A DNA stretch of 64,000 nt from Saccharothrix sp. NRRL B-16314 (lineage in GTDB: Bacteria; Actinomycetota; Actinomycetes; Mycobacteriales; Pseudonocardiaceae), in assembly GCF_000716595.1 (NCBI RefSeq), contig NZ_JNXC01000002.1, positions 356,332-420,331 on the forward strand. The letters run 5' to 3'. The position numbers and the translations under genes are program-made. Below the pieces are notes generated by a model. It was not told the origin of the DNA. It searched no databases and was given only the letters and a program-made list of their open reading frames with translations. The first letter of the stretch is position 1. Each line of letters starts with the position of its first letter. Positions 1-64,000 of the stretch are shown piece after piece.

Positions 1-298
1 TGCCGAGCTTGGCCAGCTTCATCAGCTTCACCAGGCCGAACAGCACCAGGCCGAGCAGCAGGAAGTTCAGCAGCTCGGTCAGGAACGCGCCGTAGCGGAT
101 CTCGGCGTTGTTGACCGTGAACACGAAGCCGCTGAAGTCCGGCTGGCCGAAGATCGCCGCGACCAGCTGCATCAGCACGTTGCCCGCCAGGCTCTCGACC
201 AGCGCGGCGAACGCCGTGCCGATGATGAAGCCCAGCGCCAGGTCGAACATGTTGCCGCCCAGGGCGAAAGCCTTGAACTCCAACCACAGGTTCTTCAC
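1..298 (-). CDS. mscL: Large-conductance mechanosensitive channel MscL (3' end outside window)
   Basis: Pressure-gated membrane channel that opens under hypo-osmotic shock. The frame read from a GTG at 298 begins with MKNLWLEFKAFALGGNMFD, followed by a first membrane helix rich in Gly/Ala (LALGFIIGTAFAALV). After a periplasmic loop containing FVFTVNNAEIRYG comes a second hydrophobic helix (FLTELLNFLLLGLVLFGLV) and the start of a Lys-rich tail. This is the MscL order and spacing. About 99 residues are visible; the C-terminal cytoplasmic helix lies beyond position 1. The GTG start was chosen because it places the N-terminal amphipathic helix as in the family. The gene is divergent from the VOC gene at 393. 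Confidence 0.93.
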   Translation of the reverse strand, partial: MKNLWLEFKAFALGGNMFDLALGFIIGTAFAALVESLAGNVLMQLVAAIFGQPDFSGFVFTVNNAEIRYGAFLTELLNFLLLGLVLFGLVKLMKLAKLG

Positions 299-392
299 CT
301 GGGTTGAATCGGTCCGCGGGGCGACCGGCCTTGAGCCACACGTTCGGGTGATCAACTCGCGGGTGGCGGCTGCCGATGCGACGGTAGGCGAG

Positions 393-1172
393 GTGAGCGA
401 GCTGAACTCCCCGTACACGCCCGGCACGCCGGCCTGGGTCGACATGATGACCACCGATCGCCAGGCCACCATGGACTTCTACGGCGGCCTGTTCGGCTGG
501 GACTTCGAGATCGGCGGCCCGGAGACCGGGCACTACACGATGGGCCTGGTGCGCGGGCTGCCGGTGGCCGGGTTCGGCGAGATGCCGCCCGACGTGATGT
601 TCCCCGTGGTGTGGACGACCTACCTGGCCACCGACGACCTGGACGAGTCGGTCGAGTCGCTCAACGCCAACGGCGGCAAGGTGCTCGTGCCGGAGTACGA
701 CACCGGCGGGCCGGGCCGCGGTGCGATCGCCGTGGACCCGTTCGGTGCGGCGTTCGGGCTCTGGGAGGCGGGCACGCACATCGGCGCGTACGTGGTGAAC
801 GAGCCCGGCTCGGTGATCTGGAACGAGCTGGCCACCCGTGACCCGTTCAGCGCGGCGGAGTTCTACCGGCAGGTGTTCGGGCTGGAGCTGGACCCGCTGC
901 CGGACATCCCGTACACGCAGTTCCAGGTCGACGGCCGAGCGGTGGCCGGCGTGTTCGGCATGGCCAACGAGATCCCGGCCGAGATCCCGCCGCACTGGAT
1001 GACCTACTTCGCGGTGTCCGACGCCGACGTGACGGCCGAGCGGGTGCGCGAGTTGGGCGGCGTCACGGTCGGCGACGTGGTCGAGTCCCGGTTCGGCCGG
1101 TTCACCACGGTCGGCGACCCGATGGGCGCGACGTTCCGGATCATCCAAGCGCCGCCTTCCACCCCAGACTGA
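393..1172 (+). CDS. Two-domain VOC (glyoxalase/bleomycin-resistance fold) protein, Cfp30B-like
   Basis: A 259-residue protein made of two tandem VOC domains. The first starts at TPGTPAWVDMMTTDRQAT and runs to about residue 120; the second starts near GSVIWNELATRDPFSAAEFY and runs to the end. VOC proteins use paired beta-alpha-beta-beta-beta modules to hold a metal or bind small molecules. The opening phrase and length match the actinobacterial '27 kDa antigen Cfp30B' group (Rv0577 type), whose substrate is not settled. The frame is open upstream, but that part lies antisense to mscL, so the GTG at 393 (behind GGCGAGG) is taken as start. The 3' end overlaps the convergent permease gene by 32 bases. 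Confidence 0.88.
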   Translation: MSELNSPYTPGTPAWVDMMTTDRQATMDFYGGLFGWDFEIGGPETGHYTMGLVRGLPVAGFGEMPPDVMFPVVWTTYLATDDLDESVESLNANGGKVLVPEYDTGGPGRGAIAVDPFGAAFGLWEAGTHIGAYVVNEPGSVIWNELATRDPFSAAEFYRQVFGLELDPLPDIPYTQFQVDGRAVAGVFGMANEIPAEIPPHWMTYFAVSDADVTAERVRELGGVTVGDVVESRFGRFTTVGDPMGATFRIIQAPPSTPD

Positions 1173-1944
1173 CCACCAGCGCCACCACGATGGTGAGGAA
1201 CACCCGGCGCACGAACGCGGACCCGCGGCGCACCGCGAGGCGTGCGCCGAACACCGCGCCCGTCACGTTGCAGAGCGCGAGCACCAGGCCCAAGCCCCAC
1301 AGCACCTTCCCTGCCGGGATGAAGTAGAGCAAGGCGCCCAGGTTCGTCGCGACGTTGACGACCTTGGCGGTGGCCGAGGCGTGGAGGAACGCGAAGCCCA
1401 CCACGCCCACCAGCAGGAACACCAGGAACGTCCCGGTGCCCGGTCCCGCCAGACCGTCGTAGAAGCCGATCAGCACGCCACCCAGGGCCATCAGCGTGAT
1501 CTGCGCGGCGCGCGCGAACCTCGGCGTCTCGGCGACGCCCAGGTCCGGCTTGCGCCACGTGTAGAGGCCGACGCCGACCAGCGCGACGAGCACCACACCG
1601 TTCAGCACACCGGGCGCCAGCGCTCCCGCGAACGCCGCACCGCCCACCGCGCCGACGAACGCGGCCGACGCCATCGGCAGCGCCGACCACCAGTCGATCG
1701 TGGTCTGCCGCGCGTACGTGCGCACGGCGGCGGACGTGCCGACCACGGACGCCACCTTGTTCGTGGCCAGCGCGTACAGCGGCTGGCCGCCGGGCGCGAT
1801 CAGCAGCAGCGCAGGCAGCTGGATCAGCCCGCCGCCGCCCACCACGGCGTCGACCGCGCCGGCCACGAGGGCGGCCAGGCAGAGGAACAGCAGCGCGGCG
1901 AGCGAGATCTGGCCGAAGCCGGGCCAGTCGAGTGCGGCGGTCAC
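1141..1944 (-). CDS. TSUP-family (TauE/SafE) membrane permease
   Basis: A 267-residue, very hydrophobic protein with about eight predicted membrane segments in two similar halves. The family signature is visible early: AALVAGAVDAVVGGGGLIQLPAL, then ATNKVASVVGTSAAV, with a second-half echo around FYDGLAGPGTGTFLVF and ATAKVVNVATNLGALL. TSUP proteins move sulfite, sulfoacetate or related organosulfur anions across the inner membrane. The exact substrate cannot be read from sequence, and no sulfur genes lie next to it. The start is GTG at 1944 with no strong Shine-Dalgarno. It converges on the VOC gene and is divergent from the beta-glucosidase. Confidence 0.9.
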   Translation of the reverse strand: MTAALDWPGFGQISLAALLFLCLAALVAGAVDAVVGGGGLIQLPALLLIAPGGQPLYALATNKVASVVGTSAAVRTYARQTTIDWWSALPMASAAFVGAVGGAAFAGALAPGVLNGVVLVALVGVGLYTWRKPDLGVAETPRFARAAQITLMALGGVLIGFYDGLAGPGTGTFLVFLLVGVVGFAFLHASATAKVVNVATNLGALLYFIPAGKVLWGLGLVLALCNVTGAVFGARLAVRRGSAFVRRVFLTIVVALVVSLGWKAALG

Positions 1945-2022
1945 CGGAACAGCTTAACCGGACGGTTGTACTGCTTTTTCGCCCTCGCCTCCCGGTGCTG
2001 GTAGCGGGACTTCCACGGCGTG

Positions 2023-2036
2023 TGGGAACGCTCCCA
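2023..2036. promoter_or_regulatory. CebR-type operator upstream of the GH3 beta-glucosidase
   Basis: The sequence TGGGAACGCTCCCA differs at one base from the perfect palindrome TGGGAGCGCTCCCA. That palindrome is the established binding site of CebR, the LacI-family cellobiose repressor of Streptomyces and relatives. It lies 85 bases before the GTG start of a secreted beta-glucosidase, an expected position for repression. No cebR gene is in the window, so control would be in trans. Confidence 0.75.
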
Positions 2037-2121
2037 AATGGGCCGTTCGGACCTGTTGTGCGCCGGGTCACGCGGGAAGGGTGTCTCCCTGTTCTCCCTG
2101 ATCCACCCCAGGAGGTTCTCG

Positions 2122-4404
2122 GTGTTGAGATCCCGCAAACGCACGGCGGTGGCCGCGTTGGCCGCGCTCGCCCTGCTCGTCACCGGAGCGCAGGCCAGCG
2201 GCATCATCGAACCGGCGGGACAGTCGTACCTCGACGCCCGCGCGCCGGTCGACCGGCGGGTCGACGACCTCCTCAGGCGGATGACGCTGGAGGAGAAGGT
2301 CGGCCAGATGACCCAGATCCGGCTGGGCAAGCTGCGCGGCAACTGCGAGTGGAACCCCGGTCCGCTGCGCGAGGACTGCATGAAAGCCGTCCTGGAGGAC
2401 GCGAAGGTCGGCTCGATCCTGTCCGGCGGCGGCGACGCGCCGAACCCGAACACGCCGCGCGCGTGGGCCGAGATGACCAACGCCGTCCAGAAGTACGCGA
2501 TGGACCACAGCCGGCTGCCGATCCCGCTGATCTACGGCGCGGACGGCGTGCACGGCCACTCGAACGTGCTCAGCGCCACGATGTTCCCGCACCAGATCGG
2601 CCTCGGCGCGACGTGGAACCCCGAGCTCCAGCAGCAGCTCGGCGCGTCGACCGGTCGGGCCATGCGCGCCACCGGCGTGTTCTGGAACTTCGCGCCGGTG
2701 TCCGACATCGCACGTGACACCCGGTGGGGCCGCTACTACGAGACCTACAGCGAGGACCCGGTGCTGGCCGGCGCTCTGGCCGCGGCGAACGTGCGCGGGC
2801 AGCAGAGCGACCCGACCGACGGCACCGCCAAGCTCACCGCGACCGCCAAGCACTTCGCCGGGTACTCGGAGCCGTTCAACGGGCACGACCGCGCGCCCGC
2901 GCAGCTGCCGATCCGGTACCTCCAGGACACCGTGCTGCCCGCGTTCCAGCCGCAGTTCGACGCGGGCGTCGGCACCGTGATGATCAACTCCGGTGCGGTG
3001 AACGGCGTGCCGGCGCACGCGTCGAAGTACCTGCTCACGACCCAGTTGCGCGAGCGGATGGGCTTCCGCGGCGTGGCGATCACCGACTGGGAGGACATCC
3101 GGTTCCTGGTGGACCGCTACCACGTGGCGGCGGACTACGAGGAGGCCATCGCGATGGCCGTCAACGCCGGCGTGGACATGGCGATGGAGCCGTCCAACGC
3201 GGCGGAGTTCACCTCCGGGCTGCTGTCCGCCGTGCGCGGCGGTGCGGTCAGCGGCAAGCGGATCGACCAGGCCGTGCGGCGCATCCTGAAGCTCAAGTTC
3301 GAGCTGGGCCTGTTCGAGAAGCCGTACGTCGACCCCGAGAAGGCCGACGCGATCGTGAACGGCGCCGACCGCGCGCTGGCCCGTCAGGCTGCGGCGGAGG
3401 GCGCGGTGCTGCTGCGCAACGAGGGCGGGGTGCTGCCCCTGTCGACCGGCGTGGGCAAGCTCGTGGTGACCGGAGACACGGCCGACTCGCCGGCCAGGCA
3501 GCTCGGCGGCTGGACGGTCGGCTGGCAGGGCGTGCCCGAGTCGTCGCCGATGCCGCCGACCGTGACGGTGTTGCAGGGCATCAAGGCCGCCGTTCCGTCC
3601 GCCGACGTGGTGAGCGCGCCCACGCAGGCCGAGGCCGTCGCGCAGGCCGGTGACGCCGACGCGGTGGTCGTGGTGCTCGGCGAGGACCCCGGCGCCGAGG
3701 GTGAGGCCGACACCGAGGAGCCCGCCCTGACCGCCGCGCAGCAGGGTCTGGTGGACGCGGTGCGGGCCACCGGCAAGCCGGTCGTGGTCGTGCTGCTGAC
3801 CGGGCGTCCGCAGGTGCTCGGCACGGTGGCGGACGCTCCCGCGCTGGTCGCGGGCTGGCTGCCGGGCACCGAGGGCGGCGCCGCGATCGCCGACGTGCTG
3901 TTCGGCGCGGTGAACCCGAGCGGGAAGCTGCCGGTGTCGTGGCCGAAGTCGGTCGGCGACCAGCCGTTCACGTACGACCAGGTGCGGGGCGCGAACGCGG
4001 CTCCGGGCTCGGGGTACGACCCGGCGTTCGCGTTCGGGCACGGCCTCTCGTACACGACGTTCACCACGTCGGCGCCGACCCTGAAGTCCACCGAGGTGGG
4101 CCGGGACGGCCAGGTGAAGGTGTCGGTGACGGTCGCCAACACCGGCTCGCGGGACGGGACGCTCGTCGTGCCCGTGTTCGTGCACCAGCCGGTGAGCAAG
4201 GTCCTGACACCGCAGCAGCGCCTCGTCGGGTTCACCCGGGTCGCGGTGAAGGCCGGTGAGGAGCGGGCGGTCGACGTGACGTTCGACGTGAAGCGCCTCG
4301 CGGTGACCGCGGGTGACATGGACGGCGGGGGGAAGCCCGAGGTGGCGAAGGGCTCCTACGAGGTCGTGGTCGGCGACGGGAGGGCTCGGTTCACGGTGCG
4401 GTGA
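2122..4404 (+). CDS. Secreted glycoside hydrolase family 3 beta-glucosidase (BglX-like)
   Basis: Hydrolyses terminal beta-glucosyl residues, probably from cellobiose or short beta-glucans, outside the cell. The 760-residue product starts at GTG 2122, set by GGAGG six bases upstream, and opens with a Sec signal peptide ([22 protein letters not shown]). The GH3 N-domain carries [37 protein letters not shown] and the nucleophile motif AITDWED (Asp near residue 322). The C-domain has [14 protein letters not shown] and [12 protein letters not shown], and a fibronectin-III-like tail follows ([16 protein letters not shown]). Length and order are typical. The CebR-type site at 2023-2036 suggests induction by cellobiose. 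Confidence 0.95.
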
Positions 4405-4532
4405 GCTGCCCTGATATCCTTCTCGGCCGTACCCGCGCGGCATTCCGCTGTGGAGGAAAACCACCCCCTCGTGGGGTGGAGCCGGTGACAAGCGCGGTAC
4501 GACTCCGAGACCGAGGAAAAGGTGGCTTTCGC

Positions 4533-4793
4533 GTGGCGAACATCAAGTCCCAGCTGAAGCGGATCAAGACCAACGAGAAGGCGCGCCTGCGCAACAAGGC
4601 CGTCAAGTCGTCGCTCAAGACCGCGATCCGCAAGTTCCGTGAGGCTGCCGAGGCCGGTGACAAGGAGAAGGCTGTCGCGCTGGTGCAGGAGGCTTCCCGC
4701 AAGCTCGACAAGGCCGTCTCCAAGGGCGTCATCCACGCCAACCAGGCCGCCAACAAGAAGTCGGCGCTCGCCCGTCGCGCCAACCAGATCTGA
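4533..4793 (+). CDS. rpsT: 30S ribosomal protein S20
   Basis: Small-subunit protein that binds 16S rRNA early in assembly. The 86-residue Lys/Arg-rich helical protein begins [25 protein letters not shown] after a GTG at 4533 and ends [19 protein letters not shown], the S20 pattern at normal length. The start is supported by AGGTGG eight bases upstream. The leader holds a stable hairpin (arms CCACCCC 4461-4467 and GGGGTGG 4473-4479) that could take part in autoregulation, known for S20 in other bacteria; that link is inference. Divergent transcription of rpsT and holA is the usual arrangement. A strong terminator follows at 4809. Confidence 0.98.
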
Positions 4794-4808
4794 TCTGGTT
4801 CTTCTTCA

Positions 4809-4847
4809 AGAAGCGCCGCTCCCCCGCACGGGGTGGGCGGCGCTTCT
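4809..4847 (+). terminator. Stem-loop terminator after rpsT
   Basis: A perfect 11-bp stem, AGAAGCGCCGC at 4809-4819 with GCGGCGCTTCT at 4837-4847, lies 16 bases after the rpsT stop. The loop is C/G-rich and no long T-run follows, as is common in actinomycetes. Confidence 0.85.
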
Positions 4848-4913
4848 GCGTTGTCCTGCATCTCATCGCACGCCGGTGAATCTTCTCCCGCGGTGAATCT
4901 TCTGCAGCCGTGC

Positions 4914-5101
4914 GGTCAGCGGGCCTTCTCCCGCCGCGGATCTTCTGCCGCCAAGCGGTCAGCGGATCTTCTCCGGCCGCGGAACTTCTCCCGCCAAGCG
5001 GTCAGCGGATCTTTCCCCGGCGCGAAACTTCTCCGCCACTCGGTCAGCGGATCTTTCCCCGCTGCGCGGTCCGCGGACCTTCTCCCACCGTGCGGTCAGC
5101 G
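4914..5101. repeat. Degenerate tandem repeat array between rpsT and holA
   Basis: The octamer GGTCAGCG, or a one-base variant, recurs at 4914, 4957, 5000, 5042, 5068 (GGTCCGCG) and 5094. The spacings are 43, 43, 42, 26 and 26 bases. Each unit continues with a GGATCTTCTCC-like stretch; the 43-base form carries a second, similar half. The last copy runs into the holA stop codon (5096-5098), so the array directly abuts the gene end. A 105-residue frame on the + strand crosses the array, but its Ser/Arg repeats look like translated repeat DNA rather than protein. Confidence 0.8.
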
Positions 5102-6076
5102 CCGTCCGTGCGCCGCGACGATCTTCAACACCGCGCGCTCCAGGGCATAACCCGAATCGGCCGCGACGCCTTTCACGTCGGCGTTCAGATCGGCGACCAC
5201 CGTCATCGCCGCCGCGAGCCCCGGGTCTTCCCAGCCACGCGACTGGCCCTGGGCCTTCTTCACCTTCCACGGCGGCATGCCGAGCTCGCCCGCCAGCTTG
5301 AACGGGTCACCCCGCCCCACCGCGGACACCCGCGCGACCGTGCGCACCGCGTCGGCCAGCGCGTCGGCGACCAGCACGTGCGGCACACCGAGCTGGATCG
5401 CCCACCGCAACGCCTCCAGCGCACCGGCCCGGTCACCCATCACGGCCTTCTCCGCGACCGCGAACCCCGTCACCTCGGCCCGGCCGCGGTGGTAGCGGCG
5501 AACCGCGTCGGCGTCGACCTTGCCGCCGGTGTCGGCGACGAGCTGCGACGACGCCGCCGCCAGCTCGCGCAGGTCCGACCCGACCGCCTCGATCAGCACC
5601 GCCACGGCCTCGGGATCGGCCTTGCCGCCCGCCGACCGGATCTCGTTGCGCACGAACGCCTCGCGGTCCGCGGCCTTGGTGACCTTGGGGCACTCGGTCA
5701 CCCCGGCGCCGGCCTTGCGCAGCGCCGCGGGCAGGTCCTTGGCCACCTTGCTGCGCCCGCCGCCGGTGTGGACGACGACCAGCGTCACGCCGTCCGCCGG
5801 CGCCTTGGCGTACGCGAGCACCGCGTCGGCGACCTCCTTGCCGATCTCCTGCGCCGCCTCCAGGGCGATCACCCTGCCCTCGGCGAACAGCGACGGGCTC
5901 ACCAGTTCGGCCAGCTCAGCCACGGTGAGATCGGTCACGCGGACGCGGGTCAGGTCGGCCTGCGGGTCGGCTTTGCGGGCGGCGTCCAACGCGCCGCGCA
6001 CAGCGCGCTCGACCAGCAACTCCTCCTCGCCGACGATCAGGTGCACGGCGTCGGGCGTGTCAGCGGGCGCACTCAC
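5096..6076 (-). CDS. holA: DNA polymerase III subunit delta
   Basis: The clamp-loader delta subunit, which opens the beta sliding clamp for replication. The 326-residue protein shows the HolA pattern: VHLIVGEEELLVERAVRGAL at the N-terminus, then SPSLFAEGRVIALEAA, ADREAFVRNEI and SDLRELAAASSQLV, and the C-terminal collar domain (FAVAEKAVMGDRAGALEALRWAI, PPWKVKKAQGQSRGW). The start is GTG 6076, preceded by GGGAGG at an eight-base spacing; the frame is open further upstream but lacks a ribosome site there. It is divergent from the riboswitch-controlled gene. Its stop codon sits at the edge of the tandem repeat array at 4914-5101. Confidence 0.95.
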   Translation of the reverse strand: MSAPADTPDAVHLIVGEEELLVERAVRGALDAARKADPQADLTRVRVTDLTVAELAELVSPSLFAEGRVIALEAAQEIGKEVADAVLAYAKAPADGVTLVVVHTGGGRSKVAKDLPAALRKAGAGVTECPKVTKAADREAFVRNEIRSAGGKADPEAVAVLIEAVGSDLRELAAASSQLVADTGGKVDADAVRRYHRGRAEVTGFAVAEKAVMGDRAGALEALRWAIQLGVPHVLVADALADAVRTVARVSAVGRGDPFKLAGELGMPPWKVKKAQGQSRGWEDPGLAAAMTVVADLNADVKGVAADSGYALERAVLKIVAAHGRR

Positions 6077-6173
6077 GCCGCGATCCTCCCACGCGCAACG
6101 GGCGTCCGGATGGTGGACGTGTCTGGCTGAGGGTCGGGATCGTGCCGTAGTTTGAAGCCACAACTGAATACCG

Positions 6174-6297
6174 CTCATCCAGAGGGGCAGAGGGATCGGC
6201 CCGAAGAAGCCCCGGCAACCCGTTGTTCAGCGTGCGCATCACAGCGCGCGCCGGCAATCACGGTGCCAATTCCGACCCGCGACGCGGGAAAGATGAG
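6174..6297 (+). ncRNA. SAM riboswitch (SAM-I/SAM-IV clan, S-box-like)
   Basis: The conserved core is present in order: CAGAGGGGCAGAGGGATCGG, CCCGAAG, GCCCCGGCAACC, then GGTGCCAATTCC, and a short hairpin CCCGC-gac-GCGGG followed by AAAGATGAG. The closing stem P1 pairs CTCATC (6174-6179) with GATGAG (6292-6297). The hairpin between the AATTCC element and AAAGATGAG corresponds to P4 of SAM-I, an argument for SAM-I over SAM-IV. The 3' arm of P1 overlaps the Shine-Dalgarno GAGGAG (6295-6300) of the next gene. Ligand binding would therefore hide the ribosome site (translational OFF); this mechanism is inferred. Confidence 0.9.
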
Positions 6298-6310
6298 GAG
6301 ATACCTCGCG

Positions 6311-7573
6311 ATGACTGCTGTGAGTGTGCCTTCGGCCACCACCTCCTTCGACCTCGGTCCGGCTCGGGCACTGTCCTGCCGTGAATGCGGGCACGAGACG
6401 CCTCTCGCCCCGGAATACGCCTGTCTGGAGTGTTTCGGGCCGCTGGAAGTGGCCTACGACTTCGGCCGGGTCCGCCGTGAGGACATCGAAGCCGGCCCCC
6501 GTTCGATCTGGCGCTACCGCAGCCTGCTGCCCGTGCCGTCCGACGTCCAGTCGCACCCCAACACCGACCCCGGCGGCACCCGCCTGGTCGAGGCCGACCG
6601 CCTCGCCAAGGCCCTCGGTGTGCGCAAGGTGTGGGTGAAGGACGACACCGGCAACCCGACCCACTCGTTCAAGGACCGCGTCGTCGGCGTCGCCCTCGCC
6701 GCCGCCCGCGAACTCGGCTTCAAGGTGCTGGCCTGCCCGTCGACCGGCAACCTGGCCAACGCCGTCGCCGCCGCCGCCTCCCGTGCCGGCTGGCAGTCGG
6801 TGGTCCTGGTCCCCTCCTCCCTGGAGCGGGCGAAGATCCTGATGACCGCCGTCTACGGCGGCAACCTGATCACTGTCGACGGCAACTACGACGACGTGAA
6901 CCGGCTGGCCCAGGAACTGGCCGCCGAGCACGAGGACTGGGCGTTCGTCAACGTCAACGTCCGGCCCTACTACGCCGAGGGTTCCAAGACGCTGGGCTAC
7001 GAGGTCGCCGAACAGCTCGGCTGGCGGCTGCCCGACCAGATCGTGGTGCCCATCGCGTCCGGTTCCCAGCTGACCAAGGTCGACAAGGCGTTCCGCGAGT
7101 TCGGCAGCCTCGGCCTCGTCGAGGAGACCCCGTACCGGGTGTTCGGCGCCCAGGCCACCGGCTGCTCCCCCGTCTCGGCCGCCTTCAAGGCCGGCCTCGA
7201 CGTGGTCACCCCGGTCCGCCCGGACACCATCGCCAGGTCGTTGGCGATCGGCGCGCCGGCCGACGGCCCCTACGTGCTGGACGCCGTCCGCCGCACCAAC
7301 GGCGCGATCGAGGACGTCACCGACGAAGAGGTCGTGGAAGGCATCCGCCTGCTGGCCGAGACCGAGGGCATCTTCGCGGAAACCGCCGGCGGCGTCACCG
7401 TGGCCACCGCGAAGAAGCTCATCGAGACCGGCCGGCTCGACCCGGACGGCGAGACCGTGCTGCTGATCACCGGCGACGGCCTCAAGACCCTGGACGCCCT
7501 GGGCGACCGGGTCGGCCCGAGGGCCAACGTCCCGCCGTCGGCGGAGGCCGTGCTGAAGGCCCTCCAGGACTGA
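6311..7573 (+). CDS. thrC: Threonine synthase family PLP enzyme with N-terminal zinc ribbon
   Basis: Fold-type II PLP enzyme; family members convert O-phosphohomoserine to threonine. The 420-residue protein opens with a zinc ribbon (Cys23, Cys26, Cys38, Cys41). The PLP lysine lies in GNPTHSFKDR (Lys121), and the Gly-rich phosphate loop (CPSTGNLANAVAAAA) and VLLITGDGLKT follow. This matches the longer zinc-ribbon paralogue rather than the shorter canonical actinobacterial ThrC. The start is ATG 6311, ten bases after GAGGAG. A SAM riboswitch directly upstream is unexpected for a pure threonine gene and hints at a role tied to methionine or SAM. Threonine synthase is the best family call, but the physiological reaction is not certain. 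Confidence 0.88.
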   Translation: MTAVSVPSATTSFDLGPARALSCRECGHETPLAPEYACLECFGPLEVAYDFGRVRREDIEAGPRSIWRYRSLLPVPSDVQSHPNTDPGGTRLVEADRLAKALGVRKVWVKDDTGNPTHSFKDRVVGVALAAARELGFKVLACPSTGNLANAVAAAASRAGWQSVVLVPSSLERAKILMTAVYGGNLITVDGNYDDVNRLAQELAAEHEDWAFVNVNVRPYYAEGSKTLGYEVAEQLGWRLPDQIVVPIASGSQLTKVDKAFREFGSLGLVEETPYRVFGAQATGCSPVSAAFKAGLDVVTPVRPDTIARSLAIGAPADGPYVLDAVRRTNGAIEDVTDEEVVEGIRLLAETEGIFAETAGGVTVATAKKLIETGRLDPDGETVLLITGDGLKTLDALGDRVGPRANVPPSAEAVLKALQD

Positions 7574-7627
7574 GCCCTCCGGCTCTGAGCCCTCGATCCC
7601 TGGGCCCACCGGCACCGCGCCCGGCGT

Positions 7628-7658
7628 ACCGGGGTCCGGTCCTCGACCTGACCCCGGT
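7628..7658. terminator. Stem-loop terminator between thrC and the convergent genes
   Basis: A perfect 9-bp stem, ACCGGGGTC (7628-7636) with GACCCCGGT (7650-7658), lies 54 bases after the thrC stop and just before the convergent hypothetical gene's stop at 7667. It could act in both directions. Confidence 0.75.
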
Positions 7659-7666
7659 GCGTCCGG

Positions 7667-8131
7667 TCACAGGGCGATCCTGGCGGAGCGCATCCAGCCG
7701 GTTCGGGGGAAGGCCGCCAGCTCAGGCAGGACGTGCGGCCCGACCTGTTCGGTGACGACGCGCCAAGCGGTCAGCATCTGGGGCCACGGGCGTTTCGCCT
7801 TCTCCTGGTTGTAGCGCTCGGCATGCCATTCCTCCGGCGGTATGGCGAGGTCGGCGTCGAACAGGGCGTCGGAGATCAGGCGGTAGGCGGTGTCGGCGGC
7901 GGGCACCTGCGCCATGCGGATGACGCCGGTGACGGTGGCCCTGGAAACGATTCCCCGGCCGCCACCGGGCAGGTCCTCGCAGACGTAGTAGGTGAAGGCG
8001 GGCCGCAGCTCGTCCCGTGGCCACGGTTCCGCGGTGTAGCCGGGCTGCCACAGGGCCCAGGCCACCGCCCGGTTGCCGCCCTGCCGCACCCAGCCCGAGT
8101 GCAGCCGGATCCATGCGTCGTTGTTCCTCAT
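7667..8131 (-). CDS. Conserved-looking hypothetical protein overlapping the comEC 3' region
   Basis: A 154-residue soluble protein that I do not recognise. It starts at ATG 8131 behind GGGGAGA and begins MRNNDAWIRLHSGWVRQGG. It has many Trp residues and balanced composition (PAFTYYVCEDLPGGGRG, PPEEWHAERYNQEKAKRPWPQML). That argues for a real gene over the Arg/His/Pro-rich alternative frame through the same DNA. The comEC frame stays open across it for about 410 bases, which is unusual. No domain, signal peptide or membrane segment is visible. Position suggests the last gene of the comEA-comEC transcript. Confidence 0.6.
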   Translation of the reverse strand: MRNNDAWIRLHSGWVRQGGNRAVAWALWQPGYTAEPWPRDELRPAFTYYVCEDLPGGGRGIVSRATVTGVIRMAQVPAADTAYRLISDALFDADLAIPPEEWHAERYNQEKAKRPWPQMLTAWRVVTEQVGPHVLPELAAFPRTGWMRSARIAL

Positions 8132-10442
8132 CGTTCTCCCCTTGTCCGTGATCGGACGAGTCGCCACCCCTGCGGGCGACCCGTGGCCCTTCCGGGCCGG
8201 CCAGGACGGCGGTGTCGCCGTCGCGATCGGTGCGCAACACCAGCGCGCCGTGACTCGTCAAGGCGTCGACCAGCACCCCGCTGGGGTGGCCGTAGCGGTT
8301 GCCCGCGCCGACGCTCACCAAGGCGATCCGCGGTCGGACCGCCGCGAGGAACGCAGGCGACGAGTACCGGGACCCGTGGTGCGGCACTTTCAGCACGTCG
8401 GCCCGCAAGTCGACGTGCCCGCCGAGCAGGTCCGCCTGCCCGGCCAACTCGATGTCGCCGGTCAGCAGCACCCGCCCGGCCGCGGTGGAGGCCCGCAGGA
8501 CCAGCGACGCGTCGTTGACCGCCGTGTTCGTCTTCGTCCCACCCGCCGGGTCCGCACGCGGACCGAGCACGTCGAGGTCGAGCCCCGGCCAGCTCAACCG
8601 CTGCCCGGCGTCCAGCTCGACCACGCGGACCCCCGCCGTCCGCGCCCGTTCCCGCACCTCCTCCCAAGCCCACTCCGGCTGCCGCGACGGCCCCACCGCC
8701 ACCGCGCCCACACCTCGATCCGCCAACACCGCGGCCAACCCGCCGACGTGGTCGGCGTGCAGGTGGCTGAGCACCACCAGCGGGATGCGCCGCACCCCGA
8801 GCCGCCGCAGGCAGGACAGCACCGGCACCGGGTCCGGACCCGTGTCGACCAGTACCGCGCGGTCGCGCTCGGCGGTGGCGAGGACCACCGCGTCGCCCTG
8901 TCCGACGTCGCAGGCCACCACCGACCAGCCGGACGCCGGCCACCCGGGCGAGATCACGCCCAACGGCACGACCGCCACCACCGCGCCGACCCCGACCGCC
9001 ACCGCCAACGTCCGCATCCGACGCACCTTGATGACCACGTAGCCGAGCACCAGCACCGCCGCCAGCAACGCCCCACCGGCCCACCCGCTCGGCCACCCGA
9101 CCGCCGCACCCGGCACCGCCGACGCGTGCCGCCCGACGGTGATGAGCCAACTCACCGCCGGACCGGCCACCTCGACCACCAGCCGTGCCGCCGGCTCGTA
9201 CACCGGGGCCAGCACCGCGGCCAGCACGCCGAGCACCGTGGCCGGCGCCACCACCGGCGCGACCAGCAGGTTCGCCAGCACCGCCACCAGGCTCACCTGA
9301 CCGGAGAACCCGGCGACCAGCGGCGCGGTCGCCAGGTTCGCGGCCACCGGCACCGCCAACGCCTCCGCGAGCCCGACCGGGACACCGCTGTCCTTCATCG
9401 CGGCGGCCCACCTCGGCGCGAGCAGCACCAGCGCCGCCGTCGCCACCACCGACAGCCCGAACCCCGGCTCGGTGGCCAACTCCGGGTCGTAGAGGACCAG
9501 GACCACCACCGCTGCCGCGAGCGCCGGCAACGCCGACCGCTCCCGACCCAGCACCAGCGCCAGCAACGCCACCGCACCCATCACGGCGGCCCGCAGCACG
9601 CTCGGCTCCGGCCCGGCCAACACCACGAACCCGACCAGCGCTGCCATCGCACCCACCGCACTGCCGCGCGGCCCGACCCGGAGCAACCTCAGCAGCAACA
9701 GCACCGCGCCACAGAGGATGGCCAAATTGGCACCGCTGACGGCAAGGACGTGAGCGAGACCCGCCGTGCGGAACTCCTCCACCACTCTCGGCGAGAGCTT
9801 CGAGGTGTCGCCGACCACGAGCGCGGGCAGCAAACCCGCCGGCTCGGGATCGAGCGCGGTGCTCGCGCTCCGCAGCCCGGCACGCAAGTCCTCGGCGATC
9901 CGCTGCCACACCGGCGCTTCCGTCACGTCCCGCGGAGGTCCGCGAACCCGCAGCACCGCCACCGTCAGCTCACCACCACGCGGCGGCGCGAGCGTGCCGC
10001 GAGCGGTGATCTGCTGGCCCGGCAGCAAGTCCCGCCACCGGACCGCCGGTGCGAGCACCGCGATCCGGCCGCCACCGTCGAGCGTCGCACGGACCAGGAC
10101 CAGGTCGACCCCACTCGCCCGCGAGCCGAAACCACTGGTGCGCAAGCCGTGTGGCCGATCGTCCAGTTCGAAGTGGACGGTGGCGGACGTGCCGCGCTCG
10201 GCTGCGGCGCGGAGCGGGTGGTGGGCCGCGCCGTGGACTTGGGCACCGATCCAGCACGCCGCCACCGGACCCGCGACGGCCACCGCCACGGCGGCCGGAC
10301 GCCACGAGCGCAGTGCCACACCACCGAGAACCCCGACGGTCACACCGACCGCGAGCGCGGCCCACCACGTCCAGAGCAACCCGGCGAGCGCCGTGGCCCA
10401 CACCGCCAGTGCGGCCGGGACCAGGTGCGCGCGAGGGCTCAT
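7722..10442 (-). CDS. comEC: ComEC/Rec2-type DNA uptake channel protein with metallo-beta-lactamase-like domain
   Basis: Membrane protein of the competence family, proposed to pass single-stranded DNA into the cell. Order: N-terminal membrane segments and OB-like domain (residues about 1-180); the competence channel domain with the LAHVLAVSGANLAILCG motif (about 225-500); a C-terminal MBL-like domain (from about 510) with DVGQGDAVVL, DTGPD, SHLHADHVGG and VLKVPHHGS. The family-like sequence ends near residue 765 (around 8150). No stop occurs until 7722, so about 140 Arg/His/Pro-rich residues are appended across the hypothetical gene in another frame. The start is ATG 10442; GTG 10454 is an alternative. 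Upstream comEA supports the call. Whether this organism is competent is unknown. Confidence 0.87.
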   Translation of the reverse strand: MSPRAHLVPAALAVWATALAGLLWTWWAALAVGVTVGVLGGVALRSWRPAAVAVAVAGPVAACWIGAQVHGAAHHPLRAAAERGTSATVHFELDDRPHGLRTSGFGSRASGVDLVLVRATLDGGGRIAVLAPAVRWRDLLPGQQITARGTLAPPRGGELTVAVLRVRGPPRDVTEAPVWQRIAEDLRAGLRSASTALDPEPAGLLPALVVGDTSKLSPRVVEEFRTAGLAHVLAVSGANLAILCGAVLLLLRLLRVGPRGSAVGAMAALVGFVVLAGPEPSVLRAAVMGAVALLALVLGRERSALPALAAAVVVLVLYDPELATEPGFGLSVVATAALVLLAPRWAAAMKDSGVPVGLAEALAVPVAANLATAPLVAGFSGQVSLVAVLANLLVAPVVAPATVLGVLAAVLAPVYEPAARLVVEVAGPAVSWLITVGRHASAVPGAAVGWPSGWAGGALLAAVLVLGYVVIKVRRMRTLAVAVGVGAVVAVVPLGVISPGWPASGWSVVACDVGQGDAVVLATAERDRAVLVDTGPDPVPVLSCLRRLGVRRIPLVVLSHLHADHVGGLAAVLADRGVGAVAVGPSRQPEWAWEEVRERARTAGVRVVELDAGQRLSWPGLDLDVLGPRADPAGGTKTNTAVNDASLVLRASTAAGRVLLTGDIELAGQADLLGGHVDLRADVLKVPHHGSRYSSPAFLAAVRPRIALVSVGAGNRYGHPSGVLVDALTSHGALVLRTDRDGDTAVLAGPEGPRVARRGGDSSDHGQGENDEEQRRMDPAALGLGAAGRQPGGGLGPVAARLHRGTVATGRAAARLHLLRLRGPARWRPGNRFQGHRHRRHPHGAGARRRHRLPPDLRRPVRRRPRHTAGGMACRALQPGEGETPVAPDADRLARRHRTGRAARPA

Positions 10443-10849
10443 GACCCCACCCACCGGAACCTGGGCAGGCTCGGCAGGTGCGGACGTCCCACACCTCGAA
10501 TCTGGCGGCGGACGCAGTAGAGGAGGTGCCGAAGGCGGCTGTGATCACCGACAGGGTCACCTACGCGGTCACCTACGTGATCACGCTTGGCGTGCTGGTC
10601 TTGGAGTGGATCACCGGCTTGGCTGGTGCCGGGTGGACGGATACCTGGTGGGCGGCCTGATCCGACCCTCGGCGCGGGTGCGGCGGACAGGATGTGGTCG
10701 GGGATTTCGGTTCGGGGGCAAGGGATCGGCACCGTACCGGCGTTCGGCGCGAACGGTGCTCGCGGGCACTGTGGTTGCCGCGAACAGCCAGGGGTGTGAC
10801 GCATGGTGGATCTCCGGGTGGTGTGTGGAGGACTCTGCGGGGAAGCCGG
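10443..10849. other. 407-base gap between comEC and comEA
   Basis: In related genomes comEA and comEC are close together. Here a gap separates them on the minus strand, with no convincing minus-strand gene. On the plus strand a short membrane-protein-like frame ends at 10660 (separate entry). The rest, 10661-10849, shows no coding signal, repeat or clear terminator that I can support. Confidence 0.5.
10541..10660 (+). CDS. Possible small single-pass membrane protein
   Basis: A 39-residue frame from GTG 10541: MITDRVTYAVTYVITLGVLV, then LEWITGLAGAGWTDTWWAA. One hydrophobic stretch of about 22 residues is flanked by charged and aromatic residues, a plausible transmembrane helix. AGGAGG at 10521-10526 is rather far (14 bases); an in-frame GTG at 10526 would lie directly against it. 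The frame sits antisense in the comEC-comEA gap. No homology is claimed, and chance hydrophobic frames do occur in high-GC DNA. Confidence 0.3.
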   Translation: MITDRVTYAVTYVITLGVLVLEWITGLAGAGWTDTWWAA

Positions 10850-11575
10850 TCACAGGCGGACCAGGTCGCGCAGCCTGGCGAGCTTCGCGTCGCCGATCCC
10901 CTCGATCTCGCCGAGCTGTTCCAGGGCGGTGAACGGGCCGCGTTTCTGCCTTCGGTCGACGATCCGCTGTGCCGTCACCGGACCAACGCCCGGCAAGGTG
11001 TCGAGTTGTTCCTTGGTCGCGGTGTTCAGGCTCAGCGGCGTGGTTTCCGCGCCGCCGGGTTGAGGTGCGGGGATGCCGACGGCGATCTGCTCGCCGTCGG
11101 CCACCTTGCGGGCGAGGTTGAGCGCGGTCAGGTCGGCGCCCGGATCGGCACCGCCCGCCGCTTGGAGCGCGTCCGCCACCCTGGCGCCGCTGGGCACGGT
11201 CACCAGGCCGGGGGTGGACACGAGGCCCACCACGTTGACGACCAACGGCTCTTCGGCACGGCTGACGGCAGCCGCCTCGGCCACCGGGAGGTCGGGTGGG
11301 CTCTCCGGCAGCGGGCGCTGCCACCACAGGGTCAGCGCGACCGCCAGTGCCACGGCCGCCATGACGCCCGCCAGCAGGACTCTGCGACGGCGTGGGAGGG
11401 CGGGCTCGGGCAGCCAGCGGTGCGCCAGGCGGCGGAGCGGGCCAGGTGGGTCCGAGCCGCCGTCCGACGAGACGAAGACCAGGGTCTCGTCGGACGAGGC
11501 GCGGTGCTTGCCCTGCTCCCGGGAGACGAGGGCTTTGAGCCGGGCGGTCGTGGTTTCCGGTTTCTTGTCGAACAT
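10850..11575 (-). CDS. comEA: ComEA-family DNA-binding protein (SLBB + helix-hairpin-helix)
   Basis: Membrane-anchored DNA receptor of the competence family. Its 241 residues have a basic N-terminal cytoplasmic tail with one membrane helix (VLLAGVMAAVALAVALTLWW, about residues 65-85). An SLBB-type domain follows (VVNVVGLVSTPGLVTVPSGARVADALQAAGG, about 110-165), then two HhH motifs at the C-terminus (LNTATKEQLDTLPGVGPVTAQRIVDRR and FTALEQLGEIEGIGDAKLARL). This order is standard for actinobacterial ComEA. It precedes comEC on the same strand and follows degV with an 86-base gap. Confidence 0.93.
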   Translation of the reverse strand: MFDKKPETTTARLKALVSREQGKHRASSDETLVFVSSDGGSDPPGPLRRLAHRWLPEPALPRRRRVLLAGVMAAVALAVALTLWWQRPLPESPPDLPVAEAAAVSRAEEPLVVNVVGLVSTPGLVTVPSGARVADALQAAGGADPGADLTALNLARKVADGEQIAVGIPAPQPGGAETTPLSLNTATKEQLDTLPGVGPVTAQRIVDRRQKRGPFTALEQLGEIEGIGDAKLARLRDLVRL

Positions 11576-11661
11576 GCGGTCGACGTTAGGCCGGGTGGAG
11601 CAGTGGGTGGGGAGGTCGCCGGCGATCTGTGGACAACTGCTTGAGTGATGGATAAAGCGGG

Positions 11662-12504
11662 CTAGGACACCCCGCCCGGCAGGACCACCACGCCCAGCAC
11701 ACCGGGACCGGTGTGCGCCCCGATCACCGCTCCCACCTCGGAAATCAGGCAGCCGGTCGAGCCGGGAACGCGTTCGTCGAGCCGCGTCGCGAGTTCCGCC
11801 GCGCGTTCCGGCGCGGCCAAGTGGTGGACAGCCAGTCCGACCGGCCCGGAGCCCGCCGCCTCCGCCGCCAGGTCCACCAGCCGGCCGATGGCGCGGCTCA
11901 TCGTGCGCACCTTCTCCAGCGGCACGATCCGACCGTCGTCGACGTGCAGGATCGGTTTCACGGCCAGCGCGGTGCCCACCAGGGCCGCTGCGGCGCCGAT
12001 GCGCCCACCCCGACGCAGGTGGTCGAGCGTTTCCACGCAGAAGAACATCTTGGTGCGCGCCGCTGCGGCAACGGCCGCTTCCTCCGCACGCGCCCCGTCG
12101 TCACCGGCGGCGCACGCGGCCAGCGCGGCGAACCCGAGCCCCATGCCCGTGGACCGCGAGTCGACCACCCTGATCCGGGTCGGATCGACCTCCTCCGCCG
12201 CCAACCGCGCGGCCTCCCACGTGCCGGAGAGCTCGCGGGAGAGGTGCACGGACACGATCGCGTCGGCGCCACCGGCCAGCACCGACCGGTACACCTCGGC
12301 CAACTCGCCGGGCGTCGGCCGGGACGTCGTCAGCCTGCGGTGCTCGCCCAACGCCTCCGCCAGCCGCGCCGGCCCGAAGTCGACCCCGTCGAGCTTGCTG
12401 CGACCGTCCACCACGACGTGCAGCGGCACGACCCGGATGCCGTGCCGCTCGGCGAACCCCTCCGGCAGGTACGCCGTGGAGTCGGTGACGATCGTGGTGG
12501 ACAC
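11662..12504 (-). CDS. DegV family fatty-acid-binding protein
   Basis: DegV/FakB proteins bind a fatty acid between two alpha/beta domains; in Firmicutes they deliver it to the FakA kinase. The 280-residue protein starts TTIVTDSTAYLPEGFAERHG and carries LTTSRPTPGELAEVYRSVL, VHLSRELSGTWEAARLAAE and the second-domain motif CVETLDHLRRGGRIGAAAALVG, ending GAHTGPGVLGVVVLP. All are DegV hallmarks. GTG 12504 lies 11 bases after the preceding gene's stop and no Shine-Dalgarno is visible, so translation probably depends on coupling. The same order (Rv2418c-Rv2417c) occurs in mycobacteria. Confidence 0.92.
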   Translation of the reverse strand: MSTTIVTDSTAYLPEGFAERHGIRVVPLHVVVDGRSKLDGVDFGPARLAEALGEHRRLTTSRPTPGELAEVYRSVLAGGADAIVSVHLSRELSGTWEAARLAAEEVDPTRIRVVDSRSTGMGLGFAALAACAAGDDGARAEEAAVAAAARTKMFFCVETLDHLRRGGRIGAAAALVGTALAVKPILHVDDGRIVPLEKVRTMSRAIGRLVDLAAEAAGSGPVGLAVHHLAAPERAAELATRLDERVPGSTGCLISEVGAVIGAHTGPGVLGVVVLPGGVS

Positions 12505-12515
12505 GAGTGCCGAGA

Positions 12516-13247
12516 CTACGGCTCCGAACTGCCCGCGTGGCCGACCGCCACGGACCTGATCAGTTCCGCCATCGCGTTCCCGACCTGCCGGTGACCGTCC
12601 CAGCACCAGTGCATGCCGTCCGGGTTGGCACGCCGTGACCGTATGCGCTCACCGACCAACGGCGGCACGTCGAGCAGCGGCACGCCTGCGCCGTCCGCCC
12701 AAGACCGCATCGCGCGCTCCGCCGCCGCACGCCCGCTGTGCACACCCGCATAAGCCGGCGCGCGGTGCACGGAAGGCGTCATCCCGACCACCCGGATCCC
12801 CGGCTGGAGAGCACGCACCGCGCGCACCGAGTCGTCCAGGTACCGCACGGTCAGGCGCGGCGGCAACGCCACCGGGTACCCGCCGGACAGCCGCGACAGC
12901 ACCGGCTGCAACGTCCGGTACCCGGCCCGCGCACGTTGCCGCAGCCAATCCGGCCGCAGGTAGCGCAGCCCGTGCCGCAAGTACGTCGGCAACGGCGACG
13001 GCAGCGTGTCCATGTGCCCCACCGCCAGCACCAACACGTCCGTGCGCGGCAGCAACGACCACACGCGCGGGTCACCGGTCAACGACCACCAGGCGTCCCG
13101 GGCCGTCCAGCCGAACCCCGCCGCCAGCTCCGCGTGCCCGCCCAACGCCGACGCGGCGACGTTCGGCCACAACCGGGGGTGGTCGGCCGGCAGCGGCCCC
13201 TCCGGACCGTGGAACGTCAGCGAATCACCGAGGACGAGCAGCTTCAC
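12516..13247 (-). CDS. SGNH-fold acyltransferase/esterase, Rv2418c (OctT)-like
   Basis: A 243-residue SGNH/GDSL-type protein. Visible motifs are KLLVLGDSLTFHGPEG (nucleophile Ser in GDS), LVLAVGHMD and the C-terminal NPDGMHWCWDGHR (Asp/His dyad). The gene order phosphatase - SGNH - DegV matches M. tuberculosis Rv2419c-Rv2418c-Rv2417c. Rv2418c has been reported as OctT, an octanoyltransferase acting on glucosylglycerate early in methylglucose lipopolysaccharide synthesis. By synteny I infer the same role; sequence alone supports only an SGNH enzyme. The start is GTG 13247 in a GTGA overlap with the phosphatase stop, indicating translational coupling. Confidence 0.8.
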   Translation of the reverse strand: MKLLVLGDSLTFHGPEGPLPADHPRLWPNVAASALGGHAELAAGFGWTARDAWWSLTGDPRVWSLLPRTDVLVLAVGHMDTLPSPLPTYLRHGLRYLRPDWLRQRARAGYRTLQPVLSRLSGGYPVALPPRLTVRYLDDSVRAVRALQPGIRVVGMTPSVHRAPAYAGVHSGRAAAERAMRSWADGAGVPLLDVPPLVGERIRSRRANPDGMHWCWDGHRQVGNAMAELIRSVAVGHAGSSEP

Positions 13248-13858
13248 CGGGTGGATCCGGCGTTGTACGACGACAGCCGCCACCTGCTGTCACCGTGCGG
13301 CCGACGGGTGAACACGGTCCAGTGGCAGTTGCCGATGCCGCCCAGCAACGCCCAGCGGTCGACCGGCAACTCCAGCAACCGCCCGGTCAACGCGCTGATC
13401 AGCCCGCCGTGCGCGCACAGCATGACCGTCCCGGAGAACTCCGCGTCCACCTCCGCCACCACGGCCATCGCGCGCTCGGCGACCTCGACGCGCGTCTCGC
13501 CGTCCGGTGGCGCGAGCGTGCCGTCGACCCGCCAGCGGTCCAACGCGCCCGGCCACTCCGCCTCGATCTCGGTCGACGTCAGCCCCTGCCACTTGCCCAG
13601 GTGCGTCTCGCGCAGCCGTTCGTCGACGCGCAGCTCGACTCCGGTCGCGTCGGTGAACACCGTCGCGGTGTCCCGGGCGCGGTGCAGGTCCGACGCGACC
13701 ACCAGCTCGGGTGCGAACCCGGCGAGCACCGGCACCGCGAACCGGGCCTGGTTCCACCCGATCCCGGTCAACGCCGAGTCCAGGTGGCCCTGCATGCGCC
13801 CGGTCGCGTTGTAGTCGGTCTCACCGTGCCGCCACAGCACGAGCCGGTTCAGGGTCAT
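13244..13858 (-). CDS. Histidine phosphatase, glucosyl-3-phosphoglycerate phosphatase (GpgP)-like
   Basis: A 204-residue histidine phosphatase of the phosphoglycerate mutase superfamily. The catalytic RHGETDYN motif is at residues about 10-17, followed by GRMQGHLDSALTGIGWNQA, SDLHRARDTA, the catalytic Glu region (LRETHLGKWQGLTSTE) and the second His in CAHGGLISALTG. Synteny with Rv2419c and the GRMQG phrase point to GpgP, which removes phosphate from glucosyl-3-phosphoglycerate in glucosylglycerate and polymethylated polysaccharide synthesis. A general phosphatase role remains possible. ATG 13858 overlaps the rsfS stop (ATGA), and its own stop overlaps the SGNH gene start. Confidence 0.85.
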   Translation of the reverse strand: MTLNRLVLWRHGETDYNATGRMQGHLDSALTGIGWNQARFAVPVLAGFAPELVVASDLHRARDTATVFTDATGVELRVDERLRETHLGKWQGLTSTEIEAEWPGALDRWRVDGTLAPPDGETRVEVAERAMAVVAEVDAEFSGTVMLCAHGGLISALTGRLLELPVDRWALLGGIGNCHWTVFTRRPHGDSRWRLSSYNAGSTR

Positions 13859-14241
13859 GCCTCGTCGGCCTCGTCGGCCTCGGGCCCGGCGTCGAACTCG
13901 ATCCGCGGGCAGTCCTTCCACAGCCGCTCCAGGCCGTAGAAGCTCCGCTCGTCCACGTGCTGGACGTGCACCACCACGTCGACGAAGTCCAGCAGAACCC
14001 ACCGGCCCTCGCGCGCGCCTTCACGGCGGACCGCCTTGCGGCCGGTCTCGCGCAACATCTCTTCGACGTTGTCCACGATCGCGCCGACCTGCCGCTCGTT
14101 GGCGGCCGAGGCGATCACGAAGACGTCCGTGATCACCAGCTGGTCGGACACGTCGAGCACGATCACGTCGTGCGCCTTCTTGTCGGCTGCCGCGCTCGCG
14201 GCGACCAGCGCCAACCGTCGTGCCTCGTCGGTGGCTGCCAC
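13855..14241 (-). CDS. rsfS: Ribosomal silencing factor RsfS
   Basis: RsfS binds uL14 on the 50S subunit and blocks subunit joining when nutrients are low. The 128-residue product shows the family core: AADKKAHDVIVLDVSDQLVITDVFVIASAANERQ, VDNVEEMLRE, and EGAREGRWVLLDFVDVVVHV followed by RSFYGLERLWKD. The acidic tail is typical of actinobacteria. GTG 14241 is preferred because GAGGAG precedes it by four bases; a TTG at 14253 lies upstream of that site. It sits between nadD and gpgP as in mycobacteria, and overlaps the phosphatase start by four bases. Confidence 0.95.
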   Translation of the reverse strand: MAATDEARRLALVAASAAADKKAHDVIVLDVSDQLVITDVFVIASAANERQVGAIVDNVEEMLRETGRKAVRREGAREGRWVLLDFVDVVVHVQHVDERSFYGLERLWKDCPRIEFDAGPEADEADEA

Positions 14242-14311
14242 GTCACTCCTCAATCACACCGGCGGACGCCTATACGTCCGCACGAGTCAATGAGGGTACC
14301 GGCGTCGCGGC

Positions 14312-14905
14312 TCAGTCCGGCATCGAGTAAAGCCGGCGCTTGGATATGTACTGAACGACACCATCCGGCACGAGGTACCAGACGGGCAGTCCGGCCGCGG
14401 TCCGAGCCCTGACGGCGGTCGACGAGATGGCCATCGCGGGCACCTCCACCAGCGACACCACGCCCGGCGGCAGGTGCGTGTCGACCAGCTCGTAGCCGGG
14501 CCTGGTGACCCCGATGAAGTGCGCGAGGTCGAACACGTCGTCCGCTCGCCGCCAGGACAGGATCTGCTCCAACGCGTCCGCGCCGGTGATGAAGAACAGG
14601 TCCGCGTCCGCGTTCCCGACCTTGAGGTCGGTGAGGGTGTCGATCGTGTACGTCGGACCGGGCCGGTCGATGTCCACCCGGCTGACCGAGAACCGCGGGT
14701 TGGAGGCGGTGGCGATGACCGTCATCAGGTACCGGTCCTCGGCGGGGCTGACCTCGCGCTCCGACTTCTGCCAGGGCTGCCCGGTCGGCACGAACACGAC
14801 CTCGTCGAGGTCGAACCGGGCCTGGACCTCGCTGGCCGCCACCAAGTGGCCGTGGTGCACCGGGTCGAAGGTGCCGCCCATGACGCCGATCCGCCGGTTG
14901 GTCAT
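14312..14905 (-). CDS. nadD: Nicotinate-nucleotide adenylyltransferase
   Basis: Transfers AMP from ATP to nicotinate mononucleotide in NAD synthesis. The 197-residue protein has the nucleotidyltransferase motif [18 protein letters not shown] at the N-terminus, [31 protein letters not shown] and the C-terminal ISSTAVR. The start is ATG 14905, giving the family's [15 protein letters not shown] beginning; no strong Shine-Dalgarno precedes it. It is the first gene of the nadD-rsfS-gpgP-octT-degV run, which in mycobacteria follows proA directly. Here a P450 module lies between. Confidence 0.96.
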
Positions 14906-15112
14906 GGGTTGTGAGCCTAGTTCGGGTGGTGCGCGGGCGGCCGGTCGCTCCCCGAAAGGCCGCCCGCGCACTCGTCTCCCGGCCACGGCCCTGGGGGAGG
15001 AGGCCGCATCCGCGGATCGCGCGACCCACCCCGAATCCGAGCCGCGCAATGGTGGAACGCGTCGCACGCGCCACCATGACGCGATCCGCCGAACTTTTTT
15101 CCGGAGGTTCTC

Positions 15113-15334
15113 CTACAGCTCGGGAGCCAGCACGGAGCCGTCGTCCGCGCGGACCAGGATCGCCTCCATCGGGCACGATTCGGCCGCGTCGATCACCGCG
15201 TCGTCCGGCTCGACCACCTCGTCGACCGGGGTGGACTTGCCGCCGTCGAGGCGGAAGCGGTGCGGCGCGGTCGACGTGCACATGCCCGTGCCGATGCACT
15301 TGTCCCGGTCGAGTTCGACCGTCCACTCCCCCAT
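15113..15334 (-). CDS. 3Fe-4S ferredoxin paired with the P450
   Basis: A 73-residue acidic ferredoxin that passes electrons to cytochrome P450. It has the three-cysteine pattern Cys-x5-Cys (CIGTGMC, residues 13-19) and a later CP (ESCPMEAI), which binds a [3Fe-4S] cluster; the position of a fourth ligand is not Cys. The start is ATG 15334, four bases after the P450 stop, so the two are co-translated. No ferredoxin reductase gene is nearby, so reduction would use a reductase encoded elsewhere. Confidence 0.93.
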   Translation of the reverse strand: MGEWTVELDRDKCIGTGMCTSTAPHRFRLDGGKSTPVDEVVEPDDAVIDAAESCPMEAILVRADDGSVLAPEL

Positions 15335-15338
15335 CCGC

Positions 15339-16523
15339 CTACCACCTCACCATCAGTGCCTGCGGACCGCGGATGAGCCGGCCCTTCTTGAACGTGACGT
15401 CACCGTCCAGCCTGAGCAGCGGGAACCGCTTGAGCAGGGTGCCGATGGCCACCTGCAACTCCATCCGGGCCAGCGGGGCGCCGATGCAGTGGTGCGCGCC
15501 GTGCCCGAACGTGATGTGCGGGTTGTGCGCGCGGTGGAAGTCCACGTCGTTCGGGTTCTCGAACACCGACGGGTCGCGGTTGGCCGCGAGGTTGTCCACG
15601 AACACCGCGTCGCCCGGCTTGATCGTCACGCCGGACAGCTCCACCTCGGCGGTCGCGATCCGGGGGAAGCCCGCGGATCCACCCAACGGGGTGAACCTCA
15701 ACAGCTCCTCCACCGCGGCGGGCACCAGCGCCGGGTCCGCGCGCAGCTCGCCGAGCAGGTCCGGGTCGCCCAGCAGCTGGTAGACGAAGTTGCCGAGCTG
15801 GTTCGCGGTGGTCTCGTGGCCCGCGACCAGCAGCGCGACGCCGAACGACACCAGCTCCTTCGTGGTCAGCCTGTCCTCGTTGTCGTGCGCCGCGACCAGC
15901 ACGGACAGCATGTCGTCGGCGGGGTCGACGCGCTTGCGCTCGGCCAGCTCGCCGATGTAGGCGCGCAGCGACTCACCGGACGCCAGGATCTCGTCGTAAG
16001 TGAACGCGGTGATCGCCACCGCCGCCTCCGACCAGGCGCGGAACTTGTCCCGGTCCTCGAACGGCACGCCCAGCATCTCGCAGATGATCGTGATGGGCAG
16101 CGGCATGGCCAGCGACTCGACCAGGTCGGCCGGCGCACCCCGCTCCTCCATGGCGTCCAGCAGGCCGTCGACGATCCCCTGGGCGCGCTCGCGCAGCTGC
16201 TCGGTCCGCCGGGCGGTGAACGCCTTGGCGACGAGCCTGCGCAGCCGCGTGTGGTCCGGCGGGTCCATGCTCAGGATGTTTGTCTCGGCGGGCATGGTCG
16301 GCAGGGTGCGCGGCACGTCGGCGCCCGGCTCCATCACCGCCGCACGGCTGAACCTCGGGTCGGCGAGCACGGTCTTGACGTCCTCGTACCGGGTGGCCAG
16401 CCAGCCGTCGCCGCCGTAGGGCAGCCGGACCCTGGCCACCGGCTCGTCGCGCTGGAGCTCCAGGTACTCGGGGTTGAGCACGAGTTCGTCCGGCTCGGTG
16501 AACGGGAACGGCCTGATCTCCAT
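15339..16523 (-). CDS. Cytochrome P450 (class I bacterial, CYP105/107-like)
   Basis: Haem monooxygenase of about 394 residues. Visible motifs are the I-helix LLVAGHETTANQ, the K-helix ExxR (EELLR), and the haem-binding FGHGAHHCIGAPLARMEL with its Cys thiolate. The N-terminus (RPFPFTEPDELVLNPEYLELQRDEPVARVRLPYG) is of the soluble bacterial type, with no membrane anchor. ATG 16523 is preferred: GGGGG lies five bases upstream, while the in-frame ATG at 16535 falls inside the operator palindrome. With the downstream ferredoxin and upstream TetR gene it forms a regulated oxidation module. The substrate is unknown. Confidence 0.94.
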   Translation of the reverse strand: MEIRPFPFTEPDELVLNPEYLELQRDEPVARVRLPYGGDGWLATRYEDVKTVLADPRFSRAAVMEPGADVPRTLPTMPAETNILSMDPPDHTRLRRLVAKAFTARRTEQLRERAQGIVDGLLDAMEERGAPADLVESLAMPLPITIICEMLGVPFEDRDKFRAWSEAAVAITAFTYDEILASGESLRAYIGELAERKRVDPADDMLSVLVAAHDNEDRLTTKELVSFGVALLVAGHETTANQLGNFVYQLLGDPDLLGELRADPALVPAAVEELLRFTPLGGSAGFPRIATAEVELSGVTIKPGDAVFVDNLAANRDPSVFENPNDVDFHRAHNPHITFGHGAHHCIGAPLARMELQVAIGTLLKRFPLLRLDGDVTFKKGRLIRGPQALMVRW

Positions 16524-16534
16524 CGGTACCCCCA

Positions 16535-16552
16535 TGTAAGCAGTCGCTTACA
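16535..16552. promoter_or_regulatory. Probable TetR operator in front of the P450-ferredoxin pair
   Basis: A perfect inverted repeat, TGTAAGC-N4-GCTTACA. It lies between the tetR stop and the P450 start, immediately downstream of a good -10 element, where a bound repressor would block transcription. Size and symmetry are typical of TetR sites. Confidence 0.8.
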
Positions 16553-16556
16553 TCCG

Positions 16557-16585
16557 ACAGTATTGAGATAGCTACAGACCGTCAA
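16557..16585 (-). promoter_or_regulatory. Promoter for the P450-ferredoxin operon
   Basis: On the minus strand TTGACG (16585-16580) and TACTGT (16562-16557) are separated by 17 bases, a good housekeeping-type promoter. The -35 overlaps the tetR stop codon. The predicted start falls in the TetR-type palindrome. Confidence 0.65.
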
Positions 16586-17142
16586 CCGACATCGGTGTGT
16601 TCCAGCAACACGGAGGCGGCTCTTGTCACCAGCGCCGCGACGTCCTCGCTGTTCGCGGCGGCCAAGGGCTGCTTGCCGAACACGGTGCGCAGCACACCGA
16701 TGCCCACGATCCACGCCAGCACGAGGTCCGCGCGCAACTCCGCGTCCTCCGCGTCCGTCAGGGACGCCAGAGCACGCGCGTACTCCTCCCCCAGTTGCCG
16801 CCGCACGACCTCGGCCGCCGAGTCGTGGTGCGAGGACCGCAGCACCGCGTACAGCGGATGGTCCTCGCGCCTCGGCTTCTCCTCCAGCATCCGCAGCAGC
16901 ACGGTGCGCAACAGGTGCTCGGCGGGCGAGTCCTCCAGCAGCTCACGGCTCTGCGTGGCGAGCACGGTCGCGAAGAGCGCGTCCTTGCTGCCGTAATAGC
17001 GGAACAAGAGCGCCTGGTTCACGCCCGCGAGGTTCGCGATGTCGCGCACCGTGGTGCGGTCGAACCCGCGTTCACCGAACAGCTTCGTGGCGGCGTCCAG
17101 CAACGCCGCCCTGGTGGCGGCGGCGTCCCGGGGCCTGCTCAC
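16582..17142 (-). CDS. TetR-family transcriptional regulator
   Basis: A 186-residue regulator with the TetR N-terminal HTH ([47 protein letters not shown], about residues 10-57) and a helical ligand-binding domain. Most likely it represses the P450-ferredoxin pair directly downstream, through the inverted repeat at 16535-16552. Its GTG start (17142) overlaps the proA stop as GTGA. The regulator is therefore translated from the proA transcript, an odd partner for a proline gene and probably a consequence of where the module inserted. The inducer is unknown. Confidence 0.92.
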
Positions 17143-18404
17143 GAGGTCGACCGGACGTGCCCCTCGCCCCAGACCACCCACTTGGACGAGGTCAGCTCGG
17201 CCAGCCCCATCGGGCCGCGGGCGTGCAGCTTCTGGGTGGAGATGCCGATCTCCGCGCCCATGCCGAACTCGCCGCCGTCGGTGAACGCGGTGGACGCGTT
17301 GACCATGACCGCCGCCGCGTCGACCCTGGTGGTGAACCGGCGGGCCGCGCCGAGGTCGCTGGTCACGATGGCCTCGGTGTGGCCCGAGCCGTACGCGGCG
17401 ATGTGCTCGATGGCCTCGTCGATCGAGTCGACCACGCGCGCCGCGATGTCCAGCGACAGGTACTCGGTGTCCCAGTCCTCGTCGGTGGCGGCCTGGACCC
17501 TGGGATCGCGCGCGAACCGCTCGTCACCGTGGATGGTGACGTTCTCCTTCTTGAGGGCGTCGGTGATGCGGGGCACGAACTCGTCCGCGACGGCGGCGTG
17601 CACCAGCAACGACTCGGCCGCGTTGCACACGCTGGTGCGACGGGTCTTGGAGTTGAGCACGATGCGCTGCGCCATGTCGAGGTCGGCGCTCGCGTCCACG
17701 TACACGTGCACGTTGCCGACGCCGGTCTCGATGGCCGGCACGGTGGCCTGCTGCACGACCGCGTTGATCAGACCGGCGCCGCCGCGCGGGATCACCAGGT
17801 CCACCAGGCCGCGCGCGGTGATGAGGTGGGTCACCGAGGCGCGGTCGTGGCAAGGCAGGAGCTGCACGGAGTCGGCGGGCAGGCCCGCGGCCTCCAGGGC
17901 GTCGCGCAGGATCGCGACCAGCGCGGTGTTCGAGTGCTCGGCGGTGGACGAGCCGCGCAGCAGGGCCGCGTTGCCGGACTTCAGCGCCAGGCCGGCGGCG
18001 TCCACGGTGACGTTCGGGCGGGCTTCGTAGACCATGCCGACCACGCCCATCGGGACGCGGACCTGCTTCAACTCCAGGCCGTTCGGCAGGATCGAGCCGC
18101 GCAGCACCTCGCCGACTGGGTCCGCGAGGCCGGCCACCGTCTCCAGGCCCTGTGCCACGCCCTCGATGCGCGCGTCGGTCAGCGCGAGGCGGTCCAGCAG
18201 GCCCTGGTTCAGGCCCGCGGCCCTGCCCGCTTCGAGGTCCTTGGCGTTGGCCTCCAGCACCTCGGCGGCGCGGGTGCGCAGCGCGGCGGCCATCTCGTGC
18301 AGTGCGGCGTCCTTGACCTCGCGGGTGGCGAGGACGAGCTCGTTGGCGGCGACACGGGCGCGCCGGGCCGCGGCGTGCACCTGTTCGCGCAGGTCATCAG
18401 TCAC
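17139..18404 (-). CDS. proA: Gamma-glutamyl phosphate reductase
   Basis: Second step of proline synthesis: reduces gamma-glutamyl phosphate to glutamate semialdehyde with NADPH. The 421-residue protein is an aldehyde-dehydrogenase-fold enzyme with the catalytic Cys in [14 protein letters not shown], plus [22 protein letters not shown] and [16 protein letters not shown]. The C-terminal [30 protein letters not shown] is the ProA signature. GTG 18404 is chosen as the family-like start ([16 protein letters not shown]). proB lies about 4.5 kb upstream on the same strand, separated by plus-strand genes. Confidence 0.97.
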
Positions 18405-18466
18405 GTCGCCAAGCCTACGGTCAGCCGGCCGTGGCTGTCTCCGAGGTTCCCGGGGATCGGACGCCC

Positions 18467-18805
18467 TCACCAGCCGCGCAGCCGTTGGCGCCACCACGCC
18501 GCGGCGTGCCAGGGGCTGGTGGCCGCGGCGTCCGGGTCCGGCAGGGTGCGGCGGCGCAACTCGTCGTCCAGCGGCTCCACGACGCGCCGGAATTGGCGAC
18601 GTCGCCGCGGGGACAGCGCGACCAACTCCTGTTCCAGCTGGTCACGGATGGTGACGACGTCCCAGAAGACTTCGCTCTCCGGGTACAGGTGGAGGTAGCG
18701 GCCGGGTCGGCGCAGCATGTTCCGGTACGTGTCGAGGACGGCGTGCAGCGACTCGTGCCCGCGTGGTCCGGCGGCGCGGATCGCGCCTGGCGTCCTACGC
18801 GGCAT
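18467..18805 (-). CDS. Hypothetical protein, small and Arg-rich
   Basis: A 112-residue soluble protein that I do not recognise. It starts [20 protein letters not shown] and contains a helical middle ([43 protein letters not shown]). Mixed hydrophobic, acidic and aromatic residues argue for a true protein. ATG 18805 starts it, 79 bases from the divergent recQ gene. It lies upstream of proA on the same strand with a 62-base gap. No catalytic motif is visible. Confidence 0.6.
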
Positions 18806-18884
18806 CCCCGGATCGAGTGAAGGTCATGCGTGCATCGTCGCACAGGTGTCCGGCTTGTCGGGGGTGTCTGCCACTGTGGGGCAC

Positions 18885-20963
18885 ATGGACGACAGCGCAC
18901 TGCGGGAACTGGCCGAGGAACGGCTGAGGGCTTTGGCGGGCCCCCAGGCCGTCCTGCGTGACGACCAGTGGACGGCCATCCACGCGCTGGTGTCCCAACG
19001 GCGGCGGGCGCTGGTGGTCCAGCGGACGGGGTGGGGCAAGTCCGCCGTGTACTTCATCGCCACGGCGTTGCTGCGGTCCCTGGGCGAGGGGCCGACGGTG
19101 ATCGTGTCGCCGTTGCTGGCGTTGATGCGCAACCAGGTCGACGCGGCGGCGCGGGCGGGCGTGCACGCGGCGACGATCAACTCGGCCAACACCGACGAGT
19201 GGCAGGACGTGCAGGACCGGGTGGCGTCCGGCGACGTCGACGTGCTGCTGGTGTCGCCGGAGCGGCTGAACAACCCGGACTTCCGGGACACGGTGCTGCC
19301 GTCGCTGACCGCGTCGGCGGGGCTGCTGGTGGTGGACGAGGCGCACTGCATCTCCGACTGGGGCCACGACTTCCGGCCGGACTACCGGCGGCTGCGGACG
19401 TTGCTGACCGAGCTGCCGGCCGGTGTGCCGGTGCTCGCCACCACGGCCACCGCCAACGACCGGGTGGTGCGTGACGTGGCCGACCAGCTCGGGCTCGGCG
19501 CGGGCACGGACACGCTGGTGCTGCGCGGGCCGCTGGACCGGGAGAGCCTGCGGCTGTCCGCGGTGCGGCTGCCCACCGCCGGCGCCAGGCTGGGGTGGCT
19601 GGCCGAGCACCTGGAGCGGCTGCCCGGCTCGGGGATCATCTACACGCTGACCGTGGCCTCGGCCGACGACGTGGCGGCGTTCCTGCGTGAGCGCGGGTAC
19701 GAGGTGACGGCGTACTCGGGGCGCACGGACCCGGCGGAGCGCCAGCGCGCCGAGGAGGACCTGCTGGCGAACCGGGTGAAGGCGCTGGTGGCGACGTCGG
19801 CGCTGGGCATGGGGTTCGACAAGCCCGACCTGGGGTTCGTGGTGCACCTGGGCGCGCCGCCGTCCCCCATCGCGTACTACCAGCAGATCGGCCGCGCGGG
19901 GCGCGGGGTGGAGCGGGCCGAGGTGCTGTTGCTGCCCGGCCCGGAGGACAAGGACATCTGGGCGTACTTCGCTTCGCTGGCGTTCCCACCGGAACGGGTG
20001 GTGCGGCAGGTGCTCGACGTGCTGCCGGCGGACCGGGCGATGTCGACGGCCGCGTTGGAACCGATGGTGGAGTTGTCGCGCACCCGGCTCGAAGTGGTGT
20101 TGAAGGTGCTCGACGTGGACGGCGCGGTGCGGCGGGTGCGCGGCGGGTGGGTGTCGACCGGGCAACCGTGGTCCTACGACGCCGAGCGGTACGAGCGGAT
20201 CGAGGCGGCGCGGCAGGTGGAGCGGCAGGCGGTGCTGGACTACCTGGCGACCGACGGCTGCCGAATGGAGTTCCTGTTGCGGCAGCTGGACGATCCGCAC
20301 GCGGCGCCGTGCGGTCGGTGCGACAACTGCACGGGCGAGCGGCCTTCGGCGGAGGTGTCGGACGCGGCGGCGTCGGCGGCGAGGGAACGGTTGCTGCGGC
20401 CGGGCGTCGAGGTGGAGCCGCGCAAGATGTGGCCGACGGGGATGGCGGCGATCGGGGTGTCGTTGTCCGGGAAGATCCCGGCGGGCGAGGTCGCGACGAC
20501 CGGGCGGGCGCTGGGGCGGTTGACCGACATCGGCTGGGGCAACCGGTTGCGGTCCTTGTTCGGGGCGGACGACCAGGAGATCCCGGAGGACGTCTTCGCC
20601 GCGTGCGTGAAGGTGCTGTCCGCCTGGGGTTGGGCGGAACGGCCGGTGGGCGTGGTGACGGTCGGGTCGCGGACCAAACCGGCGCTGGTGGGCAGCTTCG
20701 GACGGCGCATCGCGGAGGTGGGGCGGCTGCCGCTGCTCGGGCAGGTGTGGCTGGGCGAGGCACCGCGCCGGGTGAACAGCGCCCAGCGGCTGGCCGGGCT
20801 GGTGCGTGAGGTCGACGTGCCGGACCTGTCCACTGTGGACGGCCCGGTGCTGTTGGTGGACGACCAGGTCGACACCGGCTGGACGGTGACGGTCGCCGCG
20901 CGGCTGCTGCGGCGGGCGGGCGCGTCGGCCGTGCTGCCCTTCGCCCTGGCGGTGACGGCATGA
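18885..20963 (+). CDS. RecQ-family DNA helicase fused to a C-terminal phosphoribosyltransferase-like domain
   Basis: A 692-residue ATP-dependent 3'-5' DNA helicase. Helicase motifs are in order: LRDDQWTAIHALV (motif 0), QRTGWGKSAVYF (I), VSPLLALMRNQV (Ia), VVDEAHCISDWGHDFRP (II), ATTATAND (III), TSALGMGFDKPDLGFVVHLG (V) and QQIGRAGRG (VI). A Zn-binding region follows (DGCRMEFLLRQL...CGRCDNC). The last 90 residues contain VLLVDDQVDTGWTVTVAARLL, the PRPP-binding loop of type I phosphoribosyltransferases. The start is ATG 18885. It lies on the plus strand inside the otherwise minus-strand proB-proA region. Confidence 0.93.
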   Translation: MDDSALRELAEERLRALAGPQAVLRDDQWTAIHALVSQRRRALVVQRTGWGKSAVYFIATALLRSLGEGPTVIVSPLLALMRNQVDAAARAGVHAATINSANTDEWQDVQDRVASGDVDVLLVSPERLNNPDFRDTVLPSLTASAGLLVVDEAHCISDWGHDFRPDYRRLRTLLTELPAGVPVLATTATANDRVVRDVADQLGLGAGTDTLVLRGPLDRESLRLSAVRLPTAGARLGWLAEHLERLPGSGIIYTLTVASADDVAAFLRERGYEVTAYSGRTDPAERQRAEEDLLANRVKALVATSALGMGFDKPDLGFVVHLGAPPSPIAYYQQIGRAGRGVERAEVLLLPGPEDKDIWAYFASLAFPPERVVRQVLDVLPADRAMSTAALEPMVELSRTRLEVVLKVLDVDGAVRRVRGGWVSTGQPWSYDAERYERIEAARQVERQAVLDYLATDGCRMEFLLRQLDDPHAAPCGRCDNCTGERPSAEVSDAAASAARERLLRPGVEVEPRKMWPTGMAAIGVSLSGKIPAGEVATTGRALGRLTDIGWGNRLRSLFGADDQEIPEDVFAACVKVLSAWGWAERPVGVVTVGSRTKPALVGSFGRRIAEVGRLPLLGQVWLGEAPRRVNSAQRLAGLVREVDVPDLSTVDGPVLLVDDQVDTGWTVTVAARLLRRAGASAVLPFALAVTA

Positions 20964-20976
20964 GACCTTGAGCGGC

Positions 20977-21513
20977 GTGAGGCTGACCACGGAACGGTTG
21001 GTGCTGCGGGCGTTCACGGCGGCCGACGCACCGGCGTTCGCCGCGTACCGGTCGGACCCGGACGTGGCGAGGTACCAGGGTTGGGATGCGCCCTTCCCGT
21101 TGGCGCAGGCCGAGGAGTTCGTCCGGGAGGTCGGCGCGGCGGACCCGACCGAGCCGGGCTGGTTCCAGTACGCGGTCGAGGCGGACGGGGTGCTGGTCGG
21201 CGACGTCGGGGTAGGCCTGCACGACAACCGGATGCAGGCCGAGGTCGGCTACACCCTGGCGACCGCGCACCAGGGGCGTGGGTACGCGACGGAGGCCGTG
21301 CGACGGGTGTTGGCGCACCTGTTCGAAGAACACGGGTTGCACCGGGTGGCCGCCGAGTGCGACGCCCGCAACGAGCGGTCGGCACGGCTGTTGATGAGGC
21401 TCGGGTTCCGCCAGGAGGGACACCGGGTGCAGAGCACGTGGGCGAAGGGAGAGTGGACGGACGACCTGCTGTTCGGCCTGCTCGGCACCGAGTGGCGGGC
21501 CGCGCACGAGTAG
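20977..21513 (+). CDS. GNAT-family N-acetyltransferase (RimJ-like)
   Basis: A 178-residue acetyl-CoA-dependent acetyltransferase of the Acetyltransf_3/RimJ type. Visible are RLTTERLVLRAFTAADAPAF at the N-terminus, GDVGVGLHDNRMQAEVGYTLATAHQGRGYATEAVRRVLAHLF (acetyl-CoA loop QGRGYA) and AECDARNERSARLLMRLGF. The substrate is unknown; relatives modify ribosomal protein N-termini or small amines. The start is GTG 20977 or an in-frame TTG at 20968, both only a few bases after the recQ stop (20961-20963), so the two genes are probably co-transcribed. Confidence 0.9.
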   Translation: MRLTTERLVLRAFTAADAPAFAAYRSDPDVARYQGWDAPFPLAQAEEFVREVGAADPTEPGWFQYAVEADGVLVGDVGVGLHDNRMQAEVGYTLATAHQGRGYATEAVRRVLAHLFEEHGLHRVAAECDARNERSARLLMRLGFRQEGHRVQSTWAKGEWTDDLLFGLLGTEWRAAHE

Positions 21514-21579
21514 ATCGGGCCCGGTCCGGTTTGGTTAAGGATCTACCGACTTCGACGGCTTTGTGGTTGTGTCCAACCC

Positions 21580-22851
21580 ATGGCTGCCGTGGAGACCGGG
21601 ACCCAGCACCGCCTACCCGTCCGCAAGCTCGTCGCGGCGAGCATCGGCAACGCCATCGAGTGGTACGACTGGACCATCTACGCGACGTTCAGCATCTACT
21701 TCGCCACCCAGGTCTTCCCCAAGGACAACCCGCGGCTGGCGCTGATCAACACGCTCGCGGCTTACGCGATCGCGTTCTTCTTCCGGCCGCTGGGCGGGTA
21801 CCTGCTCGGGCGGTTCGCCGACCTGCGCGGGCGGCGGACGGCGATGTTGCTGACCATCGTCCTGATGGCGGGCGGGTCGGTGGCGATCGGTATCCTGCCG
21901 ACGTACACGCAGGTCGGGTGGCTCGCGCCGGTCCTGCTGCTGCTCGCCCGCGTGGCACAGGGCCTGTCGCTGGGCGGTGAGGTCTCCAACGCCTCGGCGT
22001 ACCTGGCGGAGATCGCGCCACCGGAGCGCCGGGGCCGGTACTCGGCGTTCTTCTACATCTCCACCGGCGCGGCGGTGCTGGTGGCGTCGCTGCTCGGGTT
22101 CGTGCTGGCCCGCACGCTCGACCCGGCTCAGCTGGCGTCCTACGGCTGGCGGATCCCGTTCCTGGTCGGCGGCGTGCTGGGCCTGGTGGGCCTGTGGATG
22201 CGACGCAGCCTGGAGGAGACCGAGCAGTTCGAGCACAACAAGGTCAAGGCCAGGCAGCTCAAGCACCCGCTGATGACGACCCTGCGCGAGCACCCCAAGG
22301 CGGTCGTGCGGCTCGTCGGTTTCACCATGCTGTCGACGCTCTGCTACTACACGTTCTTCAGCGCGCTGACCCCGTTCGCGGTGTCCAAACGCGGCGCGGA
22401 CCCGGTGGACGTCTTCCTGGCCCTGTCGATCGCCACGGCCTTGTTCATCGCCCTCCAGTACCCGATGGGCGCGTTGTCGGACCGGTTCGGCCGGAAACCG
22501 CAGCTGCTCGCCTGGTCTGCGGCTACGGCGGTGCTCGTGGTGCCGCTGTCCACGCTGATCGGGCCGGGCGTCGGCAACCTGCTCGTCGTGTTTTGCGTCG
22601 GCCTCGGCCTCTACACGGCCATGACGTCCATCGCGCCCGCCGTGATGAGCGAGCTGTTCCCGACGGAGCTGCGCGCCCTCGGCATCGGCTCCTGGTACAA
22701 CCTGACCGTGGCGCTGTTCGGCGGCACGGCGCCGCTGGTGATCCAGGCGTTGCCCGGCACCACGTTCTTCGTCTACGTCGCGGTCGGCGCGGTCATCGCG
22801 TTCTTCGTGATCCTCACGATGCCCGAGACGAAGGGCGAGACCCTGCGGTGA
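21580..22851 (+). CDS. MFS transporter, metabolite:H+ symporter (MHS/KgtP-ProP) type
   Basis: A 423-residue, 12-helix major facilitator. Typical features are AASIGNAIEWYDWTIYATFS in helix 1, GRFADLRGRRTAM (loop 2-3 motif), RVAQGLSLGGEVSNASAYLAEIAPPERRG (helices 4-5), ALSDRFGRKPQLL in loop 8-9 and the MPETKGETLR end. These match the MHS subfamily that imports dicarboxylates, glycine betaine/proline or shikimate with protons. The substrate cannot be fixed from sequence; nearness to proline genes is suggestive at best. It is convergent with proB. Confidence 0.9.
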   Translation: MAAVETGTQHRLPVRKLVAASIGNAIEWYDWTIYATFSIYFATQVFPKDNPRLALINTLAAYAIAFFFRPLGGYLLGRFADLRGRRTAMLLTIVLMAGGSVAIGILPTYTQVGWLAPVLLLLARVAQGLSLGGEVSNASAYLAEIAPPERRGRYSAFFYISTGAAVLVASLLGFVLARTLDPAQLASYGWRIPFLVGGVLGLVGLWMRRSLEETEQFEHNKVKARQLKHPLMTTLREHPKAVVRLVGFTMLSTLCYYTFFSALTPFAVSKRGADPVDVFLALSIATALFIALQYPMGALSDRFGRKPQLLAWSAATAVLVVPLSTLIGPGVGNLLVVFCVGLGLYTAMTSIAPAVMSELFPTELRALGIGSWYNLTVALFGGTAPLVIQALPGTTFFVYVAVGAVIAFFVILTMPETKGETLR

Positions 22852-22925
22852 CACCGGCTTCGCGGTGCGGCCGGGCTCGACCAGCGCAGTGACCGGCGGG
22901 GGCCCAGCGGGGTACTGGCGGCAGG

Positions 22926-24056
22926 TCAGCGCCGCAACGGCACCAGGTCGTCGGCGTGCACGACTTCACGACGTTGCTCAGCCGGCAGGTCGCCGCTCTT
23001 GCGACCGATCAACGCGGGCAGCTCGGCGGCGTCGAAACCGACCACACCGCGCGCCACCACGTGCCCGGACAGGTCCACCAGCTCGACCACGTCACCGGCC
23101 TCGAACGCGCCCTCGACCCCGGTGATGCCGGCTGCGAGCAACGACCGCCGGCGGTCCACGACCGCGGCCACCGCGCCGTCGTCCAGGGACAGCCTGCCGG
23201 TCGCGTCGGCCGCGTGCCCGAGCCAGAAGCGGCGGGCGGTCAGCCTCGGGCCGGTCACCGCGAACGCCGTGCCGACGTCCGCTGTCGTCAACGCGCGTGC
23301 CGCGTCAGCCGCACCCGCCAGCAACACGGGGATGCCCGCCGACGCCGCCAACCGCGCCGCGGCCAGCTTGGACGCCATACCGCCCGTGCCCAGGCCGGAC
23401 GCACCCACCGAACCCGCCCGCACGCCGTCCACATCGGACGCGCCGGCCACCTCGGTGACCCGCCGCGCACCAGGCTTCCGCGGATCGCCGTCGTACAGCG
23501 CGTCGACGTCGGAGAGCAGGAACAACGCGTCCGCGCCGACCAGGTGCGCCACCAGCGCGGCCAACCGGTCGTTGTCGCCGAACCGGATCTCCTCGGTGGC
23601 CACCGTGTCGTTCTCGTTCACCACCGGCACCGCGCCCAACGCCAGCAGCCGCGAGAACGTGCGCTGCGCGTTGCGGTAGTGCGAGCGTCGCACCACGTCG
23701 TCCGCGGTCAACAGCACCTGCCCGACGGTCAGCGAATACCGCCCGAACGAGTTCGCGTACGCGTGCGCCAACGCCAACTGCCCGACGCTCGCCGCCGCCT
23801 GCTGCGTCGCCAGGTCACGAGGCCGCCGGGTCACGCCCAGCGGCGCGAGACCGGCCGCGATCGCACCCGACGACACCAACACCACCTGGCTGCCCGCCGC
23901 ACACCGCGCCGCGACCGCGTCCACCAACGCGTCCAGCCGGGTCGGGTCAAGGCCACCCTCGGCGGTGGTCAACGACGACGACCCGACCTTCACCACGACC
24001 CGGGACGCCGCGGACACGGCCTGCCGGGCCTGCGACGCCGCCACCGAACCGATCAC
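22926..24056 (-). CDS. proB: Glutamate 5-kinase
   Basis: First step of proline synthesis, phosphorylating glutamate. The 376-residue protein has the amino-acid kinase domain ([82 protein letters not shown]). A C-terminal PUA domain follows from about residue 285 ([32 protein letters not shown]). GTG 24056 overlaps the obg stop as GTGA, so it is translationally coupled to obg, as in many actinobacteria. proA is displaced downstream by recQ, GNAT and MFS genes on the other strand. Confidence 0.97.
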
Positions 24057-25510
24057 TCGTCGTCGTCCTCTTCGAACTCGCCGTACTCCCCGGGGATGCG
24101 ACGGGCCTTCTTCGCGGCCAACCGGTCGGACGCGCCGACCCGGTTGCTCACCTCGAGCCGCGCGTCCGTGCCGCGGCCGGTCAGCGTCATCGCGATGCCC
24201 GCCGGCGTCGTCGGCTCCCAGTCGAACACGAGGTCGCCGATGGTGACCTGGCAGCCCGGCTCGGCGCCCATCTTGACCAGCGTGTCCTCGACGCCGAGGC
24301 GGTTCAGCCGGTCCGCCAGGTAACCGACGGCCTCGTCGTTGTTGAAGTCGGTCTGCCGGATCCACCGCTCGGGCCGCTCGCCGCGCACGATGAAGCCGCC
24401 CTCGGTCTCCGGGTCCTCCACCACGGTGAAGCCCTGGTCGTCCAGGGCGCGGGGCCGCAGCACGATCCGGGTCGACTCCTGCTTCGGCCGCGAGGACCGG
24501 TACTCCTCCACCACGCGCGCCAACGCGAACGTCAGCTCCCGCAGTCCTTCACGGCTCGCCGTGGACACCTCGAACACCGGCAGGCCGCGGGCCTCGATGT
24601 CCGGGCGCACGATCTCCGCCAGGTCGCGGGCCTCCGGGATGTCGATCTTGTTCAGCACCACCACGCGCGGGCGTTCGGCCAGGTCGTCGGCCAGGGAGGG
24701 GGTGTACTTCGCCAGCTCCTCCTCCAGCGCGTCGATGTCCGACAGCGGGTCCCGACCCGACTCGTAGGTCGCGCAGTCCACCACGTGCACCAGTACCGCG
24801 CACCGCTCGATGTGCCGCAGGAAGTCCAGGCCGAGGCCCTTGCCCTCGGACGCGCCGGGGATCAGGCCGGGCACGTCCGCCATCGTGAAGATGGTGTCGC
24901 CGCCCGTGATCACACCCAGGTTCGGCACCAGCGTGGTGAACGGGTAGTCGGCGATCTTCGGCTTGGCCGCGGACAGCACCGAGATCAGCGACGACTTGCC
25001 CGCCGACGGGAAGCCGAGCAGGCCGACGTCCGCGACGGACTTCAGCTCCAGCACGAGGTCGTGCTGCTCACCCGGTTCACCCAGCAGGGCGAAACCGGGG
25101 GCCTTGCGGGCCTTGGAGGCCAGGGACGCGTTGCCGAGACCGCCGCGACCTCCCTGGGCCGCGATCAGCCGGGTGCCCTCGCCGACGAGATCCGCGACCA
25201 TCTCGCCGTCGGGCGTGAGCACCACGGTGCCGTCGGGGACGCGCAGTTCGAGGTCGGCGCCGTGCGCGCCGTCGCGGTTGCCGCCCTGACCGCCCTTGCC
25301 GCTGCCCGCGCTCGCGTTCGGGCGGAAGTGGAAGTCGAGGAGCGTGTGCACCTGCGAGTCGACGACCAGCACGACGTCGCCGCCCTTGCCGCCGTTGCCG
25401 CCATCGGGGCCACCCAGCGGCTTGAACTTCTCGCGATGCACGGAGGCGACCCCGTTGCCCCCGTCACCTGCGGCGACGTGGATGACGACCCGGTCGACGA
25501 AGCGGGACAC
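24053..25510 (-). CDS. obgE: GTPase ObgE/CgtA
   Basis: Essential ribosome-associated GTPase involved in 50S maturation and stress signalling. Its 485 residues comprise the Gly-rich Obg fold (residues 1-158; [35 protein letters not shown]) and a G domain ([32 protein letters not shown]). A C-terminal OCT domain follows (about 350-430; [23 protein letters not shown]) with an acidic tail. The start is GTG 25510, behind AAAGGAAA. It follows rplU-rpmA with a hairpin between, so read-through past a terminator may set its level. Confidence 0.97.
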
Positions 25511-25535
25511 GGGGATTTCCTTTCCGGAGAAGCAA

Positions 25536-25574
25536 CGAGGGGCGGGAGCCGGAATGCACCGGTCCCGCCCCTCG
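25536..25574 (-). terminator. Terminator/attenuator between rpmA and obgE
   Basis: A perfect 12-bp stem, CGAGGGGCGGGA (25536-25547) with TCCCGCCCCTCG (25563-25574), plus an inner CCGG/CCGG pairing. It lies 33 bases downstream of the rpmA stop and 26 upstream of the obgE start, and would lower obgE relative to the ribosomal protein genes. Confidence 0.85.
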
Positions 25575-25606
25575 TCGGAGGTCGTTCCGTCGTACGCCCG
25601 AGGCGC

Positions 25607-25870
25607 TTAAGCAGCAGCCTCGACCGGGACGATGTTCACGGTCTTGCGACCGCGCTTGGAGCCGAACTCGACCGCGCCGGGCGTCAACGCGAACAGCGTG
25701 TCGTCCTTGCCGCGACCGACGTTGACGCCGGGGTGGAACTTGGTGCCGCGCTGGCGGATCAGGATCTCGCCGGCCTTGACGACCTGACCGCCGAACCGCT
25801 TGACGCCGAGGTACTGGGCGTTGGAGTCACGGCCGTTGCGGGAGCTGGACGCACCCTTCTTGTGTGCCAT
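25607..25870 (-). CDS. rpmA: 50S ribosomal protein L27
   Basis: An 87-residue basic protein near the peptidyl-transferase centre. It starts [29 protein letters not shown] and continues [32 protein letters not shown], the L27 signature at normal length. No N-terminal pro-peptide of the Firmicutes kind is present. The start is ATG 25870, 14 bases after the rplU stop; GAGGA precedes it. Confidence 0.98.
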
Positions 25871-25884
25871 GGCTAGTCAGATCC

Positions 25885-26199
25885 TCACTTACCGGTGATG
25901 CCGGTGACCTCGACGCGGGTCAACTTCTGGCGGTGACCCTGGCGCTTGTGGTAGCCGGTCTTGTTCTTGAACTTGTGGATGCGGATCTTGGGGCCCTTGG
26001 TCTGCTCGACGACCTTGCCGGTCACCGAGATCTTCGCCAGGGCGTCCGCCGCGGAGGTGACGTTCTCGCCGTCCACGACGAGGAGCGGCGCCGCGAAGGT
26101 GATCTCGGTGTCCGGCTCGCCTGCGAGCTTCTCGACCTCGATGACGTCGCCGACAGCCACCTTGTACTGCTTGCCGCCGGTCTTGACGATCGCGTACAT
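25885..26199 (-). CDS. rplU: 50S ribosomal protein L21
   Basis: A 104-residue 23S rRNA-binding protein. [20 protein letters not shown] at the start and [31 protein letters not shown] at the end are characteristic. The start is ATG 26199. It heads the rplU-rpmA-(obgE-proB) operon. The region upstream (26200-26499) should contain the promoter, but no clear element could be assigned. Confidence 0.98.
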
Positions 26200-26499
26200 C
26201 GGGACGGGAGTCTCCTGCTACTCGACGGGACGGGTCGCGCGCGCCTCGGCTGCACTTGGATGAGCGAGCTGGGCTTCACGCGACAGGGCCCACCGGACGG
26301 CGGGCCGCTTACCAGGTTACGTGGCGGTGGACTGCGGGGTCAAACCGGGGTCGATCTCCCGGGATTCGCCTGGTCACCGCCCCGCTCAACGCCGGTGCCC
26401 GCCTGACCCGGGACGGGCGCGACAGCCTCACAGGGGCGCTCCCAGCCGGGCGACGAGGGGCGTGCCGTGACCGGTGACGCGCGCCGCCGGGGCCGTTCA

Positions 26500-26540
26500 C
26501 GACGAACCGCTGCCCAGCGGGGCTGGACAGCGGTTCGTCG
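26500..26540 (-). terminator. Second terminator downstream of rne
   Basis: A perfect 13-bp stem, CGACGAACCGCTG (26500-26512) with CAGCGGTTCGTCG (26528-26540). It lies about 50 bases beyond the rne stop and is stronger than the first hairpin. Confidence 0.85.
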
Positions 26541-26559
26541 GGTCTTGCGGGTCGGTGCT

Positions 26560-26584
26560 CCCGGTCGGCGCTCGGCCGACCGGG
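26560..26584 (-). terminator. First terminator downstream of rne
   Basis: A perfect 10-bp stem, CCCGGTCGGC (26560-26569) with GCCGACCGGG (26575-26584), and a 5-base loop. It begins seven bases after the rne stop codon and, with the hairpin at 26500, forms a tandem terminator. Confidence 0.8.
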
Positions 26585-26590
26585 GCTCCC

Positions 26591-29503
26591 TCAGCCTTCC
26601 TTGACCGCGCCCAGCGGCGGGCCGGCGGGCCGGGAGGCGGCACGGCGGGGCGCGCGGCGACGCGCGGTCACCGCGGGCTCCGGGGCGTGGCCGTTGAGCT
26701 GCTGGTCGCCCGAGGGCTCGACCGGCGCCGCCGGTGCGACCTCGGCGGCCACCGGCTGGACCGTCGGCTGGACGATCGGCTCGGGAGCCGGCTGGGCCTT
26801 GGGCGGAGCGCTCGCCCTGGTGACCCGTCCGACCCGTCCGCTCCGCGTGGCCTTGACCGGCGCGGCCGGGGCCTCGTCCGCCGCCACGGGGGCGACGGGC
26901 GCGGGCTCGGCGGTCTGAGCCGCCGTGGCGGGCTCAGGAGCCGCCACGGGCTCGGCCTGCGCGGCGGGCTCGGGGGCCCCAGCGGGCTCGGGGGCCGTGA
27001 CGACCGGCTCGGCGGCCGGCTCGGCACCCCTCACGTCCGCCGTGGCCGAGTCCGCAGTGGGGCCGGCCGGTTCGACCGGAGCCGCCTCGACGGGCTCGTC
27101 ACCGTGCTTGACGACGGCGCCGGCTTCCCGACGTGCCCGGCGACGCTGGCGGCGGTCGCGCTTCGGGGTCTCCGGCGCGGCCTCCTCCTCGATCACCGCG
27201 GCCACCGGCTCGTCCGACGTCGGCTGCTCGCTGATCGCCTCCGGCTCCTCGGTCGGCTCGACGGTCTGCTCGGCCACCGGCTCCGGCACGTCGACGACCT
27301 TGCCGCGGCGCGACTTCCGGCCACCCTGCTGTTGCTGCTGCTGAGCGGGCTGGCCACCGCCGTTGCCGTGCGCCTGGACGGGCTCGGTCGACATGACCAC
27401 GCCACGCCCGCGGCAGTGCTCGCAGGTGCTGGAGAACGCCTCCAGCAGCCCGGTGCCGACCCGCTTGCGGGTCATCTGCACCAGACCCAGGGACGTCACC
27501 TCGGCCACCTGGTGGCGGGTGCGGTCACGGCCGAGGCACTCGGTCAGCCGGCGCAGCACCAGGTCGCGGTTCGACTCCAGCACCATGTCGATGAAGTCGA
27601 TCACGATGATGCCGCCGACGTCCCGCAACCTCAGCTGGCGGACGATCTCCTCGGCCGCTTCCAGGTTGTTCCGGGTCACCGTCTCTTCGAGATTTCCACC
27701 CGAACCGGTGAACTTGCCGGTGTTCACGTCGATGACCGTCATCGCTTCGGTGCGGTCGATGACCAGGTAGCCGCCCGACGGCAGCCAGACCTTGCGGTCC
27801 AGCGCCTTGAGCAGCTGCTCGTCGATCCGGTACTCGGTGAACGCGTCGTTGGTGCCCACGTGCTTGCGCAACCGTTCCTGGAGGTCCGGCGCGACGTGCC
27901 GCACGTAGGCGTCGATGGTCTCCCACGCGTCCGCGCCCTGGACGACGAGCGCGGCGAAGTCCTCGGTGAACAGGTCGCGGACGACCTTCACCAGCAGGTC
28001 CGGCTCTTCGTAGAGCAGCTGCGGCGCCTGGGCCTTCGGCACGTCGGCCCGGTCCTTGATGACCTGCCACTGCGCCTGCAGGCGGGTGACGTCGCGGGCC
28101 AGCTCCTCCTCGGCTATGCCCTCCGAGGCGGTGCGGATGATGACGCCCGCGTCCTCGGGGACCACGCGCTTGAGGATGTCCTTGAGGCGCTTGCGCTCGT
28201 TGTCGGGCAGCTTGCGGCTGATGCCGGTCGCGCCACCGCCGGGCACGTACACCAGGAAGCGACCGGGCAGGCTGATCTGGGTGGTCAGCCGGGCGCCCTT
28301 GTGGCCGACCGGGTCCTTGGTGACCTGCACCAGCACGCTGTCGCCGGACGACAGGGCCTGCTCGATCTTGCGGGCCTTGCCCTCGAGGCCGGCCGCGTCC
28401 CAGTCGACCTCGCCCGCGTAGAGCACCGCGTTGCGGCCACGGCCGATGTCGATGAACGCCGCCTCCATCGAGGGCAGCACGTTCTGCACCCGGCCGAGGT
28501 AGACGTTGCCGACCAGCGAACCGCTGCCCGACGAGGTCACGAAGTGCTCGACCAGGACGCCGTCCTCCAGCACGCCGATCTGCGTGCGGTCACCGCGCTC
28601 GCGCACCACCATCGTGCGCTCCACGGCCTCGCGCCGGGCCAGGAACTCGGCCTCGGACAGCACCGGGGCACGGCGGCGACCGGCCTCGCGGCCGTCACGG
28701 CGGCGCTGGCGCTTGGCCTCCAGCCGGGTGGAACCGCGGACGCTGCGGACCTCGTTCTGCGCGGCCTCGGAGTCGGCCTTGTCGTCGCGCGCGTCGCGGC
28801 TGGTGCTCTCGCGGACGTGCACGACCGTGTTCGGCGGGTCATCCTCGCTCGGGCCGGCTTCTTCCTCCGCGCCGGTCTTGCGACGACGGCGACGCCGACG
28901 GCGCCGGCTGCCCGGACCCTCTTCGTCGGCCGAAGGCTCCTCGGCGGCTTCGGTCTCCGCTTCGGCCTCGGCGGGCTCTTCGCCCTGCTCGTCCTCGCCG
29001 TTCTCGTCGCCGACGCCCTTGCCGCGACCGCGACCACGGCGGCCACGACGACGGCGGCGACGGCCTTCGCCCTCGTCACCCGCGTCCTCGGCGGCGTGCT
29101 CGTCGGACTCGTCCTCGGAGTCGTCCTCGTCCTCGACGACCTGCGGCTTCACGACCGGCGTCGGGGGCAGGAACATCGCCGACGGCGGGGCGAACAGAGG
29201 CGCGAGCGGCGCCACGTCGCGGGCCACCGCCACGGGTTCCTCGGTCTGTTCGTCCACGTCGCCGGTGACGATGTCGTCCCAGCCCCGCAGGCTCTCGGCG
29301 ACCTTGAGCGCGAGATCGCGGCTCACGCTCGACTGCACGCCCTTGACCGGTTCACCGAGGTCGGCGAGGGCCGCCACCACGTCCCGGCTGCTCGCGCCGA
29401 GCAGCTTGGCCAGCGCGTGCACCCGGAGCTTGGCGGGTAGATCCGCCAAGGGTGTGGCGTTACCCCCGCCGGCGGCGCCGGCAGGCTTTTCCGTGTTCGA
29501 CAA
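26591..29503 (-). CDS. rne: Ribonuclease E/G with N-terminal IF2N-like domain and long disordered arms
   Basis: Main endoribonuclease for mRNA decay and rRNA processing. From TTG 29503 (GGAGGAG five bases upstream) it is 970 residues. Residues about 15-70 (LPAKLRVHALAKLLGASSRDVVAALADLG) resemble the IF2 N-terminal fold, as seen in mycobacterial RNase E. A charged, Arg/Glu-rich disordered segment follows to about 280. The S1-containing catalytic core runs about 290-700, with the metal Asp residues in TVIDVNTGKFTG and VIDFIDMV and the Zn-link CEHCRGRG. A Pro/Ala/Val/Glu-rich tail and an Arg-rich end complete it. The weak TTG with a very strong ribosome site is notable. Confidence 0.95.
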   Translation of the reverse strand: MSNTEKPAGAAGGGNATPLADLPAKLRVHALAKLLGASSRDVVAALADLGEPVKGVQSSVSRDLALKVAESLRGWDDIVTGDVDEQTEEPVAVARDVAPLAPLFAPPSAMFLPPTPVVKPQVVEDEDDSEDESDEHAAEDAGDEGEGRRRRRRGRRGRGRGKGVGDENGEDEQGEEPAEAEAETEAAEEPSADEEGPGSRRRRRRRRRKTGAEEEAGPSEDDPPNTVVHVRESTSRDARDDKADSEAAQNEVRSVRGSTRLEAKRQRRRDGREAGRRRAPVLSEAEFLARREAVERTMVVRERGDRTQIGVLEDGVLVEHFVTSSGSGSLVGNVYLGRVQNVLPSMEAAFIDIGRGRNAVLYAGEVDWDAAGLEGKARKIEQALSSGDSVLVQVTKDPVGHKGARLTTQISLPGRFLVYVPGGGATGISRKLPDNERKRLKDILKRVVPEDAGVIIRTASEGIAEEELARDVTRLQAQWQVIKDRADVPKAQAPQLLYEEPDLLVKVVRDLFTEDFAALVVQGADAWETIDAYVRHVAPDLQERLRKHVGTNDAFTEYRIDEQLLKALDRKVWLPSGGYLVIDRTEAMTVIDVNTGKFTGSGGNLEETVTRNNLEAAEEIVRQLRLRDVGGIIVIDFIDMVLESNRDLVLRRLTECLGRDRTRHQVAEVTSLGLVQMTRKRVGTGLLEAFSSTCEHCRGRGVVMSTEPVQAHGNGGGQPAQQQQQQGGRKSRRGKVVDVPEPVAEQTVEPTEEPEAISEQPTSDEPVAAVIEEEAAPETPKRDRRQRRRARREAGAVVKHGDEPVEAAPVEPAGPTADSATADVRGAEPAAEPVVTAPEPAGAPEPAAQAEPVAAPEPATAAQTAEPAPVAPVAADEAPAAPVKATRSGRVGRVTRASAPPKAQPAPEPIVQPTVQPVAAEVAPAAPVEPSGDQQLNGHAPEPAVTARRRAPRRAASRPAGPPLGAVKEG

Positions 29504-29692
29504 TGCAGCTCCTCCGCCCCCGGGCGCGTCCCAACCGACGCGGCCGCGCAGGGGCCTCTCTTGTCCACTCACCGCCGCGGCTGGCGGCGGGAATCCTTGC
29601 CTCGCGCTGTGGCGCCCGCCCGTGGGGCACGCGGCACAGCAGGTCCGATAACACTTTCGACGACGCCGTCAGCGCCGCTCCGCACCACCCGG

Positions 29693-30475
29693 TCAGACCT
29701 CCGCCGCCCTGTCCAGGGCAAGCGGGTCGACCAGGCCGCCTTCGTCGTCGAGCCGCCCCTGCGCCATCCGGGTCGCCTTCGCGGGCACCGGCGGAACCAG
29801 GTCGGCGACGACTCGGAGCGCACTCAGCACGTCGTCGGGTCTCACGGTAGGGGTTGTCTGCCGTACGACCGTCATGAGTATCCCACACGGCCGTGACAAA
29901 TCTCGTGCATCGTGTCCCGCGTCGCTCGATTGCGCGTCGGTCTGCACTCCGACCTGCGCCGATACGATCGCCGGCCGGACGTCCACGATCTTCTTGCCGT
30001 CCTTGGTCAACCGCTCCACCTCGACCGACCCGGCGGTCAGCAGGGCGGTCACGGCTTCGGACAGTTCTTCGGGCGACACGCCGGGCAGCTCCACCCGCCA
30101 GGCGCTGGCGTCGATCCGCTCGGGCAGCGTGCCGCCGGTCGACTGGACGACCTCCAGGATGTCGAGGCCCGGCGGCAGCACCGCGTCCAGGGCGGTCCGC
30201 AGCGCGTCCGGGTCCACCCGGTCGACGACCTGCACCTCGACGTACTCGGCCTCGCTCGCCACGCCGGTCGGCGCCGCGCCGACCCACGACACCTTCGGGT
30301 GAGGGCTGAAGCCCTGGGAGTAGGCCATGGGGACACCCGCCCGTCGCAGCGCGCGCTCGAACGCCCGCGCGATGTCGCGATGTGACGTGAACCGCAGCCG
30401 GCCGCGCTTGGCGTAGCGCAGTCGCAGCTTCTGCACGGGTGCGGCCGACGGGTTGGGCTGCTGCTGGCGGCTCAG
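29693..30475 (-). CDS. TIGR03936 / DUF2344 radical-SAM-associated protein
   Basis: About 260 residues. The family signature is QKLRLRYAKRGRLRFTSHRDIARAFERALRRAGVPMAYSQGFSPHPKVSWVGAAPTGVASEAEYVEV. Function is unknown; the family is usually next to, or fused with, the B12-binding radical SAM family TIGR03960 and often near rne/rng, suggesting RNA-related work. Here the radical SAM partner lies 6 kb away (36790). No ATG, GTG or TTG has a fitting ribosome site. A CTG at 30475 has AAGGGGAG five bases upstream and gives the expected MSRQQQP beginning; GTG 30526 and GTG 30436 are alternatives. Confidence 0.88.
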   Translation of the reverse strand: MSRQQQPNPSAAPVQKLRLRYAKRGRLRFTSHRDIARAFERALRRAGVPMAYSQGFSPHPKVSWVGAAPTGVASEAEYVEVQVVDRVDPDALRTALDAVLPPGLDILEVVQSTGGTLPERIDASAWRVELPGVSPEELSEAVTALLTAGSVEVERLTKDGKKIVDVRPAIVSAQVGVQTDAQSSDAGHDARDLSRPCGILMTVVRQTTPTVRPDDVLSALRVVADLVPPVPAKATRMAQGRLDDEGGLVDPLALDRAAEV

Positions 30476-30706
30476 GACTACTCCCCTTGGGTACCGGGTG
30501 GCTCCACGATGGGGTGACCACCCCAACGGTCCACGGTCCTACTCCACCAGGACGGTACCTTGGACCCGTTCGGCACCGTTGCGCTTGTCTGCTTCGCCCG
30601 GCGTGGCTACCGTCCGGCAACAGCAGTCCCGATCGTCGGCTCGCCCCGGAGTCCGATCGACGGCTCGAGTCCGGCACCCCGACCGGTCAAGCACTGGAGG
30701 TCCCCC

Positions 30707-32215
30707 GTGCCTCTGCACCGCCGCGTCCGAGCGGTCGCGGTCAGCGCGGCGCTGCTCGCGGCAGGCTGCTTCGCGGCGACCACGCCCGCGGCGGCCCACC
30801 CCGCGGAGGAGCCGATGACCGCGCCGGGCTGCGTCCAGCCCGGTCCGACCCTGCGCTACCTGGTGGTGTTCGCCGCCGGGACGAGCGCGCCGCTGGCCGA
30901 GGCCCAGGTCGCCGCCGCGTGCGGCTCCACGACCCGGTACTACCCGCAGATCGCGGTGGCCGTCGCCGTGTCCGCCGATCCCCGGTTCGGGCAGCGGATC
31001 GGCGTGGACCGGGCGTACAGCGCGCAGTTCGACGGCCTGTCCAAGCGCACCGGCGCTCCCGCGACGCCGAAAGAGGGCCGGGAGAAGAAGCCGGACGACG
31101 AGGCGGCCGGCGGGCGTGCCCCGTCGGGCGCGGCGGACCGCACCGCCGAGCAGTGGGACATGGATTTGATCCGGGTGGCCGAGGCGCACGCGGTGAGCAC
31201 CGGCAGCCGGGACGTGGTGGTCGGCGTGCTCGACTCCGGCATCGACCCGGCGCACCCGGACCTGGTGGACGCGCTGGACCCGGCGCTGTCCGCGGGCTGC
31301 ACGACCGGTGTGGCCGATCCGACGCCGGCGGCCTGGTCGCCGACGACGTCCGGGCACGGCACGCACGTGGCGGGCACGATCGCGGCGGCCGACGACGGTT
31401 TGGGCACCACGGGGGTCGCGCCGGGCGTGCGGATCGCGTCGGTGAAGGTCGTGGACGATGCCGGGTTCATCTACCCCGAGTACGCGGTGTGCGGGTTCAT
31501 GTGGGCCGCCGAGCAGGGCATGACCATCACCAACAACAGCTACTTCATCGACCCGTGGGTGTTCACCTGCCAGAACAAGCAGGGCCAGTCGGTGGTCTAC
31601 GAGGCCGTGCGGCGCGCGGTCGAGTACGCCGGGTCGCAGGGCGTGCTGACGGTGGCGGCGGCGGGCAACGCGGCGGCGGACCTGACCAAACCGGGGCACG
31701 ACGCGCTGAGCCCGACCAACGCCGCGCCGGAGGACGTGCGGCCCCGGCCGGTGGACAACACGTGCCTGGTGCTGCCGGCGCAGCTGCGCAACGTGGTGGC
31801 GGTGTCGTCGGTGGGCGCGGAGAAGGTCAAGGCGGGGTACAGCTCGTACGGGCTGGGCATGGTGGACGTGACGGCGCCGGGCGGCGACCGCCGGCAGTCG
31901 CCGGACGACGCGAAGAACGGGTGCGTGCTGTCGACCGTGCCGGCCGCCGGGTACGACTACTCGTGCGGCACGTCGATGGCCGCGCCGCACGTGTCCGGGG
32001 TGGCTGCGCTGCTGGCGTCCACGCACCCCCGGGCCAGTGCCAACGACCTGACCCGGATGCTCAACGCGCAGGCCGAGACGTTGCCGTGCCCGGCGGACTA
32101 CGACCTCAACGGCACGGGTGTGCAGGACGCGTTCTGCACGGGCTACTCGGAGTACAACGGCTTCTACGGGCACGGGATGGTCGACGCGCTGGCGGCCGTG
32201 CGGTCCACGCCTTAG
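30707..32215 (+). CDS. Secreted subtilisin-family (S8) serine protease
   Basis: A 502-residue exported protease. GTG 30707 follows GGAGGT, and a signal peptide (HRRVRAVAVSAALLAAGCFAATTPAAA) comes first. The pro-region is about residues 40-140. The catalytic triad is in order: Asp in VVVGVLDSGIDPAHPDL, His in SGHGTHVAGTIAAADDG and Ser in YSCGTSMAAPHVSGVAALLA, with the oxyanion Asn region TITNNSYF. No C-terminal domain or sortase signal. It sits with LAL and ECF regulators in an insertion that separates two normally adjacent gene families. Confidence 0.94.
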   Translation: MPLHRRVRAVAVSAALLAAGCFAATTPAAAHPAEEPMTAPGCVQPGPTLRYLVVFAAGTSAPLAEAQVAAACGSTTRYYPQIAVAVAVSADPRFGQRIGVDRAYSAQFDGLSKRTGAPATPKEGREKKPDDEAAGGRAPSGAADRTAEQWDMDLIRVAEAHAVSTGSRDVVVGVLDSGIDPAHPDLVDALDPALSAGCTTGVADPTPAAWSPTTSGHGTHVAGTIAAADDGLGTTGVAPGVRIASVKVVDDAGFIYPEYAVCGFMWAAEQGMTITNNSYFIDPWVFTCQNKQGQSVVYEAVRRAVEYAGSQGVLTVAAAGNAAADLTKPGHDALSPTNAAPEDVRPRPVDNTCLVLPAQLRNVVAVSSVGAEKVKAGYSSYGLGMVDVTAPGGDRRQSPDDAKNGCVLSTVPAAGYDYSCGTSMAAPHVSGVAALLASTHPRASANDLTRMLNAQAETLPCPADYDLNGTGVQDAFCTGYSEYNGFYGHGMVDALAAVRSTP

Positions 32216-32242
32216 TTGATCACCCGACGGGTCAGGGCCTGA

Positions 32243-34942
32243 TCAGGCCGAGCACGGGCCCTGGTGGCGGCGCAACGCCCCCGCGAGGTCGGCCCGGCCG
32301 GCGATGCCGAGCTTGCGGTAGGCACCGGACAGGTGCAGCTCGACCGTGCGGCGGGTGAGGAACAGGGCTTCGGCGATCTGCCGGTTGGTCAGGCCCTGGG
32401 CGGCCATGCCGGCGACGCGGGTCTCCTGCTTGGTCAACCCGTGCACGGTGCCGTGCGCGGTGGCCGGCTCACAGGCGCGCAGTTCCTCCGCGGCACGGCG
32501 GATCAACGGCTTGGACTCGCACCGGGCGCTCAGCTCGACGGCCTGCCGCAGGTGCGGGATGGCGCGTTCGGCCCGGCCCCGGCGGCGCAGCCGCGCGCCC
32601 AGTTCGAGCAGCGCCTCGGCGTGCGCCAGCCGGGCGACCGACTCGGTCAGGTAGTCCACCGCCTTGGCCAGCGCGCGGGTCGCGGCATCGTCGTCCGCGG
32701 TGAGGCCGACGGAGATCAACGCGGTGCCCATCGCGCGCGGCGTGCCCCAGCGCTTGGCGCGGGCCAGGTCTTCGGCGGCCAGCTGCGCGGCGGCCTCACG
32801 GCGTCCGAGCGCGAGGTTCGCCCGCACCGCCGGCGCCCGCCACGGCAGGATCGCCGGGCTGTCGATCTTGGACGCGCCGAGTCTTCGCCCGCATTCGAGC
32901 AGGTCCGCCAGTGCGCCGCCCGGGTCGCCGGCGGCGAGCTTCAGCTTGCCCCGCGCGAACAGGGTCACGTTGTGCTGGAACAGCTCCGGCAGGTCGTCTG
33001 CGAAGCCGTGACACGCGACCAGGTCCTGTGCCTCCTCGAACCGACCGAGGTCGACCAGGACCTCCGCGAGCCGGGCCACGCACAGGATCGCCATGGGGCA
33101 CACCGCGACCGCGCCGAGCTCGTCGAACAGCCGCAGCTGCCACTTGAGGAACGTCTTGGCCCGGACCAGGTCACCGCGGGCGAGGAAGTCCATGCCGTGC
33201 GCCATCGAGACGACCGTGCCCTTGCGCAGGTGGTAGTCGTGCGGCTCGGCCTCGCTGCCGATCATGCGGCGGAACCGGTCGGACAGCTCCGGCGCGTCGG
33301 CCATGAAGCACGTGCTGACGGTGAACACGAACGGCTGCACGAACACGTCGACCCGTTCGCCCTCCAACGCCTCCGCCGCGTGGCGCAAGGCCTCCTCGGC
33401 CGACTCGCCGCGCAAGGCGTGCCCGAGCGAGAGGAGCGCGGAGTGGACCTGGCGCAGCCGCGCCGAGTGCGGCACCTCCGACTCCAGCTCGTCGGTGAAC
33501 ATGCTGGCGCGCAACGCGAGCGCGACGTCGTTGCCCGCGCCGGCGAGGTACGACATGACCCGGAGCTCCCACGACTCGTCGTGCTCCTGGGAGGTGAGGC
33601 GGGACACCAGTTGCAGCCCGATCGACACCGCGAGGCGCGCTTCCGGTCCGCTGCACAGCCTCAGCAGCATGGTGACGGCCTGACCGGCGGCCGACCTGGC
33701 GTCGTCGGCGTGCGCGAGCGCGTCCCGCAGCCGGGCCATGCCGGCCTCCTGGTCGACCAGGAACGTCACGTGCACCAGTTCCAGCTGCACGGCGAGGCGT
33801 TCGTCGGACGACAGGCGTTCCTCCAGCGCGCGCCCGAGGTAGTCGCGCGCCGCGTCCAGCCGGTCGTCGTAGATCGCTTTGCGGGCCGCGCGCCGCAGGA
33901 TTTCCACGCCCCACGGGAGCGGCACGGCGGGCGCTTCCCGCAGGTGCTCGGCGATCCGCTCGTCCGGCGCGCCCTCGTCCCGCAGCAGCACGGCGGCACG
34001 CGCGTGGTCGGCGGCCCTGGTGGCGACCGGGAGGTCCGCCGACACGGAGTTACGGAGGTAGGGGTGGACGAAGCCGAGCGGGCAGTCGTCGCGGAACACG
34101 TGCAGCCGCACCAGTCCGTCGATGATCCGCACCGCGCTGCGCGGTTCGACGCCCGCCATCGCGGCGAGCCGGTCCGCGGTCGCGTCCTCCCCCAGCACGG
34201 CCGCGGCCCGCACCACCTCCACCGCACCCTCGTAACGGCGCAGCCGCAGCCGCAGCGCAGCGCCGACGTCCGCCGAGCCGAGCGCGCGCACGTCGACCGC
34301 GGTGGGGTGCTCGGGCAGTTGGTCGGCCAACGCGGCCAGCAGTGTGGGGTTGCCGCCGGTGACGTCCCGGCAGGCGGACGCGGACGCATCGCCGACGAGC
34401 CCGGCCACCGCCGTGACGTCCAGCCCGGCCAGTTCGAGGTGCTCGTGGTGCGCGCCCACCAGCTCGGACAGCGCCACGTCGCCGAGCGGCGGCTGACCGG
34501 TGGTGGCGCCGAGCACCACGGCCAGCGGCTGGTCGGCGACCCGGCGCAGCACGTAGGCGAGGCAGCGCAGGGACCAGCTGTCGGACAGGTCCACGTCGTC
34601 CACGAGCAGCAGCAGCGGTCCTCGGCCCAGCGCCTCCCGGACCACCCGGTAGAACCAGTCCAGGGGCTCGGCCGGCCCTTCGTGCAGCGCTTCCACGAGT
34701 CGGCCGACCACACCGCCGCGCAGGTCGCTCTCCAGCCGGGTGCCGGCCGCCGTCGCCACCGGGAAGCCGAAGGCCCGCGCCTCGTCGGCGGTCGCGGCCA
34801 GCAGGGCCGACTTGCCGCTGCCGATCTCGCCGGTGACGAGCAGCGTCGTGGTGCGGCCCGCCAGCACTCCGCGCAGCAGCCCTCGAACGGCGCGCAGTTC
34901 GCCGTCCCGGCCCGGGAGTGGCGTCGGGTCCGCTGGAGTCAC
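32243..34942 (-). CDS. LAL-type (large ATP-binding LuxR) transcriptional regulator
   Basis: About 899 residues. An AAA/STAND-like ATPase domain is at the N-terminus (Walker A GEIGSGKSALLA near residue 40; Walker B LLLLVDDVDL), followed by a long helical TPR-like middle. The C-terminal LuxR HTH (LTKQETRVAGMAAQGLTNRQIAEALFLTRRTVELHLSGAYRKLGI) matches the MalT/LAL plan. Such proteins are usually ATP- and ligand-dependent activators. GTG 34942 has GGAG seven bases upstream; GTG 34996 is an alternative with no good site. An 18-bp perfect palindrome lies 74 bases upstream. It is convergent with the subtilase gene, so that protease is a possible target. Confidence 0.92.
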   Translation of the reverse strand: MTPADPTPLPGRDGELRAVRGLLRGVLAGRTTTLLVTGEIGSGKSALLAATADEARAFGFPVATAAGTRLESDLRGGVVGRLVEALHEGPAEPLDWFYRVVREALGRGPLLLLVDDVDLSDSWSLRCLAYVLRRVADQPLAVVLGATTGQPPLGDVALSELVGAHHEHLELAGLDVTAVAGLVGDASASACRDVTGGNPTLLAALADQLPEHPTAVDVRALGSADVGAALRLRLRRYEGAVEVVRAAAVLGEDATADRLAAMAGVEPRSAVRIIDGLVRLHVFRDDCPLGFVHPYLRNSVSADLPVATRAADHARAAVLLRDEGAPDERIAEHLREAPAVPLPWGVEILRRAARKAIYDDRLDAARDYLGRALEERLSSDERLAVQLELVHVTFLVDQEAGMARLRDALAHADDARSAAGQAVTMLLRLCSGPEARLAVSIGLQLVSRLTSQEHDESWELRVMSYLAGAGNDVALALRASMFTDELESEVPHSARLRQVHSALLSLGHALRGESAEEALRHAAEALEGERVDVFVQPFVFTVSTCFMADAPELSDRFRRMIGSEAEPHDYHLRKGTVVSMAHGMDFLARGDLVRAKTFLKWQLRLFDELGAVAVCPMAILCVARLAEVLVDLGRFEEAQDLVACHGFADDLPELFQHNVTLFARGKLKLAAGDPGGALADLLECGRRLGASKIDSPAILPWRAPAVRANLALGRREAAAQLAAEDLARAKRWGTPRAMGTALISVGLTADDDAATRALAKAVDYLTESVARLAHAEALLELGARLRRRGRAERAIPHLRQAVELSARCESKPLIRRAAEELRACEPATAHGTVHGLTKQETRVAGMAAQGLTNRQIAEALFLTRRTVELHLSGAYRKLGIAGRADLAGALRRHQGPCSA

Positions 34943-35015
34943 CGGAGAGCTCCGATCTGCTGCGGCGCAGCCGGGGCGGTCGATCGGAACCACCACGGTA
35001 GGACACCTGTCCAGG

Positions 35016-35033
35016 CCCTTCGGTACCGAAGGG
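35016..35033. promoter_or_regulatory. Perfect palindrome upstream of the LAL gene
   Basis: CCCTTCGGTACCGAAGGG, an uninterrupted 18-bp palindrome, lies 74 bases upstream of GTG 34942. A partial second copy (CCTTCGGTGCCCACCG) begins at 35057. The size is right for a LuxR-type dimer site, and autoregulation is the simplest reading; this is inferred from position only. Confidence 0.5.
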
Positions 35034-35198
35034 GCGCGATCCCCGCCCCCGGATTTCCTTCGGTGCCCACCGTAGAGACGTCGACGCCGTGCTTCCGCGA
35101 GAATCGAGGTCCGACTTCCACGAGTCGATTCACCGGCACCCCGGACGATAATCGCGCCGCCGTGCGCGCATTTCTTCCCGCACCGGAAACCGACTTCC

Positions 35199-35732
35199 TC
35201 AGCGCCATTCGCGCAACGCGCGGCGCAGGATCTTCATCGCGTTGTAGACCCGCGACTTCACGGTGCCCTCGGGAATGCCGAGCACCAGCGCAGCCTCGCG
35301 CACGGTACGGCCGCACACGTACGTCTCGTAAATGACCGCGCGGTGTTCGGCGCCGAGCCTGCCGATCACGTCGTTGATCACCATGATGGACAGCCGCTGC
35401 TCCGTCTCGTCCGGCGCCTCGACCGCGTCCGGGCTGGTCAGTTCCACTTCCCGCGGCCTGGCCTGCCGCGTGCGCCACCCGTCGATGACGATCCTCCTGG
35501 CTACCGTGACCAGCCAACCCCGGAGCATCCGCGGGTCGCGGACCAGCGTCTCGGCGTTCTGCCAGGCACGGATCAAGGTCTCCTGGACCACGTCCTCGGT
35601 CCACTGCCGGTCGTGGTTGGTCAGCCCGAGCACGTGGGCGTGCAGCGCGCCCCTGAACTGCGAGTAGAGCGCGGTGACGAGTTCTTCACCGGAACCCTTG
35701 TCGCCCAGTCCGACCCCACCCGGTGAATTCAT
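35199..35732 (-). CDS. ECF-type RNA polymerase sigma factor
   Basis: A 177-residue group 4 sigma factor. Region 2 is at about residues 20-95 (VVQETLIRAWQNAETLV, MLRGWLVTVARRIVIDGWRTRQARP) and region 4 at about 120-175 (LGAEHRAVIYETYVCGRTVREAALVLGIPEGTVKSRVYNAMKILRRAL). The sequence resembles the SigL/SigK-like actinobacterial group. ATG 35732 follows GGTTGGG. Most such factors have an anti-sigma gene directly downstream; none is present on either side, so control must come from elsewhere or from its own promoter. Confidence 0.94.
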   Translation of the reverse strand: MNSPGGVGLGDKGSGEELVTALYSQFRGALHAHVLGLTNHDRQWTEDVVQETLIRAWQNAETLVRDPRMLRGWLVTVARRIVIDGWRTRQARPREVELTSPDAVEAPDETEQRLSIMVINDVIGRLGAEHRAVIYETYVCGRTVREAALVLGIPEGTVKSRVYNAMKILRRALREWR

Positions 35733-35878
35733 GGAGTACCCAACCTCCCGGAGTCCGCATGCGGCGGGGCGAATGAGACCATGCCGAACGTACTACAGGA
35801 ACGGGCTGCGATCCACCGGTTCTGAAAGGATACGGATAACGCCACCGGGCGACTCGGGCGCATATTTCCCAATCCAGG

Positions 35879-35892
35879 GTGACGCAGATCAC
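35879..35892. promoter_or_regulatory. Crp/FNR-like box in the divergent sigma/membrane-ferredoxin promoter region
   Basis: GTGA-N6-TCAC is perfectly symmetric and matches the core of Crp/FNR-family sites. It lies 92 bases before the membrane-ferredoxin gene and 147 before the sigma factor start, in the only regulatory DNA they share. A single short match could arise by chance. Confidence 0.35.
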
Positions 35893-35983
35893 ATATCTCA
35901 ATTGAACCGCCCGTCGAACCGCCGCACCCGACGTTCGTAGTTCTTCTCCAGAAGGTGGAGCCGATCTTCAACAGGGGGTGCAC

Positions 35984-36793
35984 GTGGTGCTCGCGGTCTC
36001 GGAACACGACGCCGGTGTGTGGGACGTCGCCACGATGTCCGGGCGGGCGGCCTACGTGACGATGTGCCTGGCCGCGTGCTGGGGCGTGCTGACCGCGACC
36101 GGCTGGGTCCGCAAGATCACCGGACGCGCGGCGCTGCTGAGCACGCACCAGGTGCTCGCGACTTTCGCCATGGCGAGCGCCGTGACGCACGTGTCGGCGT
36201 TGCTGGTGCTGGAGAGCGCGCCGCTGACGGCCTACCAGCTCGTGCTGCCGCTCGTCGGCGGCGGCGAAGTCCGGCACGCGTTGGGCGTGGTCGGTCTGGA
36301 ACTCATGCTCGCCGCGTCGATCACGGCGGCACTCCGGCGGACGGTGTTCCACCGCAACTGGGTGCACCTGCACCGTCTCGCGTACGTCGGCGTGTGGCTG
36401 AGCGCGATGCACGCGTGGCTCGGCGCGGCTGCGGGCGGTCACGTCCCCGTGGTGTGGCTGGCGGGCATCACCGTGCTGATGCCCGCGATCACGGTGACCG
36501 TGTTGCGGTTCCTACCGCCGCCCCTGCTGGTGCGGCTGGGCGTGATCGCGGCCGACCCGCCCGTGGTCCGAGGCGGCCCGACCGGGGTGCGGGTCGCGGT
36601 CGACCACGAGCGGTGCCGGCACTACGCGCTGTGCCAGGCCCAGGCGCCCAAGGTGTTCCGGCTGCTGGACGACGGGCGGCTGCGCTACGCCCGCAACCCC
36701 GACGCCGAGCAGGCGCCGCAGGTGCGTGCGGCGGCACGGGTGTGCCCGGTACGCGCGATCCGGGTCGACGCGGTCGAGGTCGGCGGACCCTAG
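35984..36793 (+). CDS. Ferric-reductase-like membrane protein fused to a 3Fe-4S ferredoxin
   Basis: About 269 residues. The N-terminal 185 form some five to six membrane helices of the ferric-reductase/cytochrome b type, with paired His candidates (STHQVLATFAMASAVTHVSALL; WVHLHRLAYVGVWLSAMHAWLG). The C-terminal 75 residues form a ferredoxin with Cys-x5-Cys (CRHYALC) and a later CP (CPVRAIRV), the 3Fe-4S pattern used with P450s. Such a fusion could move electrons across the membrane to or from a soluble partner. Starts at GTG 35984, 35987 or 35978 are all possible; AGGGG six bases upstream favours 35984. Divergent from the sigma gene and overlapping the convergent radical SAM gene by a few bases. 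Confidence 0.85.
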   Translation: MVLAVSEHDAGVWDVATMSGRAAYVTMCLAACWGVLTATGWVRKITGRAALLSTHQVLATFAMASAVTHVSALLVLESAPLTAYQLVLPLVGGGEVRHALGVVGLELMLAASITAALRRTVFHRNWVHLHRLAYVGVWLSAMHAWLGAAAGGHVPVVWLAGITVLMPAITVTVLRFLPPPLLVRLGVIAADPPVVRGGPTGVRVAVDHERCRHYALCQAQAPKVFRLLDDGRLRYARNPDAEQAPQVRAAARVCPVRAIRVDAVEVGGP

Positions 36794-38754
36794 CCCTTCG
36801 CCAGCGTCGGGTTGCGCACCGGGGAGCCCGTGCCGACCGGCGAAATCGGCAGCAGCGTGCGACCGGTGGGCCCGACCTCGATGTCGGTGCCCATCGCCGG
36901 GCACACACCGCAGTCGAAGCACGGCGTCCAGCGGCAGTCGTCCTGCTCGCGCTCGTCCAGCGCGTCCTGCCAGTCCGACCAGAGCCACTCCTTGTCCAGC
37001 CCCGAGTCGAGGTGGTCCCAGGGCAGGACTTCCAGCTCCTCGCGCTCCCGCGTGGTGAACCAGTCCAGGTCCACGCCCAGCGGGGTCAGCTCGGTCTCGG
37101 CGGCCTTGACCCAGCGGTCGTAGGAGAAGTGCTCGGACCAGCCGTCGAACCGGCCGCCCTCGCGCCACACCCGTTCGATCACCAGGCCGATGCGCCGGTC
37201 GCCGCGCGACAGCAGGCCTTCGATCAGCGACGGCTTGCCGTCGTGGTAGCGCATGCCGATGTTGCGGCCCAGCCCGCGGTCGGAGTTCACCGCGTCGCGC
37301 AGCTTGCGCAGCCGGTCGTCCACGGTCGCCGGGTCGCACTGCGCGGCCCACTGGAACGGGGTGTGCGGCTTGGGCACGAACCCGCCGATGGAGATCGTGC
37401 AGCGGATGTCCTTGCGGCCCGACACCTCGCGGCCCGCGCGGATCACGTTCTTCGCCATCTCGGCGATCTGGAGCACGTCGTCGTCGGTCTCGGTGGGCAG
37501 GCCGCACATGAAGTACAGCTTCACCTGCCGCCAGCCCGCGCTGAACGCCGCGCTGACGGTGCGGATGAGGTCTTCCTCCGACACCATCTTGTTGATCACG
37601 CGGCGGAGGCGTTCGCTGCCGCCCTCCGGGGCGAACGTCAGGCCCGAGCGGCGGCCGTTGCGCGACAGCTCGTTGGCCAGGTCGATGTTGAACGCGTCGA
37701 CGCGCGTGCTGGGCAGCGACAGACCCGTGTTCGTGCCCTCGTAGCGGTCCGCGAGGCCCTTGGTGATCTCGGCGATCTCCGAGTGGTCCGCGCTGGACAG
37801 CGACAGCAGGCCGACCTCTTCGAACCCGGTCGCCTCAAGGCCGCGCTGCACCATCGCGCCGATGCCCTCGATGGACCGCTCCCGCACCGGGCGGGTGATC
37901 ATGCCCGCCTGGCAGAACCGGCAGCCGCGCGTGCAACCGCGGAAGATCTCCACGCTCATCCGCTCGTGCACGCTCTCCGCGAGCGGCACCAGCGGCTGCT
38001 TCGGGTACGGCCACGCGTCCAGGTCCATCGTGGTCCGCTTGAACACCCGGTACGGCACCCGCTCGCGGTTCGGCACCACGCGCTGGATGCGACCGTCGGG
38101 CAGGTACTCCACGTCGTAGAAGCGCGGCACGTAGATGCCGCCCGTCTCGGCGAGCCTGGTCAGCACCTCGTCGCGCCCGCCGGGGCAGCCCTCGGCCTTC
38201 CACGCGCGGACGATGTCCGTGATCTCCAGGACGGCTTCCTCGCCGTCACCGAGCACGGCGGCGTCCACGAACGGCGAGATCGGCTCCGGGTTGAACGCCG
38301 CGTGCCCACCGGCCACCACGATCGGGTGGTCCTCGGTGCGGTCGGCGGCGTGGATCGGGATGCCCGCCAGGTCCAGCGCGTTGAGCAGGTTCGTGTAGCC
38401 CAGCTCGGTGGCGAAGCTCACCCCGAACACGTCGAACGCGGCCACGGGCCGGTGCGCGTCCACGGTGAACTGCGGTACGCCGTTCTCTCGCATCAGCTTC
38501 TCGAGGTCGGGCCACACCGCGTAGGTCCGCTCGGCCAGCACGTCCGGCAGCTCGTTGAGGACCTCGTACAAAATCATGACGCCCTGGTTGGGCAGACCGA
38601 CCTCGTAGGCGTCCGGGTACATCAGGGCCCACCGCACGGCGGCGGCGTCCCAGTCCTTGACGGTGGCGTTGAGTTCCCCGCCGACGTATTGCACCGGCTT
38701 GGACACCCTCGGCAGCAGGGGCTCAAGGGCGGGGAAGACCGACTCGACACTCAC
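36790..38754 (-). CDS. B12-binding-type radical SAM protein, TIGR03960 family
   Basis: A 654-residue radical SAM enzyme. The N-terminal cobalamin-binding-like domain includes ALMYPDAYEVGLPNQGVMILYEVLNEL and VFGVSFATELGYTNLLNAL. The radical SAM core binds its [4Fe-4S] cluster through the CxxxCxxC in EIFRGCTRGCRFCQAGMITRP. The C-terminal CFDCGVCP motif could hold another cluster. The reaction is unknown; it is the usual partner of TIGR03936 (DUF2344), which here lies 6.3 kb away on the same strand near rne. The start is GTG 38754 with no strong ribosome site. Confidence 0.95.
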   Translation of the reverse strand: MSVESVFPALEPLLPRVSKPVQYVGGELNATVKDWDAAAVRWALMYPDAYEVGLPNQGVMILYEVLNELPDVLAERTYAVWPDLEKLMRENGVPQFTVDAHRPVAAFDVFGVSFATELGYTNLLNALDLAGIPIHAADRTEDHPIVVAGGHAAFNPEPISPFVDAAVLGDGEEAVLEITDIVRAWKAEGCPGGRDEVLTRLAETGGIYVPRFYDVEYLPDGRIQRVVPNRERVPYRVFKRTTMDLDAWPYPKQPLVPLAESVHERMSVEIFRGCTRGCRFCQAGMITRPVRERSIEGIGAMVQRGLEATGFEEVGLLSLSSADHSEIAEITKGLADRYEGTNTGLSLPSTRVDAFNIDLANELSRNGRRSGLTFAPEGGSERLRRVINKMVSEEDLIRTVSAAFSAGWRQVKLYFMCGLPTETDDDVLQIAEMAKNVIRAGREVSGRKDIRCTISIGGFVPKPHTPFQWAAQCDPATVDDRLRKLRDAVNSDRGLGRNIGMRYHDGKPSLIEGLLSRGDRRIGLVIERVWREGGRFDGWSEHFSYDRWVKAAETELTPLGVDLDWFTTREREELEVLPWDHLDSGLDKEWLWSDWQDALDEREQDDCRWTPCFDCGVCPAMGTDIEVGPTGRTLLPISPVGTGSPVRNPTLAKG

Positions 38755-38785
38755 TGTTTCAGGGTAACGGCAGCACCCGGGGGAG

Positions 38786-39196
38786 TCAGAACAGCGGTCC
38801 GGTGATGGTGAGGCCGAGCTCGGAGCCCGCGCCCGCGTACAGGCCGAAGAACATCAAGGCGCCGCCCGCGAGGGCCAGGTCCTTGTTGAACTGGATCATC
38901 TCCATCTGCTTGGCCTGCGGGTCGGTCTCCTTCCAGAAGTTGTGCATGAGGAACGCCGTCGGGATCAGGAAGAGCGCCAGGAGCAGCGCGCCAAGGTCGG
39001 CCCACACGCCCAGGAGCAGCATCAACCCGCCGACGACCATCAGCACGCCACTGCCGAGCGTCGCCGCTTTCGCCGACGGCACCCCCTTCGACGAGGCGTA
39101 GCCGGCCATCGCCTCGGTCTGGGTGAGGTGGCCGAACGCTGAGCCGAAGAACAGGAACACGAACAGGATGCGGCCGATCAGCGCGATGATGTCCAT
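38786..39196 (-). CDS. DoxX-family membrane protein
   Basis: A 136-residue protein with four membrane segments, starting MDIIALIGRILFVFLFFGSAFGHL and containing AGYASSKGVPSAKAATLGSGVLMVVGGLMLLLGVWADLGALLL. That is the DoxX pattern. Some family members form part of membrane oxidoreductase complexes and help resist oxidative stress; a specific role cannot be assigned. ATG 39196 has a strong GGAGGT four bases upstream. It lies between the radical SAM gene and the ABC exporter. Confidence 0.92.
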   Translation of the reverse strand: MDIIALIGRILFVFLFFGSAFGHLTQTEAMAGYASSKGVPSAKAATLGSGVLMVVGGLMLLLGVWADLGALLLALFLIPTAFLMHNFWKETDPQAKQMEMIQFNKDLALAGGALMFFGLYAGAGSELGLTITGPLF

Positions 39197-39238
39197 GACG
39201 ACCTCCGGTACTCGGGGTTCGTCCAGTGTTCGCCCAGG

Positions 39239-40117
39239 TCAGGCCAACAGCAACTTGCCGAGCCGCCGTGCCGCGACAACCACCCCGATGCACACCATCA
39301 CGGCGAAGTACGCGACGTGGACGAGCGCGCCCCAGCCGATGTACCCCGTGGTCAGCGCCCTCATCAGCTCGATCGCGTGGTACAGGGGCGTCCACTGGAC
39401 CACGGTCTGGAGCCAGCCCGGGTAGACCGACAGCGGGTAGAAGGTCGTCGAGAACAGGAACAGCGGCATCACGGCCAGCTGCACCAGGTCGAAGTCCTGC
39501 CAGGACCGCAGGTAGGTGGACACGGCCATGCCGACCGCCGCGAACCCCAGCGCGACCAGCAGGCACGCCGGCAGCGCCAGCAGCGCCCACGGCGAGTCGA
39601 TCAGCCCGAACCCGAGCATGACCACGATGAACCCGCCGGAGTAGATGCCGCCGCGGATCAGGCACCAGGTGGCCTCACCGACCGCGATGTCGACCGGGCC
39701 GAGCGGCGTGGCCAGCACGGCGTCGTACGTCTTGGCGTACTTGAACTTGAAGAACAGGTTGAACGTCGCCTCGAACACGGCGCCGTTCATCGCCGACGCG
39801 GCCAGCAGGGCCGGCGCCACGTACGCGGCGTAGGGCATCGGCCCGCCGGGGCCCTCGACGGTGGTGACCAGCTGCCCCAGGCCGAAGCCGAGCGAGAACA
39901 GGAAGAACAGCGGTTCGAAGAACCCGGAGAACACCTGTAGCCAGGCCCGCTTGTTGACCACGTAGGACCGCTCGACCAGGGTGTGCGCGCGGCCCGCGTA
40001 CAGCCCTGGCGGGATGATCCGGACGAGCAGGCCGCTGCCGTTCCTGGGCGCGACCTGCCGGCTCGCGGTGTCCGAGCGGTCGGTTCGCGGCGCCCGGGTG
40101 GAGGACTCGCGGTTCAT
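39239..40117 (-). CDS. ABC-2 type exporter permease (second permease)
   Basis: A 292-residue membrane protein of the ABC-2/DrrB type with six helices. It has VRIIPPGLYAGRAHTLVERSYVVNKRAWLQVFSGFFEPLFFLFSLGFGLG, PALLAASAMNGAVFEATFNLFFKFKYAKTYDAVLATPLGPVDI and FLFSTTFYPLSVYPGWLQ. ATG 40117 overlaps the previous permease stop (ATGA). It probably forms a heterodimer with the permease at 40114-41016 and uses the ATPase at 41016-41936. The exported compound is unknown; relatives export drugs or glycolipids. Confidence 0.92.
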   Translation of the reverse strand: MNRESSTRAPRTDRSDTASRQVAPRNGSGLLVRIIPPGLYAGRAHTLVERSYVVNKRAWLQVFSGFFEPLFFLFSLGFGLGQLVTTVEGPGGPMPYAAYVAPALLAASAMNGAVFEATFNLFFKFKYAKTYDAVLATPLGPVDIAVGEATWCLIRGGIYSGGFIVVMLGFGLIDSPWALLALPACLLVALGFAAVGMAVSTYLRSWQDFDLVQLAVMPLFLFSTTFYPLSVYPGWLQTVVQWTPLYHAIELMRALTTGYIGWGALVHVAYFAVMVCIGVVVAARRLGKLLLA

Positions 40118-41016
40118 ACGGCCAGCCTCCGGTGGAAGTAGCGGCGGCCCAGGACGACGCCGAGCGCGATCAGCGCGCACAGGTAGGCGACGTGGCCGAG
40201 GGCGGGCAGCAGGCGCAGGGTGCCGAACGTGACGCCGCGCGCGAGTTCGATGCCGTGCCAGACCGGGGTGACCCAGGCCAGCGGGTGGATCCAGTCCGGC
40301 AGCTGGCTCATCGGGTAGAAACCGCCGGTGAACAGGGTCATCGGCATCACCAGGAAGCGGAAGATCGCGTTGAACGAGTCCGGTTTCTCCCTGGTCGCGG
40401 TGTAGGCGACGGCGGGCGCGCTGAACGCCATGCCGGCGAGCACCGCGAACGGCACCGCCAGCAGCGCCGACGGGCTGGTGATCGCGCCCAGGGCGACGGC
40501 GATGCCCAGGAACACGATCGCGCCGGCGGCCAGGCGCACCGCGTTCCACAGCAGCTGGCCGTAGAGGACCTGGGTCGACGTGAGCGGAGAGGACACCATC
40601 GCGAAGTACGTGCGCTGCCACTTGAACGCCGCGAACACCGACCAGGTGGACTCGAACATGGAGTTCTGCACGGCGGTGATCACCAGCAGCGCCGGCGCCA
40701 GGAACACCACGTACCGGTAGCCGTCGGTGGCCTCGCCCACCTGCACCTGCGAGCCGAAGCCGACGCCCATCGCCAGCAGGAACAGCACCGGCTGGAGGAA
40801 GCTGGAGATGACCGTGGCGCGCCAGTTGCGGCGGTACCAGGTCCAGTGGTTCTCCACCACGAGCAGCGCGGCCCGCCACGAGCCGACCACCCGCGCGCCG
40901 GTCACGACCGGCTCCGTCAGGTTCGGGTCCGTCACGTTCGGGTCCTCGAGATTCGGGTCCTTGGAATTCGGGTCCTGGAGGTTCGGGTCCCCGGTCCTCG
41001 TCAGTCGGGTGCTCAT
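40114..41016 (-). CDS. ABC-2 type exporter permease (first permease) with DPNxx-repeat N-terminus
   Basis: A 300-residue ABC-2/DrrB-type permease with six helices (ENHWTWYRRNWRATVISSFLQPVLFLLAMGVGFG; PALLVITAVQNSMFESTWSVFAAFKWQRTYFAMVSSPL; MPMTLFTGGFYPMSQLPDWIHPLAW). Residues 10-34 are five copies of a five-residue DPNxx unit, an unusual hydrophilic cytoplasmic extension. ATG 41016 shares one base with the ATPase stop (TGATG), so the three exporter genes are translationally chained: ATPase, this permease, then the second permease. Confidence 0.92.
   Translation of the reverse strand: MSTRLTRTGDPNLQDPNSKDPNLEDPNVTDPNLTEPVVTGARVVGSWRAALLVVENHWTWYRRNWRATVISSFLQPVLFLLAMGVGFGSQVQVGEATDGYRYVVFLAPALLVITAVQNSMFESTWSVFAAFKWQRTYFAMVSSPLTSTQVLYGQLLWNAVRLAAGAIVFLGIAVALGAITSPSALLAVPFAVLAGMAFSAPAVAYTATREKPDSFNAIFRFLVMPMTLFTGGFYPMSQLPDWIHPLAWVTPVWHGIELARGVTFGTLRLLPALGHVAYLCALIALGVVLGRRYFHRRLAV
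40915..40989 (-). repeat. 15-base tandem repeat encoding five DPNxx units
   Basis: Five contiguous 15-base units, each reading GACCCGAAC or GACCCGAAT plus six variable bases on the minus strand, encode DPNLQ-DPNSK-DPNLE-DPNVT-DPNLT at residues 10-34 of the ABC permease. The frame-preserving period suggests copy number can vary without breaking the gene. Confidence 0.9.
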
Positions 41017-41936
41017 CAGTCCACCAACGTCCGACCGGTCAGGCGCAGGAAGACGTCCTCCAGCGTGCTGCGGCGCACCAGGCTCGACACCGGCCGCACG
41101 CCGCGGGCGTGGGCCGCCGACAACGCCGCCTCGCCGTCCGCGGTGTAGAGCAGCACCCGGTCGGGCAGGATCTCGACCCGTTCGGCCAGGTCACGCACCT
41201 CGTCGGCGCTCTGCTCGCCGGGCGGGAACCGCAGCTCCAGGACCTCTTTGGTCGAGTACTGGCGGATCAGCTCGGACGGCGAGCCCTCGGCCGCGATCCG
41301 GCCGCCGTCCATCACCACCAGCCGGTCGCACAGCTGCTCGGCCTCGTCCATGTAGTGCGTGGTGATGATGAGCGTGACGCCGGACTGCTTGAGCCGGAAC
41401 AGCCGGTCCCACAGCAGGTGGCGGGCCTGCGGGTCGAGGCCGGTGGTCGGCTCGTCGAGCAGCAGCAGGTCCGGGTCGTTGACCAGGGAGCGGGCGATGG
41501 TGAGCCGCCGCTTCATCCCGCCGGACAGCGGCTCGACCTCGGCGTCGGCGCGGTCGCTGAGCTGGGCGAACTCCATCAGCTCCACGGCGCGCTCGCGCAC
41601 CGCGGCCCGGGACAGGCCGAAGTAGCGGCCGTAGACCTGGAGGTTCTGCCGGATGGTCAGCTCGGTGTCGAGGTTGTCCTGCTGCGGCACCACGCCGATG
41701 CGGGCGCGGATCTTCGGGCCGTCGACGTCCGGGTCCATGCCCAGGACGCTGAGCTCTCCGCCGGTGCGCGGTGAGACGCACGAGACCATCCGCATGGTCG
41801 AGGACTTGCCCGCGCCGTTCGGGCCGAGGAAGCCGAACGCCTCGCCCTTGCTGACTTCGACGTCGATGCCCCGGACGGCTTCGAAGGAGCCGAAGTGCTT
41901 GGTCAGGCCCTTGGCGTGGACGAGGGTGGAGGTCAC
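41016..41936 (-). CDS. ABC exporter ATPase, DrrA/NodI-like
   Basis: A 306-residue nucleotide-binding protein. Walker A is GFLGPNGAGKSSTMRM (near residue 40), with Q-loop VVPQQDNLDTELT, signature LSGGMKRRLTIARSL, Walker B DLLLLDEPTTGLD and H-loop TLIITTHYMDEAE. The C-terminal extension (VLLYTADGEAALSAAHARGV...STLEDVFLRLTGRTL) is typical of DrrA-type exporters. Starts at GTG 41936 or GTG 41945; neither has a Shine-Dalgarno, so the transcript may be nearly leaderless. Divergent from the GNAT gene at 41994. Confidence 0.95.
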   Translation of the reverse strand: MTSTLVHAKGLTKHFGSFEAVRGIDVEVSKGEAFGFLGPNGAGKSSTMRMVSCVSPRTGGELSVLGMDPDVDGPKIRARIGVVPQQDNLDTELTIRQNLQVYGRYFGLSRAAVRERAVELMEFAQLSDRADAEVEPLSGGMKRRLTIARSLVNDPDLLLLDEPTTGLDPQARHLLWDRLFRLKQSGVTLIITTHYMDEAEQLCDRLVVMDGGRIAAEGSPSELIRQYSTKEVLELRFPPGEQSADEVRDLAERVEILPDRVLLYTADGEAALSAAHARGVRPVSSLVRRSTLEDVFLRLTGRTLVD

Positions 41937-41993
41937 GCGCGTCACGTTAGCCGCGGGGTCCGACAATCCTGGAACGCTTTTAGGCTGGGTGGC

Positions 41994-42590
41994 GTGGAAA
42001 TCGACCTGACCTGGCCGTCCGCGGCCGACGAACGACTTCGGGCCGAAGTGCACGCGGTGCTGCACGCGGTGGTGGCGGCGGGTGGCGCGATCGGCTGGGT
42101 GGACCCGCCGGTGCGGGCGCAGACCGACGCGTGGCTGGACCGCGTGCTCGGGTCGCCGGGTGACGGCGCGCTCGTCGTGGCCCGTGTGGACGGTGTGGTG
42201 CGCGGCACGGCGACGTGGAAGCGGTCGAGCAGCGAGGTGTTCGCGCACATGGCCGAACTGCGGCGGGTGACGGCGCACCCGGAGGCGCGTGGGCTCGGAC
42301 TGGGTTCGCGGTTGGTCGGCGCGGTCATCGAGCACGCCCGTGCGGCCGGGCTGGAGATGTTGACGCTCGGCGTGCGGGGCAACAACCACGGCGCGATCCA
42401 GCTGTACGAGAGCCTGGGCTTCCGCGAGTGGGGTCGGCTGCCGAACGTGATCGCGGTCGGCGACGTGCGGTTCGACGACGTCCGCATGTACCTGCAGTTG
42501 GGCCACCGCGACGGCGTCGTGCTGCACGGTTCGGCCGCCGGCGGCCTCGGCTCGTCACCGCCCCGGAAGCCGGCGGGCGACCGCGCCTAG
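41994..42590 (+). CDS. GNAT-family N-acetyltransferase
   Basis: A 198-residue acetyltransferase with the Acetyltransf_1 core. Motif A is ELRRVTAHPEARGLGLGSRLVGAVIEHARAAGLEMLTLGVRGNNHGAIQLYESLGFREWG, with a preceding beta-strand (GALVVARVDGVVRGTATWK). The acetyl-CoA loop appears as ARGLGLG. The last 25 residues (GSAAGGLGSSPPRKPAGDRA) look disordered. GTG 41994 is the first start consistent with the fold. Divergent from the ABC exporter; no specific substrate is suggested. It ends four bases from the convergent hypothetical gene. Confidence 0.88.
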   Translation: MEIDLTWPSAADERLRAEVHAVLHAVVAAGGAIGWVDPPVRAQTDAWLDRVLGSPGDGALVVARVDGVVRGTATWKRSSSEVFAHMAELRRVTAHPEARGLGLGSRLVGAVIEHARAAGLEMLTLGVRGNNHGAIQLYESLGFREWGRLPNVIAVGDVRFDDVRMYLQLGHRDGVVLHGSAAGGLGSSPPRKPAGDRA

Positions 42591-42594
42591 TGGC

Positions 42595-43071
42595 TCACCC
42601 GGTGAGGGTGCTCTGGGCCCAGTTCGAGGTGCCGTCGAGCTTGGCCGCCGCCACTTCGACGTCGCCCGTCAGGACGGACTGGTCGACCTCGTAGTCGTAG
42701 CCCTCGAAGCCGCTCTCCTCCACGACCACCCGTCCGATCCGGTACGCCTCCGTCATGATCGACAGTGCGTCGGGTCCGGAGTGGCGGTAGGCGATGGAGA
42801 GGGCGGCCGAGTCCCCGTCGTAGTCGAGCTGCACCCGACCGACGGGTCCGACTCGGTCCAGGGTCAGGCAGTAGAGGTACTCCTCGGTGGTCACCGGACC
42901 GACCTCACGCGCCGTCCGCCCCACGATCCGCTCCCAGACGGCACGCTGGTCGGCCGTCAGCGTCATCGGCTCGGGCTCGGCGCCAGGGTCGTAGGCGGCG
43001 TTGAGCTCTGCCAACGTCTCGTCGAGGGTGTGGCCCGGCCGCACCCGCTGGAAGAGGATGTCGTAGGTCAC
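42595..43071 (-). CDS. Hypothetical protein downstream of ndk
   Basis: A 158-residue acidic soluble protein that I do not recognise. It starts at GTG 43071 with GAGG just upstream: TYDILFQRVRPGHTLDETLAELNAAYDPGAEPEP, then TADQRAVWERIVGRTAREVGPVTTEEYLYCLTLDRVGPVGRVQLDYDGDSAALSIAYRHSG. The alternation of short beta-like strands (GRVVVEESGFEGYDYEVDQSVLTGDVE) resembles small DUF-type proteins, possibly an immunity-type or polymorphic-toxin-associated fold, but that is a guess. It is separated from ndk by a strong terminator. Confidence 0.75.
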   Translation of the reverse strand: MTYDILFQRVRPGHTLDETLAELNAAYDPGAEPEPMTLTADQRAVWERIVGRTAREVGPVTTEEYLYCLTLDRVGPVGRVQLDYDGDSAALSIAYRHSGPDALSIMTEAYRIGRVVVEESGFEGYDYEVDQSVLTGDVEVAAAKLDGTSNWAQSTLTG

Positions 43072-43084
43072 GGACCTCAGCGTA

Positions 43085-43115
43085 AAGGCCCGGACCCCGT
43101 GGAGGTCCGGGCCTT
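43085..43115 (-). terminator. Terminator after ndk
   Basis: A perfect 12-bp stem, AAGGCCCGGACC (43085-43096) with GGTCCGGGCCTT (43104-43115), and a 7-base loop. It lies 12 bases beyond the ndk stop codon and shields the downstream hypothetical gene from ndk transcription. Confidence 0.9.
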
Positions 43116-43127
43116 CACGGCGCGAGC

Positions 43128-43538
43128 TCAGACGTTCGGGAACCAGAGCTTGATCTCGCGCTCGGCCGACTCCGGCGAGTCCGAGCCGTGCACGAGGTTG
43201 AACTGGACCTCCAGGCCGAAGTCGCCCCGGATCGTGCCCGGCGTGGCCTTCTCGACCGGGTCGGTGCCGCCGGCCAGCTGGCGGAACGCCGCGATCGCCC
43301 GGGAGCCCTCGACCACCATGGCGACCAGCGGGCCGCCGGTGATGAAGTCCACCAGGTCCTTGTAGAAGGACTTGCCGTCGTGCTCGGCGTAGTGCTGCTC
43401 GGCGGTCGCGCGGTCCACGGTGCGCAGTTCGAGAGCGGCCAGGGTGAGGCCCTTGCGCTCGATGCGGGAGATGACCTCGCCGACCAGGCCGCGGCTGACG
43501 CCGTCGGGCTTGACCAGGACCAGGGTGCGCTCGCTCAC
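43128..43538 (-). CDS. ndk: Nucleoside diphosphate kinase
   Basis: Balances nucleoside triphosphate pools by transferring the gamma phosphate through a phospho-His. The 136-residue protein is canonical: [61 protein letters not shown] and the active-site His in [20 protein letters not shown] 43538 follows AAGGAG, with a longish 11-base spacing. In mycobacteria ndk lies directly between rne and the DUF4233-folC-valS cluster; here both sides have been opened by accessory DNA. Confidence 0.98.
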
Positions 43539-43611
43539 GGCGGTCAGTACTCCTTCGTACGGGATTGTGCAACTCCGGTAGAGGGTAGCCGGAGCTGCGA
43601 TAGTGCCCGCC

Positions 43612-43713
43612 GTGACCACCGGGAAGACCCACCTCGGGTCGACGCTGACCGTCGCGGCCGTGCTGTTCGTGCTGCTGCGGCTGCTCGCGGTGACGCGCTA
43701 CGACTGGCACACG
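43612..43713 (+). pseudogene. 5' fragment of a membrane-protein gene, cut by accessory DNA
   Basis: From GTG 43612 the frame reads [20 protein letters not shown] then [13 protein letters not shown]: a basic N-terminus and one convincing membrane helix. After about 43713 the protein-like character and base composition change abruptly (TLRHRIPQCCLPWWTSQSG...). That suggests the rest of the gene was replaced. A possible 3' piece is at 47940-48031. The frame formally stays open to 43914, so an intact 100-residue protein cannot be excluded. Confidence 0.5.
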
Positions 43714-43832
43714 ACGTTACGACACCGAATACCGCAGTGCTGTCTGCCGTGGTGGACCAGCCAGTCAGGTTGGGTGCCGGTGCCGAGCCAAGTCCTGGTC
43801 ACCTCGATGCGCCGATGGCCATCACCTCCATC

Positions 43833-44507
43833 TCAGGCGGACTCCTCGATGGCGGCTCCTTCCGGGCTGCTCTGCTCCCACGCCAAGCTGAACAACGACA
43901 GCGCGAGGTCGTAGATCAAGCTTGATTGCCGGGCGGCGATGCAAGGCGAGTGACGACCATGCGCCGATCCGCTGTACAACGTCAGGTACGCGACCTCGTT
44001 CGTGACGATCACCCGGTACCTGTTCGGCAGGTTGTAGAAGCGCAGCGACGCATTGCCGTGGCGGTGGGCCGCAGCAGCCACGTAGTTCGCGTTGGCACGG
44101 ACCTGCTCAGCGAGGAATCCGGACGCGAACGCCGGATCCGCCCGCCGCACGTCCTCCTCACGCTTGGCCAACCACGAGTGCGGGCTCGAACGCAGGTCAG
44201 GCAGCAGTACCTGCACCACCTGCTGCGGCCGCGTCCCTCCCGCCCAAACGGAGGTGAACGTGTCGCGGGTCAACTCGTTCCCGCGGCCTGCCAGCACGCG
44301 GATCCAGTGCGCTCTCGTCAGATCACGTGCGAGATCCGGCCCGGCGAGTTCCTGGCGCTGGTAGACGTGTTGCACGGGAAGACCGGCGATGCTCGAGAAC
44401 AAAGCCGTCAACGATCGCCTGACGCGTTTGGAGAGCGCCCATCCGCACGCGACGGTGAGACAGGTCGCGACCAGGGAACTGGCGGTCGCCAAGACGAAGT
44501 CGACCAT
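43833..44507 (-). CDS. Membrane-anchored protein of the PNP operon (third gene), function unknown
   Basis: A 224-residue protein with an N-terminal membrane helix (VDFVLATASSLVATCLTVACGWAL) and a cytoplasmic part. The C-terminal 150 residues (VVQVLLPDLRSSPHSWLAKREED...YNLPNRYRVIVTNEVAYLTLYSGSAHGRHSPCIAARQSSLIYDLALSLFSLAWEQ) have the layout of the sensor-like or phospholipase-D-like domain seen behind HTHs in some actinobacterial regulators: a VLLPDP-type strand, RFYNLP, and a strand before RHSP. This similarity is from memory. It starts six bases after the nucleosidase stop, so the two are co-translated. Confidence 0.75.
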   Translation of the reverse strand: MVDFVLATASSLVATCLTVACGWALSKRVRRSLTALFSSIAGLPVQHVYQRQELAGPDLARDLTRAHWIRVLAGRGNELTRDTFTSVWAGGTRPQQVVQVLLPDLRSSPHSWLAKREEDVRRADPAFASGFLAEQVRANANYVAAAAHRHGNASLRFYNLPNRYRVIVTNEVAYLTLYSGSAHGRHSPCIAARQSSLIYDLALSLFSLAWEQSSPEGAAIEESA

Positions 44508-44513
44508 CCCGTC

Positions 44514-45338
44514 TCACCCGACCAGGTAAGGGATCAGGCTGCGGAGTACGACGGCCGCGTTCCTGGACGCGACTTCGTGCGCGTCGTCGTCCTTCTGCTC
44601 ATCGGCGAGGTCGGAAATTCCTCGGACGACGACCCAGGATCGGCTTCCGGCCTCGTGGCAGAACTGACCCAGCCCGTCGGACTCCATGTCCACGGCCAGT
44701 ACCTTGTCGTTGAACTCCCTCAGGTATCGGCGCTCCGAGGCGTTGCCGGTGGCGATCACGACGTTGCCGGAGCCGATCAGGCCGGAGTACGCCAGGAAGT
44801 CGCCGATCGTGGCCGGCTCCCCCAGCGTGGAGAAGAAGTCGTCGACGGCACGCCCCACAGACGCGGGAGCTTCCCAGTGGCGACCTCTGTACTGCGTGCC
44901 ATGCGGGGTCTTCTTCTGCAGGTCGTAACCCACCACCTTGGTGGCCACCACGACGTCCCCGATGCGCTGCCCCGGATCGATCGCGCCCGCGATACCCGCC
45001 AATACCAGCACCTCCGGCGAGAAGTTGTGAACCAGTCGCCGTGCCGCGTCCATCGCGGCGCCTTGGCCCTGACCGTGTGTCCGCACGGCCACGACGCGGC
45101 TGAACCGCGCGTCCGAGTAGAAGCCGTCGTCGAGCGGCGACAGGTCGAGCACGTCGCGAACCGCACGGGTTTCGGCCGGAGTCATGGTGATCACTCCGAT
45201 GCCGTGCCCCTCTTCCCGCTTCTCCGGCGGACGTGGAGCAGAAGGACCTACCGATGCTCCCGGACCGATGGCGCTGCCGGTAATCGTATTCCCGTCCCCG
45301 GTCAGCATTGCACCTTCAACCCTTATTCTCATGTTCAT
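44514..45338 (-). CDS. PNP/UDP-phosphorylase-family nucleosidase with N-terminal adhesion-like motif
   Basis: A 274-residue enzyme of the purine nucleoside phosphorylase/MTA-SAH nucleosidase superfamily. It has GIGVITMTPAETRAV, LVLAGIAGAIDPGQRIGDVVVA, the ribose-binding Glu in AVDMESDG (Glu219) and the catalytic Asp in RGISDLADEQ (Asp243). Both key acids are intact. Residues 12-31 (LTGDGNTITGSAIGPGASVG) precede the domain and are echoed at the C-terminus of the upstream membrane protein. PNP domains serve as ATP- or nucleoside-cleaving effectors in several antiphage systems (Detocs, some CBASS). ATG 45338 has AGGAGG six bases upstream and shares one base with the previous stop (TGATG). Confidence 0.88.
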   Translation of the reverse strand: MNMRIRVEGAMLTGDGNTITGSAIGPGASVGPSAPRPPEKREEGHGIGVITMTPAETRAVRDVLDLSPLDDGFYSDARFSRVVAVRTHGQGQGAAMDAARRLVHNFSPEVLVLAGIAGAIDPGQRIGDVVVATKVVGYDLQKKTPHGTQYRGRHWEAPASVGRAVDDFFSTLGEPATIGDFLAYSGLIGSGNVVIATGNASERRYLREFNDKVLAVDMESDGLGQFCHEAGSRSWVVVRGISDLADEQKDDDAHEVASRNAAVVLRSLIPYLVG

Positions 45339-47011
45339 CACACACCTCCTGAGAAGCTGTCAGGAATATTGGTCCCTGCCTGGTTCACCGTGGCACCCGA
45401 ACCTATCGATGAGCCTTCGATGTTGAGACTTCCCGCGCTGAAGACATTGGCGTTGATGACGGTGTTCATGTGTCGCTCGAACGCGGAGACGTCCATCCCC
45501 TTCATCTTGAGGAACTCGATGATGCCTTCGAACATCGGGTTGAGTATGAAGTTCTTGTTCTCCGCGATCTCCTGCACATCATCGGCGAAGTGCCGCTCGC
45601 GCCTCACCCGCTGCAACTCCTGACGGATGCTGACACGGGCGCCGATCACCGAGTTCCGCTTCGAGACGAGCGTACGATCTTTCCGGGCGTACCATGCACG
45701 GGCAGCAACCCAGGGCGCTGCGCCGAGGTGCCATGACTGACCGAATTCGCGCGGAAGATCGTGTAGTGCACGGAAGGCCGAGCGGACAACTTCTCCGACG
45801 CCGTTCCGCCGGTACGCGTCGACTACCTTGAATTCTTCCGGCAGGCTCGTGAGCATACCCAAGGAGAAATCGATGTTGAGCGTGCGCGCCCTCAGCGTCA
45901 GGTTCACGAAGATCGTCGTCACCACTTCACCGGATCTACTGACACCGATTTCCAGGTAGTGCTTGACCGGGCTGTCCGGGTTGGCAATGATCTGTTCCAC
46001 TTCATCGGCGGTCGGCTCGTTGAGCAAAAGGTTCCGAACTGCCGCGACGTGCTCTTCCGCGACGAAGAGCCGGTCTCGCACGTGCAACCCAGACAATCCC
46101 GGCCCTTCCTGGAAACCACTCAGCTCGGTGGCCGCTTTTCGCAGGTAACGTATGAGTTCAGGTGCGTCAAAACGCGGATGGTCGCTTGCGATGAACTCGG
46201 GCTCCCTGGCTGCGGCCCGCACCAGTTGAATTGACTGCGGTGGCCACCGGTGCACGAATCCGCTGCCGACGAAAGGGCTCGGGGTACTCTGACTGGAATA
46301 GCGGTGGCCGTACACCACCAAAGTGCTCGCTTGCTGGGCGTCGACTACTTCGGATCGCTTGCACAGCCGGGTCGGTCGGAGGTTCGCTGTCCGATGCAGC
46401 CGGTTCACGGCGAATTGTTGCGTCACGCCCGTGGCCATCGCGAAAGCAGCGGCCAGGAGCAGCGTCAGCATTCCTTGGGGCAGCGCGGCCGCCAGGGAGG
46501 AAGGCCCCAACTCCACGACGGCCACCACTACGGATGCGAGCACCACACATTCGCCCAGGTCCAACCAGAACCGGCGCTTCTGCTCTCGCAACTCCTGCGC
46601 GTCGTCGTCCGACTCCACCCTGGCCCGCCACTTGCGACCCCACGACCTCCCCTGAAGGTTGAGAAGTACCACGAACGCGGACAGCACGTCCGTCACCGAG
46701 CGCAGCGACAAGATGGCAAAAGCGGCCAGAACGGTCGCCATGACGTTGGTCGACATCCCTGCCGCGAACAACGCGACCAGGCACAGCTGGTATGCGGTGC
46801 CCAGCGCCCATGCGCGCCTGGCGTGCTCCACCACGGCGACGAGGTCGAACCCATAGGACGGCGCGACCCGGTGCCGGCAGTCGTTGTGCACGTCGCGGAT
46901 GACCAGGTCGCGGAACTCGCGGTTGAGGTAGACACCGGCACACATACGTCGGGTGGCCGTGCTCTGGCGATCGTCGCGCACTCCGGCGGGAGTCGTCGCG
47001 TCCGTGCCCAT
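45338..47011 (-). CDS. Multi-pass membrane protein with PFVGSG domain and C-terminal adhesion-like motif (first gene of PNP operon)
   Basis: A 557-residue protein with about four membrane segments (residues about 70-118 and 153-198). A large cytoplasmic part starts with YGHRYSSQSTPSPFVGSGFVHRWP (PFVGSG at 246-251), a motif I associate with uncharacterised actinobacterial membrane proteins. No nuclease, kinase or protease motif is visible. The C-terminal tail, residues 528-546 (SLNIEGSSIGSGATVNQAG), matches the N-terminal motif of the nucleosidase. ATG 47011 follows GGAGGT at six bases. A strong promoter lies 30-58 bases upstream. It likely acts as the sensor/anchor half of the module; this is inference. 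Confidence 0.78.
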   Translation of the reverse strand: MGTDATTPAGVRDDRQSTATRRMCAGVYLNREFRDLVIRDVHNDCRHRVAPSYGFDLVAVVEHARRAWALGTAYQLCLVALFAAGMSTNVMATVLAAFAILSLRSVTDVLSAFVVLLNLQGRSWGRKWRARVESDDDAQELREQKRRFWLDLGECVVLASVVVAVVELGPSSLAAALPQGMLTLLLAAAFAMATGVTQQFAVNRLHRTANLRPTRLCKRSEVVDAQQASTLVVYGHRYSSQSTPSPFVGSGFVHRWPPQSIQLVRAAAREPEFIASDHPRFDAPELIRYLRKAATELSGFQEGPGLSGLHVRDRLFVAEEHVAAVRNLLLNEPTADEVEQIIANPDSPVKHYLEIGVSRSGEVVTTIFVNLTLRARTLNIDFSLGMLTSLPEEFKVVDAYRRNGVGEVVRSAFRALHDLPREFGQSWHLGAAPWVAARAWYARKDRTLVSKRNSVIGARVSIRQELQRVRRERHFADDVQEIAENKNFILNPMFEGIIEFLKMKGMDVSAFERHMNTVINANVFSAGSLNIEGSSIGSGATVNQAGTNIPDSFSGGV

Positions 47012-47022
47012 CTCGCACCTCC

Positions 47023-47051
47023 GTACTATAGGTCATCTTGACTATAAGTAC
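47023..47051. promoter_or_regulatory. Operator-like repeats between the PNP operon and the Nudix regulator
   Basis: ACTATAGGT (47025-47033) and ACTATAAGT (47041-47049) are direct repeats 16 bases apart, and GTACTATA (47023) with TATAAGTAC (47043-47051) form an imperfect inverted repeat. They cover the -10 and start region of the minus-strand operon promoter and the -35 of a weaker plus-strand one. The adjacent NrtR-type protein is the natural candidate to bind here. Confidence 0.55.
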
Positions 47052-47069
47052 GGCCCTAGTTCAGGTCAA
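47041..47069 (-). promoter_or_regulatory. Promoter of the PNP operon
   Basis: TTGACC (47069-47064) and TATAGT (47046-47041) with a 17-base spacer on the minus strand: a near-consensus housekeeping promoter, unusually good for this high-GC genome. Transcription would start near 47034, about 23 bases before the first gene. Confidence 0.75.
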
Positions 47070-47093
47070 TCCGACCCTTAGGGGTATGGTGAG

Positions 47094-47801
47094 GTGGTGA
47101 TCAGGGATGTCGCCCTAGCTCGCCACGCCACCGGTGTCGCGGTGACGGTGGACCTGGTGATCTTCACCATCCGGGACGACAGGTTGCAGGTGTTGCTGGT
47201 GGAGCGGGGGAAGCAGCCGTTCCTAGGTATGTCCGCACTGCCTGGCGGGTACGTCCGCGATGGCGAGACGCTCGACCGCACCGCAATGCGCGAGCTGAAC
47301 GAGGAGACCGGCCTCGACGGTCGGCGGCTGCACTTGGAGCAGCTGAAGGCGTACGGCGATCCCGGACGCGACCCGCGCGGCCGGGTGATCACCGTGGCGT
47401 ACCTGGCTCTGGTGCCGAACCTCTCCGCACCGGTGGCCGGCACCGACGCCAGGGCTGCGCGGTGGGTTCCGGTGGAATCGGTCGACTTCGACGAACTCGC
47501 CTTCGATCACGCCATGATCTTGCGTGAGGCACTTGAGCGAGCGCGATCTCGACTGGAGTACACGACAATCGCCACCGCCTTCTGCACCGAGCCGTTCAGC
47601 ATCAGCGACCTCCGGCGCGTGTACGAGGTCGTGTGGGGGTTCCCGCTCGATCCGAGCAACTTCCGCCGCAAGGTCACGGGAGCGGAGCACTTCCTCATCG
47701 CTACTGGCCAGCGCAGCACACCTGAGATCGGCCGACCTGCCGCGCTCTACCGCAGGGGATCGGCCCAACTTCTCTTCCCGCCGTTGATGCGTTCGGGCTG
47801 A
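47094..47801 (+). CDS. Nudix domain / winged-helix protein, NrtR-type regulator or hydrolase
   Basis: A 235-residue protein. An N-terminal Nudix domain with a complete Nudix box (GYVRDGETLDRTAMRELNEE plus TGL, residues 52-74; all catalytic Glu/Arg positions kept) is followed from about residue 150 by a winged-helix region (FSISDLRRVYEVVWGFPLDPSNFRRKV). This is the NrtR architecture, in which an ADP-ribose-binding Nudix domain controls DNA binding to NAD-metabolism genes. In many NrtR proteins the box is degenerate; here it is intact, so hydrolysis of a nucleotide is possible. GTG 47094 follows AGGGG at nine bases. Divergent from the PNP operon, sharing its operator region. Confidence 0.88.
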   Translation: MVIRDVALARHATGVAVTVDLVIFTIRDDRLQVLLVERGKQPFLGMSALPGGYVRDGETLDRTAMRELNEETGLDGRRLHLEQLKAYGDPGRDPRGRVITVAYLALVPNLSAPVAGTDARAARWVPVESVDFDELAFDHAMILREALERARSRLEYTTIATAFCTEPFSISDLRRVYEVVWGFPLDPSNFRRKVTGAEHFLIATGQRSTPEIGRPAALYRRGSAQLLFPPLMRSG

Positions 47802-47939
47802 ACGCGACTGGGTTCCGAAGGAACGGCGGGCGGACGCCGCGGGCCGAATGCCGGAAGGTGGAGTAGACGGCACGGCGGGTCTGCCTCTTCTGAGGGCGCG
47901 GCGGCGCACCGACACTCCGCGCGTTCCTCCGACAGTCTG

Positions 47940-48027
47940 GGTTCCTGAAAGTGCTCGGCGCGCAGGAGCGGGAGTTCCGCATCCTGCGCGCCGAGGAGGT
48001 CCGGTCACGCGTCGAACTGGCCGACCA

Positions 48028-48031
<4 letters not shown>
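47940..48031 (+). pseudogene. Possible 3' fragment of the interrupted membrane-protein gene
   Basis: The plus-strand frame ending at TAG 48029-48031 reads FLKVLGAQEREFRILRAEEV then RSRVELADH. Its third-position GC is very high, as in real genes here, yet no start or N-terminal part precedes it. It has the same orientation as the 5' fragment at 43612. If they belong together, the PNP/Nudix module (about 4.2 kb) replaced the middle of that gene. The same DNA also forms a long hairpin, so the coding reading is tentative. Confidence 0.35.
47954..47995. terminator. Bidirectional terminator between the Nudix gene and the amylopullulanase
   Basis: A perfect 14-bp stem, CTCGGCGCGCAGGA (47954-47967) with TCCTGCGCGCCGAG (47982-47995), and a smaller inner GCGG/CCGC stem. 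It lies between two convergent genes (stops at 47801 and 48028). Confidence 0.75.
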
Positions 48032-53547
<5,516 letters not shown>

Positions 53548-53571
53548 CGCGACCTCCTTGTCGCAAGAATT

Positions 53572-53609
53572 TGCAACCACACCCCGGCGGGAAGCCGGGG
53601 CGGGTTGCA
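53572..53609 (-). terminator. Nested hairpin between phoD and the amylopullulanase gene
   Basis: Outer stem TGCAACC (53572-53578) with GGTTGCA (53603-53609), inner stem CCCCGGC (53582-53588) with GCCGGGG (53594-53600). It could terminate phoD transcription or act in the leader of the downstream gene. Confidence 0.65.
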
Positions 53610-53649
53610 CAAAACCACGACAATCTCAGTCCGAACAAGGCCCAGATGG

Positions 53650-53665
53650 CTGCAAGTCCTTGCAG
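53650..53665. promoter_or_regulatory. LacI/MalR-like operator upstream of the amylopullulanase
   Basis: The perfect inverted repeat CTGCAAGTCCTTGCAG lies 103 bases before the start codon; a second, CTTGTCGCAAG (53557-53567), lies just before it. CTTGCA-type repeats are found in streptomycete amylase and maltose promoters bound by the LacI-family regulator MalR. No regulator gene is nearby. Confidence 0.5.
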
Positions 53666-53705
53666 AACCTTGCGTCACCCGTGGTGCGGCCCGAAGACCG
53701 ACGGC

Positions 53706-55235
53706 TCAGCGCCGTTCGGGTTGGAGGGTTTTGCTCCACAGCGACGCGCCCTTGATGTCTCGCAGCCACACGGTCAGCTCGCCGTCACGGGACACCTCGA
53801 CCTCGCCGAAGTGCTGGAACCCGTCCAAAGGCGTGGTGTTCGCGGCCGGTGGGGCGTTGACGAAGACGGCTTCCGGGCCGAACGTCGGGTCGAGGGTGTT
53901 CGGGCCGAAGGCACCCGCGTTCAGCGGACCCGAGACGAACTCCCAGAACGGGTCGAAGTCCTGGAACGACGCCCGCGCCGGCGAGTAGTGGTGCGCGGCG
54001 GTGTAGTGGACGTCGGCGGTCAGCCACACCGTGTTGCGCACGCGCCGCCGCTTCAGCTCGCTCAGCACCCACGCCAGCTCGTGCTCACGCCCGCCCGGCG
54101 CGCCCGGCAGCCCGTTGGCCACGCCCTCGATGTCCGTGCCGTCCGGCACGGTCAGCCCGATCGGCAGGTCCGCGGCGATGATCTTCCACGTGGCCCGGCT
54201 GCGGTCCAGGGAGTCGACCAGCCAGCGGGCCTGCTCGGCGCCCAGCACGACGCCCCGACCGTCGCGCGGGGACGTGTTGGCGTCCTTGTACGTGCGCATG
54301 TCCAGCACGAACACCTCGACGTGCGAGCCGTGCGCGAACTTCCGGTACACCCGTCCGTCCACCGCCTGCCGCGGGTCGATCGGCTGCCACTCGTGGAACG
54401 CCCGGAACGCCCGCGCGGCCAGCACGTCCACCCGCTTCTCGGTGTACAGCGGCGACGTCAGGATCTCGCCCGGGTACCAGTTGTTGGTCACCTCGTGGTC
54501 GTCCCACTGCACGATCATCGGCACCTGCGCGGCGAACGCCCGGTACTGCGGGTCGAGCAGGTTGTACGCGAACTGGCCGCGGTACTCGTCCAGCGTCTCG
54601 GCGACCTTCAGCTTCTCCGGGATCACCAGGTTGCGCCACACCCGACCGTCGGGCAGCGTCACGGACTCCTTCAGCGGACCGTCCGCGTACACCGTGTCGC
54701 CGCTGTTGATGAAGAAGTCGGGCCGGCGGGCGGCCATCGCGCCGAAGATCGGCATGCCGCCCAGGTCCGGGTTGCTGCCCCAGCCCTGCCCGGCGACGTC
54801 ACCGGACCACACGAACCGCACGTCCTCACGGCCGTGGGGCGCGGTGCGGAAGCTGCCGGGCACGGCCTCGCTGCGGGTGCGGCCGTCCAGGTCCTCGGCG
54901 ACGACCCGGTAGTGCACCTCCCGCCCACCGGGCAGGCCACGCAGCCGCACCCGGCCCGTGCCGCCGGTTTCGGGCGTCAACAGCGGGCCACGCACGGTCT
55001 TCGCGTGGCGGAACGACGGGTCGGACGAGAACTCGACCACCATCCGCGACGGCCGGTCGGCCCGCGTCCACACCAGACCGCCGTCGGTCGTCACGTCACC
55101 GGACTGCACGCCATGCGTGAGCACCGGCCGATCCCCGCCACGCGCCAACGCCACACCGCTCGGGACGAACGCCGCGGCCGTACCGATCGCACCGACGCGC
55201 AGCAGCGTCCGCCGGTTCACCACACCATCGCTCAT
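53706..55235 (-). CDS. phoD: Tat-exported PhoD-family alkaline phosphatase/phosphodiesterase
   Basis: A 509-residue calcium/iron-type phosphatase of the PhoD family, releasing phosphate from organic esters outside the cell. The twin-arginine signal is VNRRTLLRVGAIGTAAAFVP near residue 7. An N-terminal Fn-III-like domain (LTHGVQSGDVTTDGGLVWTRAD) precedes the metallophosphatase domain (VRFVWSGDVAGQG, FFINSGDTVYADGP, MIVQWDDHEVTNNWYPGE, VWLTADVHYTAAHHY). All metal ligands expected for PhoD are visible. ATG 55235. GTTCACC-like elements lie upstream on the minus strand (55269-55275; variant at 55252-55258), but their 17-base spacing does not fit a standard PHO box. Confidence 0.95.
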   Translation of the reverse strand: MSDGVVNRRTLLRVGAIGTAAAFVPSGVALARGGDRPVLTHGVQSGDVTTDGGLVWTRADRPSRMVVEFSSDPSFRHAKTVRGPLLTPETGGTGRVRLRGLPGGREVHYRVVAEDLDGRTRSEAVPGSFRTAPHGREDVRFVWSGDVAGQGWGSNPDLGGMPIFGAMAARRPDFFINSGDTVYADGPLKESVTLPDGRVWRNLVIPEKLKVAETLDEYRGQFAYNLLDPQYRAFAAQVPMIVQWDDHEVTNNWYPGEILTSPLYTEKRVDVLAARAFRAFHEWQPIDPRQAVDGRVYRKFAHGSHVEVFVLDMRTYKDANTSPRDGRGVVLGAEQARWLVDSLDRSRATWKIIAADLPIGLTVPDGTDIEGVANGLPGAPGGREHELAWVLSELKRRRVRNTVWLTADVHYTAAHHYSPARASFQDFDPFWEFVSGPLNAGAFGPNTLDPTFGPEAVFVNAPPAANTTPLDGFQHFGEVEVSRDGELTVWLRDIKGASLWSKTLQPERR

Positions 55236-55315
55236 GTGCGGGTTTGTAATCGGTGAAGCCGAATTCCGGGTGAACGGAACCCGTCACCCACGGGCCCAGT
55301 GCGGAGCGACCTGTG

Positions 55316-55350
55316 GTACCGGGGTACTCGCCCGACCGGTACCCCGGTAC
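55316..55350. promoter_or_regulatory. Pair of GTACC-N2-GGTAC operators
   Basis: GTACCGGGGTAC (55316-55327) and GTACCCCGGTAC (55339-55350). Each is a 12-bp palindrome around two bases, the two are reverse complements of each other, and the centres lie 23 bases apart (about two helical turns). They sit between divergent phoD and the small membrane gene. Confidence 0.6.
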
Positions 55351-55412
55351 GACGGCAGAGTCGGTCCCGCAGTACGACGTGCCGGCCCGCCGCCGCGCCT
55401 AGCGTTCGAGCC

Positions 55413-55706
55413 ATGAACACCGCACGCCTCAAGCTCCACCCACGCCCGGGTGCAGGCCGAGCCCTCGCCGCGGCGGTGCCCGTGGTGCTCGCCCTGTACC
55501 TGGTAACGCGTGGCTGGCTGTACCCGTTCTGGCCGGACACGATCGGCGCGATCGGACACCCGTTCACCGCCGACCCCGGTCTCGACGGTGCCTGGGGCGG
55601 GCCGACGCTCGCCGGGGCCTGGCTCGTCCACGCCTTGATCGCCCTCGGCTTGCAGGCCGTCTGCTACGCGATCGTGCGGGCGCTGTACCGACCAGCGGAC
55701 CGGTAG
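55413..55706 (+). CDS. Small two-helix membrane protein, unknown function
   Basis: A 97-residue protein that I do not recognise. It starts at ATG 55413: a basic Pro-rich N-terminus (MNTARLKLHPRPGAGR), a first helix (ALAAAVPVVLALYLVTRGWLYPF), an outside loop (WPDTIGAIGHPFTADPGLDGAWGGPTL) and a second helix (AGAWLVHALIALGLQAVCYAIV) ending ALYRPADR. Loop Trp, Gly and Pro content looks natural. It is divergent from phoD with a paired operator in between, and is convergent with the DUF4233 gene with a gap of one base. Confidence 0.7.
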   Translation: MNTARLKLHPRPGAGRALAAAVPVVLALYLVTRGWLYPFWPDTIGAIGHPFTADPGLDGAWGGPTLAGAWLVHALIALGLQAVCYAIVRALYRPADR

Positions 55707-55707
55707 G

Positions 55708-56103
55708 TCAGCCCTGCTGGCTGGGCAGCCGCCCCTCGGCCATGCGCTTGGCCACGTCACGCCGCAGCCACAGCAGGTACACCCAGACCAGGGTGAACAC
55801 CACGCCGATGCCGCCGAGCGCGGTCATCGCGAACCACGACGCCACCATCACGACGTGGATCGCCGCGATCAGGTACACCGCCCACGAGCGCTTCAACACC
55901 GCGCACGTCCCGATCAGCGCGACGATCAGCCCGAGCACCAGGTACCCGGTGCCGGTGCCGACACCGCCGCCCAGCTTCGCCACCACCGGCAGCGCCAGGG
56001 CGACGACGATCGCCTCCAGGATCAGCGTGCCCGCCATGATGCCGCGGAACGACTTCATCGGGTCTTTCTTCGGCGCCGGTGCCGGCGTGGCGGCGGAGGT
56101 CAT
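55708..56103 (-). CDS. DUF4233 membrane protein
   Basis: A 131-residue protein with four membrane segments (FRGIMAGTLILEAIVVALALPVVAKL, GTGYLVLGLIVALIGTCAVL, WAVYLIAAIHVVMVASWF, IGVVFTLVWVYLLWLRRDVAKRM). This is the DUF4233 family conserved in actinobacteria between folC and ndk; Rv2446c is the mycobacterial counterpart. Its role is unknown. ATG 56103 overlaps the folC stop (ATGA). In this genome ndk, the usual next gene, lies 12 kb away. Confidence 0.93.
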   Translation of the reverse strand: MTSAATPAPAPKKDPMKSFRGIMAGTLILEAIVVALALPVVAKLGGGVGTGTGYLVLGLIVALIGTCAVLKRSWAVYLIAAIHVVMVASWFAMTALGGIGVVFTLVWVYLLWLRRDVAKRMAEGRLPSQQG

Positions 56104-57464
56104 GACGGCTCCTTGCCGAACAGGGCCCGCGCGTCGCCCGCCGTGACGACCGAACCGGTCACCACGACACCGCCGCCGGACAGCACGTCGCCGTCGTCGC
56201 TCTCCTCGGCCAGCCGCACGGCCTCCTCGATCGCGTCGTCCAGGTGTGGCCGCACGACCATCCGGTCCTCACCGAAGATCGAGATCGCCACCCCGGCCAG
56301 CAGGTCGGGGTCCATCGCCCGCGGCGAGGAGTTGGCGGTCAGCACCACTTCCTGCACGACCGGCTCCAGCGCGCCGAGGATGCCGACCGCGTCCTTCTCC
56401 TGCATCACACCGACCACGGCGACCAGCTTGCGGAAGCCGAACTCCTCGTCCAGCGCCTTCGCCAACGCCTCCGCGCCGTGCGGGTTGTGCGCCGCGTCCA
56501 CCAGCACGGTCGGCGCGGACCGGACGCGTTCAAGCCGGCCCGGCGAGCTGACCGTCGCGAACGCCTCGCGCACCGCGTCCACGTCGAGCCGGCGGTCGGC
56601 GCCCGCACCGAAGAACGCCTCCACCGCCGCCAACGCCAACGCCGCGTTCGCCGCCTGGTGCGCGCCGTGCAGCGGCAGGAACACCTCGTCGTACTCGCCG
56701 CCGAGCCCTTGCAGCCGCAGCATCTGCCCGCCCACCGCGACGTCCCGCTGGACGACGCCGAACTCGGACCCGAGCCGCGCGATGGACGCGTCCACCTCGG
56801 CGCACCGCCTCAGCAGCACCTGCTCGACCGCCGGGTCCTGCTGGGCCAGCAACGCGACCGCACCGGGCTTGATGATCCCGGCCTTCTCCTCGGCGATGCC
56901 CGCGAGGTCACTGCCCAGGTACTCGACGTGGTCGAGCCCGATGGGCGTGATCACCGCGATCCGGCCGTCGGCGATGTTCGTCGCGTCCCACGACCCGCCC
57001 ATGCCGACCTCGACCACGGCGACGTCCACCGGCGAGTCCGCGAACGCGGCGAACGCCATCCCGGTGAGCACTTCGAACTTGCTCATCGGCACCTCGCTGC
57101 GCGAGTCCACCATCGACAGGTACGGCTCGATGTCGCGGTAGATCTCGACGTACCGCTCCGGGCTGACCGGCGCGCCGTCCACGCTGATCCGCTCGGTGGC
57201 GAGCTGGAGGTGCGGGCTGGTGTACCGGCCGGTGCGCAGCCCGATCCGGGTGAACAGCGCGTCGATCATCCGCGAGGTGGACGTCTTGCCGTTCGTGCCG
57301 CCGACGTGCACCACCGGGTACGTCTGCTGCGGGTCGCCGAGCAGGTCGGCCAACGCCCGGATGCGGTCGAGGCTGGGCTCCAGCTTGGTCTCGGGCCACC
57401 GGGTGTTCAGCTCCAGCTCGACCTGGCGCAGCTCCTCCAGCCCACCGGTCTCGAACCCCGTCAC
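56100..57464 (-). CDS. folC: Bifunctional folylpolyglutamate / dihydrofolate synthase
   Basis: A Mur-ligase-fold enzyme that adds glutamate to folates (and often also makes dihydrofolate). The 454-residue protein shows [35 protein letters not shown], the P-loop [71 protein letters not shown] and [16 protein letters not shown], as expected. GTG 57464 overlaps the valS stop (GTGA), so it is coupled to valS, with DUF4233 coupled in turn. Confidence 0.97.
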
Positions 57465-60100
57465 GACTGCTGCCCCTGCGGCAGGGTTTCGAGGCGGGCG
57501 TGGATGCGCTCGATCTCGGCGTCCGCCGCCGCCAGCCGAGCCTGGATCTTGGCCACCACGTCGGCCGGCGCCTTGTCCAGGAACGCGGCGTTGCCGAGCT
57601 TGCCCTCGCACTGGGCGCGTTCCTTCTCGGCCACGGCGAGGTCCTTGGCGAGCCGCTTGCGCTCGGCGGCCACGTCGACCGTGCCGGACAGGTCGAGCTC
57701 GACCTTCACGGTGCCGGCGGGCAGGCCGACGTCCAGGGACACGGTCACCGAGAAGTCGTCGCCGGGCTCGGTCATCCGGGACAGCGCCCGCACGGCCGCC
57801 ACCTGGTCGGTCAGGTCGACGCAGCACGCGCCGCGCACCTTGCCCGCGACCTTCTGCGCGGGCTTGAGGCCCTGGTCGGAGCGGAACCGGCGGATCTCGG
57901 TGACCAGCTTCTTCAGGCCTTCGATCCGGGTGGCGGCGACCTCGTCGCGCGCGGCACCGGTCGGCTTCGGCCAGTCCGCGATCACCAGCGACTCGCCGCC
58001 GGTCAACGTGGTCCACAGCGTCTCGGTGATGAACGGCGTCAGCGGGTGCAGCAGCCGCAGCACCACGTCGAGCACGTGGCCGAGCACGGACTGGGTGGCC
58101 TCGGCCCGCGCGCCGCCCTCGGCGATCTGGACCTTCGCCAGCTCCAGGTACCAGTCGCAGAACTCGTCCCACGTGAAGTGGTAGAGCCCTTCGCTCAGCT
58201 TGGCGAACTGGAACGACTCGAACTGGGCGTCCACATCGGACACGAGCTGGTCGAGCAGGTCGAGGATCCAGCGGTCGGCGTCGGTCAGCTCGTCGCGCGG
58301 CGGCAGCGGCCGGTCGACGGTCGCGCCGTTGCCCAGCGCGAACCGGGTGGCGTTCCACAGCTTCGTGGTGAAGTTGCGCGAGCCCGCCGCCCACTCCTCG
58401 GCGATGGCCAGGTCGGAGCCGGGGTTCGCGCCGCGCAGCAGCGTGAACCGGGTGGCGTCGGCGCCGTAGGCGTCCATCCAGTCCAGCGGGTCGATGCCGT
58501 TGCCGCGCGACTTCGACATCTTCTTGCCGTGCTGGTCGCGGATGAGGCCGTGCAGGAACACGTGGTCGAACGGCTGCTTGCCGTCCATCGCGTACAGGCC
58601 GAACATCATCATCCGGACGACCCAGAAGAACAGGATGTCGTAGCCGGTGGACAGCACGCTGGTCGGGTAGAACTTGGCCAGGTCGCTCGTCTGCGTGGGC
58701 CAGCCCAGCGTGGAGAACGGCCAGAGGCCGGACGAGAACCACGTGTCGAGCACGTCCTCGTCCTGCACCCAGCCCTCACCGGGCGGCTCGTCGTCGGGGC
58801 CGACGCACATCACCTTGTCGTTGGGGCCGTACCAGACGGGGATGCGGTGGCCCCACCACAGCTGGCGGGAGATGCACCAGTCGTTGAGGTTGTCGACCCA
58901 GTCGAAGTAGCGCTTGGCCAGCTCCGGCGGGTGGATGGTGGTGCGGCCGTCGCGGACCGCGGTGGCGGCGGCCTCGGCGAGCGGGGCGACCTTCACCCAC
59001 CACTGCATCGACAGGCGCGGCTCGATGACGGTGTCGCAGCGCGAGCAGTGGCCGACGGAGTGCTTGTACGGGCGCTTCTCGGCCACGATGCGGCCCTGTT
59101 CGCGCAGCGCGGCGACCACGGCGGGACGCGCCTCGAAGCGGTCCATGTCCTGGAACGGCCCGTGCACGGTGATCACGCCTCGACCGTCCATCACGGTGAG
59201 CGCGGGCAGGTCGTGGCGCTGGCCGATCTCGAAGTCGTTCGGGTCGTGCGCCGGGGTCACCTTGACCGCGCCCGTGCCGAACTTCGGGTCGACGTGCTCG
59301 TCGGCGACGATCGGCACGTGACGCCCGGTCAGCGGCACCTCGACCTCGGTGCCGATCAGGTGCTTGTACCGCTCGTCCTCCGGGTGCACGGCCACGGCCG
59401 TGTCACCCAGCATCGTCTCGGCGCGCGTGGTCGCGACCACGATCGAGTTCTCACCCGAGCCGTAGCGGATGGAGACGAGTTCGCCGTCGTCCTCGGAGTG
59501 GTCGACCTCGATGTCGGACAGCGCGGTCTGGCAGCGCGGGCACCAGTTGATGATGCGCTCGGCGCGGTAGATGAGGCCGTCGTCGAAGAGCTTCTTGAAG
59601 ATCGTCTGGACGGCGTGGGACAGGCCCTCGTCCATGGTGAAGCGGACGCGGGTCCAGTCGACGCCGTCGCCGAGGCGGCGCATCTGGCCGAGGATCCGGC
59701 CGCCGACCTCCTCGCGCCACTCCCAGACGCGGGCCACGAACTTCTCGCGGCCGATGTCGTGGCGGGACTTGCCCTCGCCGGCCAGGGCGCGCTCGACCGC
59801 GGTCTGGGTGGCGATGCCCGCGTGGTCGGTGCCGGGCAGCCACAGGACCTCGTAGCCCTGCATGCGGCGGCGGCGGGTGAGCGCGTCCATGATGCTGTGG
59901 TTGAGCGCGTGGCCCATGTGCAGGCTGCCGTTGACGTTCGGCGGCGGCAGCACGATGGAGAACGGCGGCTTGTCGCTGGTCGCGTCGGCCGTGAAGTAGC
60001 CGCGCTCGACCCACCGCTCGTACAGTCCGGCCTCTACCTCGGCCGGGTTCCACGCCGGCGGGAGTTCGGATCGCTGCGGTGCGGTGGGCGTCTCAGTCAC
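57461..60100 (-). CDS. valS: Valine-tRNA ligase
   Basis: Charges tRNA-Val. The 879-residue class I synthetase has the HIGH motif as HMGH ([18 protein letters not shown]), [13 protein letters not shown], an editing domain ([23 protein letters not shown]), the KMSKS loop ([17 protein letters not shown]), the anticodon-binding region and a C-terminal coiled coil ([37 protein letters not shown]). Length and order are normal. GTG 60100 has only a weak ribosome site. It heads the valS-folC-DUF4233 operon and diverges from the membrane protein at 60185; the T-box leaders of Firmicutes are not seen. Confidence 0.98.
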
Positions 60101-60184
60101 GGTCGAAGTCTACGGAGGAGCGGGTATCGACTTCTAACCAGATACCTGCTAGCGGTTTCGGTGAGCGTGGCGACTGGGGGGAAC

Positions 60185-61096
60185 GTGGACGAGTACCGCA
60201 TCGAGGACCACCCGGACCTCCAGGGCGACGGATGGGCGCGGGACGCCGTGCGGCGGGCCGAGCGCGAGGCGCGGGTGCGGCGGCTGAAGTCGTTGCCGAG
60301 GCGGCCCCGGCGGCGGTTCTGGGTCGGGCTGGCGATCGCGGTGGCGGCATTGCTGCTGGCGTGGGCGGTGTTCGAGACCCAGTCCGGTTCGCAGTCCGGT
60401 TCACGGGCGGGGCAGCCGACGGTGGACCTGGACGAGCCGTTCGCGGGCACGTCTGCGGCTTCGTGGGCCGACGGCGAGGCCGGTGTGGTGGTGCCGGAGG
60501 CGAGGCAGGTGGGGGTGCACTCGGCCGACCAGGTCGCGGCGGCCTACCAGCGCGTTCGGGAGGCCGTGGTCGCGGCCCGGCTGGACCGGCGGGTGGTGCG
60601 GGACCACGACCTGGAGCCGTTCTTCGGGCTGTTCGCGCCGGACCTCCGCGACTCGCTGCGGGTGCTGTTCGACGGCCGCAACGACGGTGAGGCGGCGTTG
60701 GTCGTGACGCGGGTGGACAAGGGTGCGCGGCTGGCGGAGGTCGAGCCGAAGGTGCGGGGCGAGATGACCGCGGAGGCCGGGCCGGACGGTGAGCTGGTCG
60801 TGCGCACGGACTACACGTTCGCCTACGCGTTCGTGCCCGCCCAGCCGGACGCGGTGCGGGGGCCGCTGGACGTGGTGGCGCTGTCGCGGTTCCAGGTGCG
60901 GTACTCGGTGCGCACGGGCGACCCCGGCGTCGAGGGGTTGTGGGCGGACGCGTCGGCGGGCTCGCTGCACTCGATCGCGTGTTCGGCGGCGAAGCGCGGC
61001 TACCTCGCGCCGGCGTCCGCCGAGCCGTCCCTGCCTCCCGGCCTGGACTTCGACCTCGGCTCGCCGTCGTCACCGGCCGACGGCTGCCCAGAGTGA
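60185..61096 (+). CDS. Single-pass membrane protein with extracytoplasmic domain, unknown function
   Basis: A 303-residue protein that I do not recognise as a named family. The charged cytoplasmic N-terminus (DEYRIEDHPDLQGDGWARDAVRRAEREARVRRLKSLPRRPRRR) is followed by one helix (FWVGLAIAVAALLLAWAVFET, about 45-65). A 230-residue outside domain is rich in short strands (GEAALVVTRVDKGARLAEVEPKVRGEMTAEAGPDGELVVRTDYTFAYAFVPA) and ends in a Ser/Pro-rich tail. GTG 60185 follows GGGGGG. It is divergent from valS. Layout resembles actinobacterial membrane-anchored proteins of unknown role; a short tandem duplication spans its stop codon. Confidence 0.8.
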   Translation: MDEYRIEDHPDLQGDGWARDAVRRAEREARVRRLKSLPRRPRRRFWVGLAIAVAALLLAWAVFETQSGSQSGSRAGQPTVDLDEPFAGTSAASWADGEAGVVVPEARQVGVHSADQVAAAYQRVREAVVAARLDRRVVRDHDLEPFFGLFAPDLRDSLRVLFDGRNDGEAALVVTRVDKGARLAEVEPKVRGEMTAEAGPDGELVVRTDYTFAYAFVPAQPDAVRGPLDVVALSRFQVRYSVRTGDPGVEGLWADASAGSLHSIACSAAKRGYLAPASAEPSLPPGLDFDLGSPSSPADGCPE

Positions 61097-61141
61097 ACTG
61101 CCCAGAGTGAACTGCCCGGCCTGAACCGGCCTGAACCGGCC
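61084..61141 (+). repeat. Short tandem duplications across the gene's stop codon
   Basis: The 14-base unit CTGCCCAGAGTGAA occurs twice in direct tandem (61084 and 61098), followed by CTGCC and then two to three copies of a CCGGCCTGAA unit. The stop codon (TGA 61094-61096) lies in the first copy. The pattern looks like recent replication slippage. Confidence 0.75.
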
Positions 61142-61382
61142 TCGTCGGGTGGCCGCCGACCCGATCGACGGGTCACCCATTCGGACGATTCGCTCGATAG
61201 TGGCGCCGCTCACAATTGACGTTGATCACCGGCTCGTCGCAGGTGAGGACGCCGGATTCACGGGCCGTTCGCAACCCCTTGGGGCCCGTGACAGCGGTCC
61301 CGCGTCGGCCTGACCACGACCGGCGATCGGGCAGGACCGCCGGCGCGCTCGCGCGGGGTGCGCCGGCGGCACAATATGGGGT

Positions 61383-63677
61383 ATGGACCGCAAGCCTCCC
61401 CGGCAGGACATCGACGAGTCCCGGCTCGACGTCAGCGAACCCAAGCGGTGGGCGGCGGGCATCCCCGGCGTCGCGGTGTCGATCAAGCGCGGGGTCGAGC
61501 AGATGGGCGTGACCCGCACCGCGGCCACGTTGCGGCTGCTCAACCAGCGTGAGGGCTTCGACTGCCCCGGTTGCGCGTGGCCGGAGCCGCAGGGGCACCG
61601 CAAGCTCGCCGAGTTCTGCGAGAACGGCGCGAAGGCGGTGGCCGAGGAGGCGACCAGGCGGCGGGTCGGCCCGGAGTTCTTCGCCGAGCACCCGATCGCC
61701 GAGCTCGCCGGGAAGACCGACCACTGGCTGGGTCAGCAGGGTCGGCTCACCGAGCCGGTGGTGCTGCGCGAGGGCGCCACGCACTACGAGCCGATCGAGT
61801 GGCACGACGCGTTCTCGTTGATCGCCTCGCACCTGAACGGCCTGGCGAGCCCGGACGAGGCCGTGTTCTACACGTCGGGCCGCACGAGCAACGAGGCCGC
61901 GTTCCTGTACCAGCTGCTGGTGCGGTCGTTCGGCACGAACAACCTGCCGGACTGCTCGAACATGTGCCACGAGTCGTCCGGCGCGGCGCTGTCGGAGACG
62001 ACCGGCATCGGCAAGGGCTCGGTGAGCATCGACGACTTCACCCGCGCCGACCTGATCGTGGTCGTGGGCCAGAACCCCGGCACGAACCACCCGCGGATGC
62101 TGTCGGCGCTGGAGGAGGCCAAGCGGGCCGGTGCGAAGATCGTGGCGGTCAACCCGCTGCCGGAGGCCGGGCTGCTGCGGTTCAAGAACCCGCAGAACGT
62201 GCGCGGGCTCGTCGGCGCGGGCACCGAGCTGGCCGACGAGTTCCTCCAGATCCGGCTCGGCGGCGACCAGGCGTTGTTCCAGGCGGTGGGCAACCTGCTG
62301 CTGTCGTGGGACGCGGTGGACCGCGAGTTCGTGGAGGGCTTCACGGACGGTTTCGCCGAGTACGCCGACCACGTCCGCCGACTGGACTGGGACGCGGTCG
62401 ACGTGGCCACCGGCCTGCCGCGCGCGCAGGTCGAACTGCTGGCCCGGATGCTCGCCGGGTCGCAGCGCACGATCTTCTGCTGGGCCATGGGGCTGACCCA
62501 GCACAAGCACTCCGTGCCGACGATCCGCGAGATCGCGAACGTGGCCCTGGTGCGGGGCATGATCGGCAAGCCCGGCGCGGGACTGTGCCCGGTGCGCGGC
62601 CACTCGAACGTGCAAGGCGACCGGACCATGGGCATCTGGGAGAAGATGCCGGAGAAGTTCCTGGCCGCGCTGGAGAACGAGTTCGCCATCCCCGTTCCGC
62701 GCAAGCACGGGTTCGACACGGTCGCGTCGATCCGGGCCATGCGCGACGGCGAGGCGAAGGTGTTCTTCGCGGTGGGCGGCAACTTCGTCGCGGCCTCACC
62801 GGACACCCGGGTCACCGAGGCGGCCATGCGGAAGCTCGACCTGAGCGTGCAGGTGTCGACCAAGCTCAACCGGTCGCACGTGGTGCACGGGCGCACGGCG
62901 TTGATCCTGCCCACGTTGGGGCGCACCGAGAGCGACCTCCAGCACACCGGCGAGCAGTTCGTCACGGTCGAGGACTCGATGTCGGTGGTGCACCGGTCCC
63001 GCGGCCGGCTGGCGCCCGCGAGCGACCGGCTGCTGTCCGAGGTGTCGATCGTGTGCCGGCTGGCGCGGGCGGTGCTCGGACCGGACCACCCGGTGCCGTG
63101 GGAGGAGTTCGAGAAGGACTACGACCTGGTCCGGGACCGGATCGCGCGGGTCGTGCCGGGCTGCCACGACTACAACGAGCGGGTGCGCCGGCCGGATGGT
63201 TTCGTGCTGCCGCACGCCCCGCGCGACGCCCGCGAGTTCACCGGCACGCGCACCGGCAAGGCGCACTTCACCGCGAACGACCTGACCGTGCTGCGGGTGC
63301 CGCCGGGTCGGCTGCTGTTGCAGACCATGCGCAGCCACGACCAGTACAACACCACGATCTACGGCCTGGACGACCGCTACCGGGGTGTGAAGAACGGCCG
63401 GCGGGTGGTGTTCGTCAGCCCGGAGGACCTGGACGCGCTCGACCTGCTCGACGGGCAGCACGTGGACCTGGTCAGCGAGTGGCCGGACGACCCGACGGGC
63501 GTCACCGAACGGCGGGCCGAGCGGTTCCGCGTGGTGTCCTACCCGACGGCGAAGGGCTGCGCGGCGGCGTACTTCCCCGAGGCGAACGCGTTGGTGCCAC
63601 TGGACTCCACGGCCACCGTGTCGGGCACGCCGACGTCCAAGTCGATCGTGGTGCGGTTGGAGAGGATCGAGACCTGA
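61383..63677 (+). CDS. FdhF/YdeP-family molybdopterin oxidoreductase (formate dehydrogenase-like)
   Basis: A 764-residue Mo/W-bis-MGD enzyme of the YdeP subgroup. It begins with a Cys-containing region (GFDCPGCAWPEPQGHRKLAEFCENGAKAV, about residues 58-86). The molybdopterin oxidoreductase domain has FYTSGRTSNEAAFLYQLLVRSFGTNNLPDCSNMCHESSG, VVGQNPGTNHPRML and VRGHSNVQGDRTMGI, and a C-terminal molydopterin-dinucleotide-binding domain follows (LLLQTMRSHDQYNTTIYGLDDRYRG). No selenocysteine UGA is used. The natural substrate of YdeP-type enzymes is not well defined; E. coli YdeP is linked to acid resistance. ATG 61383. No accessory fdhD or electron-carrier gene is in the window. Confidence 0.92.
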   Translation: MDRKPPRQDIDESRLDVSEPKRWAAGIPGVAVSIKRGVEQMGVTRTAATLRLLNQREGFDCPGCAWPEPQGHRKLAEFCENGAKAVAEEATRRRVGPEFFAEHPIAELAGKTDHWLGQQGRLTEPVVLREGATHYEPIEWHDAFSLIASHLNGLASPDEAVFYTSGRTSNEAAFLYQLLVRSFGTNNLPDCSNMCHESSGAALSETTGIGKGSVSIDDFTRADLIVVVGQNPGTNHPRMLSALEEAKRAGAKIVAVNPLPEAGLLRFKNPQNVRGLVGAGTELADEFLQIRLGGDQALFQAVGNLLLSWDAVDREFVEGFTDGFAEYADHVRRLDWDAVDVATGLPRAQVELLARMLAGSQRTIFCWAMGLTQHKHSVPTIREIANVALVRGMIGKPGAGLCPVRGHSNVQGDRTMGIWEKMPEKFLAALENEFAIPVPRKHGFDTVASIRAMRDGEAKVFFAVGGNFVAASPDTRVTEAAMRKLDLSVQVSTKLNRSHVVHGRTALILPTLGRTESDLQHTGEQFVTVEDSMSVVHRSRGRLAPASDRLLSEVSIVCRLARAVLGPDHPVPWEEFEKDYDLVRDRIARVVPGCHDYNERVRRPDGFVLPHAPRDAREFTGTRTGKAHFTANDLTVLRVPPGRLLLQTMRSHDQYNTTIYGLDDRYRGVKNGRRVVFVSPEDLDALDLLDGQHVDLVSEWPDDPTGVTERRAERFRVVSYPTAKGCAAAYFPEANALVPLDSTATVSGTPTSKSIVVRLERIET

Positions 63678-63692
63678 TCCCGGCCGGGTTGG

Positions 63693-63893
63693 TCAGCCCG
63701 GCGCTCGCCGCCAGGAGAGCCCGATGCCGGCGACCAGCACGCGGTGCTCCCGCACCACCCGCCAGTCGAGCCTGAACCGCACGGCCAGGAACGTCAGCCG
63801 CCTGGTGCCGACCAGTCGGTGGCGTTCGGCGCGGGTGTGGTCGTCGTGCATCCGCTGCATCGCCACGGCGAGCAGCAGGTCGTCGTGCGGCAT
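63693..63893 (-). CDS. Small basic hypothetical protein
   Basis: A 66-residue protein starting at ATG 63893 with GGGGGA upstream: MPHDDLLLAVAMQRMHDDHTR, then AERHRLVGTRRLTFLAVRFRLDWRVVREHRVLVAGIGLSWRRAPG. The N-terminal helix with HDDLLLAVAMQR looks like small actinobacterial proteins encoded beside many genes. It is convergent with the oxidoreductase gene. No function can be assigned. Confidence 0.6.
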   Translation of the reverse strand: MPHDDLLLAVAMQRMHDDHTRAERHRLVGTRRLTFLAVRFRLDWRVVREHRVLVAGIGLSWRRAPG

Positions 63894-63945
63894 GGTGTCC
63901 CCCTAGATGATTGATTCCAAGGGGTAGGCACCTGGAGATGTGGGG

Positions 63946-63992
63946 CGAGGGTGTCGATGTACGGGTTGTGACGACCGACATTGACACCCTCG
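63946..63992. repeat. Inverted repeat spanning a start codon at the window edge
   Basis: CGAGGGTGTC (63946-63955) and GACACCCTCG (63983-63992) pair perfectly around a 27-base loop that includes the GTG start at 63968. Folding of the RNA would limit access to that start, a known way to keep transposase translation low after read-through. Confidence 0.6.
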
Positions 63993-64000
63993 CGACCGCA
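63968..64000 (+). CDS. Start of a probable IS982-type transposase (truncated by window end)
   Basis: From GTG 63968 the frame reads MTTDIDTLATA and leaves the window. This opening resembles that of actinobacterial IS982-family transposases (MTT-x-DTLATALY as I remember it). Only 11 residues are visible, so the call is tentative. The hairpin around the start codon fits an insertion sequence. Confidence 0.4.
   Translation, partial: MTTDIDTLATA

Follow-up and report, generated by a model that had tools for sequence, protein, structure and literature searches.

We report that three chained genes on the minus strand of a 64,000-nucleotide window from the soil bacterium Saccharothrix sp. NRRL B-16314 belong to a conserved quartet, the fourth member being a divergent NrtR-like NUDIX regulator, and that the receptor-like membrane protein and the nucleosidase encoded by the first two of these genes carry matching motifs at the C-terminus and the N-terminus, respectively (Table 1). 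Our preferred reading, to which we assign a probability of about 0.6, is a motif-coupled receptor-effector module in which the receptor would template the N-terminal tag of the nucleosidase and thereby activate this effector, under the control of the NUDIX regulator. Such a module appears, by analogy of sequence organization, to follow the logic of amyloid-motif signalosomes, namely BASS, of which Dyrka et al. (2020) is reportedly the source, and the fungal PUASM.

Table 1. Features of the locus (positions in the window; residue numbers of the nucleosidase are counted from GTG)
Feature	Position	Strand	Remarks
Third protein	43833..44507	-	224 aa ORF
PNP_UDP_1 nucleosidase/phosphorylase, predicted effector	44514..45341	-	275 aa from GTG; 274 from ATG at 45338
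Asp244 of GISD motif	44610..44612	-	invariant, 36/36 related proteins
Glu220 of DMESDG motif	44682..44684	-	invariant, 36/36 related proteins
Glu57, predicted catalytic acid	45171..45173	-	invariant, 36/36 related proteins
N-terminal signalling motif of nucleosidase (residues ~6-32), predicted	45246..45326	-	outside PF01048 match
Receptor-like membrane protein	45338..47011	-	557 aa ORF
C-terminal signalling motif of receptor (residues ~520-546), predicted	45374..45454	-	resembles N-terminus of downstream protein
Palindromic operator-like site TTATAGTCAAGATGACCTATA (minus-strand reading)	47027..47047	.	15/18 to consensus; overlaps -10 element
Sigma-70-like promoter site TTGACC-17-TATAGT	47041..47069	-	predicted; 10/12 match
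Divergent NUDIX + NrtR-type winged-helix regulator	47094..47801	+	235 aa

All three open reading frames were found again, and the chained operon proposed in the sequence-only reading is borne out. The TGA stop of gene 1 (45340-45338) shares bases with the ATG of gene 2 (45338-45336) in a TGATG overlap, with an in-frame GTG at 45341, one codon 5' of that ATG, as an alternative start, and genes 2 and 3 are separated by 6 bases (44508-44513). The promoter claimed to precede the genes could be located as a sigma-70-like site; two sites of this kind are present in 43600-47300, compared to a mean of 0.5 in shuffles. The suggestion of an accessory island stands in part: the operon is lower in G+C (0.61-0.67 in 44000-46999, as opposed to mostly 0.68-0.74 in the surroundings), and a comparison with 25 genomes of the genus gave a close full-length nucleosidase in 2 and partial matches, at 30-39% identity, in 10 more, whereas the flanking genes, judged by eye, look to be of housekeeping type (NDK-, ABC-transporter- and pullulanase-like).

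Among 40 loci collected via the third gene, 32 hold the receptor, the nucleosidase, the third gene and the NUDIX regulator, and a homologue of the regulator is found at 34. Because the same set recurs in other genera, its occurrence is far beyond chance, and the three genes are conserved neighbours, as the sequence-only reading required, with the NUDIX gene in addition. The receptor family itself was found in 82 of the 249 genomes of the bacterial family; in this survey, a NUDIX homologue was detected at all five loci with a PNP partner and at none of the 82 other loci (tblastn, E 1e-4).

The nucleosidase matches PF01048 over residues 82-270 (E 1.5e-21; 77.3 bits against a cut-off of 25.1), and the closest solved structures are MTA/SAH nucleosidases (3dp9, E 2e-16). 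The two catalytic acids previously noted as Glu219 and Asp243, which are Glu220 and Asp244 here because our numbering starts at the upstream GTG, are indeed intact throughout the related proteins, as is Glu57, which is predicted to be catalytic as in MTA/SAH nucleosidases. The enzyme shares its fold and catalytic acids with housekeeping MTA/SAH nucleosidases but differs in scoring below the equivalog cut-offs, in its extra N-terminal motif and in its operon with a receptor. With each of the 14 NCBIfam models that it hits, its score is too low to pass (for example, 75.5/169 and 53.7/73.8 bits), and the genome encodes two further PF01048 proteins. Cut-offs, paralogues and operon context led us to reject an ordinary housekeeping MTA/SAH nucleosidase, the identity that would have spoken against the earlier proposal.

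The central observation is that the last ~30 residues of the receptor and the first ~30 residues of the downstream partner have a motif in common, which varies greatly between operons, yet agrees within each operon. Across 27 non-redundant receptor-nucleosidase pairs (L116 was left out because it represents the same place as L085), cognate pairing scored 94.7 against 39.6, with 0 of 10,000 permutations and two null control comparisons; the pair from the window itself ranks last among them (score 45). The wider receptor family, for which the partner ORF was picked by coding bias alone, without using the motif, gave 63.0 against 29.6 over 30 non-redundant pairs (0 of 10,000 permutations; three controls null), leaving out L024 (131 bits) as well as L082, L084 and L089, where no receptor was called. 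The match was seen again in a phylum sample, in 6 pairs (scores 73-86) among the 16 loci scored of 22. The motif is rich in G, N, S, T and V, and the receptor tail differs from the body in charged residues (0.105 vs 0.239), proline (0.026 vs 0.070) and asparagine (0.107 vs 0.017). At one locus, L046, receptor and partner are naturally fused in a single ORF via one copy of the motif; the 13 receptors 'without partner' include this fusion and L087, where a motif-bearing ORF lies one gene further. The earlier idea of a nucleosidase recruited or activated by the membrane protein hence acquires a concrete basis in the matching termini; the tags on both proteins suggest that the enzyme would be turned on by the membrane protein via the tag, in the way proposed for some immune receptors of fungi and bacteria.

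The receptor consists of N-terminal helices (14-42), four long predicted membrane helices (57-207) and, in the predicted structure, a soluble alpha/beta domain (~218-520) ahead of a disordered, motif-bearing tail (AlphaFold pLDDT 78.7; below 50 for the tail, 523-557). It has no above-cut-off match in Pfam, NCBIfam or PADLOC, and neither the window's receptor nor its relatives L007, L009 and L021 match NB-ARC or NACHT in Pfam. In the full-length model, the soluble domain weakly resembles START/SRPBCC- or KA1-like folds; the fold is uncertain, and a START-like assignment is suggestive only. Judging by titles and abstract openings, we found no paper on this receptor family.

Partners in the wider receptor family appear to be swappable. 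The partner is usually a small protein (2 of 5 scanned pass the DUF5955 cut-off, a domain mentioned in none of the papers searched), is a PNP at five survey loci and once is a TIR domain (PF13676, E 1.4e-11). Because only 2 of 59 small partners contain a 19-residue stretch with a mean Kyte-Doolittle value of at least 1.6, the hydropathy scan reveals no clear membrane helix in this set to favour the possible pore-forming (Bell-like) reading. A cyclase identity, guessed from sequence for the partners at L055 and L059 (221-225 aa), was rejected, with no Pfam or NCBIfam support for the L055 partner, the one scanned.

In the part of PMC7889193 considered here, amyloid signalosomes in bacteria are identified by neighbouring genes with a common terminal motif and are described from NLR-type receptors. 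The likeness extends to the two neighbouring, often overlapping genes with a common short terminal motif, the diversifying motifs, the small helical or, less often, TIR partners, and the presence in actinobacteria. Adjacent genes with cognate terminal motifs are likewise what we find, albeit weakly matched in the window itself. In contrast, our receptor is without a recognised NB-ARC or NACHT domain and is membrane-embedded by prediction, and the motif polarity, with the receptor C-terminus paired to the effector N-terminus, is the reverse of that described there, where the N-terminus of an NLR is paired to the effector C-terminus. Fungal PNP_UDP effectors also use such motifs: in the part of PMC9815663 considered, a PF01048 enzyme is tied to its receptor by a paired terminal motif, one pair formed amyloid-like fibrils and one, as a fusion, acts as a prion in a test host. 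That system further differs in its fungal origin, NLR receptor and C-terminal enzyme motif, and the same part of the paper does not mention a NUDIX regulator.

The regulator matches PF00293 (E 2.2e-21) and PF21906 (E 5.6e-14), both above cut-off. It shares with the NrtR family the combination of a NUDIX domain, an NrtR winged helix and a palindromic site in a divergent promoter but differs in its link to a nucleosidase module and in scoring below the NCBIfam NtrR equivalog cut-off (130.7/400 bits). The operator-like consensus, read from 8 loci and then tried on the other 30, was recovered at 22 of these 30 held-out loci compared to 7 of 900 shuffles, the remaining 8 scoring below 13. When measured from the NUDIX start, in a re-scan that takes in the 8 training loci and has no shuffles of its own, sites of at least 13/18 are present at 39 of 40 NUDIX starts; seven of the eight low scorers reach at least 13, and L124 (11) stays below.

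The third protein combines an N-terminal helix (2-24), a predicted membrane anchor, with one domain that shows the phospholipase D superfamily fold. The canonical catalytic motif of phospholipase D is HxKxxxxD. By eye, it is not retained in a 17-sequence alignment of the third-protein family: where His is expected, 12 sequences have N and 5 have H, Arg invariably stands in place of Lys, and the spacing is longer by one residue. The sequence-only reading mentioned neither this fold nor the motif pair, nor the NrtR-like regulator encoded divergently and its operator-like site.

Under the model of a motif-coupled module, the four-helix membrane protein would detect a cue through its soluble domain and, once triggered, expose or cluster the motif in its C-terminal tail. 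Tails clustered in this way could then template the matching motif at the N-terminus of the enzyme. The assembly, most likely of the cross-beta (amyloid) type, would gather nucleosidase subunits at the membrane and cause them to cleave a purine nucleoside or a nucleotide, leading to growth arrest, cell death or production of a signal. The membrane-anchored phospholipase-D-fold protein may have an accessory role, whether in regulation, in ligand binding or as a scaffold, and the NUDIX protein presumably represses the divergent promoter until released by a ribosylated nucleotide such as ADP-ribose.

Motif matching alone cannot separate templating from stable docking. The motif could instead be a constitutive docking or assembly tag, formed by beta-strand pairing or a small beta-solenoid, such that the nucleosidase is always tethered in a membrane-bound enzyme complex with no templated switch; the G/N/S/T/V-rich composition fits an ordinary beta-solenoid too, and a constitutive complex would tolerate the single chain of L046. 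However, the receptor tail is predicted to be disordered, and both the fast divergence of the motif between operons and the different effectors attached to one receptor family are as in known signalling motifs, so that we consider constitutive docking rather unlikely. Alternatively, the genes could form a NUDIX-regulated nucleoside/NAD salvage operon with no link to immunity, in which the membrane protein regulates a nucleosidase for the recycling of nucleosides that resemble MTA/SAH or derive from NAD. Regulators of the NrtR type are known for their control of NAD metabolism, and the affinity of the enzyme to MTA/SAH nucleosidases and the lack of a defence-island signal (below) point the same way. 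Against this stand the patchy spread of both nucleosidase and receptor family, the two additional genomic copies of PF01048 genes together with the sub-equivalog scores, and the exchange of the effector for TIR, which would not be expected for salvage; a purely metabolic role thus seems unlikely.

A further reading concerns purpose and is compatible with the motif-coupled module: antiphage abortive infection through destruction of (d)ATP, as by the PNP effectors of Detocs and of some CBASS loci. In PADLOC, the nucleosidase hits the 'Effector' model of the PN superfamily at 1.1e-17 and PDC-M60C, a candidate model, at 1.1e-14. It also has the PF01048 fold of the ATP-cleaving effectors of Detocs and CBASS (Rousset et al. 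2023, cited in PMC10952713); in the part of PMC10952713 considered, PF01048 effectors with (d)ATP degradation occur in CBASS, Detocs, pAgo, DRT8 and NLR-like systems, with other sensors and with no mention of a motif pair or a four-gene set. The three proteins and the regulator contain no receiver or kinase domain (Pfam), and no CD-NTase was detected among the three proteins (Pfam, PADLOC) or in the regulator (Pfam), so that the operon carries the defining partner of neither CBASS nor Detocs, in which phosphorelay-type sensor proteins lie upstream of the PNP effector. The expected defence-island association did not materialize either: among 127 flank proteins compared to PADLOC (E 1e-10), without a background set, no family had hits to more than 4, and ZorA (MotA/ExbB/TolQ) was the most frequent, although individual flank proteins have strong hits to candidate-defence models (PDC-M02B, 2.2e-114; PD-T4-6, 3.4e-86; mad6, 6.2e-63). 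An antiphage function through nucleotide depletion is possible, but the balance tips against it.

Beyond this locus, the motif-coupled module might represent a large, undescribed actinobacterial class of non-NLR membrane receptors, with four membrane helices and a cytosolic sensing domain, that fire swappable effectors (nucleosidase, TIR or small helical proteins) by amyloid templating through private, fast-diverging C-to-N-terminal motif pairs. The operons would be insulated from each other by their motifs, and a NUDIX repressor responding to metabolites derived from NAD or nucleotides would restrain the nucleosidase branch; we offer this extension tentatively, with chances slightly short of even. 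The many naturally different motif pairs offer material for testing specificity. If the extension is true, it would define a second, membrane-bound receptor class with reversed motif polarity, and motif templating would be a general mode of sensor-effector coupling in multicellular bacteria.

The last approximately 30 residues of the receptor match the starting stretch of the protein encoded downstream. When the bacterial family was searched with a profile of the receptor (A1), 82 of 249 genomes had a relative; in the phylum sample 10 of 198 did, the window's genome included. Our receptor survey covered 80 regions chosen among the family-search matches (a subset) and six regions around other matches; of the receptors counted at a threshold of at least 200 bits (n = 84), 71 were directly followed by a coding ORF of at least 80 aa and 13 by none. 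Among 30 survey pairs with receptor identity below 50%, the mean local score was 63.0 for cognate (same-operon) partners versus 29.6 for non-cognate ones, a value reached in none of 10,000 permutations; the cognate partner ranked first in 19, and the score was at least 39 in 27. The pairs below 39 were L035 and L053, with unrelated neighbours, and L074, a weak match (32). Three control comparisons on other parts of the proteins in these pairs were null.

The same relationship was found for receptors and nucleosidases (PNP, PF01048). In 27 pairs with receptor identity below 70%, drawn from 36 loci, the cognate mean was 94.7 versus 39.6 for non-cognate pairs (0/10,000 permutations), the cognate PNP ranked first in 18, and two control comparisons were null. 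The motifs of distant operons are almost wholly different, and those within an operon are near-identical at L137, L138, L144, L147 and L152 (identity 0.86-0.93); mean motif identity over the 36 receptor-PNP pairs is 0.60. The window's pair has the lowest score of the 27 (45), with an identity of 0.26 across a 43-residue match. Because identical motif residues share the same codon more often than codon usage predicts (434/598, 0.73 versus 0.56), recent copying contributes to some motif pairs.

In the phylum sample, where 16 loci were examined, six pairs match with scores of 73-86 (L180, L181, L183, L184, L185, L191), four called neighbours show no match (15-24; L182, L189, L196, L197), and no neighbour was called at six loci. 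The motif tail is absent from receptors of the L186, L187 and L193-L197 type, a subfamily of large-genome class relatives that ends in KAD.YDA and has no matching neighbour; this subfamily could represent an ancestor that does not signal, or else a regulator. Receptors of L051-L054 also lack a matching neighbour; their effectors might be encoded at unlinked sites in the genome. At L051, and in one of the receptors at L053, the tail has a VQARDV core; PMC9815663 mentions an ARD pattern in connection with the bacterial amyloid signalosome motif BASS2.

The downstream partners vary in kind. Most are about 105-130 aa long (below 150 aa in 59/71); of five small partners scanned, two passed the DUF5955 cut-off (E 4e-8 and 2.7e-6), two fell below it (0.0014 and 0.26), and one had no family match. 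PNP is the partner at five survey loci (the window, L019, L020, L085, L094), and at L102 (about 3557-5920) a receptor relative is motif-paired with a 212-aa TIR protein (PF13676, E 1.4e-11), which gives this receptor family a TIR branch. At L046:3361-5343, receptor and small helical partner form a single ORF joined through one motif copy, possibly an assembly artefact. In the 221-225 aa partners at L055 and L059, the motif is accompanied by another conserved domain (PRLGFV.DIVG.G); apart from one hit far below cut-off, the L055 partner had no family match in Pfam or NCBIfam. At L021, L096, L097, L099 and L100, a third gene follows receptor and small partner; its product, about 460-500 aa long, begins with GRYRL and looks kinase-like by eye.

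ORFs bear out the three minus-strand genes of the sequence-only reading, and the TGATG overlap, the 6-base gap and the intact catalytic acids of the PNP that it described are all real, as is a promoter-like site, TTGACC-17-TATAGT.

Genes of the window's operon
Feature	Position	Strand
Membrane protein (receptor), 557 aa	45338-47011	minus
PNP_UDP_1 protein, 275 aa	44514-45341	minus
Third protein, 224 aa	43833-44507	minus

The membrane protein had nothing above any cut-off in Pfam, NCBIfam or PADLOC. The G+C content of the operon dips relative to its surroundings, its flanks are core-type genes as read by eye, and the closest genus-mate has the same block in inverted orientation on the other side of a pullulanase-like gene. 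Within the genus, 2 of 25 genomes encode a close, full-length PNP match. The window's own genome also encodes a second receptor paralogue, with no adjacent partner (G000:C33:21146-22786, L039). PADLOC yielded a few strong single matches among 127 flank proteins of related loci, and no family in more than four of them.

Among solved structures, those closest to the window's PNP are MTA/SAH nucleosidases (3dp9, E 2e-16). Nevertheless, we rejected a housekeeping enzyme as its identity because it scores below the cut-offs of every NCBIfam model matched and the genome contains two further PF01048 genes. Glu57, Glu220 and Asp244 (numbered from the GTG start) are invariant in 36/36 PNP relatives, all from the same kind of operon.

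The trio, which had been proposed for a neighbourhood search, is a conserved quartet with a NUDIX/NrtR-like gene. Scanning the third-protein alignment against named genomes gave 40 loci, spanning Lentzea, Nonomuraea, Planotetraspora, Nocardiopsis, Streptomonospora, Actinomadura and others. In six-frame searches, 32 of them had the receptor, 37 PNP and 34 the NUDIX/NrtR-like gene; all four genes occur together in 32. Besides the third gene, L121 has NUDIX and PNP only, L127 NUDIX only, and L128, L129, L149 and L153 PNP only; none of the other three was found at L131, which lies at a locus end, or L154, a partial match. The regulator is divergent either from receptor-PNP-third gene, the order in the window, or from third gene-receptor-PNP (L123, L130, L136-L140, L142, L150; mostly Nocardiopsis).

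This divergent gene combines NUDIX and an NrtR winged helix, with a NUDIX box that, compared by eye with the consensus, is intact. Of the receptor-survey loci, all five with PNP had a NUDIX homologue and none of the other 82 did. A palindrome near TTAWGGTCANNNTGACCWTAA scores at least 13/18 at 39 of 40 NUDIX starts, and in a held-out test it was recovered at 22/30 loci versus 7/900 shuffles. In the window, the −10 element lies within the operator-like site (47027-47047), an arrangement expected for a repressor. L020:5012-6464 holds a second NUDIX-PNP pair a few kb away from the receptor-PNP pair. In same-genus genomes, NrtR-like NUDIX genes with 52-62% identity to the window's adjoin longer PNP proteins (L158, L160, L161, L162, L165), whose C-terminal tail, for example DHAHVDRQVGFDFG in L161 and NARVGQQIGVNFG in L165, recurs, as read by eye, in the protein that follows, in most cases close to the N-terminus. 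These loci may carry a second motif pair of RHIM-like type, in which the PNP bears the motif at its C-terminus.

Neighbouring genes with paired terminal motifs are the published signature of amyloid signalosomes (PMC7889193, PMC8086366, PMC12261475). A motif of this kind also serves the PNP_UDP effectors of fungi, where amyloid and prion behaviour has been shown experimentally (PMC9815663). By analogy, the receptor-PNP module would most likely work like these systems, with which it shares paired terminal motifs in neighbouring genes. However, the receptor of an amyloid signalosome is by definition an NLR, the window's receptor is not recognisable as one, and the motif polarity is reversed; we therefore set the module apart as a variant, rather than a member, of the amyloid signalosomes.
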